From Anaerolineales bacterium (lineage in GTDB: Bacteria; Chloroflexota; Anaerolineae; Anaerolineales; Villigracilaceae): a stretch of 46,368 nucleotides of DNA. How positions within the stretch are numbered: the first letter of the stretch is position 1; every line of letters begins with the position of its first letter. Positions 1-46,368 of the stretch are shown piece by piece. The position numbers and the translations under genes were made by a program. Where the stretch lies: contig JAGVAO010000150.1 in the NCBI GenBank assembly GCA_020060235.1, positions 1-46,368 on the forward strand. Direction: 5' to 3'. A model generated the notes under the pieces. That model worked only from the letters and a program-made list of their open reading frames with translations. It was not told the origin of the DNA and did not search any database.

Positions 1-1292
1 TGATCGAGGCCGGCCTGCGCGCCCGGGGCCTGACCGCCCAGCGCCTGTTCTACATCGCCGAGCGCGCCCTGCACCATTTCCAGCCGGGGGGTCAGCTCTT
101 TCCCGGTTTGGATGAACCTTTGCTTTTCCTGGAAGAAACCTTGCCGCTCCTGCCGGCCCCGGCCCGCCAGGTCATGCCGGTTGATGACTCGGTCTGGATC
201 GGCACGCATGTCCGCGATGGGCGCGATGTGCATTTCTCGTTTTCCAAAGGCTTCGACCCTTCCGTCCCCCCGCCCCCTCATGCCACAACCTTGATTCTCG
301 GTGAACCCGGCGCCGGCAAGACCACGCTGTTGCGCTGGGTCATGCTCCAGCGCCTGCTCCAGGGGCGAACCGTCATTTCCATTGACCCCGAAGGCGAGAA
401 CAACCGCCTGTGTGAAGCTGTCTGCGGGCGGGTTATTCCCGCCGGCGTTCCTGCAGATAAAGATACCTGCCTGATGCACCCGCTCCAGGCCAACGACCCG
501 GCGGAGATGCTGCTGGCGGTGCGCTTCCTGGTGGCTTCGCTGGCTGGTGAATCCGTTCTTTCGCCTGGAGTTCAGGCTGCCCTGCACGAAGCGGTCAAGC
601 GCAGATGGGAGAGAAGGCCCGGAGCGATGTCCATTGCCGACCTGGTCGAGACCCTGGGGATCGTCAATGCTGTCGATGCGGCTGTGCCGATGGCGCTGCT
701 GCGTCCCTACATGCGCGGCGGGCTATGGGAAGGCTTCTTCGACCGCCCCAACGCCCTGCTCTCCCCCGATTTCCCCGCCGGCGTGTGGTGGAACTTCGAC
801 CTTTCCTCCTTGCGCGAAGAAAATCGCGCCATCGTCCACTCGGTGCTGGCCTGGTTTTTGTACCATGCCGTCACGGTTGGGAAACGTTCGATGGATATTT
901 TCATCGACGAAGGCTGGCGCTTGCTGCGTTCCGGCCCCTTCGCCGACCTGCTCGACGAATTGGGTCGGCGCGCCCGCAAACGTGGGGTGGGCGTGACGCT
1001 CATCACCCACCTGCCCGCCGACCTGATGAAAAATCCCACATCCCTGTCCCTGGCGTCCACCGCCTTTATTGGCCGTCTATCGCCGGATGAAGCTTTTGCC
1101 TTCTTCCGCTCCCTGGGCGTGCCGGAGTCGGAAGCCCGTCGGAATGCCGAAACAGTCTCCCGGCTTCCCCCGCGCGTTTTCCTGGCTGCCCCCTCGGGAG
1201 GACGTGGAGCGCTCTTCCCGGTCATGGTCACCATCCCGCCGGTCTGGCTGGAGTTCTGGAAGAAACTTGGTGCAACGGGAGTCTTGCGATGA
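1..1292 (+). CDS. VirB4/TraC-like conjugation ATPase, 3' part (partial)
   Basis: The frame is open from base 3, so the gene enters from outside the window; a TTG at 108 is a possible but unlikely start. The visible ~429 residues hold a P-loop (GEPGAGKTT, about residue 100 of the visible part), then IDPEGE, and a Walker B stretch ending IFIDEGWRLL near residue 300, followed by a LITHLPADL sensor-like segment. This order is typical of the C-terminal motor domain of VirB4/TraC ATPases that energise type IV secretion or conjugative pilus systems at the inner face of the membrane. The stop overlaps the next start (ATGA), so the two ATPases are translationally coupled. The family assignment is good; whether the system moves DNA or protein cannot be told. 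Confidence 0.8.
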   Translation, partial: IEAGLRARGLTAQRLFYIAERALHHFQPGGQLFPGLDEPLLFLEETLPLLPAPARQVMPVDDSVWIGTHVRDGRDVHFSFSKGFDPSVPPPPHATTLILGEPGAGKTTLLRWVMLQRLLQGRTVISIDPEGENNRLCEAVCGRVIPAGVPADKDTCLMHPLQANDPAEMLLAVRFLVASLAGESVLSPGVQAALHEAVKRRWERRPGAMSIADLVETLGIVNAVDAAVPMALLRPYMRGGLWEGFFDRPNALLSPDFPAGVWWNFDLSSLREENRAIVHSVLAWFLYHAVTVGKRSMDIFIDEGWRLLRSGPFADLLDELGRRARKRGVGVTLITHLPADLMKNPTSLSLASTAFIGRLSPDEAFAFFRSLGVPESEARRNAETVSRLPPRVFLAAPSGGRGALFPVMVTIPPVWLEFWKKLGATGVLR

Positions 1293-3769
1293 GTGTCTAC
1301 CCCTGTCGCGTCTGCGGTCATGAAAATGCCGGTGAGGTCTGCGCCCTCTGTGACCGTCCCTGGCAGTCTTGGGAACTGCTCTTTGCCCCCATTCCCATCG
1401 AAGACCTGCGCAAGCAAGTGGCAGTCTGGGTCGGGCAATTGCCCCAGCCGGTTTCGCTGGAAATTGTTGCCCTGCGGACAGGAGTGCGCCTGCGTCTTCA
1501 TGCCCCTGAGACTATCCCTGTCCAGCCGGCCCTGGATGCCTTCGCCGCCATGACCAGCCACCAGATGCGCTGGCGCAAGGTGGAAATCACCGGGATGCCC
1601 GCTCCGGTGATTGGGCTGCGCTCGGAGGCGCATGTCCCAGTTCTGGCCCTGACCGGCCTGGACACCGACCCGCTGCTCGCCCTGGGTTCGCGTTTGCAGG
1701 CCCAGCAGATTGGGGAAGGGGAAGCCGCCCTGCAAATCTGGCTGCTTGGGCGCGACCCCGCATTGCAGGAAAGACTCTCGGCCCTGTCGGCTTACTCATA
1801 CGGCACCGAAGGCGGCGTCGAGAACGACAGCCCCAATCCCTGGGGCATCCGTTTGGGCCTGTTTCGTGGAATGCTCCTGGTCGGGATGGTTGTGGCTGGA
1901 GTCTCTGGCGGGGCCTGGTCTGCCGGCTGGCTGTCTTTCCTGGCTGGCCTGCTCGGCGTCCTGTCGGGCGGAGTGCTGGCCGTGGCGGCCATGCTGGGCA
2001 TCCTGGATTGGATGCGCTGGCGCTCAATCCCCAAGGATATTCTCTCGACCCGCATCCAGGAACCGCTCCTGAAAGCCGCCTTCAGCCTGTCCGGCGCAGC
2101 CTCCCTGGAACTGCTGGCCGGGAACGAGGAATGGCGCGCGATTGAAAAACCCTGGCCGGGAGTCAGGGCTTTGGCGCTCTCCCTGCCGGTCTCGGAAATT
2201 GCCGCCCTGGTTTCTCCGCCCCAGAAGGGCGAGGGCAGCGGCATCCTGGATCGCGCCGTGCGCCAGGATGTGCCATCTCCCCCGCCATCCCCGGCCTTGA
2301 CCGGCGCTGCCTTCAAGGTCGGCTGGAGCGCCGGGACAGGCGAGTCTCTCGGCATTGACCCGGACGGCCACGGCCTGGCCACCGGCGGCAGCCGCAGCGG
2401 CAAATCTTCGTTTGCCTATGCCCTGCTCAAACGCTTGCTCGAAAAAGGTGAGAACGCGCCCGGTATTTTCCTGGTGGACCCGCATGCTTCGCTCGCCGAT
2501 GGGTTTCTGGATGCGATCGCCCAACTGCCCGAAAAAGAACGCACCCATGCCATCCAGCGCCTGCGCATCATCACCCCGGAGACTCCCGATGTCGTGCCCT
2601 TGAACCTGCTGGCCATCCCGGATTTCACCTGGGCCGGCAATGCCATCGTCCAGATCGGGCGGCGCATCTGGGACGACTACTGGGGGCCGCGTATGCAGGC
2701 TGCTTTGTTGGGCCTGTTCAAGCTGGCGCATGCCTGGAATCTGTCCCATCCCAACAAACGCATGGGCCTGCTGCATGTGGTTTTTGTAGCCTACAACCCG
2801 GCCTGGCGCAAGGAAGCGATGGCCGAATTGGACCCGGCGGAGCGCGTCGGCACGATTGCCCTGGATGCCCTGCTTGGGCAGGTCGGTGGGAATGGCGGCA
2901 ACTGGGCTCAGGGTTGGATCACCGAAGTGGTCTCCCCGATCCTGTCCAAAGTGATGGCGCTGGAGTTGTCTCCCTGGCTGTTTGCTGCCATGCACCAGAG
3001 TCGCTTTGTCGACATGGAAAGCTGGGTCAGGGAGCGCGCCTGGGTGGTCTTGAAGCTGCCATCCGGCACGATGGGCCGCGAAGGATCGCGCCTGACCGCC
3101 GGCGTGGTCTACAACGTTTTCGATGCCGCCTTCCGCAAAGTCACCATGACCCATCCCATCCCTTTTTACTTCATCGTGGATGAAGCCCAGGAAGTGGGTT
3201 CCGGGATGCGCCTGGAATCGATGCTGGCGGAAGGCGCCAAGTTCGGGGCGCGCATGTTCGTGCTGGCGCAGTCGCTCTCCATGCTGCGCCAGATGGAAGG
3301 CATGGAATCCGTGGTGCAGGCCCTGCTGGCCAACACCTCCACCCAGGCGTTCTTCTCCCCCGACCCCGAAGACGCCGACCTGATCCGCGCCACCTTGAGT
3401 TCCACGGTCCGCTATGGCGCAACCACCCTCGACCTTCCTTCCCTGCACTGCTGGCTGCGGGCGCGCATGGGCGGGCAGTGGCAGCCCCCGACTTTTGCCC
3501 GGGTGGAACCGCTGGCCCGGGCCGATCACATCCGCGTCCAGGCCTTGATCCGGGCAGTGATCGAAGCCCACCCAAAGGATTATGTCCTGGCCGAAGACTG
3601 GCAGAAGCGCGGCGTGCGCGCGCTGTCCGACCTGCTGCCGCCTTCCAGCCGGGCGCTCCTGGACGCTGCCTTGAAGGAAAAGAGCGCCAGATCCGGCCAG
3701 CTGACCGCCGAACGGGAGCAGGCCTACGATGAAAGCCACCGACGGCTGGGTTTCAAAGGAAAGGAATAG
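1289..3769 (+). CDS. TraD/VirD4-like coupling ATPase with N-terminal zinc ribbon
   Basis: 826 aa. The N terminus carries a probable zinc ribbon (Cys6, Cys9, Cys18, Cys21). A hydrophobic hairpin at about residues 185-245 should anchor it in the membrane. The motor follows with Walker [10 protein letters not shown] (366-374) and Walker B FIVDEAQ (Asp631-Glu632), then LAQSLSML. This fits membrane-anchored FtsK/HerA-type coupling proteins that hand substrate to a type IV secretion channel. It overlaps the upstream VirB4-like gene by 4 bp and is followed after 6 bp by a small gene. The zinc ribbon ahead of the membrane hairpin is unusual for classical VirD4 and may contact DNA or a partner. Other HerA-like translocases remain possible. 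Confidence 0.75.
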
Positions 3770-3775
3770 TGTTTC

Positions 3776-4054
3776 ATGTCTGTTTTGTTGTGCATCGAAC
3801 GCAGGGCAAGTGAACCGGGCACGCTGCCTCCAATCCCCGCTGGCGCCTATGTGGGTTACTTTGACGCCGCCGGGCGTCGCCTGGTCTTTGTCCAACCGGC
3901 AAGTGGTGGCCTGGCCTGGCTGTACCTGTCCGAGGATTGGAGCAAGGCTTTTGTCATGCGGGATGGATTATTGCCGCGCGAAATTGTCCTGTCCAGTCCG
4001 GAAGCAGCCTGGGCGATGGCCTGCTGGCGGGCGGCCAGGTTGGGCCGGCAATGA
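3776..4054 (+). CDS. Small hypothetical protein (92 aa) in secretion-type cluster
   Basis: Not recognised. The 92-aa product has no clear signal peptide or membrane segment. It is fairly rich in Ala, Trp and Leu, with a strand-like middle ([15 protein letters not shown]) and a C-terminal amphipathic helix-like part ([14 protein letters not shown]). The ATG lies 7 bp after the coupling ATPase stop, with a purine-rich AAAGGAA stretch before it. Its stop overlaps the start of the next 33-aa gene (ATGA). Position in an unbroken run of overlapping genes supports it being real and co-translated with the ATPases. Confidence 0.6.
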
Positions 4055-4152
4055 ATCGCTACACTGTCTTCTGGTTGGCGCTGGGAATTTCTGTCGCCCT
4101 GATTCTGGCCTGGCCGTTCATCCTTTTGATTATCAGGGATCTTATTCCATGA
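4051..4152 (+). CDS. 33-aa single-pass membrane microprotein
   Basis: ATG at 4051 overlaps the stop of the preceding gene (ATGA), and its own TGA overlaps the ATG of the following gene at 4149 (again ATGA). The product is almost entirely one hydrophobic helix (about residues 6-28, [20 protein letters not shown]) with short polar ends (MNRYT, RDLIP). No family is recognised. Double ATGA coupling on both sides is hard to explain by chance and argues for translation, perhaps as a small membrane subunit of the apparatus. Confidence 0.55.
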
Positions 4153-6500
4153 GAAAACAAGCATTCTCCATTTTTGCATTGACCGGCCTGTTTATCCTGG
4201 GCGGAGTCGGCTGGCTGTCGTTTGGCTACCAGTTGCCATTGGGCGAGAGTCCTTGGTCGCTTTTCCTGTCCATCCTGGTTTTGAGCCTGACCGGGCTGGG
4301 GCTGGGTTTCCTGCGCATCCTGGCGCGCCGACATGGTTTTGCCCGTCAGGGATTGGTGCTTTCCGTGGCTTTGGCCATCGGGATGTTATGGGCCCTGCCC
4401 AACCTGGTGGCGCCATGCAGCCCGCCGGTGGCGGCGGTGAGCGCCGGCGGCGTCAATTGTGATCAGTGCTGCACCTGGTGGGTACCTGCCCCGTGTTCCC
4501 TGTGCAGTCAGGCAGACTACAACGCCGGCAAGTGTCTGGGTTGTTGCCTGCGGTATGAGGCTTGCAACTGCGAAACGCCTGAGCCGGATCCGGATACGCC
4601 CACGCCATTGCCGCCAACCAGAACACCCACCTCAACCCCGACACGGACGCCAACGGTTACGCCGACGTTTACGCCAACCTTTACGTTGACGCCTACCAAA
4701 ACATCCACACCGACCTTTACCTCAACGCCCACCCAAACTTCTACGCCAACCTTCACTGCGACACCCACTTTCACGCCCACCCCAACCAATACGGCCACGC
4801 CCACCCCCACGCCGCTCCCACCGACTGTTTCCGGGACGCTTTCCTGTTCGCGCTGGGGCCGGGATGGCTGGTGTATGGGTGGAGCGCAGTTGGTCTTGAG
4901 CGCCTCCGACCCGCAAGGATTTCCCCTCGTCATTTTCGGGCATGCCGGGAATGTGCCCATTTCCTGCGGGGCTTCCTGCATTGTGAACCTGCCGGAAGGG
5001 AGTGGCATGGCTGAGTTTACCGTGACATCGTCTTCGGGACGTACGGACTCTGGCAGTCTGCCCTGGAAATATGATGCCTCGCTTCCAAAGGCCGTGGTGC
5101 AAAAAAATGGAATTGTTGGCGTAGGTGGCTGGTATGTTTCAGCCGCGAATGTTTCCGGGATGGGAAGCGATGCCGTTTCCGGGGTGGCGGCGGTCGAGGT
5201 CAGCATAAACAGCGGCGCATGGCAGCCGGCCACCGTTTCTCTTCCAGATGGTATTTTCCAGGTACAGGCCAGGGTGATTGACCTGGCTGGCTGGAGCGCC
5301 CTGTCTCCTGTTCAAACGGTGCGAGTGGATACCACCCAGCCTGGCCTGACCATGACAGCATCAGGCACAAAAGGCGGCGGGGATTACTTCCGCTCGGCCG
5401 TGACGGTTTCCCTTGTGGCGGAAGATGCCGGCTCCGGGGTGGCGCTGGTGGAATATCGGCTGGACGGCCGGGATTGGGTGGTCGGAAGCACAGTCTCCAT
5501 CACGGCAAATGGTGCTCATGGCCTTGAAGGGCGTGTGACTGACCAAGCCGGCAATGTATCCCTGCGCGTGATGGCGGTGCACATCGATACCATCCCGCCA
5601 GTAGCCACCTTCATGATGCCCGCGCCAGGCTCAACCACGCCGGGCAGGGGCGTTGTTGGCCTGGGCGGGAAGGTATCCGATGTCGGTTCGGGCGTCGCCG
5701 GAGTGGAACTTTCTCTCGACAACGGCAAGACCTGGCAGGCGCTGACTCTTGTCAACGAGATTTGGCGCTATTACTGGTACACCCCAACACTTCCGAATGG
5801 TTCCTACCCTGTGGTTGTTCGCGCCAGGGACATCGCCGGCAATGTACAGTCGCCCGGAACCGCTGCGATCATTCTCGTCGCCAATCATCCCCCATTGGTG
5901 GATGTACAGGAACGTTGGCATATCTGGGAGTCTGGGTCGGTTTCCGTGCGGGAGAACGGCGATGTTCCGGTGGATGGCGTACGCGTTACCATCCGCGATC
6001 CCTTGGGGCGCTGGCCGGCTGTGGTGCAGGAATATTCGTCGCGTAATCTGCCGGGGAGTATTGCCTGGAACCGCAGGTTTGGAGACGGCACGCTTGCGCC
6101 ATCTGGCGAATATGAAGTGGTGGTGGAAGCCTGGGATGGTTATGGTAATGAGGCGTCTGATAAGGGCGTGATTGTTATCCCCTTTGTGGCAGGCGCAACG
6201 GTAACAACAACGCCTGTCGTACCGCCATCCCCAAGCCCGACCGTGGCTAATAAAACATCTACACCAACAAAGGTGGTTACGCCCACCCAGATTGTAATGC
6301 CAACGACCGTACCAACCACTCAGCCCACCTTGGAGCCTGTGCTGGAACAGCCTGACAAATCACTTTCGTTCTGGCCGGTGGTGGGATTGTTGGGGATGAT
6401 GCTGGCTTTGGCTTCCGCTGCTGTTGCGGATGGCCGGCCGCGCGCTTTGGCGTGCATGAAAGAAACATTCAATCAAATCATGAAAAATCAAGGAGAATAA
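4149..6500 (+). CDS. Cys-rich, Thr/Pro-stalked multi-domain surface membrane protein
   Basis: 783 aa from ATG 4149; an upstream in-frame extension would run inside three other genes and is rejected. Order: three N-terminal membrane segments (about 5-26, 36-57, 68-86); a cysteine cluster with 11 Cys between residues 90 and 141; a Thr/Pro stalk at 142-226; several Ig/OmpL47-like beta modules with recurring IDT.PP and D.GSGVA..E patterns; a second Thr/Pro/Val stalk near residues 690-735; a C-terminal membrane segment (about 741-761) with a short basic tail. This suggests a protein tethered at both ends that displays beta domains outside the cell. Start coupling (ATGA) to the ATPase cluster suggests it is the exposed or adhesive part of that machine. 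The exact function is unknown. Confidence 0.75.
4590..4825 (+). repeat. Low-complexity Thr/Pro codon repeat
   Basis: A run of imperfect 6-nt units alternating ACN and CCN-type codons, with Phe/Ser/Lys substitutions, encoding the first stalk of the surface protein. Codon choice varies from unit to unit, so the protein repeat is maintained while the DNA repeat is imperfect. Such a tract is prone to length change by recombination or slippage. Confidence 0.75.
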
Positions 6501-6504
6501 GGAA

Positions 6505-7050
6505 ATGGATGCTGTATTTGCGATACTCGTTTTGGGCGCGGTAATTTTCTTCGGCGCGCTGATCAGCGCCGGCAATGAACGCCAGCGTAAGGCCATTGAT
6601 GGAATTCGGGAACAGACTGCGCAATGGGCGATGCAGGATTTGCGGTTGAAGCGTGAGAAACTGGCGCGGGAAGTGAAGGTGGGTGACCCAGTGGCCTGGC
6701 TAAATCAGATTGCTGCCAAAGTCTATGGCGAAAACCTTGATTTGTCAGTGAGCGAATCATTCAACAATCCACAGGTACTGGTTTGTATTTCAAAAGACGG
6801 GAAAAAACTGGCATTTTCTCCTGTCTCACCGGGAGAAATTCGCAGGATGCATCGTGGTCATAAAAACAAACTGATGCGAATGGGAAATACAAATCCATTG
6901 TGGGCATTACCTAAAAAGACGATTCACAATGAAGTGTCGATCTTAAACTCCGGGTTATATTTCGATTTGGAATTATCAATAGTATGGGAATCCCAAGCTG
7001 GTTTTCCGGGCGATTCACTGGAACGTCTTTGGATCTATGAAATCAGTTAG
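6505..7050 (+). CDS. Membrane-anchored hypothetical protein (181 aa)
   Basis: Starts 4 bp after the stalked protein stop, with a strong AAGGAGAATAAGGAA ribosome-binding region. One N-terminal membrane segment (about residues 4-22) is followed by a charged, coiled-coil-like helix (about 25-55) and a soluble mixed domain. No family recognised. It is the last gene of the secretion-type run; A/T-richer codons in its 3' half differ from the GC-rich upstream genes. A long hairpin directly follows. Confidence 0.6.
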   Translation: MDAVFAILVLGAVIFFGALISAGNERQRKAIDGIREQTAQWAMQDLRLKREKLAREVKVGDPVAWLNQIAAKVYGENLDLSVSESFNNPQVLVCISKDGKKLAFSPVSPGEIRRMHRGHKNKLMRMGNTNPLWALPKKTIHNEVSILNSGLYFDLELSIVWESQAGFPGDSLERLWIYEIS

Positions 7051-7057
7051 GTTGTTG

Positions 7058-7098
7058 ATCCAAGAGAGCGCCTTTAACAAGATGGCGCTCTCTTGGAT
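7058..7098. terminator. 15-bp perfect inverted repeat, probable transcript end
   Basis: Arms 7058-7072 and 7084-7098 are perfectly complementary (15 bp), with an 11-nt loop. It begins 7 bp after the stop of the 181-aa gene. There is no U-tract after the stem, so a classical intrinsic terminator is not certain; RNA stabilisation is an alternative. The following stretch to 7286 shows no convincing gene. Confidence 0.5.
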
Positions 7099-7286
7099 GC
7101 CTGATAACCAGTTGTGCAACACATTGCATCGGTCAGATTGCCCCCATTCAGATGTATCCAAGGCTGGCTCATATCCATCGATTACACCATTTACCATTGT
7201 GGCTGATTCTACAGGCCTGCGAATGCGCCAAATATAAGTGAATCATCGGAAAAAATTACGTACGTTCAGCGGGATCAATATCATTT

Positions 7287-7613
7287 TTAAGTTTTGGCAA
7301 AGCGTTGGTTCTGAATTAACAGCAGCTTTTCTCTCAGCAGTTCCACGCTAGGATTGCCCTTCATCCCTTGCGGCGTGACATACACCCGGCAACTCAGTGA
7401 ATAAGATTCGCGTTGCTCATCCCACAAATCCACACCGTTTACGCGGAAGGAAGGCGAACCAAGAAAATGTTTCTCGGCCGCGTCAGCATCGTCGAGCACC
7501 TTAACCAGATCCACCGGAGCATCTATTCCTCCAACGCTCAAGGCAGCTTTTAGATTTTCCAGCCCGGATTGCCATGATGGGCAGCCATCAAAGTAAAGCA
7601 GCTCAATTTTCAT
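7287..7613 (-). CDS. Small thioredoxin-fold protein, single-Cys CPxW type
   Basis: 108 aa. The N terminus reads as a beta strand followed by FDGCPSW, the pattern of small thioredoxin-like proteins in which the second CxxC cysteine is replaced by Trp. A later FLGSPSFRVNG segment supplies the cis-Pro-type loop of the fold. A second Cys lies at SLSCRVY. It starts 1 bp after the stop of the Grx-TrxR fusion gene, so the two form an operon, and it may be a redox partner or substrate of that reductase. Only one active-site Cys suggests a monothiol or binding role. Confidence 0.65.
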   Translation of the reverse strand: MKIELLYFDGCPSWQSGLENLKAALSVGGIDAPVDLVKVLDDADAAEKHFLGSPSFRVNGVDLWDEQRESYSLSCRVYVTPQGMKGNPSVELLREKLLLIQNQRFAKT

Positions 7614-7614
7614 T

Positions 7615-8814
7615 TTATTTTCCTGAGAGATATTGCCGAATCATAAGCGCCGCAGTTGCCCCTTCCCCCGCCGCCGAGGCCGCCTGTTTGGTAGAGCCAG
7701 CGCGCACGTCGCCCGCCGCAAACAAGCCAGGAATTGAAGTCATGAGGGTCTTGTCCGTGACCACCGAACCCCACTGGTCAAGGTCTGCTTTGCCTTTGGC
7801 CAAATCGCTGTTAGGGGAAAAACCGATAAACACAAACACACCATCGTAATGCCACTCTTTTTGGTCGCCAGTGGCGCGGTCTTCCACAATCACGGCATCC
7901 AATTGGTTTTTCTTAACACGCATCTCCTTCACAGCATGGTTGACCGTGACCGACATATTCTCTTTCTCTGCTACTTTGTCTTGCAATATCTTGCTGGCTT
8001 TCACCTGCGGCAGGAATTCGACAATATCCACCTGGCTGGCAAACCTGGTCAGAAACAGACCTTCCTCGAAGCCGCTATTGCCGCCGCCCACTACCAGCAC
8101 TTTCTTTCCTTTGTAAAACGCCCCATCGCAGGTGGCGCAGAAATGGACATTCGCACCAACCAAATCATCCTCGCCTGGGATTCCCAGGCGGCGATAGTGT
8201 GCGCCGGTTGCGAGCAATACCGCTTTCGCGCCATATTCCGAACCATCGGCGGTGCGCACACACAAGTATTGCCCATCCTGGTTAATATCTGTCACATCCT
8301 GCGCCTGCAAAATCTCCGCTCCGAATTTTTGCGCCTGGCGGGTCAGCCTCGCTGCAAATTCTGCGCCGGGAATACCTTCATCGAATCCGGGGAAATTATC
8401 CAGTGTTTGAGTGATTCCCGCCTGCCCGCCCAGTCCGGCTTTTTCGATAACCAGCGTTTCCACACCTTCGCGTGCCAGGTAAAGCGCCGCGGTTAACCCG
8501 GTCGGGCCGCTGCCAATGATGATGGCATCGTAAAACGTCCGCTTGGCGCGGGTATTCATTCCCAGTTTCTCAGCCAACTGCGCATTGGATGGTTCTACCA
8601 GTATGCCGCCATCTGGAAAAACAATGGTCGGGATACTACGAAAGCCCTTGTTGACCATTTCCACAAATGCCATAGAGTCGGCATCCTGGTCAATGTCCAC
8701 ATAGTTATACTGCACACGTTGTTCGCCAAAAAACTGCTTCGAGCGCTTGCAATCTGGGCACCAGCCGGTGCCATACAGGGTGATAATTTCAGGGGTCAGC
8801 CGAGGGTCGCTCAT
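7615..8814 (-). CDS. Glutaredoxin-thioredoxin reductase fusion
   Basis: 399 aa. Residues 1-85 form a glutaredoxin-like domain with CPDC (Cys19-Cys22). Residues from about 95 are a low-molecular-weight thioredoxin reductase: FAD site GSGPTG (101-106), redox pair CATC (226-229), NADPH site GGGNSG (243-248) and a C-terminal GLFAAGDVR FAD segment. NADPH electrons would pass through FAD to CATC and then probably to the fused CPDC domain, making a self-contained disulfide reductase in the cytoplasm. Typical TrxR is ~310 aa, so the extra length is the fused domain. It is co-transcribed with a thioredoxin-like protein. Confidence 0.9.
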   Translation of the reverse strand: MSDPRLTPEIITLYGTGWCPDCKRSKQFFGEQRVQYNYVDIDQDADSMAFVEMVNKGFRSIPTIVFPDGGILVEPSNAQLAEKLGMNTRAKRTFYDAIIIGSGPTGLTAALYLAREGVETLVIEKAGLGGQAGITQTLDNFPGFDEGIPGAEFAARLTRQAQKFGAEILQAQDVTDINQDGQYLCVRTADGSEYGAKAVLLATGAHYRRLGIPGEDDLVGANVHFCATCDGAFYKGKKVLVVGGGNSGFEEGLFLTRFASQVDIVEFLPQVKASKILQDKVAEKENMSVTVNHAVKEMRVKKNQLDAVIVEDRATGDQKEWHYDGVFVFIGFSPNSDLAKGKADLDQWGSVVTDKTLMTSIPGLFAAGDVRAGSTKQAASAAGEGATAALMIRQYLSGK

Positions 8815-8843
8815 CGGATAAATCCTTTCAAGGAAAGTCTTTT

Positions 8844-8871
8844 GGGCAGCACGTCATCAGACGTGCTGCCC
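8844..8871. terminator. 12-bp perfect hairpin between co-directional genes
   Basis: Arms 8844-8855 and 8860-8871 match perfectly around a 4-nt loop. It lies in the 81-bp gap between the membrane protein gene (8896-9339) and the Grx-TrxR gene, both on the minus strand. No clear U-run follows on either strand, so it may be a weak terminator or a processing/stability element. Confidence 0.45.
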
Positions 8872-8895
8872 GTTAAAGGAAGGAGAAGTGCAAGT

Positions 8896-9339
8896 TTAGT
8901 TCATTTTACGGTACATCGGCAGGAAGGAGAGTGAAATCCCCAGCCCAAAAATGATGTGACCCATCAGGCTGTACCACTGCATCTCGCCAATCATAAACAC
9001 CATCTGCGGCATTCCGAGCAGGACGGGCATCAAAATCAGTGCGCCCAAGATCCACCAAGCAACACCATAAACCATCCCTGCCACAAATGCCGCGCCCCAA
9101 TTTTTCGGCAGAAAAGGCCCGAAAAAGCCGTACATTGCGCCAGTGACAATGCTAATGACCATGTGGACGCCAAACCCAACCACAGCATCCTCCACACGCA
9201 CCAGCATTCCGACCATTGGCAACATTCCCATCATGCCCATCATCATTCCAAATGGGATGCCGCCGATGATGCCCGCAATTGCGCCCAGCCCAACCGCGCG
9301 CAGGTTCAACTTACTGAGTGAAAAACTTGTTGTAGCCAT
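8896..9339 (-). CDS. Small polytopic membrane protein (147 aa)
   Basis: Four hydrophobic segments (about residues 15-45, 52-75, 84-108, 117-138) rich in Gly and Met (GMMMGMMGM) make this an integral membrane protein. No family is recognised. A GGAGATAAA-type ribosome-binding site precedes the ATG. It is divergent from the DUF3179 lipoprotein gene across 132 bp that should hold both promoters, and upstream of the Grx-TrxR genes on the same strand. Confidence 0.65.
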   Translation of the reverse strand: MATTSFSLSKLNLRAVGLGAIAGIIGGIPFGMMMGMMGMLPMVGMLVRVEDAVVGFGVHMVISIVTGAMYGFFGPFLPKNWGAAFVAGMVYGVAWWILGALILMPVLLGMPQMVFMIGEMQWYSLMGHIIFGLGISLSFLPMYRKMN

Positions 9340-9471
9340 TTTATCTCCTTTGGGTAAAAAAACGTTGTCTTACTGATTAGGATACCCAGAGCCGCCAGAT
9401 TCTTACCAGGCCAACCTTGCAGTAATAAAAAGTGGACAAAAGACATCTGGATTCTCAAAGGAGACTGAATC

Positions 9472-10680
9472 ATGAACCCGAACCTGAATCCACCCCTTAT
9501 CGTTACCCTGCTGCTTGCCACCCTGTTTTTGCCTGCCTGTTCCCCGGAGCAGACTCCAACATCCACGCCCCCCCCCATCCCGTCAGTGAATACCGCTCCA
9601 GTTGCATCCCACACCATCTTGGAATATGAACCCCCGCCCACCGGGGCAGAATCCGAGTTCAAGACCGATTTCAGTAAACACACCATCCCCTACAGCGAGG
9701 TTCTTTCCGGCGGTCCGCCCAAAGACGGGATTCCAGCCATAGACAACCCGCAAACCATCAGTGTGAGCGAAGCGGATGAGTGGCTTGAACCCGTCGAGCC
9801 TATCGTGCTGGTGCGGGTCGGCGGCGAAGCCCGCGCCTATCCCATTCAGATTTTAATGTGGCACGAAATCGTCAACGATACCCTGGGCGATAAACCTTTG
9901 CTGGTCACGTTTTGCCCGCTCTGCAATACCGCCATTGCTTTTGAGCGCGTCTTCGACGGCCAAACCTTTGACTTTGGCACGACCGGACGCCTGCGCTATA
10001 GCAACCTGATCATGTACGACCGCCAGACCGAAACCTGGTGGCAGCAGGCTACCGGCGACGCCATCGCCGGTGAGTACGCTGGGGCGCAACTGCCTTTTTA
10101 CCCGGCATCCATCGTCTCATGGGCGGACTTCAAGGCTGTCTACCCCAACGGCACGGTGCTTTCGCGCGAGACCGGCTTCAGTCGTAATTATGGGCGTAAT
10201 CCCTATCTCGGCTATGATGATGTTAACCAGTCGCCTTTCCTGTATCGTGGGAAGGAAACGCCGGGGCAACTTGTCCCGATGGCCCGCGTGCTGACCCTTG
10301 ATCTGGGCGGGGAAGCAGTAGCCTACCCGTATGAAATCCTCTCCAGCCTGGGAGCGATCAACGACACGGTTGGCGGGCAACGGCTGGTGGTTTTCTGGGC
10401 TGAAGGAACAGCCTCCGCGCTGGATTCTGCCCAAATCCCAGATGGCCGCGATGTTGGCGCGGCTGTTGCCTATTCCGCCGAAGTGGACGGGCAGCTCCTG
10501 ACTTTTGAAGTCGCCGATGGCGTTTTCCGAGACAAAGAAACCGGCAGCGAATGGGATATTCTTGGCCGGGCGGTTTCGGGTACACTACAAGGAGCACAAC
10601 TGACCGAATTGCCTGCCATCAATCATTTCTGGTTTTCGTGGGCAGCTTTTCGCCCGGAAACGCGCATTTACCAGCCTTGA
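9472..10680 (+). CDS. DUF3179-family lipoprotein
   Basis: 402 aa. A signal peptide ends in a lipobox LPAC with acylated Cys23, followed by a Ser/Thr/Pro-rich linker, so the protein is exported and lipid-anchored. The body matches DUF3179 proteins: ARAYPIQIL, WHEIVNDT, and FCPLCNTA with a conserved Cys pair, then YDRQTETWW and a second RAYP-like repeat (AVAYPYEIL). The role of the family is not established. AAAGGAG precedes the ATG. The next gene, an alpha/beta hydrolase, starts 8 bp after the stop, so they are likely an operon. Confidence 0.85.
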   Translation: MNPNLNPPLIVTLLLATLFLPACSPEQTPTSTPPPIPSVNTAPVASHTILEYEPPPTGAESEFKTDFSKHTIPYSEVLSGGPPKDGIPAIDNPQTISVSEADEWLEPVEPIVLVRVGGEARAYPIQILMWHEIVNDTLGDKPLLVTFCPLCNTAIAFERVFDGQTFDFGTTGRLRYSNLIMYDRQTETWWQQATGDAIAGEYAGAQLPFYPASIVSWADFKAVYPNGTVLSRETGFSRNYGRNPYLGYDDVNQSPFLYRGKETPGQLVPMARVLTLDLGGEAVAYPYEILSSLGAINDTVGGQRLVVFWAEGTASALDSAQIPDGRDVGAAVAYSAEVDGQLLTFEVADGVFRDKETGSEWDILGRAVSGTLQGAQLTELPAINHFWFSWAAFRPETRIYQP

Positions 10681-10688
10681 GAGCAGAG

Positions 10689-11513
10689 ATGATGAGCAAA
10701 ACCCAATTTTTCACATCCACGCGTGGAAAAGTTGCTTTTACAGATAACAACGGCACAGGGCTACCGGTGATTTTCATGCACGGCCTGCCCACCTCGAAAG
10801 AACTCTGGATCCCGGTATTGGCGAAATTACCCGCTGAGTGGCGTTTGATCACGTTTGACCTGCTCGACTATGGTGAATCTGAGAAAATCGCACGGGCCAC
10901 CAATCATAAGGAACGCGCCGACACCCTCGACGAACTGCGCGCTCACCTGGGGTTGGAAAAGTTTGCGCTGGTGGCGCACGATCTGGGTTCATCGGTGGCA
11001 GTTGATTACATGGGCAAATATGCCGTACATGTCGACAAGCTGGTATTGATGAGTCCGCCAGTCTATCCCGATTTTGTTGAGCCGTTCATTGTCAAATTGG
11101 TGCGCCTGCCAAGGCTGGGCGAGGCGCTGGTGACAGTTATCAAGCCGCTCCTGTTTCGGATTGGCATGGCGCAGGGCATGGTTCACAAAGACAACCTGAC
11201 CCCCGAGGTTTTGAAAGCTATCTCTGGCGGGTTCAATGGCACGGATGGCAGCGCCGCACTGCTGCGCGCTCTACGCTGGGGACGACCCTTCCATATGTTC
11301 GCCGATTACCCGGCCATCATCGCTTCGATTCGCGTCCCGACGTTTGTTGTCCAAGGGCGGCGCGACCCATATATCCCGGAAAGCCAGGTCACACGCTTGC
11401 GCGATACCATCCCGGGTTGCAAATTGGTATTCATCGAGGATGGCGCACACTTCCTGCCGCTTGATACACCGCAACAGGTGGCGCGGGAAATCAAAGCTTT
11501 CCTGTCCGAGTAA
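10689..11513 (+). CDS. Alpha/beta hydrolase with Asp nucleophile elbow
   Basis: 274 aa from ATG 10689 (a second ATG follows at 10692). Features in order: oxyanion HGLP, nucleophile elbow AHDLGSS, acid region QGRRDPYIP, and DGAHFLP with the catalytic His. The elbow has Asp where lipases and esterases have Ser, as in haloalkane dehalogenases and epoxide hydrolases (HDWG), so it may cleave C-halogen or epoxide bonds through an alkyl-enzyme ester. No signal peptide is present. It follows the DUF3179 gene by 8 bp and ends before a strong bidirectional terminator. Confidence 0.8.
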   Translation: MMSKTQFFTSTRGKVAFTDNNGTGLPVIFMHGLPTSKELWIPVLAKLPAEWRLITFDLLDYGESEKIARATNHKERADTLDELRAHLGLEKFALVAHDLGSSVAVDYMGKYAVHVDKLVLMSPPVYPDFVEPFIVKLVRLPRLGEALVTVIKPLLFRIGMAQGMVHKDNLTPEVLKAISGGFNGTDGSAALLRALRWGRPFHMFADYPAIIASIRVPTFVVQGRRDPYIPESQVTRLRDTIPGCKLVFIEDGAHFLPLDTPQQVAREIKAFLSE

Positions 11514-11520
11514 TTTGCCC

Positions 11521-11568
11521 TGCATGCAAAATCGCCGCCTTTTGAGTAAGACGGCGATTTTGCATGCA
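11521..11568. terminator. Bidirectional terminator between convergent genes
   Basis: Arms 11521-11537 and 11552-11568 form a perfect 17-bp stem; after one mismatch three more pairs are possible, leaving a 6-nt loop. It lies 7 bp after the hydrolase stop and 7 bp before the end of the convergent TPR gene. The AAAAT/ATTTT part of the stem gives short U-runs in both directions. Confidence 0.75.
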
Positions 11569-11575
11569 CCACAGG

Positions 11576-12649
11576 CTAAAAAATCTTGGTTAGTATTTCT
11601 TCCACAACTTGTGAGAGTTGCTCTGGTGATGGCAATTCACTCTTGAAGCGGGTGTGCTGGCTGACAACTTCCTGTGCAGGCTCCAGGAATTGTTCTGTTT
11701 CCTGCAAGTGTGCCGGATGACTGAGAGTATAGGCAATGCAGAAAGCAGCTTGCTCGTATTCCTCGCGTGCAATCAGGACAAATGTCAAACCAGCCAGCGT
11801 ATCAAGCATGTCCGGGATCAAATCGGCGATTTTGGCGCACTCCACCGCGCGGGTGTAATGGTATTTGGCAGTGGAAAAATCCTGCATTTGAGCATGAATA
11901 TGCCCCAGGTTGTTCTCTGCGATACACATACCGCGGTGCAATCCCAGCGCAGCAAACAGGGCGCTGGCTTCATAATAGAGCGGGCGCGCTGCATTCGGGT
12001 TTTCCTGCAAACGTTGAATCTCTCCCAGATTGAGTAAAGCCCCGGCCATTGCATGGCAGTCGCTCAGTTCTTTGGCAATCCGCAAACTTTCTTGCAGATA
12101 TTTCTCCGCCTCGCCATATTGGGCGTTCATGGTAGAAATGGTCCCAAGACGATTGGCCGCAAGCGCCCGCCCACGAATATCGCCAAGTTGGTTGTAAAGC
12201 TGGTGGGCTTCGTAAAAATCACGCCGGGCAGAATCGTAATCACCGATCGACATGTTATTCAACCCGCTCAAAATATACAGTCGGGCAGAAACATCTTTGT
12301 CTGTTTGTGGGTTTTCTCCCAGGATGGCGCGGGCTTCGGTTAGTTTACCGAGCGCGCTGCGAAAATCACCCTGAGCGCGGTAAATATCGGCCGCCAGGCC
12401 CAGCGCAAGTGCCTGCCGACCCAGGTTCTGGCATTTTTTTGCTTGTTGGAATGCAGATTCAAGAATGCGAAGCCCGTCCTGATATTGACCTTTCGCGTTG
12501 AGAGTTTCCCCGGCGGTGAGCAAGGCATCTGCCCGGACAAGCAGATCAGCAGGTAGTACTTGTTCCAATTCAGATAAGACAGACGAAAAATCTACTGGAT
12601 TTTCAGTCTGCTTGAGTTTTTCCAACGTGATTTCAATTGTATTTGCCAT
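11576..12649 (-). CDS. Tetratricopeptide-repeat protein
   Basis: 357 aa, almost wholly helical, with about seven TPR-like 34-40 residue units (for example ALALGLAADIYRAQGDFRSA and ALLNLGEIQRLQENPNAA). No signal peptide or membrane segment, so it is probably a cytoplasmic protein-protein scaffold. It is the last gene of a minus-strand set with two ECF sigma-like genes and an anti-sigma-like protein, 26 bp after the latter, so it may act in the same signalling route. The partner is unknown. Confidence 0.8.
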   Translation of the reverse strand: MANTIEITLEKLKQTENPVDFSSVLSELEQVLPADLLVRADALLTAGETLNAKGQYQDGLRILESAFQQAKKCQNLGRQALALGLAADIYRAQGDFRSALGKLTEARAILGENPQTDKDVSARLYILSGLNNMSIGDYDSARRDFYEAHQLYNQLGDIRGRALAANRLGTISTMNAQYGEAEKYLQESLRIAKELSDCHAMAGALLNLGEIQRLQENPNAARPLYYEASALFAALGLHRGMCIAENNLGHIHAQMQDFSTAKYHYTRAVECAKIADLIPDMLDTLAGLTFVLIAREEYEQAAFCIAYTLSHPAHLQETEQFLEPAQEVVSQHTRFKSELPSPEQLSQVVEEILTKIF

Positions 12650-12675
12650 AAAGAAAACCTTTTTGTGCGAGATGA

Positions 12676-12984
12676 TCAGGCAGGATGTTGGATCACATTC
12701 AGCAATGCTTCGTATTCTTCACGGCAATCACCGCAAATATCAAGGTGTAGCTTGACCAGGGGCATTAATTCGGCCACATCTTCGCCGCGGGCCGCCATTT
12801 CAGTGAATTGATCGAGCAAGGCAAAAACATCATCGCAGGTGAGTTCTTCTTCCTGCGTTTTTTCCAGCATACCAAGGATTTTTAAGGCCATCTGCGGGTC
12901 ACTTGTTTGCGTGACCATATCGTCCGCCAGCGGTAACTGCGGTTTTTTGGAAAACAGGCGTTTGATTATTTCGAAGAGATTCAT
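12676..12984 (-). CDS. Putative zinc-finger anti-sigma factor
   Basis: 102 aa. The second half carries LTCDDVFALLDQF followed by HLDICGDC, which resembles the HxxxCxxC zinc anti-sigma (ZAS/zf-HC2) signature: a Cys helix, then H-x3-C-x2-C. No membrane segment is visible, so it would be a soluble anti-sigma factor, possibly redox-sensing through the Cys-His zinc site. It lies directly downstream of an ECF sigma gene, the normal order for a sigma/anti-sigma pair. Confidence 0.7.
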   Translation of the reverse strand: MNLFEIIKRLFSKKPQLPLADDMVTQTSDPQMALKILGMLEKTQEEELTCDDVFALLDQFTEMAARGEDVAELMPLVKLHLDICGDCREEYEALLNVIQHPA

Positions 12985-13036
12985 ACCTTAATAACCTTCT
13001 GCTTTATAGAAGTCTTTATCTTCCATTCTCTTACCC

Positions 13037-13675
13037 CTACATTTCTGCAAAGGATGCAAGAACTTCATGTGGCGCCATACCCTCGGCTTCCATGCGGTGT
13101 TTCAAACGCAAGCGGGCATCGTGCATCAGTTTATACAGGGCGTTGCGATTCATACCCATTTTTTCAGCGGCTTCTTCGAGCGGCATCCCCTGCATACCAA
13201 CGGTCATCAGCGCAAGGCGTTGTTTTTCGGTCAATTCTTCCATGATGATGCGATTAATGCGGGTCATCAGGTCATTGCGTTCAGCCATCATTTCAGGACT
13301 GGGTTGGTCATCTGCCATTTCGCGCGGGGCAGCGTCCGGGTTGTCGCTCATTTCCATTTCGGGAAGGGGAACATTTCGCCAGCGACGCCGGCGCAGTTCG
13401 CCAAGCGCCTGCCGTACCGCGATCTTATGCACCCAGGTAACAAACGCCGAGCGTCCTTCAAAGGAATCCAGATGATCCAGAACGCGCAAAAGGGTTTCCT
13501 GGGCAACTTCCTCCGCCAGGGCTTCAAACTCAGGGCTGCTGGGGTCAAGTTTTCCGGCCAATGCATAAGGCAGACCGCGCAAGATCAAATCGCGTAAATC
13601 GGCCAGGGCAGGATCACGAAGATCGCCTTCTGCACGCAAATCGGCAAGCCATTGTTCATTGGTACGTTGATTCAT
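13037..13675 (-). CDS. ECF-type RNA polymerase sigma factor
   Basis: 212 aa. Region 2 is seen at about residues 50-95 (ETLLRVLDHLDSFEGRSAF, TWVHKIAVRQALGELRRRRW) and region 4 at about 145-195 (LTEKQRLALMTVGMQGMPLEEA, helix-turn-helix, KLMHDARLRLKHRM). The linker between them is rich in Asp, Pro and Met. It should direct RNA polymerase to a small regulon, held by the adjacent anti-sigma protein. A clear paralogue lies 15 bp upstream. Confidence 0.85.
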   Translation of the reverse strand: MNQRTNEQWLADLRAEGDLRDPALADLRDLILRGLPYALAGKLDPSSPEFEALAEEVAQETLLRVLDHLDSFEGRSAFVTWVHKIAVRQALGELRRRRWRNVPLPEMEMSDNPDAAPREMADDQPSPEMMAERNDLMTRINRIIMEELTEKQRLALMTVGMQGMPLEEAAEKMGMNRNALYKLMHDARLRLKHRMEAEGMAPHEVLASFAEM

Positions 13676-13690
13676 GGGCTGGATTATACG

Positions 13691-14269
13691 TCACTCTCTA
13701 TCTTTTTTTGAGAACCATCCATCCAGTTCAAAGCGGCGCTTCAGGCGCAGGCGGGCATCGTGGATCATTTTGAAGTAGTCGAACCGCTCCAGTCCCAAAT
13801 AGCGCGCCACTTCTTCCTTCGGCATCCGGTACATCACCATTGCCCGAATGGCGGTACGCTGGTTTTCGGTCAATTCTTCGCGGAAAATGGTATGTAATCG
13901 TTTCAGAAACGGACTAAAAGCCAGGATGGCATGGAAAATCGAGGGTGTCTTGGGCAGAGACCGCACTGGATAAGCCGATTGAAACTTGATTTGGCGGATT
14001 TCCAATAGGCCCAACCTCACGGCGATTTTGAGTACCCAGGTTGTAAAAGCGCTCTTACCGTCATAGTTATGCAGGTGGTCTTGGACATAGACCAGAGTAT
14101 ATTGAGTTGTTGTCTCTACTATTTTTGAGAAATCGGGGCTGTCTGGAGGGATTTTGGTAGATAAAATGATAGGCAAACGGCTGGCAAGCAGGTCGCGCAA
14201 GTCATCCAGCGCGCGGGCATCATTGGCGCGTAAATCATCCAGCCAATCGGTGTTGGTGCGTTCAGCCAT
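13691..14269 (-). CDS. Diverged ECF sigma factor paralogue
   Basis: 192 aa from ATG 14269; a longer frame to 14305 starts with a hydrophobic stretch and is less likely. It aligns end to end with the neighbouring sigma factor: N-terminal W-L-DDLRA-D, the SAFTTWVLKIAVR box of region 2, and a region 4 ending MIHDARLRLKRRF. Region 2 has lost much of the basic patch (LEIRQIKFQ against LGELRRRRWR), so promoter melting or recognition may differ. It is first in the operon and divergent from the NAD(P)HX epimerase gene. Confidence 0.75.
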   Translation of the reverse strand: MAERTNTDWLDDLRANDARALDDLRDLLASRLPIILSTKIPPDSPDFSKIVETTTQYTLVYVQDHLHNYDGKSAFTTWVLKIAVRLGLLEIRQIKFQSAYPVRSLPKTPSIFHAILAFSPFLKRLHTIFREELTENQRTAIRAMVMYRMPKEEVARYLGLERFDYFKMIHDARLRLKRRFELDGWFSKKDRE

Positions 14270-14341
14270 GAACACGATTATAAACGCACAGGTAAGCATT
14301 TGCATATCAACCCCATCTGTATTCTAAAAGTGGAGTATCTC

Positions 14342-15055
14342 ATGTTACAAATTCCTGCTATTCCGACCCAACAAATGATAGAAGTCGACCGCGCCATGAT
14401 GGAAGACTATCACATTGAGTTGATTCAAATGATGGAAAACGCCGGGCGCAACCTGGCTCATCTGGCGCGTGAGCGATTTTTGGCTGGAAACCCACGCGGC
14501 AAGCGCGTAACCGTCCTGGCTGGGACAGGCGGCAACGGCGGCGGGGGACTGGTAGCGGCACGGCGTTTGCATAACTGGGGCGCGCAGGTGACGGTTGTCA
14601 TCACCAAACCCGCCGAAGACTATCGGGGCGTCCCTGCTCATCAACGCGACATCCTTCAACGCATGGGCGTTTGCCTGTGCCAACCGGGCGCAGTACCCCT
14701 GCCAGACTGCGACTTGATTCTTGACGCATTGATTGGCTACAGCCTGAGCGGCGCGCCTCGTGGCGAAACGGCGGCCCTGATTGAATGGGCAAATAAACAG
14801 CACATCCCCACCCTCAGCCTGGATACCCCTTCGGGGTTGGATACCACCTCCGGGCAGGCGCATCCACCCACCATCCGCGCCGTCGCGACCCTGACTTTGG
14901 CTCTACCCAAAACCGGGTTGCTTATACGCGAATCCGCGCCCTATGTGGGCGAACTTTACCTGGCAGATATCAGCGTTCCACCGGAACTGTATGAAATGAT
15001 GGGGCTTGTGGTTCCACCGCTGTTTAGCGAAACCGACATTATTCGAGTGCATTAA
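14342..15055 (+). CDS. nnrE: NAD(P)H-hydrate epimerase (YjeF_N family)
   Basis: 237 aa from ATG 14342 with GGAG upstream; the earlier in-frame ATG at 14300 is not supported. YjeF_N landmarks: TQQMIEVDRAMM near the N terminus, GTGGNGGGGLVAAR (phosphate/NAD loop), DLILDALIGYSLSG with the catalytic Asp, and SLDTPSGLD. The enzyme interconverts the R and S forms of damaged hydrated NAD(P)H so that a dehydratase can repair it. The C-terminal dehydratase (CARKD) domain is absent here. Followed after 2 bp by a TVP38 gene. Confidence 0.9.
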   Translation: MLQIPAIPTQQMIEVDRAMMEDYHIELIQMMENAGRNLAHLARERFLAGNPRGKRVTVLAGTGGNGGGGLVAARRLHNWGAQVTVVITKPAEDYRGVPAHQRDILQRMGVCLCQPGAVPLPDCDLILDALIGYSLSGAPRGETAALIEWANKQHIPTLSLDTPSGLDTTSGQAHPPTIRAVATLTLALPKTGLLIRESAPYVGELYLADISVPPELYEMMGLVVPPLFSETDIIRVH

Positions 15056-15057
15056 CA

Positions 15058-15741
15058 ATGAAAACCGATTCGCGCGATTTCAGCAAACAAATTGCCTTGA
15101 TTGCCTGGGTATTGCTTTTAGTAGGCTACTGGTGGTACACCTCTGCCAATAACCTGACGCCTATGCAAACCATGCAAGCGCTGGTACGTTTTGTCTCTGA
15201 AAGCCCGTATGGATTCCCGATTTATGTGCTGGTGTACATGATTCGACCGGTGTTCCTGTTCCCCGCCACGCTGGTGACGATGACTGCCACCTATCTTTAT
15301 GGCCCGGTTCAGGGCATTGCTTACGCCCTGGTCGCAAGCAATCTCTCCACCTTGGTGGCTTACCTGATTGGGCGTTTTTTCGGTAGCAGCTTCCTGAGAA
15401 ATATCGAGCAAAACAAAACGGTCGGCCGCTATGCCGACCGCCTGCGCCACGAGAGTTTCCAGACAACAATGGTCTTGCGCTTCCTGTTCCTGCCCTATGA
15501 CCTGGTCAGTTACTTTTCGGGCTTGCTGAACATCGACTTGCGCTGGTTCATGCTAGCGACGGTATTGGGAAGTATTCCCGGTACCATTTCATTTGGTCTA
15601 TTGGGCGCATCCATCCAGGGCGATTTTGCCACCCAAAGCGTTTCACTCAACCCCTGGGCGCTGGCGCTCTCTGCTCTGATGTTCGCTTTCAGCATCGTCA
15701 TGTATCGCATTGTCCGAAAACGCGAAGTAGCGCGACATTAA
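15058..15741 (+). CDS. TVP38/TMEM64 (VTT-domain) membrane protein
   Basis: 227 aa, about five to six membrane segments. The VTT/SNARE-associated domain is marked by IRPVFLFPATLVTM, LVAYLIGRFFG, FLFLPYDLVSYFSGLL and LGSIPGTISF. These are the re-entrant Pro-Gly motifs of DedA/TVP38 proteins linked to lipid scrambling or transport. It starts 2 bp after nnrE, so the two are co-transcribed. A closely related copy is at 45552-46277. A 16-bp palindrome spans the stop codon. Confidence 0.85.
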   Translation: MKTDSRDFSKQIALIAWVLLLVGYWWYTSANNLTPMQTMQALVRFVSESPYGFPIYVLVYMIRPVFLFPATLVTMTATYLYGPVQGIAYALVASNLSTLVAYLIGRFFGSSFLRNIEQNKTVGRYADRLRHESFQTTMVLRFLFLPYDLVSYFSGLLNIDLRWFMLATVLGSIPGTISFGLLGASIQGDFATQSVSLNPWALALSALMFAFSIVMYRIVRKREVARH

Positions 15742-15756
15742 TGTCGCACCACCGCC

Positions 15757-16458
15757 TTACCCACTCGGAAATGCCTTTTTGAACTCAATCAGTGCTTTTT
15801 GCCCGTTACGTTCCAAGCGTTTGTAAAACAAATCCCGTTCCTGATTACGGTAATCGAGCCGCTCCACGCGAAAGCCTGCCAGTCGTTCCCCGGCTTTGCG
15901 CCGCGCCGGAACCTGAGAAAAGTACTCGATGGCATTTTCCACGCTGTGGGCGTCCGTCCAGTCCGATTTATACAGAATCAGGCCAGAGCGGGCAAAGATC
16001 CAGGTCATGTTGGGCATCGAACCATAAGCAAGATGACAGGCCCCATCAAGGGCATCAACCAAAATCGGGCGGGTCACGCCCAGTTCATCCCGCAGCAGGC
16101 GCGCATGGCGAAATTTCTGCTCCATAGAAGCCAGGTGCGGCACGTTTTCACCGGGGTGTGCCTCGTGGGTGTAGATAAAAATCGAGCCGACATCCTGCTC
16201 TGCAAATTTCTCAGCAAGCGCATTCATAGCTGGCGCCGCCAGCCCGCAGTAGGGTCAGGTAAAACTGCCAAACTCCACAATGGTATAAGCATGTTGTTTC
16301 AGGAGTTCCCCCAGACGTGTTTCCGCTTCGTTCAACTGCCACAGCGGAAAATCTGGCGCCATAGTGCCAGTCTTGGGGCTAGAATCGAAATTGAGGCATG
16401 GCTCAAATTTTTCGGGGACAAAACTATCGTAGTTATAGCGCGGCACAAGGTCGGTCAT
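15757..16458 (-). CDS. Deiodinase-like selenoprotein with in-frame UGA (Sec68)
   Basis: Two frames of the same phase (16458-16255 and from 16227) are joined by one TGA at 16257-16255. Read through as Sec this gives 233 aa. Before it stands FGSFT, after it PYCGLAAP, giving the deiodinase-type motif G-S-x-T-U-P with an extra Cys71 (U-P-Y-C). Downstream are IYTHEAHPGENVP, ILVDALDGACHLAYGSMP and IFARSGLILYKSDW, which parallel the EAHP, VVD..NACN.AYGA.P and GK..YKG blocks of iodothyronine deiodinases (thioredoxin fold). A perfect hairpin follows the UGA by 11 nt. The start overlaps the stop of the upstream gene (ATGA). It probably reduces a peroxide, disulfide or carbon-halogen bond. The substrate is unknown. 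Confidence 0.88.
16229..16243 (-). promoter_or_regulatory. Putative bacterial SECIS hairpin for Sec68
   Basis: On the minus strand, 6-bp perfect arms (GCUGGC / GCCAGC) enclose a 3-nt loop GGC. The first loop G is 18 nt after the UGA, inside the 16-37 nt range described for bacterial SECIS elements, which need a G early in the apical loop. The stem is within the coding sequence, as in all bacterial cases. Confidence 0.7.
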
Positions 16459-16790
16459 TTCTTAATCCGATCAAACATCATCCCAATAACATCTTGATGA
16501 TGGTGAAGCAGTTCAGGGTCAGATTCAAACCCTGCTTGCTCATCCAATGTTTGGACGGCCTGTTTGAGAAAATGTAGATTGGGCTTGGCCGGATCAACTT
16601 CGTTTTCCTTGAAGACCTGGGTAATTAATTGGGACAGCGCATCATCTACATTAGTGGAGTGGCCCAAACGGCGTTCCACAAAAGCGTGGTTGGTGGCAAA
16701 AAAACAAGCCACCACGCCATCGACCACTTCCTGTGGTGTTAATGACTCTTTTTCAAGCAATTCCTGAATGATTTGTGAATGTTCGTTCAT
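16455..16790 (-). CDS. Hypothetical protein upstream of deiodinase-like gene
   Basis: 111 aa from ATG 16790 (AGGCGG upstream); a longer frame reaching 16817 is less likely. Mostly helical and acidic, with no membrane segment or recognised motif; an ACFFATNHAFVERRLGH stretch is the most distinctive. Its TGA overlaps the ATG of the selenoprotein gene in another frame, so translation of the two is coupled. A partner role for the selenoprotein is possible but unproven. Confidence 0.65.
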   Translation of the reverse strand: MNEHSQIIQELLEKESLTPQEVVDGVVACFFATNHAFVERRLGHSTNVDDALSQLITQVFKENEVDPAKPNLHFLKQAVQTLDEQAGFESDPELLHHHQDVIGMMFDRIKK

Positions 16791-16803
16791 GATACCGCCT
16801 TTC

Positions 16804-16816
16804 TGATTGATAATCA
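16804..16816. promoter_or_regulatory. AT-rich dyad between divergent genes
   Basis: TGATT-GAT-AATCA, a 5-bp dyad with 3-bp spacer, lies in the 85-bp gap between the minus-strand selenoprotein operon and 6-phosphogluconolactonase. It resembles half of a Fur-type box (GATAATCAT is present), but the match is short. It could bind a Fur/PerR-like regulator of either operon. Confidence 0.3.
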
Positions 16817-16875
16817 TTCCTTTAACCAGATGTAATCATAACCTTTATTCTTACCCCGCTTGAGAAAGGAAAGCC

Positions 16876-17595
16876 ATGAATTTTGAAATCTTTCCCACTT
16901 CCCCGGCCCTGATTGGACGCGCCGCGGAACAGTTCATAAAAACCGCAGCTCAGTCCATCCAAGAGCACGGACATTTCTCCGTCGCCCTTTCCGGCGGCAG
17001 CACTCCGCGCATTCTGTATGCTCGCCTGGCAACCCTGCCAGTCCCCTGGCAAAACATCCATCTCTTTTGGGGCGACGAACGCTGTGTCCCGCCCAACCAC
17101 TCATACAGCAACTACCTCATGACCGTCGAGAACCTGTTGGATCACATCGCCATCCCGCCCGAAAACATTCACCGCATTCCCGGCGAACTGCCCCCCGAAC
17201 AGGCCGCCGAAGCCTACGAACAGGATTTGCGCGCCTTCTTTGGGACTTCCCCGCGCTTCGACCTGGTTTTGTTGGGCATGGGCGATGATGGGCATACCGC
17301 CTCGCTTTTTCCAGGTTCGCCAGCCCTGGCCGAATCCGCCCGCTGGGCGGTTGCGACGGAACATACCATCCCACCCTTGCCTCTCGTTCCGCGAGTGACT
17401 CTCACCTTTGGGGTTCTGAACGCTGCCCGCCGGGTGATTTTCATCGTTACCGGCGTGGGAAAAGCTGAAAAATTGGCGCAAATTCAGGGTGGTGAAAATT
17501 CACTCCCGGCTGCTCAGATCCAGCCTACCGATGGGGAGCTGCTGTGGATTGTGGATGAATCTGCCGCAGGGAATCTCAAAAGACAGACAAAATGA
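16876..17595 (+). CDS. pgl: 6-Phosphogluconolactonase
   Basis: 239 aa, the normal DevB/Pgl length. It has LSGGSTPR (38-45), FWGDERCVPP, and GMGDDGHTASLFPG near residue 137, the sugar-phosphate binding and catalytic segments of this family. It hydrolyses 6-phosphogluconolactone to 6-phosphogluconate, the step between Zwf and Gnd, both encoded further on in this window. GAGAAAGGA lies before the ATG. The stop overlaps the start of an NrtS-like gene (ATGA). Confidence 0.93.
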   Translation: MNFEIFPTSPALIGRAAEQFIKTAAQSIQEHGHFSVALSGGSTPRILYARLATLPVPWQNIHLFWGDERCVPPNHSYSNYLMTVENLLDHIAIPPENIHRIPGELPPEQAAEAYEQDLRAFFGTSPRFDLVLLGMGDDGHTASLFPGSPALAESARWAVATEHTIPPLPLVPRVTLTFGVLNAARRVIFIVTGVGKAEKLAQIQGGENSLPAAQIQPTDGELLWIVDESAAGNLKRQTK

Positions 17596-17825
17596 AAAAC
17601 TTTCTGACCTTATGTTTCACTAAGCCGATTGTTAAGCGCGCCATCTTGACTGCCTTGCTGGTTGGAGCGCTTTTAATTGCCATTAATCACGGTGATGCCA
17701 TCTTGCGCGGCGAAATGAATACGGAACGCTGGCTCAAAGCCGGTCTGACCTTTCTTGTTCCCTATCTGGTTTCGACGGTTTCCAGTGCATCAACTTTATT
17801 GAGTGTCCAAAAGAAAAAAGGGTGA
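17592..17825 (+). CDS. NrtS-like small membrane protein
   Basis: 77 aa with two hydrophobic segments (about residues 17-34 and 49-66), a conserved-looking INHGDAIL between them and FLVPYLVSTVSS near the end. These agree with the short NrtS family, linked in cyanobacteria to nitrate/nitrite uptake. The start overlaps the pgl stop by 4 bp. How it relates to the pentose phosphate genes is unclear; the nitrate role is by family resemblance only. Confidence 0.6.
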   Translation: MKNFLTLCFTKPIVKRAILTALLVGALLIAINHGDAILRGEMNTERWLKAGLTFLVPYLVSTVSSASTLLSVQKKKG

Positions 17826-17901
17826 AGGTAAGAAAACTTCTATTGGATTCATCCTAATAGTAACTTTGCTTTTCAGGATAACCGCATGATAAATAAAAAA
17901 A

Positions 17902-18891
17902 ATGCTGCTGGCTGGCGACATCGGTGGAACAAAGACGGTTGTTGCTCTCTACTCACAAGAGAGCGAGCTGCCAGCGATAATCAAAAAATCGCACTTTGCC
18001 AGCCAAAACTACGCTTCGCTGGAGGAGGTGATTGCCAAATTCCTTGCCAGCGAAGCTATTACAGTCGCGCGCGCCAGTTTTGGCATCGCCGGCCCGGTCG
18101 TGGAGGGCGTTGCCCGCACAACCAACCTGCCCTGGGTGGTCGACGCGCAAGCAACTTCAGCACAAATTCAAGCGCCAGTACGGGTTTTGAATGATTTGGC
18201 CGCGATTGCCCATGCCATTCCGTTCTTACCTTCATCTGACAAAGAAACTCTTAATGCTGGAAAACCCGCCGCACGCGGCAACCTGGCTGTGGTTGCGCCT
18301 GGCACAGGTTTGGGAGAAGCGTTTTTAACTTCATCAGGCAATCGCTATCATGTCCACGCGTCAGAAGGCGGTCACGCCTCATTTTCACCCGCCAATCGCC
18401 TTCAGGCGGAACTACTCGTATTCCTGCAAGAGCGATTCGGTCATGTCAGTTTTGAAAGGGTTTGTTCAGGCAGTGGAATCCCCAATCTTTACTCTTTCTT
18501 GAAAGAAACCCAAAAGTACCCTGAACCAGCATGGCTGGCAGAATTGCTAGCCCAAACAGACGACCCAACCCCGTTGATTGTGAAAATAGGCGTAGAGTCC
18601 CGCGCTGAAATTAGTGTCGCAACGCTGGATTTATTTGCTGAAATTTTAGCAAACGAGGCAGCAAACATGGCGCTGAAAATCCTCGCTACGGGTGGCGTAT
18701 ACCTTGCAGGCGGCATGCCGGGGCGCATACTATCTTTCTTGCGCAAGCCACAATTTCTGCAATCATTCATGCACAAAGGAAGATTTTCGGAAATGCTCAA
18801 AAACATGCCGGTTCAGGTTGTTATAAATCCCGAATCCGCGCTATTCGGTGCCGCCTGTCATGGCTTTGAGCCTGAAAACTTCGATGATTAA
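17902..18891 (+). CDS. glk: Glucokinase (Glk family)
   Basis: 329 aa. N-terminal ATP site LAGDIGGTK (3-11), sugar site VLNDLAAIAHAIP with the catalytic Asp, PGTGLGEAF and HASEGGHASF, and C-terminal ATP-binding GGVYLAGGMPGR. This is the proteobacterial/cyanobacterial type (PF02685) without the ROK Cys-zinc motif. It makes glucose 6-phosphate, the entry substrate for Zwf and for the Pgi half of Tal-Pgi. The ATG at 17902 sits in an A-rich region without a strong Shine-Dalgarno; 17887 lies in another frame. Confidence 0.92.
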   Translation: MLLAGDIGGTKTVVALYSQESELPAIIKKSHFASQNYASLEEVIAKFLASEAITVARASFGIAGPVVEGVARTTNLPWVVDAQATSAQIQAPVRVLNDLAAIAHAIPFLPSSDKETLNAGKPAARGNLAVVAPGTGLGEAFLTSSGNRYHVHASEGGHASFSPANRLQAELLVFLQERFGHVSFERVCSGSGIPNLYSFLKETQKYPEPAWLAELLAQTDDPTPLIVKIGVESRAEISVATLDLFAEILANEAANMALKILATGGVYLAGGMPGRILSFLRKPQFLQSFMHKGRFSEMLKNMPVQVVINPESALFGAACHGFEPENFDD

Positions 18892-18901
18892 TGGAGACCT
18901 T

Positions 18902-19615
18902 ATGAGCATGCAAAATCGTGTTGTCATAATTACTGGCGCAACCGGCGGGCTGGGACGGATTGCGGCACAAAAGTTCGCCGAACAGGGCGCGAGGTTGGTT
19001 TTGGTTGGCACGAACGCTGAAACACTGAACCAAATTGCCCAAACGCTAAACTTGCCCGATGAGCGTATTCTGCTCCACATTGCGGACGTGAGCGACCCAG
19101 CTGGCGCTTTTTCTCTCGCTGAACTTGCACGCGAAAAGTTCAGGCAGGTGGATATTCTCCTGCATCTGGTTGGCGGTTGGAGTGGCGGGAAACCGGTTGT
19201 GGATTTGGATGATCAGGATATGAAAAATATGCTTCAACAACATCTGTGGACAACCTATTATCTGGCGCAAGCCATTATCCCGCTGATGCGCGCCAATCGT
19301 TGGGGACGCATCCTGGCTGTCTCTTCACCTTTTGCCTCGCGTCCGGCAGCCAACCTTGCCCCATATGCGATTGCCAAAGCCGCGCAGGATGCATTGATAT
19401 TAACCATAGCTCAAGAAGAGAAAGAGCATGGACTGACCGCCAACCTGGTGCTGGTTAGGACAATTGACACAGAACATGCTCGTGAAACGCAACCAACGCC
19501 CAAAAATGCCAGTTGGACCACGCCGGAAGAAATTATCGCTACCTTTCTGCACCTATGCTCCGACGAAGCAGGCATGATTAATGGCGCGCGCATTCCACTT
19601 TTTGGAAGTTCTTAG
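18902..19615 (+). CDS. Short-chain dehydrogenase/reductase
   Basis: 237 aa from ATG 18902 with TGGAGAC upstream; an extension to 18848 lies inside glk. The Rossmann motif TGATGGLGR (12-20), HLVGGW (replacing NNAG), catalytic Ser in VSSPF and YAIAK (Tyr-x3-Lys) identify a classical SDR. The C-terminal FLCSDEAGMINGARIPLFG-like tail resembles FabG-type SDRs. Substrate unknown. It lies 10 bp after glk and 2 bp before the DUF2652 gene, in one operon. Confidence 0.88.
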   Translation: MSMQNRVVIITGATGGLGRIAAQKFAEQGARLVLVGTNAETLNQIAQTLNLPDERILLHIADVSDPAGAFSLAELAREKFRQVDILLHLVGGWSGGKPVVDLDDQDMKNMLQQHLWTTYYLAQAIIPLMRANRWGRILAVSSPFASRPAANLAPYAIAKAAQDALILTIAQEEKEHGLTANLVLVRTIDTEHARETQPTPKNASWTTPEEIIATFLHLCSDEAGMINGARIPLFGSS

Positions 19616-19617
19616 GG

Positions 19618-20274
19618 ATGGTCCCGATGAAGGCTAAAAAAGTTGCTCTTGTAATCGTCGATATCAGCGGCTACACCCACTTTATCCGCACCCAAAAGAT
19701 GAGCGCCCTGCACGCGGAAGAAATCATCTTTGAACTGCTCGAAGCCGTGATTGATAAAGCCGAGCACCCGCTCACGCTCAACAAACTCGAAGGAGATGCC
19801 CTTTTTCTCTATGCCGAAGTTCAGGAAAAAGAAACGGCAAAAGCCGCCCGCGACGTAGCAAAACAAGTACAGGGATTTTTCAACGCCTTTTACAAACGCG
19901 CCAAAGCTCTGACCGAAGAACGCGCCGAATGCGGCTGTAACGCCTGCCAGCGCGTACATGACTTGCGTCTAAAAGTGCTTTTACATTTTGGCGAAGCCAT
20001 CTTTAGACAAATCCGCCAGTTTGAAGAACTGGCAGGTGAAGATGTCATTGCCATTCACCGCCTGCTGAAAAATTCCGTGCCAAGTCGTGAATATATCTTG
20101 ATGACCGATGCCTTTTATCGCCTGGCAGGTAATTTATCTGGCATGGTGCATACAGAAGGTGAAGAAGCCTATGAAGATATGGGCACAATCAAAGTGCATG
20201 TCTTTCACGCCAGGTCTGCAGAAGTTTCGAAAAACATGATTCATCCCATCTCATTTTCTCCTGGGAATTCCTAA
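19618..20274 (+). CDS. DUF2652 protein, nucleotide-cyclase-like fold
   Basis: 218 aa; ATG 19618 is 2 bp after the SDR stop and a second ATG lies at 19627. The N terminus VIVDISGYTHFI and NKLEGDALFLY are the D-x-x-G-[YF] and K-x-x-GD-A patterns of class III adenylate cyclase-like domains, as found in DUF2652. A CGCNAC pair in the middle may bind metal. Catalytic activity is uncertain. A conserved cyclase-like regulator is the most that can be said. Confidence 0.75.
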   Translation: MVPMKAKKVALVIVDISGYTHFIRTQKMSALHAEEIIFELLEAVIDKAEHPLTLNKLEGDALFLYAEVQEKETAKAARDVAKQVQGFFNAFYKRAKALTEERAECGCNACQRVHDLRLKVLLHFGEAIFRQIRQFEELAGEDVIAIHRLLKNSVPSREYILMTDAFYRLAGNLSGMVHTEGEEAYEDMGTIKVHVFHARSAEVSKNMIHPISFSPGNS

Positions 20275-20333
20275 AAAACAAGTTCAACATTCATAGCGCA
20301 GCCGCTTCGCGGGCCGCAGCCAAAGGTTGCTAT

Positions 20334-20356
20334 GATTTGCGCCGATAGCGCAAATC
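20334..20356. other. Hairpin in the leader before ribA
   Basis: A 9-bp perfect stem (20334-20342 / 20348-20356) with loop CGATA lies 28 bp before the ribA ATG, after a GC-rich imperfect dyad at about 20294-20332. It may end the upstream operon or act in ribA expression; no T-run follows. It does not have the layout of an FMN riboswitch. Confidence 0.4.
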
Positions 20357-20384
20357 CTGCGCCATAATACGATAAGGAGCATTT

Positions 20385-21143
20385 ATGACACTCACCCATA
20401 TGCAAATTAAAGAACTGCTCGATGAGAATCTGAAGCACGAATGTGAAGGCATTGGCCCCGACAAAGTCTGTGTGCGAATCGCCGCAATAGGCGAGTTGCC
20501 GACACGCTTTGGCGATTTTCATATTTTTGCCTTTTACAACAATCGTGATGATAAGGAACACGCTGCCATCGTGCGCGGCGACGTGACCAACGCTGAAAAT
20601 GTGCCTGTGCGCGTTCACTCCGAATGCCTGACCGGCGACGCCATCGGTTCCCTGCGCTGTGATTGCCGTGACCAACTCAAAGCCGCGCTCAAGCAAATTG
20701 GACAAATGGAACAAGGTATTTTGCTCTATATGCGCCAGGAAGGGCGTGGGATTGGATTGGTTAACAAAATCCGCGCCTATGGCTTGCAAGATCATGGTTA
20801 TGACACTGTAGAAGCCAACCTTGCCCTGGGATTCCGCGACGACGAGCGCGAATACAGCGTTGCCGCCCACATGCTCTATTCGCTGAAAGTCAAGTCTATC
20901 CAACTGATGACCAACAACCCGCGCAAGATAGAAAACCTGACCCAGCACGGCATTGCCGTCAACGGGCGCATCCCTGTTGTCATCCCGCCCAACCCGCATA
21001 ACGAATTCTACCTGCGCACCAAGGCTGAGAAATCCGGCCACATGCTCGACAACCTCGGGAAGCTGCATCTGCAGGAACAAGGCGACCGTCCTCTGCTTGA
21101 GGGGATGAACCCTGAACAGTTTGCACAACTTAGTCAAGAATAA
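20385..21143 (+). CDS. ribA: GTP cyclohydrolase II
   Basis: 252 aa. The zinc ligands are Cys81, Cys92 and Cys94 in CLTGDAIGSLRCDC; GTP-binding RQEGRGIGL starts at residue 117, and MTNNPRKIENL is near residue 185. It opens GTP to the pyrimidine precursor of riboflavin, hence FAD/FMN for flavoenzymes such as the Grx-TrxR fusion. The DHBP synthase (RibB) half of the common fusion is missing. AAGGAG precedes the ATG. Confidence 0.93.
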   Translation: MTLTHMQIKELLDENLKHECEGIGPDKVCVRIAAIGELPTRFGDFHIFAFYNNRDDKEHAAIVRGDVTNAENVPVRVHSECLTGDAIGSLRCDCRDQLKAALKQIGQMEQGILLYMRQEGRGIGLVNKIRAYGLQDHGYDTVEANLALGFRDDEREYSVAAHMLYSLKVKSIQLMTNNPRKIENLTQHGIAVNGRIPVVIPPNPHNEFYLRTKAEKSGHMLDNLGKLHLQEQGDRPLLEGMNPEQFAQLSQE

Positions 21144-21179
21144 AATCACGCTCTCCATCCAACAAAAATCCATCCAAAC

Positions 21180-21461
21180 CATCTGTTTTCTCGCCGCAGA
21201 CGCTGTCCAGGCCCGCGTCGTCTCCTTTCCCAGTTGGGAGTTATAAAAAACAAACTTCCAAATGATGCGCGCGTCCGGGTTGCCATCGAAGCCGCCACAT
21301 CGCTTGGCTGGCAAAAATATGTTGGTCTGGATGGCGCAATTATCGGTATTGACCACTTTGGGGCATCTGCTCCTGCGGTCACCCTGTACGAAAAGTTTGG
21401 CATTGCCACCCAGCGCGTTGTGGACGAAGCCCTGCGCCTGCTAAATAAGAAAGGCAAATAA
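21180..21461 (+). pseudogene. Transketolase C-terminal remnant
   Basis: Two frames carry pieces of a transketolase end. From about 21181 one frame gives FLAADAVQARVVSFPSWEL and stops at TAA 21244. A second frame from about 21234 gives RVRVAIEAATSLGW, YVGLDGAIIGIDHFGASAP and ends at 21461. These match the ARVVSMPSWELF and YVG..G...I..FGASAP segments of transketolase, with a frame change and missing residues at 21238-21262. No N-terminal TPP domain is present. It abuts tal-pgi by 1 bp, so an ancestral tkt-tal-pgi order is likely. Confidence 0.8.
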
Positions 21462-21462
21462 T

Positions 21463-24225
21463 ATGACCACGTTGCACACAGTCCAAACTCTTGGGCAATC
21501 CATCTGGCTCGACAATATCCGCCGCGCCTTAATCAACAGCGGCGAACTGGCGACCCTGATTGAAAAAGGCATTACCGGCGTCACATCCAACCCGACAATT
21601 TTCGAAAAAGCCATTGCCGGCAGCTCGGACTACGATTCAGCCATGCGCCCGCTGATTGAAGCAGGCAAAAACCCGGCAGAAATCTACGACACTCTATCCA
21701 TTGAAGACATTGGGCAGACCGCCGACCTGCTATTGCCCATCTACCAGCGCAGCAAATTCAAAGACGGGTTTGTAAGCCTGGAGGTCAGCCCGGAATTGGC
21801 GAGCGACACTGACGCCACCGTCCGCGAAGCACGCCGCCTGTTTTCCGAACTGGCGCGCCCAAATGTGATGATTAAAGTCCCGGCCACTCCTGCCGGGATT
21901 CCAGCCATCCAAACTTTGATAAGCGAGGGCATTAATGTCAACGTCACGCTGATATTTTCCATCGAACAATATCGCCTTGTCGCCGAAGCCTACCTGGCCG
22001 GCCTGGAAAAATACGCCGAGACTTACGACGACCTGGCGCGGGTTTCCTCGGTTGCATCTTTTTTCATCAGCCGTGTCGATTCGGCAATTGACCCGGTACT
22101 GGCCCAAATTGGTCATAACCAGACGCCGCATACCGACCTGCAAGGCAAAATCGCCATAGCCAACGCCCGCGCCGCCTATGGCGAATTTCTGCAAATTTTT
22201 TCGGGCGCGCGCTGGGAAAAACTGGCCGCCAGGGGCGCCTACCGTCAGCGCCCGCTATGGGCCAGCACCGGCACCAAAAACCCGCTTTATCTCGATACGC
22301 TCTACGTGGACGAACTTATCGGCACAGACACCGTCAACACCGTTCCGCCCGCCACCCTGCAAGCTTTTCTTGAGCGCGGACAAACAACTGTAACGATTAC
22401 CCCGGATAGCATTGCCCAAGCGCGCGAATCTCTTGCGCACCTTGCGCAGCACCAAATTAACTTGAATATTTACACGCAAAAGCTGATGGATGAAGGGGTT
22501 GCCGCCTTTGAAAAATCCTTCCAAACCCTTTTAATGAGCATTTCCCAAAAGCGGCAGGAAATACTGGCAAGCAAAACCCGCCTGAAAATGAGCCTGGGCG
22601 CTTACAACCAGACGGTAATGGCAGCCCTCAACCAACTCCGCGATTCACAGGTAATGAGCCGAATTTGGGCGCATGATTACAAGGTCTGGAAATCCAGCCC
22701 GACCGAAATCACCAACCGCCTGGGCTGGCTGCACGCTCCTGAAGCTATGCGTGAGCAGATTGGGCAGTTAACCAGCCTGATACAGATACTCAAGAACGAG
22801 GGTTTTGAGCAAGCCCTGCTGCTTGGCATGGGCGGTTCGAGCCTGGCGCCTGAAGTGTTCAGCAAAATTTTTGCTGAGAGTGAAAAAGGCTTGACAAAGG
22901 GTTTATCTGTTTTGGATAGTACCGACCCGCAGGCGGTTCTGGCGGTAGAAAAATCGCTCAATATGGAAAAGACCCTGTTTGTCGTCTCAACCAAATCAGG
23001 CGGCACAGTCGAAACCTTTTCGTTTTTCAAACACTTTTACAACCGGGTTGCTGCAAAAGTCGGCGCAGACCAGGTTGGCAGGCACTTTATTGCCATCACC
23101 GACCCAGATAGCGGGCTGACGGATGTCGCCGCGCAATATAACTTCCGCGCTACCTTCTTGAACGACCCCAACATCGGCGGACGCTACTCTGCATTGACCT
23201 GGTTCGGGCTGCTGCCTGCCGCGCTGGTTGGCGTGGATGTGGAACGGCTGCTCGAAAATGCCCTGGTAATGACCTGCAATTGCGAAAGTTGTAACTGCCC
23301 GGTGGACGGTGATAACCTGGCCGGTCAGCTGGGCGTAGCAATGGGCGAACTCGCCAGGGCTGGACGAGACAAATTGACCTTCGTCATCTCGCCAAAAATC
23401 GCCAGTTTTGGCGATTGGGTCGAACAACTGATTGCTGAAAGTACCGGTAAGGAAGGCAAAGGCATCCTGCCGGTGGTGAGTGAACCGCTTGGCGCGCCAG
23501 ATGTCTATGGAGATGACCGCGTATTTGTTCACATTCAATTGACGGGAGACACCAGTTCGGACGAATTCATGCAAGCGCTGGAAAACGCAGGTCATCCCGT
23601 CATCCGCCTGTTCCTGGAAAACGAATACGATCTGGGCGGACAGTTTTTCCTGTGGGAGATGGCAACCGCCGTGGCAGGGGCGCGCCTGAATATCAATCCC
23701 TTCGACCAGCCCAATGTTGAAGCCGCAAAAATCCTGGCGCGCAGCATGGTAGCGGAATTCATTCAAAAAGGCACCCTCCCACAAGCGGAATCTGCATCCT
23801 TGAATGCCAAATCGCTCGAAAACTTCCTGGAAAACGCGCAACCTGGCGCTTATATCGCCATCCAAGCCTACATCCAACCGACTGCTGAGAGTGAACGCGC
23901 CTTGCAATCCCTGCGTCTGCGCCTGCGCAACCAAACCAAACTGGCAACCACACTCGGCTACGGGCCACGCTTCCTACATTCCACCGGTCAACTGCATAAG
24001 GGCGACGCAGGCAGGGGATTGTTCATCCAATTCTCCACAAGCGCCAGTGACGATGTCATCATCCCAGATGAAGCTGGAAAATCTGCCTGGAAACTGACCT
24101 TCGGCGCATTGAAAGCCGCCCAGGCCTTGGGCGATGCTCAGGCTTTGCGAGATGCCGGGCGCGCTGTTATTCACTTCCACCTCGGCGCGGATGCGTTGGC
24201 AGGTCTGAAAAAAATACAGACCTGA
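21463..24225 (+). CDS. Bifunctional transaldolase / glucose-6-phosphate isomerase
   Basis: 920 aa. Residues 1-365 are transaldolase: GVTSNPTIFEKAI (39-51) and Schiff-base Lys138 in MIKVPAT, then ASTGTKNP. From about 375 is a phosphoglucose isomerase with GMGGSSLAPEVF (about 455-466) and VVSTKSGGTVET (sugar-phosphate loop), ending after a SIS-type domain. One chain thus couples the non-oxidative pentose route to fructose 6-phosphate/glucose 6-phosphate exchange, letting carbon recycle through Zwf and Gnd for NADPH. Such Tal-Pgi fusions are known in several bacterial phyla. Its transketolase partner next door is a remnant, so transketolase must be elsewhere. Confidence 0.93.
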   Translation: MTTLHTVQTLGQSIWLDNIRRALINSGELATLIEKGITGVTSNPTIFEKAIAGSSDYDSAMRPLIEAGKNPAEIYDTLSIEDIGQTADLLLPIYQRSKFKDGFVSLEVSPELASDTDATVREARRLFSELARPNVMIKVPATPAGIPAIQTLISEGINVNVTLIFSIEQYRLVAEAYLAGLEKYAETYDDLARVSSVASFFISRVDSAIDPVLAQIGHNQTPHTDLQGKIAIANARAAYGEFLQIFSGARWEKLAARGAYRQRPLWASTGTKNPLYLDTLYVDELIGTDTVNTVPPATLQAFLERGQTTVTITPDSIAQARESLAHLAQHQINLNIYTQKLMDEGVAAFEKSFQTLLMSISQKRQEILASKTRLKMSLGAYNQTVMAALNQLRDSQVMSRIWAHDYKVWKSSPTEITNRLGWLHAPEAMREQIGQLTSLIQILKNEGFEQALLLGMGGSSLAPEVFSKIFAESEKGLTKGLSVLDSTDPQAVLAVEKSLNMEKTLFVVSTKSGGTVETFSFFKHFYNRVAAKVGADQVGRHFIAITDPDSGLTDVAAQYNFRATFLNDPNIGGRYSALTWFGLLPAALVGVDVERLLENALVMTCNCESCNCPVDGDNLAGQLGVAMGELARAGRDKLTFVISPKIASFGDWVEQLIAESTGKEGKGILPVVSEPLGAPDVYGDDRVFVHIQLTGDTSSDEFMQALENAGHPVIRLFLENEYDLGGQFFLWEMATAVAGARLNINPFDQPNVEAAKILARSMVAEFIQKGTLPQAESASLNAKSLENFLENAQPGAYIAIQAYIQPTAESERALQSLRLRLRNQTKLATTLGYGPRFLHSTGQLHKGDAGRGLFIQFSTSASDDVIIPDEAGKSAWKLTFGALKAAQALGDAQALRDAGRAVIHFHLGADALAGLKKIQT

Positions 24226-24254
24226 AAGCAACCCCTCTTTCAACAGGCTTCTCT

Positions 24255-26210
24255 ATGACCCTTATCGATTTTGGACGCGCAATTTGTAGCAACCTGCTAA
24301 CGGCAGAGTCTCGTGAATGGTTGGTTACCAACGGGATTGGTGGATATGCATCCGGCACAATCGCCAACTTGCTGACCCGGCGCTATCATGGATTATTGGT
24401 TGCGGCGCTCAACCCACCTCTTGGACGCACAGTTCTAGCTGCCAAGCTGGACGAAACCATCATCTACAATGATCATACCTACCATCTCTTCACCAATCGC
24501 TGGCTGAACGGTGTTGTCGATCCACATGGCTATCGTCATATCGAACGATTTCGGCTTGAAGGCAGCATACCGGTTTGGACATTTTCGCTCTCAGATGCCC
24601 TGCTCGAAAAATGGATATGGATGCAGCCAGGCGCCAATACCACCTACATTCACTATCGCCTGTTGCGTGCCAGCGCTCCTCTGGAAATCAACAGCAAAAT
24701 GCTCGTTAACTACCGCGATTTCCACGCTGAAACCAAAGCAGCTGACTTGCGGATGGATGTACGCCGCATTGAAAACGGCTTGCGGGTTGAAGCCGTTGAG
24801 CAAACCATTCCTTTTTACCTCTTCAGCCCAAACACCAAAATCGAAATCAAAAACGAATGGTATCGCGGATTCTCCTTGGCCACAGAACAATATCGTGGAT
24901 TTGCAGGCATAGACGACCACCTGAACGCCGGCGATTTTTGCCAGGTTCTTTACTCTGGGGACACCCTGACCATCATTATCAGCACCGACTCAGACCCAAA
25001 TCTGGACGGTAAATCGGCCCTGGCAGAACGCCAAACTTACGAAACCAGCATCGCCGCCCGCGTCCCCGAACTCCCCGTTGAACTTGCGCTGGCCGCCGAC
25101 CAATTCATCATCCGCCGCGCTGCCCCGAAAGACGGAACAGGCGGTCACTCCATCATGGCGGGCTATCCTTGGTTCGGCGACTGGGGGCGTGATACCATGA
25201 TCAGCCTGCCTGGATTGACGCTTGCCACCGGCAGGCCTGAAATTGCGCGCAGCATTTTGCGCACCTTTTCCCGCTTTGTAGATCAGGGCATGTTACCCAA
25301 CCGCTTCCCCGATTATGGGGAAACACCCGAATACAATACCGTCGATGCAACCCTGTGGTACTTTGAAGCCATCCGCGCCTATTATGCCGCCACCGGCGAT
25401 ACCACCTTGCTCCAGGAACTCTTGCCCATCCTTCAAGACATCATCGGCTGGCATGAGCGCGGCACGCGCTACCAGATCCATCGTGACCCTGCGGATGGCT
25501 TGCTTTACGCAGGCGAACCTGGCGTCCAATTAACCTGGATGGATGCGAAATGGGGCGATTGGGTTGTCACGCCGCGCATTGGCAAACCCGTTGAAATTAA
25601 CGCTCTGTGGTACAACGCCCTGCACAGCCTGGTCAGCTTTTGCGAGGTTCTTAACAAGCCAGCAAACCACTACGGCCAACTTGCCGATCATGCCAAAACT
25701 GGCTTTGAACGTTTCTGGGACAAAGAAACCGGATACTGTTTCGATGTGATCGATACGCCTTTTGGTAATGACTCTGCCCTTCGCCCGAACCAATTGTTCG
25801 CCGTTTCGCTGCATCACAGTCCCCTAAGTGCTGAGCGTCAAAAAGCCGTTGTCGATGTCTGCGCCCGCCAATTACTTACCTCGCACGGGTTACGCAGCCT
25901 GGGCCCAAACGAAACCGGTTATATCGGCGTTTACGGCGGCGACGCGCAAAAGCGCGACGGCTCCTACCACCAGGGCACAGTTTGGGGTTGGCTGATAGGC
26001 CCATTTGCCAGCGCCCACTTGAAAGTCTATGCCAACCCCAAAACCACCCGCACCTTCATCGAACCATTTTTCCGTCACTTGGCCGAGCACGGGTTGGGAA
26101 GCATCAGTGAGATTTTCGATGGCGACCCGCCCTTCACTCCGCGCGGGTGTATTGCGCAGGCATGGAGCGTAGCTGAAATCATCCGTGTCTGGCATGAAAC
26201 ACAATCATAA
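24255..26210 (+). CDS. Amylo-alpha-1,6-glucosidase (glycogen debranching enzyme)
   Basis: 651 aa. N-terminal GDE domain with SREWLVTNGIGGYASGTI (19-36) and RRYHGLLVA, then the (alpha/alpha)6 catalytic domain with AGYPWFGDWGRDT (302-314), including the general-acid Asp, DATLWYFEAI, and ERFWD. Family: GDE_C type, usually annotated GH133-like. It removes alpha-1,6 branches from glycogen or limit dextrins to give glucose, which Glk can phosphorylate. No signal peptide, so the substrate is intracellular. Lies 29 bp after tal-pgi and 12 bp before the GrdB-like gene. Confidence 0.92.
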   Translation: MTLIDFGRAICSNLLTAESREWLVTNGIGGYASGTIANLLTRRYHGLLVAALNPPLGRTVLAAKLDETIIYNDHTYHLFTNRWLNGVVDPHGYRHIERFRLEGSIPVWTFSLSDALLEKWIWMQPGANTTYIHYRLLRASAPLEINSKMLVNYRDFHAETKAADLRMDVRRIENGLRVEAVEQTIPFYLFSPNTKIEIKNEWYRGFSLATEQYRGFAGIDDHLNAGDFCQVLYSGDTLTIIISTDSDPNLDGKSALAERQTYETSIAARVPELPVELALAADQFIIRRAAPKDGTGGHSIMAGYPWFGDWGRDTMISLPGLTLATGRPEIARSILRTFSRFVDQGMLPNRFPDYGETPEYNTVDATLWYFEAIRAYYAATGDTTLLQELLPILQDIIGWHERGTRYQIHRDPADGLLYAGEPGVQLTWMDAKWGDWVVTPRIGKPVEINALWYNALHSLVSFCEVLNKPANHYGQLADHAKTGFERFWDKETGYCFDVIDTPFGNDSALRPNQLFAVSLHHSPLSAERQKAVVDVCARQLLTSHGLRSLGPNETGYIGVYGGDAQKRDGSYHQGTVWGWLIGPFASAHLKVYANPKTTRTFIEPFFRHLAEHGLGSISEIFDGDPPFTPRGCIAQAWSVAEIIRVWHETQS

Positions 26211-26222
26211 TGGAGAATAAAT

Positions 26223-27182
26223 ATGGAAGACACCCCAGAATCCTTTGAAGCCTTCAAGAAATCATTCTACTACGGCTCCCGCTCTGACATGAACTTTAAG
26301 TTCCTTGCGGATATGTCTGACGAGGAAGCTGGTGCATTTTTCCAGAAACTGCTGTGGAAAATGGGTGATGCCCTCAATGATGGCGATTTTTCGCGCGTCA
26401 CCGAACACATCATCCGGGCCCAGGCCAGGGTCTACAACCAGCCGGGAAGATTTGTTTACGAAGATGCCCCGTTTTGCACTTTACGTGCACCGCTGACCCA
26501 ACTTCGCTTGGGTCTGATGTCATCCAGCGGACATTTTGTCGAAGGCGACGATCCCCAGCCCTTTGGCATCGAAAATATGTCGCAGCAGGAAGCCGAAGCA
26601 CGAATTATGGATTTCATCAAAACAGATGCACAGTTATCTACAATCCCAATGAATACTCCAACTGGCAAACTTCGCACCCGCCACGGTGGCTATGATGTGC
26701 GCGGCTCACAGGCCGACCCAAATACGAACTTTCCGTTGGATCGTTTGCGCGAGTTGCAGGCAGAGGGCGCACTTGGTGAACTCGCTGAAAATGCCTATTC
26801 TTTTATAGGCGCAACTTCGCAACTCAAACTGCGCAACCAGATTGCGCCCGTTTGGTTGGAACAGTTCAAAGCCGAGGGGATTGACGCACTCCTGCTGGTG
26901 CCAGTCTGACCGGTTTGTCACGTGTCCGTTGGACACGTTGCGCGGGTGATGGAAGCGGGCGGGATTCCGACAGTTGTAGTTGGCATCTCTGCTTTTCGGG
27001 AACGGCTGCGGGCTATGAACCTGCCGCGCACTCTGATTACGCCCTTCCCAATGGGGCGCACCCTGGGCGCACCGGGGGATGTCGACACCCAGATGCGGCT
27101 GATTAAAGCAGCGCTCAACTTGCTCGAAACCGCCCAAAGTGCAGGCGAAATGGTGGATTTTACAGGACAATATCGTCTATAA
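26223..27182 (+). CDS. GrdB-family selenoprotein with in-frame UGA (Sec229)
   Basis: Residues 1-228 and the following frame (same phase) are divided only by TGA 26907-26909; read through, the product has 319 aa. N-terminal part: RTRHGGYDVRGSQADPNTNF and LDRLRELQAEGALGEL, as in glycine/sarcosine/betaine reductase B (PF07355). After LLVPV comes U229-P-V-C232, then EAGGIPTVVV and LITPFPMGRTLGAPGD, the family's typical C-terminal blocks. A perfect 8-bp hairpin lies 10 nt past the UGA. It is shorter than classical GrdB (~436 aa), and no GrdA/GrdC genes are nearby, so a true Stickland reductase is unlikely. It may reduce another thiol- or amine-type substrate. It overlaps the convergent methyltransferase by 6 bp. 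Confidence 0.88.
26920..26938 (+). promoter_or_regulatory. Putative bacterial SECIS hairpin for Sec229
   Basis: Perfect 8-bp arms (ACGUGUCC / GGACACGU) with a 3-nt loop GUU. The G that opens the loop is 19 nt after the UGA, within the bacterial SECIS range. The arms are exact while encoding the conserved protein segment, so selection on RNA structure is likely. Confidence 0.8.
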
Positions 27183-27833
27183 ATTCTTGTCCGCCATGCA
27201 AATATCAACAGCCAACCCCCACATCGTTGCGCGGGAGAAAGAAGTCAGCGTGAAACCGGCCTTCTGGATTGCGTTTCGCGTGTCAATGGGGCGGCAATCT
27301 ACATAAGCGGGAAAGTGTTCGTGAAACCAGCCATAGACACGCTGCGAGAAAGGTTTTTGTTGGTCATACGCCAGGGCAACGACGCCAAGCCGCCCGGCAG
27401 AAGCAAGCAGAAAGCTACAATGCGTCAGTATCTGCGGAATGTCTGGCGTATCAAACAATTCCAGCGTAAATGAGAGAAAAACCACATCAAAACTCCCCGC
27501 CTGGAAAGGCGGAAAAAGAGCGTTGCCACGCACCAGGGATATACGAGGCAACGCTCTTTCTGTTTTTAATTTGGCTTGCGCAACGCTCAACATACCGGCA
27601 GAAATATCAAGCCCGATAACAAAGGATGCCCGGGTTGAAAGTGCGTGCAAGGCGTTGCCTGTACCCGGGCCAATTTCCAGGACGCGCTCACTGCCGCAAA
27701 GGTTCAGCGCATCAAGGCTGGACTGGGTAAGCGGCCATTCGCTTTTGACGGAGAGCCAATCATACCAGCGGCTTAACCGGTCATAAGAGCGGATGGCCTG
27801 TTGTTCTGAATGCAAAACCCTATCGCTGGGCAT
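27177..27833 (-). CDS. Class I SAM-dependent methyltransferase
   Basis: 218 aa. SAM motif I VLEIGPGTGNAL (about 51-62), an acidic GLDISAGML (motif II), GSFDVVFLSFTLELF (motif IV) and a C-terminal beta/alpha region. It resembles the Ubie/Methyltransf_11 group. Substrate unknown. It is encoded convergently with the GrdB-like gene, with stops overlapping by 6 bp, and lies 6 bp downstream of zwf in the same direction, so it is read from the gnd-zwf operon. Confidence 0.85.
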   Translation of the reverse strand: MPSDRVLHSEQQAIRSYDRLSRWYDWLSVKSEWPLTQSSLDALNLCGSERVLEIGPGTGNALHALSTRASFVIGLDISAGMLSVAQAKLKTERALPRISLVRGNALFPPFQAGSFDVVFLSFTLELFDTPDIPQILTHCSFLLASAGRLGVVALAYDQQKPFSQRVYGWFHEHFPAYVDCRPIDTRNAIQKAGFTLTSFSRATMWGLAVDICMADKNL

Positions 27834-27839
27834 GTTTCA

Positions 27840-29300
27840 TCAATCCACACAACCCAGCCGCCATTCATGACCGGCGCGGGCCAGGAGTTGGTCGGCTTCG
27901 GCTGGCCCCCATGCGCCACGCGGATAGGTGACCAACGGCGGCAGATTTTGCGCCTCCCAGCCCCGGACTACCGAGTCAATCACCTTCCAGGAGGCTTCAA
28001 TGCCATCCGAGCGGGTGAACAGCGCGGCATCTCCTTTGAGGGCTTCAAGCAGTAAGCGCTCGTAGGCTTCGGGCAGACTGCGGTCTTTGAACGAGTCGCG
28101 GTAGTGGAAATCCATATCCACCGAGCGTAGTTCCTGGTCTGAATCGGGGACTTTGGCCTGGAATCCCAGGTGAATGCCTTCATCCGGCTGGATGCAGAGC
28201 GAAATCAAGTTGGGGGTCAGGCGCGCGTCTTCGGGCAAGTTAAACATCAAGTGCGGTGGGCGCTGAAACTCGATGATGATTTCGGTCGTCTTACGTTTTA
28301 GGGCTTTGCCAGAGCGCAGGTAAAACGGGACACCTTTCCAGCGCCAGTTATCCACAAAGAGTTTGAGCGCGGCGTAGGTCGGGGTTTGCGAATCAGGGGC
28401 GACGCCCTTGGCGGCGCGGTAATCGTCATACTGGGCGCGAACGGTGTCGTTCAAGTCAATCGGGCGGATGCTCTGGAAGACCTTGACCTTCTCGTTGCGA
28501 ACAGCATCTGCCTCGAAGGAAGCGGGCGGTTCCATTGCCACCAGCGCCAGCAGTTGGAACAGGTGATTCTGGAACATATCGCGCACAACGCCCGATTTGT
28601 CGTAATACCCGGCCCGCCCGCCCACATCCACGCTTTCGGCTACGGTGATTTGAACATTGCTGACATAACGCCGATTCCAGACCGGTTCGAAAATTGCATT
28701 GGCGAAACGGAAAAAAAGGATGTTTTGGGATGTTTCTTTGCCGAGATAATGGTCAATACGGTACACCTGCCGCTCATCGAAGGCGGCATGAACAGCGCGG
28801 TTGAGTTCCTGCGCAGAAGCCAGGTCGCGCCCGAAGGGTTTTTCGATGATAATGCGCCGCCAGGAGCCAAAGGTTTCATCATCGCGCGACATACCGGCCT
28901 CGCCAAGATGTCCGGCAATCGGGCCGTAAAACTCAGGGGCGGTGGCGAGGTAATACAGCCGATTGGATGGCCCATCTTCCAGGGTGTGGAGATAGGAATC
29001 CAACTTGAAATAGGCATCCGCCTGACCGAAATTCCCGGCGAAGTAGTGCAGTCTTTCGGCAAATTGTTCCCACACAGCAGGGTCGAAGGTTTTCGGGCTG
29101 AATTGGGCCACTCCCTCGCGCAGGTGTTCTCGGAAAGCCTCATCTGCATATTCACGGCGAGCAAAGCCGACAACGTTGGCGCACTCAGAGAGCCAGCCTT
29201 TTTTGAAATTATTGTAGAGCGCCGGGATGAGTTTGCGCCAGGTCAGGTCGCCGGAAGCGCCAAAAATGACGATGCTGGTTGATTCGCAAGTCTCGCTCAT
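27840..29300 (-). CDS. zwf: Glucose-6-phosphate 1-dehydrogenase
   Basis: 486 aa, the usual length. NADP site IFGASGDL (12-19), EKPFG (153-157) and catalytic RIDHYLGKE (181-189) are all intact. It oxidises glucose 6-phosphate to the lactone, producing NADPH; Pgl and Gnd of this window complete the route. Its ATG overlaps the gnd stop by one base (TAATG), showing translational coupling gnd-zwf. No fusion or truncation is seen. Confidence 0.96.
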
Positions 29301-30211
29301 TATTCCGCCTTTTTGACGGCGTGCCCGCCGAACTGGTTACGCATGGCAGCCAGCAGTTTGGCGGCGTAACTTTCATCCTGGCGGCTGACAAAACGCTGTT
29401 GCAGCGAGAGTGTAATTACCGGGGCAGGCACATCCAGGTCAACCGCTTCAAAGACAGTCCAGCGCCCCTCGCCAGAATCGGACACATACCCGGCGATTTC
29501 GCTTAAATCCTGGTCGCCTTTGAGCGCCTCGGCGGTCAGGTCGAGCAGCCACGAGCGCACCACACTGCCCACCCGCCAGATTTCGGCCACCTGGTGCAGG
29601 TCGAGCGCGAAGTCTTTTTTGGCGTGCATGATTTCAAAGCCCTCGGCATAGGCCTGCATCAAGCCATATTCGATGCCGTTATGCACCATTTTGACGAAGT
29701 GCCCCGCGCCCACGCCACCGACATGACCCCAGCCTTTGTCCGCTGCCGGAGCGAGTGTCTCAAAAATCGGACTCAGCCGTGAGACGGCTTCCGTTTCACC
29801 GCCGACCATCAGGCTGTAGCCTTCCTTCAACCCCCACACTCCGCCGCTTGTGCCGACATCCACATAATGAATGCCCTTTTCTTTGAGCGCGGCGGCGCGG
29901 CAAATGTCATCCTTGTAAAAAGTATTGCCGCCATCAATAACGGTATCCCCCGGCGAGAGCAACACTGCCAGTTCGTCAATAACTGCTTCGGTTGGCGCGC
30001 CTGCCGGAACCATGACCCACACCGCGCGCGGCGCGGGCAGGGCAGCAACTGCATCGACGAGAGTCCCTGCCGCCACCAAGCCAACTTCTGCCGCCAGGCT
30101 TTGGGCGGATTCAAATGAGCGGTCTGTGCCGACCACACGGTGCCCGCCGTTGATTAATCTGCGCGCCATGTTCGCGCCCATTTTTCCTAAACCGACAATG
30201 GCAATATCCAT
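29300..30211 (-). CDS. gnd: 6-Phosphogluconate dehydrogenase (decarboxylating, short form)
   Basis: 303 aa, matching the short YqeC/GndA-type enzymes rather than the ~470-aa long form. It has [13 protein letters not shown] (7-19), [30 protein letters not shown] (substrate loop) and [10 protein letters not shown] with the catalytic Lys and Asn. It turns 6-phosphogluconate into ribulose 5-phosphate, CO2 and NAD(P)H. The short form is often NAD-dependent; cofactor preference cannot be fixed from the sequence. It is first of the gnd-zwf-methyltransferase set. Confidence 0.95.
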
Positions 30212-30274
30212 GAGAAATCTCCTATTATTCGAATTTGTGTGTCCAACTTACAGATGGAGTTCGGTGGCGATTAA

Positions 30275-31567
30275 TTACTCTGTGAGCCAGATTCGCAACA
30301 CGCCGCCTTGCTCACCCAAGCCAAACGCCAGCCCGCTGCCTGCCAACGATACTCCAGCCAGATTGGTTGAGAGTCGGCTGCCAAGTTCAGCGCGCCAAAC
30401 TTGCCGTAGCGCACCGCCATCAAACGCAATCAGGGCAAGCGAATGCTGTGATTGCTCCGGGACAAGCAATTCCAGAATGCCGTCAGCATTCACACCAAAC
30501 GCCAGGGCAGAATCCAGGTTGTGTGAATAAATTTGGTGAGTGCTGTACCCCCGCCAATTCGGCGCGGCGGATCAATTGACCGCTTTCAAGTGCGAATAGT
30601 TCTATCACACCGCCGATATGCGGGGTGCGCACAACAGCGATTTGCACTTCGCCGTCTGGTAGGAACGCCCAACTGCCAATTGATGCCGCCAGCGGAAGCC
30701 CTGCCCAATTGGCGTGCTGGCTGCCATCAGAGAGCCATCTTCGCTATATAGGACCAGCCGTGCCCCATCCTGGCTGTTACTTTGGGTGACAATAATTTCG
30801 CGTGTGCCATCATCATTCGGGTCTGCCCAGAGTGGGGCAATCCCCTCAATCACATCGCCGCCCTGCGCGGTAATTTCGGTGATTTGCGGTGGGAGTGTTT
30901 GTGTATTCACCAGAGTGATGCCAGTTGCTTCCAGGTCATCGCCCAAAACGGCATGGGGATAGTCGCGAGTTGGTTCGGAAAGAAAGAGCAATCGCCCCGA
31001 TTCATCCATTAGCAGGCACGCGTCTGGCAGGGCGTTGACAGACAACGGGGATTGTCCCTCGAGGTTGAGTTGCCCATCGTTACCGATAAATGCCAAACGT
31101 TCATCGGGTAGCAAGATAGGGGCTGTGAGTGGGGATGCCCTGGAGTTGGGGGGAGCAAATAGGCGTTTTCGCCGCTGATAACCAATGTCGGGAGCATTCC
31201 CACCGGAAGCGTGGTCGCTGTTTCGAGCACTTCTTCCCAGCCGCTGGAATCGATGCGAAAAACTTGTACCTGACCATCTTCGAGCGCGACAGCCCAAAGA
31301 CTGCCCGCTCTCCAAGGCGCAGCCCCCCCCACAGCGGCTTGCCCTGCAAGGGGACTCCAAATCCGTCATCAGGCAACCAGCCCGAGCCACCAAGCCGACG
31401 GTTGCCATCCGGCTGCGGATAAGTGAATGCCTGCGTTGGCGCGGCTGGGGAAATGGAAAGCGGCGTTCCGGCGAAATCGGTTGCGGGGCGGCAATCGGCG
31501 CGCAAGCGGAGAACGGCAAAAGGGTGAGAAAAATTCCATGCCTTCTGAAAAAATGTGTTGTTTTCAT
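30275..31567 (-). pseudogene. Frameshifted lipoprotein with repeat-type beta domain
   Basis: The N terminus (start 31567) has a signal peptide and lipobox FSAC, then APIAAPQPIS. The sensible protein sequence then jumps frames several times: FTYPQPDGNRRLGGSGWL, AVALEDGQVQVFRID, LPDERLAFIGNDGQ, LADPNDDGTREIIV, then FLPDGEVQIAVV and finally NADGILELLVPEQ to the stop at 30275. The D-x-[DN]-x-DG-x-x-E-[IL] units resemble FG-GAP/VCBS beta-propeller repeats. Changes of frame fall at or near G/C runs (an 8-C run at about 31324-31331, 6 G at about 31148). Either a decayed gene or homopolymer sequencing errors. Confidence 0.75.
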
Positions 31568-31700
31568 AAAGGTATGGAAGGTTGTAAATTGTGATTTCTT
31601 ATCAGGTGGGGTAAAAAGCTGTTAGCGCTGGGGGTTCAATACAGGTTGGTAGTTTGGCATGACCGCAATTTTTCGAGAAGATTCCATGCTTTGGTTTGTG

Positions 31701-32687
31701 CTATTTATTTCTTTGCTTTATCAATGTATCTACTTTGTTGGTTAGGGCTTTCACGCCCTTGTTTGCGACCAACCCTGTGCCTCGAATCGATGCAGGCATC
31801 GTGATATGAAGTAGATTATCCAGGGACTTGCGCCCATCTTTATAGCGATAGATGAGATGGTAGGTTTCTTGCTGTACGCTGTCAACAGCATGGCGGATTG
31901 GGGAGAGCGTAGCCCCGTGGATTTGCCGCCAAACTATGTTAAGCCGGCCCGGGGTAAAATGCGCAACGGGTGAGTGGTGCCCAAAGTGATACTCGCCAAG
32001 GTAGCGGTCCAGCATGGTCTGGTTGAAGGCATCTCCTAACATTTCATTAAGCGTCAGAAAGGAGTATCTCATTGCCACGTTCAAACGCCCATCAGTTACC
32101 AACCGGCGTACTGAGACGGAGATAGATACGCGCAAAACGCCAAACCGGGCTCCTTGAGTGACCGCGCGGCGGACGTAGTCGTGGTCTTCAGATAAATACA
32201 ATGCTTCGTCAAACCCGCCAATGTTTACGTGTGTTTGCTTGCGACTTAAGATGCAGAAACCTGGGGCATGTGGTTTGAATGGTTGCGTGGCTTGAATAAA
32301 TACGTTGGCAGCATGGTGGAAAATGGCGTCGGTCAGGTTGCCTCCCAAAGGCTGAACCGAACAGGTTGCAACATCCAGTTTTCGGCGGTTGAATTCATCC
32401 AGAGCGCATGCCAAAAAATCAGGTTTCGGGAGCACGTCGGCGTCGAGGAATATGAGGATATCGCCTAGTGCAACTTCGGCGCCAGCATTGCGCCCGCAGG
32501 CGGGCCTGCCGCCTGGTACTACCCGGCACCCAGCTTGAAGAGCAATTGCAACGGTTTGGTCAGATGAGCCGGCATCGGCAACAATTACTTCCAGCGGAGG
32601 GCAGGTTTGTTGACGAATCGCTTCCAGCAAGCCGCGCAGATATGCTTCTTCGTTAAGGGTCGGTATAATGATGGAAATGTTTTTCAT
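31701..32687 (-). CDS. Glycosyltransferase family 2
   Basis: 328 aa. GT-A fold with SIIIPTLNEEAYL (5-17), VIVADAGSSDQT, and metal-binding FLDADVLPKP (DxD) near residue 95; the FDEALYLSEDHDY segment gives the second acidic/ED motif. One weak hydrophobic patch, with no signal peptide. The C-terminal 100 residues are basic and unrecognised. It probably adds a sugar to a lipid carrier or polysaccharide from the cytoplasmic side. It stands alone, about 100 bp from its neighbours on both sides; no clear terminator was seen at 31568-31700. Confidence 0.85.
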   Translation of the reverse strand: MKNISIIIPTLNEEAYLRGLLEAIRQQTCPPLEVIVADAGSSDQTVAIALQAGCRVVPGGRPACGRNAGAEVALGDILIFLDADVLPKPDFLACALDEFNRRKLDVATCSVQPLGGNLTDAIFHHAANVFIQATQPFKPHAPGFCILSRKQTHVNIGGFDEALYLSEDHDYVRRAVTQGARFGVLRVSISVSVRRLVTDGRLNVAMRYSFLTLNEMLGDAFNQTMLDRYLGEYHFGHHSPVAHFTPGRLNIVWRQIHGATLSPIRHAVDSVQQETYHLIYRYKDGRKSLDNLLHITMPASIRGTGLVANKGVKALTNKVDTLIKQRNK

Positions 32688-32791
32688 ATTTTACTTATCC
32701 GAGGTATCAACCCAATCTGTGACACGCCAAGTAGGTAGTAATTACAGACTGGCTTTGAAAAAATGTTACAAAGCGGGTGGTTGTCTTGTTT

Positions 32792-33643
32792 TCAAAGCGT
32801 ATAAAAAGCAACACCCAGGGTACCAGGACCAGCATGCGTGCCAATAACCGGGCCGGCATCCATCGTGAGCAGTTCGGCGCATTGACAACGCGCTTTTAAC
32901 TGTTCTCCGAGCTCCTGCGCCTGCTCAGGCACATCGCAATGTAGGATGGCGGCATGAATTTCAGAAGAACCTGCGCGTTCTTCAACCAGATCCAAGACGC
33001 GAGCAACTGAACGCTTGCGGGTTCGCTGGCGTTCCAATGGCTCGATGCGTCCATCTTTGACGTAGAGTATTGGCTTGATGCTCAATGCCGCCCCCAAAAA
33101 AGCCGTCGCGCCGCCAATGCGTCCGCCCTTGTGCAGGTATTCGAGCGTTTCCACAGTGAATATCACATTCAGACTTTGCTTGATATGTTCCACCAGTTGA
33201 ACCACCTCTTGGGCGCTCTTCCCTTCTGCTGCGGCGCGGGCAGCAGCGAAAGCTGTTATGCCGAGTCCGAGCGACACTGATTCTGAATCGATCACATGCA
33301 CAGGAACAGCGGTGAACTGTTCCTGTGCTTTCAACGCTGATTGAAGCGTGGCGCTCATGTGGCGCGAGATGACTACGGTCACAATCGCCTCCGCCTGTTT
33401 GGCAAGATCAGTGTACAGGCGGATAAAATCCTGCGCGGTCGGCTGGGCGGTGGTAGGCAGTTTCTTGTTGGCGCGCAACAGGCGATAGAATTCGCCTGCG
33501 TCCAGGTCAACGCCTGCTTGGTATGTTTTATCGGGAAAATTGACGTACACAGGCGCAACATGAACTCCATAATCCAAACCTTGTGCCGGGGTTAGGGAAC
33601 TGGCTCCGTCAGTAACAACAGCGACTTTCTTAATTTTAGACAT
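32792..33643 (-). CDS. DegV family fatty-acid-binding protein
   Basis: 283 aa from ATG 33643, preceded by AAAGGAGA; the frame extends to 33679 without support. VAVVTDGASSLTP at the N terminus, VTVVISRHMSATLQSA in the middle, VIDSESVSLGLG and HKGGRIGGATAFLG are the DegV hallmarks around the bound fatty acid. DegV/FakB proteins present fatty acids to the kinase FakA, so the product may join PlsY-type lipid synthesis next door. Confidence 0.88.
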   Translation of the reverse strand: MSKIKKVAVVTDGASSLTPAQGLDYGVHVAPVYVNFPDKTYQAGVDLDAGEFYRLLRANKKLPTTAQPTAQDFIRLYTDLAKQAEAIVTVVISRHMSATLQSALKAQEQFTAVPVHVIDSESVSLGLGITAFAAARAAAEGKSAQEVVQLVEHIKQSLNVIFTVETLEYLHKGGRIGGATAFLGAALSIKPILYVKDGRIEPLERQRTRKRSVARVLDLVEERAGSSEIHAAILHCDVPEQAQELGEQLKARCQCAELLTMDAGPVIGTHAGPGTLGVAFYTL

Positions 33644-33706
33644 GTTGGTCTCCTTTGGGTTTTGAATAATGGTGAACAAGATAATAGACGAAAGGAAGTT
33701 ATAAGT

Positions 33707-34378
33707 TCATTTGCTCTCCTGTTCTGTTTCTGCCTTTTCTTTGACTTTGCGAGCGCGCCAGCCAACTCCACGCTCTTTGCCCTCAAACAAGAGATGGATA
33801 TTCGGGCGCAAAGCCCAGAGTAGAAGAACTTCGGCAAGCAGACAATAGATGACGTATGTCCACGGGGACAGCCCCTGCCAGGCTCGCACTGCAAATAATA
33901 GGGTGGCAATGAGAGGAACTGTCATCGTTGTCACAGAGGCATACCCTGCGCCAAAATAAATTAACAAGATAAACGGGGTCAAGACCAAGATACTTCCCGG
34001 CCATAAACCTAACGCGCCGCCCAATGCGGGCGCGCCCCCTGCGCCGCCGCGTAAACGCCATCGCCCATTTTCGTCGCGTTCAGCCAGAAAAATCGAATAG
34101 TTATGCCCTATAATCGCCATCGCGGGCGCAAGAATGGACATCCAATGGTTACCAGGAAAAAGCCAATGCGCCAGCCAGACTGCGCCGGCTCCCTTAAACA
34201 CATCAAGGAGCAGTGTTAATATAGCGGCAGCAGGTCCCGCGGCGCGCAATGTATTTGTCGTTCCCGTCCGTCCGCTTCCAATCTGACGAACATCCTTGCC
34301 GGTGGACAGGCGGACAAAAAGCAACCCAAAAGGAATGGAACCAAGAACATAAGAGACCAGAAGAATGAGAATTGGCAT
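33707..34378 (-). CDS. plsY: Glycerol-3-phosphate acyltransferase PlsY
   Basis: 223 aa, five to six membrane segments. PlsY motifs: GSIPFG (13-18), GSGRTGTTN (34-42, where R replaces the more usual N), LLDVFKG, and RGGAGGAP at the position of the G-G-K-G loop. It transfers acyl from acyl phosphate to glycerol 3-phosphate, first step of phospholipid synthesis. The basic C-terminal tail (RARKVKEKAE) is longer than usual. It lies 11 bp after the MBL-fold gene on the same strand and 63 bp before degV. Confidence 0.85.
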   Translation of the reverse strand: MPILILLVSYVLGSIPFGLLFVRLSTGKDVRQIGSGRTGTTNTLRAAGPAAAILTLLLDVFKGAGAVWLAHWLFPGNHWMSILAPAMAIIGHNYSIFLAERDENGRWRLRGGAGGAPALGGALGLWPGSILVLTPFILLIYFGAGYASVTTMTVPLIATLLFAVRAWQGLSPWTYVIYCLLAEVLLLWALRPNIHLLFEGKERGVGWRARKVKEKAETEQESK

Positions 34379-34389
34379 GATAGAGACCT

Positions 34390-35055
34390 CTACTCCAGCT
34401 TCTTTTTGTTTTGAAACCCATGCCAGCTATGACCCTCCAAAACAACAGCGTTTACATGCCCATTGATCTCACGCGGATCCGCCTGGGTGTGGGATAAATC
34501 ATAATGAATGGGCAGGATATAGCGCGGGCTGAATCCATTCGCCATCCGCAAAAGCGTTCTTTGATATCGCTCAGATTGAAAAGGGGTGGTTCGCCACGGC
34601 AGACATAAAATATCAGGGTGTACGGTCAGAGGGGCTTGGTGCGCGTCGCCGATATGCAAAAGGGACGCTTCATCTTCGACGAGAAAGGAAAGTGGGGTAC
34701 CGGCTGGCTCTGGCATACGACGCTTGAAAAGCAGAACCATCAGTGTGTATAACATTCCGTTTGCCTGGCTGTACCCCGGCAGGACGCGGATGTTTTCCAC
34801 CTGTTCCCCTGGCCGAACAGGGCGTAGGCGTTCGCGCGGGACTCCAAGTTCTGCCGCGATCTCGCAAACATCAGGGGAGGCGAGCACCACCCCACTTGGC
34901 ACTTCCGTCACTCGCTGGATGTGGTCGTTATGAGCGTGTGTAATGCAGATGTATTCCGCGCCTGGCAAAGGGTTACGCGTGAAATCAGGGTCTATCAGGA
35001 TGTGATGTTTGCCGGTAATCTCAACGCACGAGTGACCGAGGTAACGAACTTTCAT
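34390..35055 (-). CDS. Metallo-beta-lactamase-fold hydrolase (UPF0173-like)
   Basis: 221 aa from ATG 35055 with AAAGGAG upstream; 35079 is less well supported. Metal site THAHNDH (HxHxDH), further ligands in LLHIGDAHQ and PIHYD, and an N-terminal RYLGHSCVEI strand typical of the UPF0173/L-ascorbate-6-P-lactonase-like hydrolases. The true substrate is unknown. It begins the MBL-plsY-degV set, about 140 bp after the HlyD gene and a terminator. Confidence 0.82.
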   Translation of the reverse strand: MKVRYLGHSCVEITGKHHILIDPDFTRNPLPGAEYICITHAHNDHIQRVTEVPSGVVLASPDVCEIAAELGVPRERLRPVRPGEQVENIRVLPGYSQANGMLYTLMVLLFKRRMPEPAGTPLSFLVEDEASLLHIGDAHQAPLTVHPDILCLPWRTTPFQSERYQRTLLRMANGFSPRYILPIHYDLSHTQADPREINGHVNAVVLEGHSWHGFQNKKKLE

Positions 35056-35126
35056 TTTGACTCCTTTAATGTTGCACATTAACCTGCATGGTTAGTGCCC
35101 GTTCGTTGAGCGCAAAATTCAAAACA

Positions 35127-35167
35127 GAGGCCTGCGCACGCTTTAGTGCCTAACGAGCGCAGGCCTC
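35127..35167 (-). terminator. Terminator after the efflux operon
   Basis: Perfect 11-bp arms (35157-35167 and 35127-35137) with a 19-nt loop, followed on the minus strand by TGTTTTGAATTTT. It lies 30 bp after the HlyD-family stop and before the MBL gene, so it should end the efflux transcript. Confidence 0.65.
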
Positions 35168-35196
35168 GCGCCAAGATTGCAGGCGAAACGGTTTTG

Positions 35197-36501
35197 CTAA
35201 TTACCTAAGCCAAAAGCCACATCTGCTGGCATGCCTGGTTTGAGTTTCATGTCCAGATTGGGTACGCTCAGTTTCACAGCATAGACTGTGGCGCGGCGAC
35301 CTTCGACGGTCTGCACGTTACGCGGAGTGAACTCAGCTCGGTCGGAGATGTATACAACACTGCCGGTGAAAGTCTCGCCGAGGAAAGAATCAACGGTTAT
35401 GGAAACCGCGTCACCGATGTGAACTTTGCCATATTCGGTTTCAGGGATATAGACCACCAGTTCCACTTCATGGAGATAACCGATTTTCATCACCACCCCA
35501 CCGGGAGCGGCGGTTTCGCCCGTTTCAAGGTTACGGGTCAGCACCACGCCATCCATCGGGGCACGGATGACAGCCTTCTCCATCTGGACATCAATCAACG
35601 CAAGCGCGGCCTGGGCTTGCGCCAGCGCGGCTTCGGCCTGCTTGACCCCTGATTCGGCGGCCTGAACTTGCAGGGACTGCTCACCACGCAAGAGTGAATT
35701 GTAGTAATCTTGAGCGCGGTCGTAGCGCTCCTGGGCGACCCTCACGCGGGCGCGCGCTTCCAGTACATCCGCGGCTGCCTGCGTGCTCAACAAACGTTTG
35801 TAGTCCGTCTGCGTAGAGTCCAGCGCGGTTTTTGTTGCGTCATACTGTCCCTGGGCAAAGTCTTGCAGATATTCATTATCCTGAGCGCTTTTGGCTTGTT
35901 CAAGAACTTGCTCGGCGATTAAAAGCGCCGCCTGCGAGTCGGAAACGCGCTTTTCGGCATCCAGGAATTCCTGGGAAGCCCTGTCGCTGAGAACTTTTTC
36001 AAGGTTTGTCTTTTCCTTATCCAGAGCCGCACTGGCGGCATCCGCCTCGGTTTTGGCTGAGCCGATTTTTTCATCTGTGCTGAAATACCAAACCGGCAAT
36101 TCGAATTCACTACGCTGGGAGGCGCTCCAGCCCGATACCCGGTTTTGGATATCCTGCTGGCGGGCGGCATTCAGGGTAAGTTCGTACTGCGCCCGGGCGG
36201 TATTAAGCGCCGCTTCTGCCATTTGGACGGCTGCACTTGCCTGGTCACGCTGCGCTTTCAACAGAGAATCATCCAAGCGGAACAGTTCGTCGCCTTTTTT
36301 CACCTGCGCGCCCTCCTCCACGCTGATGGAAATTACTTCACCGCCAATCTGTGGGGCTATGCTGACTTCGCGAGCAGAAATCGCGCCGGATGCTTTGAGC
36401 GAATCCGTTCCATTCTGCAAGGAAATACTTCCGCAACTGCTCAGCGCGAGGCTGAGAACGACCAACACTGACGCAAAAGACCAAAAGCGAATTTTTTTCA
36501 T
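35197..36501 (-). CDS. HlyD/MFP-type periplasmic adaptor lipoprotein
   Basis: 434 aa from ATG 36501 (AAGGAG 6 nt upstream); an earlier in-frame ATG at 36519 has none. A signal peptide ends in LSSC (Cys23), so it is lipidated. The lipoyl halves (AREVSIAPQIGGEVISI and VIRAPMDGVVLTRN) flank a very long alpha-helical hairpin (about residues 75-290), followed by a beta-barrel part (VYIPETEYGKVHIGDAV). It would link the ABC exporter to the outer face. It is the last gene of regulator-ABC-ABC-permease-HlyD. Confidence 0.88.
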   Translation of the reverse strand: MKKIRFWSFASVLVVLSLALSSCGSISLQNGTDSLKASGAISAREVSIAPQIGGEVISISVEEGAQVKKGDELFRLDDSLLKAQRDQASAAVQMAEAALNTARAQYELTLNAARQQDIQNRVSGWSASQRSEFELPVWYFSTDEKIGSAKTEADAASAALDKEKTNLEKVLSDRASQEFLDAEKRVSDSQAALLIAEQVLEQAKSAQDNEYLQDFAQGQYDATKTALDSTQTDYKRLLSTQAAADVLEARARVRVAQERYDRAQDYYNSLLRGEQSLQVQAAESGVKQAEAALAQAQAALALIDVQMEKAVIRAPMDGVVLTRNLETGETAAPGGVVMKIGYLHEVELVVYIPETEYGKVHIGDAVSITVDSFLGETFTGSVVYISDRAEFTPRNVQTVEGRRATVYAVKLSVPNLDMKLKPGMPADVAFGLGN

Positions 36502-36557
36502 GCAAAACTCCTTATTCAAAGTGAATCGTGTTTTTTATTTCAATTTCAATATCTCAA

Positions 36558-37694
36558 TTAGAGACGTTTATGGAACATTAAGACACTGGCAAAAAAGACC
36601 ACAATGCTAAAAACTGCCATCGGCCAAATCGAGTTCCATAGGGTGAAAAAACCTACGCCCTTCAGCATGATGCCGCGCACGATTTCCAGGAAGTAAGTGA
36701 CAGGCAACAAATAGCCGGTATAGTACGCCAGCCAGGGCATGTTTTCGCGCGGGAAAAGCAAGCCAGCCAGGATGAAGGATGGCAGCATGATGAAAGACGC
36801 CATGTACATGGCTTGCATCTGGGTCTTGGAGATGTTCGAGATGAGCACGCCAAGTCCCAGCGAGCCAAGCAAGAAGACCAGGCTCAAGATGGCGAGTAGC
36901 AGGGCGCTGCCGGCAATTTTTACTCCAAACCAAATCGCGCCAACCGCCACGGTCATGGCAACGTTCAGAAAAGCCACCAGTACAAACGGTAGAATCTTGC
37001 CCAGCATCAACTCCCACGGACGAAGAGGGGTCACAATCAACTGTTCCAGCGTGCCTTGCTCGCGCTCACGCACAATGGCAAAGGCAGTCAGTAACAGGGT
37101 TTGGATTTGTAGAATAACAGCTACCAGACCAGGGATCATAAAGTTCATCCGGCGCATATCCGGGTTATACAGATAGCGCACGCGGGCATCCACTGGCAGG
37201 CTGAGTGTCATGCCGGCGCCGCCACGCGCCAGGCGTTGAATAAGAATATCTTGTGATGCGGCCTGACTGATGGTTTCCGCCGCCAACTGGGCGGTCTGCG
37301 CCACGCTGGGGTCCGAACCGTCAATATAGAACTGAATGGTCCCCGTGCCGCCTGTATCGAGATTGCGCCCGAAATCTTCGGGGATATACAATCCTGCCTT
37401 GACCGCTCCGGAATCGAGCAATTCCAAAATATCATCCTCGCTTTGGACGGCGTATGTAACCATATAAAACCCGCTCGCGACATACTTGTTCACCAGCAGG
37501 CGGCTGGCATCCGTATGTGACAGGTCAGCCACTGCCAAGGGGATATCCTCCACATCGTTAGCAACCGCGTACCCCATCAAGATCAGCATCATAACGGGCA
37601 TGATGATCACCAGTCCCAGTGTGCGCGGGTCACGGATGATATGCAGCCATTCCTTGCGAACCATTGTCGCCATGCGGCGAAGACCTTGTCCCAT
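36558..37694 (-). CDS. ABC-2 type transporter permease (YhhJ/YbhR-like)
   Basis: 378 aa from ATG 37694 with AAGGAG; the frame continues upstream to 37898 but that is read within the ABC gene. One N-terminal membrane helix after RKEWLHIIRDPRTLGL, a large extracytoplasmic domain (about 45-175), then five helices, with REREQGTLEQLIVTPLRPWE before the second transmembrane cluster. Such permeases work with two fused or paired ATPases to export drugs or lipids; here the two ATPases are separate genes just upstream, and HlyD is downstream. Confidence 0.9.
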   Translation of the reverse strand: MGQGLRRMATMVRKEWLHIIRDPRTLGLVIIMPVMMLILMGYAVANDVEDIPLAVADLSHTDASRLLVNKYVASGFYMVTYAVQSEDDILELLDSGAVKAGLYIPEDFGRNLDTGGTGTIQFYIDGSDPSVAQTAQLAAETISQAASQDILIQRLARGGAGMTLSLPVDARVRYLYNPDMRRMNFMIPGLVAVILQIQTLLLTAFAIVREREQGTLEQLIVTPLRPWELMLGKILPFVLVAFLNVAMTVAVGAIWFGVKIAGSALLLAILSLVFLLGSLGLGVLISNISKTQMQAMYMASFIMLPSFILAGLLFPRENMPWLAYYTGYLLPVTYFLEIVRGIMLKGVGFFTLWNSIWPMAVFSIVVFFASVLMFHKRL

Positions 37695-37704
37695 GTCAAT
37701 CTCC

Positions 37705-38658
37705 TTATTCGATATGCGCCCGTACCAGGGAGCGATTTTCTTTTTCAACCAGGGAGATGAACACATCTTCCAGGGATGGTAGAATGTGTTCAATCCGTTC
37801 CACAATGATGCCGCCCAATTGCAGCGATTTTTCCAACTCGAGCCTGTCTTTTTCTGAATCGACCAGGGCGTGCAACAAAACGCCGTGTACCGCCACATCC
37901 CTTGTAATTGGCAGGTCCTTTATGATTTGTTCCCCGCGTGCGGGGTCGTTGCAGTCCACCTCAAAGAGGACGCCTTTCATTTCCTCTTTGAGTGAATCCG
38001 GGTCGTTCAGCGCAATCAAGCGTGAGCGGTACATCATTCCGATCACGTTGCAAAATTCGGCTTCGTCCATGTAATGCGTGGTTGCCAGCACACTAACGCC
38101 CTCCCCTGCAAAGCGGTAGATCATCTCCCAAAACTCGCGCCGCGAGACCGGGTCCACGCCGGCTGTTGGTTCATCCAGGAAGAGCATGGGGGGTTCATGC
38201 ACAATGGCGCAGGACAGCGCCAGCCTCTGTCTCCACGCGCCGGAAAGATCACTCGTGAGTTGCTTTTGATGTTCATGTAAACCTGCCATGTCAATCAATT
38301 CGGCGATTCGTTTTTTAACCTTATCGCGCGGCACGCCGTATAGATTGGCGTAAAAATCCAGGTTTTCATACACGGTCAAATCGTCATACAGGGCGAATTT
38401 TTGGGACATGTACCCGATGCGTTGCTTTACTTCCTCCGGCTGACTGGTAATGTCATAACCTGCCACACGCGCATGACCAGAGGTGGGCGTGAGGATGCCG
38501 CACAACATGCGAATGGTGGTGGTTTTTCCGGCTCCATTTGGACCAAGCAAGCCAAAGATTTCTCCTTTTGGAATTTCAAAACTGACATGATCTACAGCAG
38601 TGAAATCCCCAAATATTTTGGTTAACTGGATTGCCTCAACTGCTTTTTCTGCGTTCAT
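37705..38658 (-). CDS. ABC transporter ATPase, second subunit
   Basis: 317 aa. Walker A GPNGAGKTT (39-47), Walker B MLFLDEPTAGVDP and switch His (ATTHYMDEAE). The signature reads LSGAWRQR, where most have LSGGQ, so one ATP site may be weak. The C-terminal 100 residues form an extra domain with IERIEHILPSLEDVF, common in CcmA/YbhF-type drug exporters. It starts by overlapping the stop of the first ATPase (ATGA) and is followed 10 bp later by the permease. Confidence 0.9.
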   Translation of the reverse strand: MNAEKAVEAIQLTKIFGDFTAVDHVSFEIPKGEIFGLLGPNGAGKTTTIRMLCGILTPTSGHARVAGYDITSQPEEVKQRIGYMSQKFALYDDLTVYENLDFYANLYGVPRDKVKKRIAELIDMAGLHEHQKQLTSDLSGAWRQRLALSCAIVHEPPMLFLDEPTAGVDPVSRREFWEMIYRFAGEGVSVLATTHYMDEAEFCNVIGMMYRSRLIALNDPDSLKEEMKGVLFEVDCNDPARGEQIIKDLPITRDVAVHGVLLHALVDSEKDRLELEKSLQLGGIIVERIEHILPSLEDVFISLVEKENRSLVRAHIE

Positions 38659-39602
38659 GTGCGGGGCTCCTGTTTTTCAACCAGATGAATAAAGACATCC
38701 TCCATCAACATGCGTGCTTCGCGCAGGATACTGATGGTGGCGCCATCTTTATTCAACGCTTTCTCGATGCGGGGCATGACTTCACCGGGGTTTTCCGCCA
38801 ACAGGCGCAAGCGGTCGCCCACAGCGCGCCAACCAATTACACCTTTGGTTCCATCTGCCACTGCGCGCAGGATTCTCCGCGGTTGGGCTTTGACTTCTAT
38901 GATGTGAAAGGGCATCTGCCGTTCCAGTTCGGCTGGCGCGCCGGTGGTCAACAAGCGTCCCTGATAAATGATGCTTACCGTTTTACAGCGTTCCGCCTCA
39001 TCCATATATGGCGTACTGACCAGCACGGTCACTCCCTGCTGAATCACCTTTGCCAATAATTGCCACAATTCGCGTCTGGAGACCGGGTCTACGCCCGTAG
39101 TGGGTTCATCCAGCAACAAAATTTCCGGCTCGTGAATCAACGCACAGGCCAGGGCAAGTTTCTTGCGCATTCCCCCGGAAAGGTTTTCGCTACGCCGCGT
39201 GGTGAAATCGGTCAGGCGAGCGAATTCCAGCAGTTCATCAATGCGGGGTTTCTGCTTTGCGCGCGGCACGTTATTGATGTCGGCAAAGAAGCGCAGATTT
39301 TCCATGACGCTCAGGTCAGGATACAAACTGAAGGCTTGTGGCATGTACCCAAGCCGGGAGCGCACATCCTCAGCCTGTTTGACCGTGTCGAATCCTGCCA
39401 GGCGGGCGGAGCCGGAGGTTGGTTCCATTACGGTGGCAAGAATGCGTAACAAGGTGGTTTTGCCTGCTCCGTCCGGGCCGATTAGTCCATACAGTTGTCC
39501 CGCTTCAACGCTCATGTCAATGACATTAATGGCAGAAGGGGAGTCCTGCGGTTGTGTCGGATAATGTTTTACAAGGTTTTGAGTTTCAATCACTGTGTTC
39601 AT
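38655..39602 (-). CDS. ABC transporter ATPase, first subunit
   Basis: 315 aa from ATG 39602; the longer frame to 39854 lies inside the regulator gene. Walker A GPDGAGKTT (42-50), signature LSGGM, Walker B ILLLDEPTTGVDP, then a switch region STPYMDEAE in which Pro replaces the usual switch His (TH in the partner). This suggests asymmetric ATP sites, the partner lacking a good signature and this one lacking the switch His. Coupled (ATGA) to the second ATPase. Confidence 0.88.
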   Translation of the reverse strand: MNTVIETQNLVKHYPTQPQDSPSAINVIDMSVEAGQLYGLIGPDGAGKTTLLRILATVMEPTSGSARLAGFDTVKQAEDVRSRLGYMPQAFSLYPDLSVMENLRFFADINNVPRAKQKPRIDELLEFARLTDFTTRRSENLSGGMRKKLALACALIHEPEILLLDEPTTGVDPVSRRELWQLLAKVIQQGVTVLVSTPYMDEAERCKTVSIIYQGRLLTTGAPAELERQMPFHIIEVKAQPRRILRAVADGTKGVIGWRAVGDRLRLLAENPGEVMPRIEKALNKDGATISILREARMLMEDVFIHLVEKQEPRT

Positions 39603-39607
39603 ATTTT

Positions 39608-39624
39608 TCCAAAAAGACCAAAAA
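39608..39624 (-). repeat. 17-nt leader repeat before ABC ATPase
   Basis: On the minus strand TTTTTGGTCTTTTTGGA, ending 5 nt before the ABC ATPase ATG. The same 17 nt stands before the regulator gene at 40357-40373. It contains an internal repeat (TTTTTGG twice). It may be an operator or a translation-control site for the regulator. Confidence 0.5.
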
Positions 39625-39637
39625 ATTGAGTAAATTT

Positions 39638-40348
39638 TTATGCGTTGATAATCGGAGCAAACACATTTTTCATGCTGTCGCCCAATCGGCGACACAGATG
39701 GGGTTCCATGTCCATGATCAAAGACTGGTAGCGCTGGATGTGCTTGAGCAACAATTGATTCCACTCTACGTCGCTTTTGCTCTCGTTTGCCAGCAACCCC
39801 AATACAAAGCCACCCAGCAACAGTAACCCAGAGCGGGTGACTGTGCCCTTCCACTCTATGATCTGGGGCAGGTGTTCAGTCAGAACCCGGCGTCCCGCCC
39901 CTTTACCAAGACGCAGGATGACAATGGTCATAACTTCGATGCAGTAACGCAGTACATCGGGTACATCCGGCGGCACGCGTGCCAACATATCCTCTGCCAG
40001 CGCGTGTTCCTGCAACTCTCCCCCTTGAATTTTCCCCAAGATTTGTGCTTTTACCTCCTCCCAGTTCTCCTTGTCGGCATCTCCGGCCAATTCCACGAAA
40101 AGTTGACGAGCGCGTTCTGTTGGTAGAAAAACCACTTCGGAACGCCCGACTACCGGCTTATCCGAATCAACCCGATATTCGGAAGTCGCCAGCCCCTTCT
40201 CTTCGAGCAGGCGCAGCATATCGTATGCGGTGAATGGACTGACGCCGACCCGTTCTGCCAAGGCTGAATAATGGATCGGTCCATTCAATTCACGATACAG
40301 GTCGAGCAAGCGGTGGATGAAAGTTTCCTGACGGCGGGTAAGGCGCAT
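39638..40348 (-). CDS. Winged-helix transcriptional regulator of the efflux operon
   Basis: 236 aa. The first ~75 residues form a helix-turn-helix (ALAERVGVSPFTAYDMLRLLEEKGLAT) with a following wing, as in MarR/PadR/Rrf2-like regulators. The remainder is a helical ligand-binding domain with GLLLLGGFVLGLLA, a hydrophobic helix. It lies 35 bp upstream of the two ABC ATPases and shares a leader repeat with them, so it probably senses the exported compound and controls its own operon. Confidence 0.75.
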   Translation of the reverse strand: MRLTRRQETFIHRLLDLYRELNGPIHYSALAERVGVSPFTAYDMLRLLEEKGLATSEYRVDSDKPVVGRSEVVFLPTERARQLFVELAGDADKENWEEVKAQILGKIQGGELQEHALAEDMLARVPPDVPDVLRYCIEVMTIVILRLGKGAGRRVLTEHLPQIIEWKGTVTRSGLLLLGGFVLGLLANESKSDVEWNQLLLKHIQRYQSLIMDMEPHLCRRLGDSMKNVFAPIINA

Positions 40349-40356
40349 GGCATTTC

Positions 40357-40373
40357 TCCAAAAAGACCAAAAA
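40357..40373 (-). repeat. 17-nt leader repeat before regulator gene
   Basis: Same 17-nt sequence as at 39608-39624, ending 8 nt before the regulator ATG and just after the predicted transcription start. Location between promoter and start codon fits an autoregulatory operator or an RNA element that includes the GGAGA-like ribosome-binding site. Confidence 0.5.
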
Positions 40374-40381
40374 GCTTGCGT

Positions 40382-40410
40382 ATTCTATAACAACTACGAA
40401 TTGTTGTCAA
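40382..40410 (-). promoter_or_regulatory. Sigma-70 promoter of the efflux operon
   Basis: On the minus strand TTGACA (40410-40405), a 17-bp spacer, then TAGAAT (40387-40382). The -35 is exact and the -10 differs at one position from TATAAT. A short ACAAC/GTTGT dyad lies in the spacer (40390-40407), so repressor binding here would block the polymerase. Start of transcription would be near 40375. Confidence 0.65.
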
Positions 40411-40530
40411 TCTATAAAATTCTCAAATTTTTTAGGGAGAGTGTACATCAGACCCGCTAACGCGAGAACCGATTTGGCACAAATGGAAATTACAGGCAAA
40501 ATGGGGTAGTGTGTTTAATATCGCATACGC

Positions 40531-41994
40531 TTACTGTCTGCTGATTTCCCTGGCTCTTTCCACCAGTCTGCGCAACATGCCATCAAAAACAAAGAGGTGG
40601 AAGGGCCATACGGCGTACCAGTATAAATAGCCAAGCAAGCCGCGCGGGGCGAAGTAGGCCGTCTGAACAAAAAGATTTTTGCCGTTTTCCTGTGGGGTCA
40701 CCTGAAATTCGAGCCAAGCCTTGCCCGAGACTTTCATCTCGGCTCGTAAACGCATGGATTGGTTTGGGGTAAGAGATTCAACCCGCCAGAAATCAAGCGA
40801 CTCCCCGGCGCGAATTTCGTCAGGGTGACGCCGTCCGCGCCGTAAGCCCACTCCGATGATAGCCTTATCCATCCAACCGCGAATGGCCCAAGCCCAGTCC
40901 ATGTACAGCCAACCGCGCTCACCGCCGATTCCTGTAAAGGCACGGAAGATAGACTCGGCAGGTAGATCAGTCAGCGTTTGTCGCTTTTCCATGAACATGC
41001 CTTCTTCCAGTTTGAACTGGTAGGGCTTTATATCCCCGGCGCTGGTGACAAGGGCATCGCTCCAGGATGTCTCGACCAGTCCGTTTTCAATTTTGGCCAG
41101 TGTGTAGCGCATGGCAGTCTGGAAATCAAGTGGTTCTATGGTCGGAAAGAGTTTTCTCGCCAGATCATCATGAACAAGGCTTTCGATATGCAAGCCCTCA
41201 ATCATCGGCAAAATGGCTTGGTACGAAACTGGGGTGACCATATGAATCCAGTAAGCAGAAAGGCGCGGCGCATAGATCGGGGTCGGGATGAGCCAGCGTT
41301 TGAATCCGCGCTCTTTTGAGTAGCCAAGCAACATATCAGCGTAGGTCAGTTGGGTCGCGCCGCCAATTTCGATGAGTTTGCCAATACTTTCGGGTGTCTC
41401 CAGCGCCGAAACGAGATAACTGAGCGTATCACGAATGGCAATCGGCTGAGTCTGGGAGAGAAACCAACTCGGACAAATGAAAACCGGCTGCAGTTCAGAC
41501 AGGTAACGCACCATCTCGAAAAGCACACTCCCCGAACCAATAATCATGCCAGCCCGAAACTCGGTTACCGGCACACGACCCTGTCGCAGGATGTAGCCGG
41601 TTTCGTGGCGGGAACGCAAATAGGGCGAGAGTTTGGCGGTCGGGTCAACCAGTTCGCCCAAGTAAATGATTCGTTCCAGATTAGCGTTTTCGGCAGCGCG
41701 GGCGAAGTTGCGGGCGGCGGACAAGTCACGCTCAACTGCGGTTTTTCCTCCCTGGCGTCCATGAATCAGGTAATAAGCGGTTGAGATATCTTCCAGTGCA
41801 GCGGGTAGACTAACAGGGTCAAACGCGTCAGCCTGTATCACTTCCACCCTGCCCAACCAGGGACGGCCTTGCAAACGCGAAGGATCTCGGGTTAGCACGC
41901 GCACGTCATGCCCCGCTTCGAGCAGGCGCGGAATCAATCGTCCGCCAACATAACCGGTTGGTCCGGTGACGAGGATTTTCTTGGTTGGGGTCAT
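40531..41994 (-). CDS. SDR-type nucleoside-diphosphate-sugar epimerase with DUF2867 domain
   Basis: 487 aa. N-terminal Rossmann domain with VTGPTGYVGGRLIPRLL (9-25) and IIYLGELVDP (extended/atypical SDR, NmrA-like), through about residue 300. The C-terminal ~150 residues (IFRAFTGIGGERGW, VGLRRGRRHPDEIRAGE, DFWRVE) are the DUF2867/SRPBCC-like domain often fused to it. The role is unknown; the fusion occurs widely in bacteria. About 180 bp separate it from the efflux promoter, with no other gene visible. Confidence 0.85.
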   Translation of the reverse strand: MTPTKKILVTGPTGYVGGRLIPRLLEAGHDVRVLTRDPSRLQGRPWLGRVEVIQADAFDPVSLPAALEDISTAYYLIHGRQGGKTAVERDLSAARNFARAAENANLERIIYLGELVDPTAKLSPYLRSRHETGYILRQGRVPVTEFRAGMIIGSGSVLFEMVRYLSELQPVFICPSWFLSQTQPIAIRDTLSYLVSALETPESIGKLIEIGGATQLTYADMLLGYSKERGFKRWLIPTPIYAPRLSAYWIHMVTPVSYQAILPMIEGLHIESLVHDDLARKLFPTIEPLDFQTAMRYTLAKIENGLVETSWSDALVTSAGDIKPYQFKLEEGMFMEKRQTLTDLPAESIFRAFTGIGGERGWLYMDWAWAIRGWMDKAIIGVGLRRGRRHPDEIRAGESLDFWRVESLTPNQSMRLRAEMKVSGKAWLEFQVTPQENGKNLFVQTAYFAPRGLLGYLYWYAVWPFHLFVFDGMLRRLVERAREISRQ

Positions 41995-42057
41995 CTTAAT
42001 TCTTCCATTTTTAGCGAAGTTATGCAGGAATATATCCTACATCCTAAACTAGATTTT

Positions 42058-42065
42058 ATCCATTT
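42058..42065. repeat. Left 8-bp target-site duplication of IS1-family element
   Basis: ATCCATTT flanks the left end of the element; an identical copy is at 42859-42866. IS1-family insertions typically make 8-9 bp duplications, so this identifies both ends exactly and suggests a fairly recent insertion. Confidence 0.85.
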
Positions 42066-42858
42066 CAGAGTGGCTAAAGTGTTGGGCTAATAAAATCCAT
42101 CACGTTGGCAGGGTAGCGTGGATATGAACGCCTGTGCAATTGTCGCCGGTTGAAAGAGTAGATAAACACGCGCAGGGCACACTCAAGCGCATAAGGACAA
42201 CGCGAAAAACAGCGTGAGCGACGCGCCAGCCGGGCCAAGTAATGTCGTAGTTCAGCATTATCGGCTTCGACCGAATAGGTCTCTGATTTGCCGATTGAAA
42301 CTTCATAGCGACCGAAGTGATACCAAAGCCATTGATAGGCGTCAAAGCCATCACTGAAATACCACTTGGCTTTGGGAGCCAGATCAACAATCTGCTGAAT
42401 AGCTTCCTGTGTGCGCGCCCAAACAACAGACCAAGCCAAAATGCAGCGCGTTTGACGGTCGACGATGATCAAGATGTAGATTTCGTTTTTTTGTCACCAA
42501 TGAAGGTGTACATCTCGTCCAGTTCAGCGGTGTGTACTTCTGCAGGAACAGGTGCCGGTGGCAGTTTCTCTGCATGGCTTTTGACCCACAGCGAGACAGT
42601 CCGGTGATGGATTTTGCGATGACGGGCAAATCCGCCGCAGATTCATCCCATCGACATACATCGCAACAGCTTGTTGGCGCAGGCTTTCAGGATAACCGTG
42701 TTGTTTGGGTTCCGGTGTGTACTTCCGCTGATATAACAAACAACGATAGCGCTGGGATCCTGACTGAGTTTGACCAGCTCTGTTTTGATGGCTTGTTTCT
42801 TGGCAATATGGACATTGGCTCATATTCTATATTTTAGCCCATAAATTTAGCCACTCTG
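42066..42858. mobile_element. IS1-family insertion sequence with terminal repeats
   Basis: 793 bp bounded by terminal inverted repeats 42066-42089 and 42835-42858 (21 of 24 bases match, CAGAGTGGCTAAA at the tip) and an exact 8-bp duplication. The transposase reads on the minus strand from 42823 and stops inside the left repeat. Size, repeat length and an InsA/InsB plan fit IS1. It lies just upstream of the SDR/DUF2867 gene (41994) and could alter its expression. Confidence 0.88.
42074..42823 (-). pseudogene. IS1 transposase InsA/InsB', frame-disrupted
   Basis: The first part (start 42823) holds a zinc finger, CPYC then YRCLLY, then a helix-turn-helix. It is broken by one extra base near 42625-42650, after which KIHHRTVSLWVKSH continues in another frame to YTFIGDKK. 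At an A7C run (minus strand, about 42493-42486) a -1 shift joins it to NEIYILIIVDRQ and the InsB-like DDE part: WSVVWA, YFSDGFDAYQW, ETYSVEADNAELRHYLARLAR. The A7C shift is like the programmed -1 shift of IS1; the first is a mutation, so the element is probably immobile on its own. Confidence 0.8.
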
Positions 42859-42866
42859 ATCCATTT
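42859..42866. repeat. Right 8-bp target-site duplication
   Basis: ATCCATTT, identical to the copy at 42058-42065, directly abuts the right inverted repeat of the IS1-family element. Confidence 0.85.
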
Positions 42867-42881
42867 GAACATTAACAAATA

Positions 42882-42935
42882 GCAGGGTAAGCAAGGGCAT
42901 ATCTCGGCCAAGAGATGTGCCCTTGCTTACCTTGC
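42882..42935. other. Long hairpin before decayed transposase
   Basis: 20-bp arms 42886-42905 and 42912-42931 with one mismatch and a 6-nt loop; three further pairs plus one G-T extend it to 42882/42935. It overlaps the first codons of the decayed DDE transposase frame. It may be a transposon end structure or an attenuator against read-in transcription, like those seen at IS ends. Confidence 0.5.
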
Positions 42936-44295
42936 AGGATGAACATAGCACGATTTTGAGTTTGTTTGCGCATTTGTTCTCCAAGAGAATATGGAACCGC
43001 GTACAGATTTTGCTGGCGGGCGCGATTCTGTCGCCAACGGAACGGACAGTGACAGCGGCATTACGCGCGGTTGGGTTGAGCGAAGAAGAGCATTTTCAAA
43101 ACTACCATTGGGTGCTCAACCGAGCCGTCGTCTGGTCAAGCAGGGAAGCTAGCCGCATGGTATTGATGTTGTTGGTGAATGCCTTTGCCCTAACTGGCCC
43201 ACTCGTGTTTGGTTTGGGCGATACCATTGAATGGCGGCGTGGCGCGAACATCAAAGCAAAGAGCATTTACCTTGACCCGGTGCGTTCCAGCCAGGGTCAC
43301 ATGGTCAAAGCAAGTGGTCTGCGCTGGTTGAGTTTGATGTTGCTGGTGCCCATTCCATTCCCTGGGTGCAGCTGGTGTGGGACCTGCCAGTTCTCACCGT
43401 TTTAGCGCCCTCAGAACAGTATTATGAAAAGAAAGCACGAGCGCATGAAAATTGACTGACTGGGCGCGTCAGATGTTACTCGAACTGCGGCGCTGGCTAC
43501 CGAAACGTTCCATGATCGTTGTGGCCGATAGCAGTTATGCAGTGATCGAACTGTTGGCACGCATGGCCAATCTCGAAACGCCGATTTGCATGATAGCTCG
43601 CTTTCACTTGGATGCGGCGCTCTATGAGCCGGTTACCCCCGGTGGCAAGAAAGTCGGACGTTCACGCAGCAATAAAGAAGGAGCACGCCTGCCCACGCCC
43701 AAGGCGGTTTTGGACAACACGCAAACCATCTGGCAAAAACTGACCATCCAGAAATGGTATGGCGAGACAGCGTGAGATTGAAATCTGTTCCAGCACCGCC
43801 GTTTGGTACCATAACGGGATGCCGCCCGTGCCCATCCGTTGGGTGCTGATCCGCGACCCAAAAGGGAAGTTCCAATCGCAGGCCTTGCTTTGCACCGCTT
43901 TGAACAGCTTACTTGAGTAAATCGTGATTGGGTTTGTACACCACTGGCAGGTGGAAGTTACATTTCACGAAGTCCGCACCCACCTGGGCGTGGAAACCCA
44001 GCGGCAGTGGGTCGATCTGGCCATCCTGCGCATCACACCGGCCTTGCTTGGCTTGTTTTCGCTGGCCACCTTACTGGCCGATGTTCATGCCAGGCACAAA
44101 AAACTATGTATTCAAAGAACAGCCTGGTACGACAAAAAACTGCCAACTTTCTCGGACGCCCTAGCGACAATCCGGCAGGAGTTTTGGGTAAATATCTTTT
44201 TTCGGATATCCCATTCGCCAGGCGAAATACAAAATTGGCCGTTTTTACCTTCCAGTCCGTCTATTTGGGCTCTTTTTGAGCCCATCAATGGCTAA
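42917..44295 (+). pseudogene. Decayed DDE transposase (IS4/IS701-like)
   Basis: Fragments in all three plus-strand frames: 42917-43405 (LLAGAILSPTERTVTAALR, then VFGLGDTIEWRRG carrying the first catalytic Asp region), a piece around 43370-43446 (VLAPSEQYYEKKARAH), 43452-43775 (MIVVADSSYAVIELLARM, second Asp) and 43924-44295 (HWQVEVTFHEVRTHLGVETQRQW, containing the catalytic Glu). The order matches one DDE-superfamily transposase of about 400-430 aa with at least three frame changes. It is dead. The end at about 44295 and the neighbouring hairpins suggest most of a former element remains. Confidence 0.75.
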
Positions 44296-44354
44296 AGTCT
44301 AGCTAAGCCTTTCAAGTAGACTTACCAGGGCAGGGCACTCTCTGTCTAGCTATT

Positions 44355-44525
44355 ATGCCCAAGTGTACTAGGGCGTTAGTTTTGGCAGTTTCCACGCCAC
44401 TGACACGCCGTAAGTTGCATGAATCGGGCTTGCTGGATGCCCATCACATTGTGGATAGCCCGGCAGAATTGCAGGAAAAGATGGCGCATTTGTTAACTCA
44501 TTACACAAGCAGTCAACAGAACTAA
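44355..44525 (+). pseudogene. Orphan C-terminal gene fragment (56 codons)
   Basis: Open frame from ATG 44355 to TAA 44525, giving LVLAVSTPLTRRKLHESG, HHIVDSPAELQEKMAHLL and a Ser/Gln tail. It looks like the end of a real protein (helical, balanced composition) but I do not recognise the family and no matching 5' part is nearby. Followed at once by a good terminator, so it is probably the 3' stub of a gene cut by the adjacent transposon. Confidence 0.4.
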
Positions 44526-44528
44526 ATG

Positions 44529-44556
44529 AAAGCCCTGCCGAAAAGCAGGGCTTTTT
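44529..44556 (+). terminator. Intrinsic terminator
   Basis: 10-bp perfect stem (44529-44538 / 44545-44554), loop CGAAAA, followed by a T-run (44552-44556). It ends the plus-strand fragment and, reading the other way, lies 27 bp after the HD-GYP gene, so it may serve both. Confidence 0.8.
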
Positions 44557-44582
44557 GTTCAGGCTGTAATGAAATAACACGG

Positions 44583-45416
44583 TTACCCAATTTGTTGCAA
44601 TAACGATTCTATCCCGGCTTCATTGGGGATTGGCTCCAGTTTGCGTGGGTCATCGGTCATCCCAATCATCTCTGCGTCAAAGGTGCCCCCACAACGGCGC
44701 AGTTGTAGTTCGCCCTGGCAGGCGCGGCAATAAACAATGTCGCCATCTTGAGTATTGCGGGGAATGGCAATCACCGGGCCGCAATGTGGGCAGGTCACTG
44801 CGGGGATGCCATCTGCCGTGTGCCCAACGATATGCGCCAGGTCGCCAGCCTCGCCCAATTCACACATATGGAACGCGAGGTCTGCATCAAACTGGGTGCC
44901 GGCGTTTTCTCGCAAAATATTTAGTGCCTTCTCAATTGGCATCCCTGAACGATACGGGCGTGTGCTAGTCATGGCATCAAAAGCATCTGCAATGGCAATA
45001 ATCCGTGAAACCATCGAGAGTTGGTGACCTTGCAATCCATGCGGATACCCTTTTCCATCTACCCGTTCGTGATGTTCAGCGGCGGCAGAGCTTACCATTT
45101 CAGCGAGCGGATGACCGGAAAGCAGTCGTTCACCAATCGATGGGTGGGTCTGGATAACCGCGTACTCATTATCGCTCAAGGTAGCGGGCTTCTTCAGGAT
45201 TTGGTCTGGAATCCCTACCTTACCCATGTCATGTAAATAAGCGGCAATACTCACCCGTACAACGTCTTCATCTGACATCCCAGCCTTGGTTGCCAGCAAT
45301 TTGGCGAACTGAGACACCCGCCAGACGTGACCGCCGGTATAAGGGTCGCGCGCCTCAACAATATCGGCCATCAATAACAACGACTTCAAGAGGGGCTTGT
45401 TAATATCGGACGGCAT
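44583..45416 (-). CDS. HD-GYP domain protein with C-terminal zinc ribbon
   Basis: 277 aa. HD motif in AAYLHDMGKVGIPD (about 58-71), GYP part with AEHHERVDGKGYPHGL, and DAFDAMTSTRPYR. These are intact c-di-GMP phosphodiesterase/HD-GYP residues. After residue 200 comes CPHCG then CRAC, a zinc ribbon-like tail with an Arg/Leu segment. No receiver domain or membrane segment, so it is a stand-alone cytoplasmic hydrolase for c-di-GMP or another nucleotide. It is divergent from the second TVP38 gene. Confidence 0.87.
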   Translation of the reverse strand: MPSDINKPLLKSLLLMADIVEARDPYTGGHVWRVSQFAKLLATKAGMSDEDVVRVSIAAYLHDMGKVGIPDQILKKPATLSDNEYAVIQTHPSIGERLLSGHPLAEMVSSAAAEHHERVDGKGYPHGLQGHQLSMVSRIIAIADAFDAMTSTRPYRSGMPIEKALNILRENAGTQFDADLAFHMCELGEAGDLAHIVGHTADGIPAVTCPHCGPVIAIPRNTQDGDIVYCRACQGELQLRRCGGTFDAEMIGMTDDPRKLEPIPNEAGIESLLQQIG

Positions 45417-45551
45417 ACTTCATTCCTTTGGTGATTGATTTTCATTACTTTAGAGGACATGGGGTGGCATTTTCTTACCAATAAACAAATTGGACAGAGA
45501 AGGTAAGATATTTGCATGCTCGGACTTCTTAACTTCCAGGAGACCTAAACA

Positions 45552-46277
45552 ATGGAACTTGAAAACAACTCACCTGTGATCACCCCTTGGCTGAAGGAAC
45601 ACGCCGCAAAATTTCCCGCCCTGTTTTTTTGGGGCGCGCTCATTATGACCTACTACTGGTACGAAAGCGTTAATGATCTTTCGCCGCTGGAAGTGGTTCA
45701 GCGTTTGCTGGATTTTATGACGGCCGGATTTTGGGGGCCGCTGGTCTATATCGGACTCTACATCGTCCGCCCACTGATCTTGTTTCCGTCTACTGTCCTG
45801 ACTCTTGCTGGCGGTTTTGTCTTCGGCCCCATCCTGGGAGTTTTGTACACCATTTTGGCGAGTAACGCATCATCGACAGTTGCCTATTTTGTCGGGCGAT
45901 TTTTTGGCGAAGGCTTGTTCAAGGATGACGGTTCAGACGGCCTGATTCAGCGCTATGCCCGCCGAATGCGCGAAAACAGTTTCGAAACAGTCATGATTAT
46001 GCGTTTCATATTCCTGCCCTACGACGCGGTCAGCTACTTGGCTGGTTTCCTACGAATTAAGTATTGGCCCTTCATCCTGGCGACCGCGCTGGGATCCATT
46101 CCCGGCACGATTGCATTTGTCGGCTTCGGCGCTTCAATTGAGCGTTTTGACAGTGCAATTCCGCAATTGAACCCGGTTACGCTTGGTTTTTCGATTGCCA
46201 TTTTCATTGTCAGTATTGCGCTTTCACGAATTTTCAAAAAGCGTGAATCTGCTTCTGTCAGCACAAATCATTCATGA
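45552..46277 (+). CDS. TVP38/TMEM64 (VTT-domain) membrane protein, second copy
   Basis: 241 aa, about six hydrophobic segments. It aligns along its length with the protein at 15058-15741: YYWYESVNDLSPLEVVQ against YWWYTSANNLTPMQTMQ, IVRPLILFPSTVLTLAGG, VAYFVGRFFGEG, MRFIFLPYDAVSYLAGFL, and LGSIPGTIAFVGFGASI. It is a paralogue of the DedA/TVP38 group, probably a lipid or anion transporter. CCAGGAGACC precedes the ATG. The bases after 46277 show no further gene. Confidence 0.85.
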   Translation: MELENNSPVITPWLKEHAAKFPALFFWGALIMTYYWYESVNDLSPLEVVQRLLDFMTAGFWGPLVYIGLYIVRPLILFPSTVLTLAGGFVFGPILGVLYTILASNASSTVAYFVGRFFGEGLFKDDGSDGLIQRYARRMRENSFETVMIMRFIFLPYDAVSYLAGFLRIKYWPFILATALGSIPGTIAFVGFGASIERFDSAIPQLNPVTLGFSIAIFIVSIALSRIFKKRESASVSTNHS

Positions 46278-46368
46278 CTCCTCTGCAAAAAGTCATTCTT
46301 TAACTAGCCCAAACCGGCTGAAAAGCCAGCGCTGACTTCGAAAAGGGCGCGAAAATATGGCGTACGAA

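Follow-up and report, generated by a model that had tools for sequence, protein, structure and literature searches.

Bacterial relatives of the animal iodothyronine deiodinases (Dio) have been described for two decades. A 2005 report on the Sargasso Sea (PMC1088965) described both selenocysteine (Sec) and Cys forms and remarked that their function is likely different from deiodination and possibly redox. More recently, a 2022 (PMC9312934) and a 2026 (PMC13188914) selenoprotein catalogue list a “Deiodinase-like protein” carrying PF00837 and a UxxC motif. On the animal side, Dio2 uses a proton relay of Ser127, Thr129, Tyr157, Glu160, and His162 (PMC11592359), and a further paper both describes the role of these relay residues in Dio and reports that in DIO1 a proximal Cys124 forms a selenenylsulfide with Sec126 (PMC9141512).

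The gene described here lies in a 46,368-nucleotide stretch of an Anaerolineales genome (“the window”) and belongs to the already known deiodinase-like UxxC family. It shares with the catalogued prokaryotic family the Sec form, the T4_deiodinase domain, the UxxC motif and a bacterial SECIS just past the UGA, although this placement follows the domain and motif description and not a comparison with the catalogue's example sequences. The 2008, 2022, and 2026 selenoprotein papers do not mention Chloroflexi or Chloroflexota in their texts, and in the accessible portions of the literature on the family we found no mention of its lineage spread, of a Sec-only close family or of linkage to DUF3179. 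What appears new, as far as the available sources allowed this to be checked, is a DUF3179 selenoprotein encoded directly upstream of the deiodinase-like gene in six relatives.

A single gene crossed by an in-frame UGA

The minus-strand frame 16458–15757 (Table 1) runs from ATG to TAA with one in-frame stop, TGA at 16257–16255. A first-pass annotation of this DNA had proposed that two frames of the same phase are split only by this codon and that ordinary annotation would call proteins of 67 and 156 aa; the first point is borne out by the sequence and by unbroken relatives, and translation with table 11 yields exactly those two products. It had also proposed that reading the codon as Sec restores a deiodinase-type active site flanked by EAHP, V-D-A, and AYG-S-MP blocks, all of which are present in the 233-aa read-through translation (VEFGSFT-U-PYCG, IYTHEAHP, ILVDALDGACH, and LAYGSMPNMTW). 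Immediately upstream, a 120-aa frame ends in a TGA (16457–16455) that overlaps the ATG of the selenoprotein gene (ATGA). The arrangement suggests coupled translation, and it shows that TGA also serves as an ordinary stop in the window. The 120-aa frame gave no confident match in Pfam or NCBIfam.

Table 1. Features of the window relevant to the deiodinase-like gene, with the evidence for each.
Feature	Positions	Strand	Evidence
Deiodinase-like selenoprotein gene, 233 aa, Sec at residue 68	15757..16458	(-)	Homology unbroken through TGA; Pfam PF00837
In-frame TGA read as Sec, U68 of GSFTUPYC	16255..16257	(-)	TGA in 77/78 relatives covering the site
Bacterial SECIS hairpin, 7-bp stem, 3-nt loop GGC	16228..16244	(-)	Folding energy, covariation, synonymous-codon test
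Cys71 codon, partner of Sec68 in U-P-Y-C	16246..16248	(-)	Cys in 72/74 aligned full-length relatives
Upstream open frame, 120 aa, likely start MNEHSQ	16455..16817	(-)	Homologues upstream in nearest relatives
DUF3179 lipoprotein-like protein, Cys form (FCPLCNT)	9472..10680	(+)	PF11376 365 bits; single copy

Relatives were collected by scanning genome contigs with search patterns that omit the Sec site, which returned 80 loci, mostly from Chloroflexota metagenome-assembled genomes. The site is covered in 78 of these and the codon is TGA in 77, a count that includes three loci with an assembly frameshift close to the site (L069, L072, and L081, which were read frame by frame) and one lying a single position off in the alignment (L084); the sole exception, L086, is a distant relative (32% identity) with TGC. 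Relatives at 41–79% identity align through the TGA without a break. The window gene differs from close relatives chiefly at third codon positions, on either side of the TGA; comparison with L007, for example, gives 14/6/37 differences at codon positions 1/2/3 before the TGA and 26/16/83 after it, and, as judged from these alignments, purifying selection is acting on both sides of the codon. A second deiodinase-like copy in L079 (3858–4532) has TGG at the Sec codon, as either a real change or an assembly error.

A covarying SECIS and a complete Sec machinery

The bacterial SECIS model, as set out in PMC13188914, calls for a loop of 3–9 nt, a stem of 4–16 bp, a spacing of 16–37 nt, a G in the first two loop positions and a folding energy of at most -7.5 kcal/mol. 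In this family the stem comprises seven contiguous pairs (positions 14–20 with 24–30, counted from the U of the UGA) closed by a 3-nt loop, GGC or GUC in most members. The window hairpin, whose GGC loop starts 17 nt after the UGA and whose energy is -11.6 kcal/mol, agrees with the model on all five points.

Since an Rfam scan of the window returned nothing at gathering thresholds, the element was tested by alignment. Across 39 distinct sequences, 90.8% of cells are paired and both sides have changed in six of the seven pairs; double-changed cells number 29, against 7.2 ± 2.1 in shuffles and no more than 9 in slid registers. Because the hairpin stretch also encodes protein, a null model was built by resampling synonymous codons from each gene's own usage (1000 runs), under which 72 genes are expected to form 302.6 ± 8.1 stem pairs (maximum 329); 476 are observed. 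Judged by this comparative test, the hairpin is conserved beyond the demands of the protein sequence. It even seems to steer that sequence at residues 73 and 77, where most members pair Met73 with Ser77 (AUG/UCC) or Leu73 with Ala77 (CUG/GCC). On its own, a longer stretch of 55 nt folds preferentially into a different structure, with a stability no greater than that of shuffled sequences, and in four divergent loci (L064, L068, L070, and L071) the stem is not kept in the window register; support for the SECIS is confined to the short hairpin and the comparative data.

The genome itself (3.99 Mb, 96.9% complete) encodes a tRNA-Sec with anticodon UCA (68.9 bits), SelB (336.6 bits), SelA (524 bits), and SelD (344 bits), so that the machinery on which the first-pass annotation had made its reading depend is in place. 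The SelD gene (G000:C97:383-1315) carries one in-frame TGA, so SelD, too, looks like a selenoprotein. Sec is commonly used in this phylum, SelA having been found in 322 of 400 Chloroflexota genomes. SelA was not found in two genomes with Sec-type distant deiodinase-like genes, G270 (tRNA-Sec 76.6 bits) and G217 (86% complete, 1040 contigs); these are probably assembly gaps and pose no conflict with the Sec reading.

The conserved UGA, the covarying hairpin, and the presence of tRNA-Sec, SelA, SelB, and SelD together support the selenoprotein that the first-pass annotation had seen as hidden by the UGA. Two other readings of the codon were weighed. Under standard table 11 translation, the UGA would be a true stop and the locus either two separate genes, the downstream one starting at ATG 16227, or a pseudogene. 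This we consider very improbable: TGA recurs at this codon in 77 of 78 relatives with both halves under purifying selection, the SECIS covaries, the Sec machinery is complete, and the split would cut the AlphaFold model (below) between the active-site strand and helix. The conserved TGA and the conservation of both halves are what rule it out. Decoding of the UGA as Trp or another residue, through suppression or an altered code, could draw on the TGG in the distant second copy of L079, yet it is more improbable still, since TGA terminates the overlapping upstream gene and the genome carries a UCA tRNA-Sec, which exclude it, and since the distant homologues of L086, L112, L114, and Mycolicibacterium have Cys at the site. 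We therefore return to the Sec reading: the sequence data strongly support a first step in which the ribosome would read UGA codon 68 as Sec by means of the UCA tRNA-Sec, SelB, and the hairpin 17 nt downstream. That the locus encodes a selenoprotein of the deiodinase-like family, in the sense of Sec decoding and a Dio-type fold and leaving its reaction aside, we regard as close to certain.

A Dio-type fold with a shortened substrate loop

The assignment to the deiodinases proposed in the first-pass annotation was upheld by domain and structure searches alike. Pfam T4_deiodinase (PF00837) reaches 35.8 bits (cut-off 27) and matches 42 of 43 aligned relatives; Redoxin and AhpC-TSA also exceed their Pfam cut-offs but rank behind it. 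The AlphaFold model (pLDDT 95.3) finds as its best PDB matches mouse Dio2 (9h48; Z 18.8, rmsd 1.9, 157 aligned) and mouse Dio3 (4tr3; Z 18.1, rmsd 3.2, 161 aligned), followed by a DsbE (Z 15.3). Foldseek likewise places Dio2 and Dio3 as the top two, and a family profile search returns Dio3 (1.2e-14) and Dio2 (2.1e-11) before ResA (2.8e-7). ResA, DsbE, Bcp, and AhpC share the same thioredoxin-like fold, and the U-P-x-C motif resembles the C-P-x-C of thiol-disulfide oxidoreductases, but these proteins score lower than the Dio proteins in both structure and profile, and no EAHP block appears in the alignment to ResA. NCBIfam NF038285 (deiodinase_rel) describes related bacterial proteins (E 7e-14 over residues 26–165), though at 52 bits against a cut-off of 250 the window protein is not a member.

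Like mouse Dio2 and Dio3, the protein has the GSxTU-P signature and keeps the proton-relay Tyr, Glu, and His. Ser65, Thr67, Tyr96, Glu99, and His101 correspond to the Dio2 relay residues, and among 74 aligned full-length relatives the first three are invariant (74/74) and the last two occur in 73. The model supports a Dio-type thioredoxin/peroxiredoxin fold in which Sec68 would start the first active-site helix, with these five residues predicted to surround it.

The protein also differs from Dio. It has UPYC where Dio has UPPF, and Phe66 takes the place of the proximal Cys of DIO1 and DIO3. The U-x-x-C Cys71 is present in 72 of the 74 relatives, with Phe in the UPPF pair, and by analogy Cys71 (U+3) would be the natural substitute for Cys124 of DIO1. 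Of the earlier suggestion that the UPYC pair may form a selenenylsulfide, the pair is thus widely conserved and the bond is plausible from the sequence. Profile alignments to Dio3 and Dio2 show the omega loop after EAHP to be 9–12 residues shorter, an extra C-terminal stretch spans residues about 183–233, and no N-terminal membrane segment was recognised, the translation having a short polar N-terminus and the model only short helices in that region. The selenoprotein looks cytoplasmic. As most of the Dio substrate loop is missing, “deiodinase” is here a label for fold and active site, from which a reaction can at most be inferred.

A Sec-only close family within a mixed superfamily

Bacterial homologues had been thought rare in the first-pass annotation; this did not hold, as one scan yielded more than 70 members and the family has been catalogued since 2005. 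The deiodinase-like UxxC family is spread across Anaerolineae and relatives, and each of the ten best matches in 400 Chloroflexota genomes has one TGA. Plasmids gave one distant Cys homologue, annotated as a deiodinase-like protein, on a Mycolicibacterium plasmid, and no relative was confirmed on viral contigs.

More distant relatives carry UPPF (the animal motif), UPIT, or Cys forms, as well as Ser, Gly, Ala, or Asp at the Sec column. Homologues had been expected to have only U or C at residue 68, and this stands for the close family, in which Sec alone occurs, and fails for the distant relatives, so that in the superfamily as a whole the position is not restricted to Cys or Sec. Judging from these sequences, Sec is apparently the only form in the close UPYC family, whereas the superfamily is mixed, with part of it working without a chalcogen. 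Loci L108–L113 (G038, G013, G185, G317, and G347), with Ser, Gly, Ala, Asp, or Cys at the column, are possibly members that lost the catalytic chalcogen. After the TGC Cys codon of one of them (L112, G317:C80) a possible 6-bp hairpin, ATCGCG-TACC-CGCGAT, was spotted by eye and is perhaps a relic SECIS.

Candidate reactions

In the chemistry we propose, the Sec68 selenolate would attack an oxidised or electron-poor atom (e.g., a peroxide oxygen, a disulfide sulfur, or an organic halogen), Cys71 would resolve the oxidised selenium as a Sec68–Cys71 selenenylsulfide, and a thiol reductase system would regenerate Sec68. A candidate reductant for redox proteins is encoded in the window, where 7618–8814 (-) is a glutaredoxin domain fused to a thioredoxin-reductase-like flavoprotein. 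FAD disulfide reductases also occur near several members; they form a large family and we draw no inference from them.

The protein could be a Sec-dependent reductive dehalogenase that applies Dio chemistry to small environmental iodo- or bromo-aromatics, as might be expected from the Dio2 and Dio3 matches at the top of both fold and profile searches, from the retained GSxTU signature and Y-E-H relay, and from the lack of Cys replacement in the close family, which is what a chemistry requiring selenium would predict. However, the Dio omega loop beside the substrate site is about 9–12 residues shorter, the Redoxin and AhpC-TSA families score above their Pfam cut-offs as well, and halogen-metabolism genes were not recognised among the neighbours examined, and we consider dehalogenation rather unlikely. 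A thiol- or peroxide-type reduction is, on balance, the likelier reaction, and we hold it with modest confidence.

Linkage to DUF3179 selenoproteins

Neighbouring genes are mostly not conserved among the relatives, with the exception of DUF3179 and clade-specific genes. In six loci (L016, L023, L030, L036, L043, and L055) a DUF3179 gene with the motif LVTWUP[IL]CYTG lies 20–72 nt upstream on the same strand and is interrupted by an in-frame TGA. The UGA of these upstream genes is followed by a conserved hairpin, CCGGUCUCGUGCACGACCGG, and in L023 two DUF3179 genes stand in tandem. The six loci are scattered on the tree (five changes) and, because their clustering is not significant, shared ancestry and repeated joining of DUF3179 are indistinguishable. 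Beyond these loci, a single DUF3179 match was found in the window genome, 5 kb from the selenoprotein gene, and in G343 the two genes lie 178 bp apart. DUF3179 occurs in 8 of 11 genomes with the deiodinase-like gene and in 3 of 20 relatives without it (Fisher p = 0.004, for hand-picked genomes with kinship ignored), a co-occurrence that we treat as a lead rather than a result.

These observations raise the tentative possibility, which we rate below even, that the deiodinase-like protein and DUF3179, a lipoprotein-like protein with a U/C-P-x-C motif, form a two-selenoprotein redox pair, e.g., with the former maintaining or using the DUF3179 chalcogen pair. The directly upstream position in six loci scattered over the tree, the linkage in the window genome and G343, and the genome comparison all point this way. 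Against it, the tree label is not significantly clustered, most loci lack DUF3179 within the flanks examined, the comparison genomes share the limits given above, and DUF3179 looks exported while the deiodinase-like protein has no obvious signal peptide, so that any direct contact between the two needs explaining. A broader proposal, which we consider doubtful, is that the UPYC protein and DUF3179 are the two parts of a hitherto undescribed selenium redox system in Chloroflexota. Close relatives of the UPYC protein would then never exchange Sec for Cys, since selenium would be required by the chemistry, perhaps the removal of a halogen or a similarly poor leaving group.

Implications

Gene callers will keep splitting this deiodinase-like selenoprotein gene in two. 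Read through, it is a Sec-only, deiodinase-shaped protein that recurs in Anaerolineae and that fold and active site place beside the animal thyroid-hormone enzymes. Its linkage to DUF3179, itself a listed selenoprotein family, is a concrete lead to function. As the proton relay is kept and most of the Dio loop is missing, the family can be used to ask which part of the active site of Dio arose first and what role it had before thyroid hormones.
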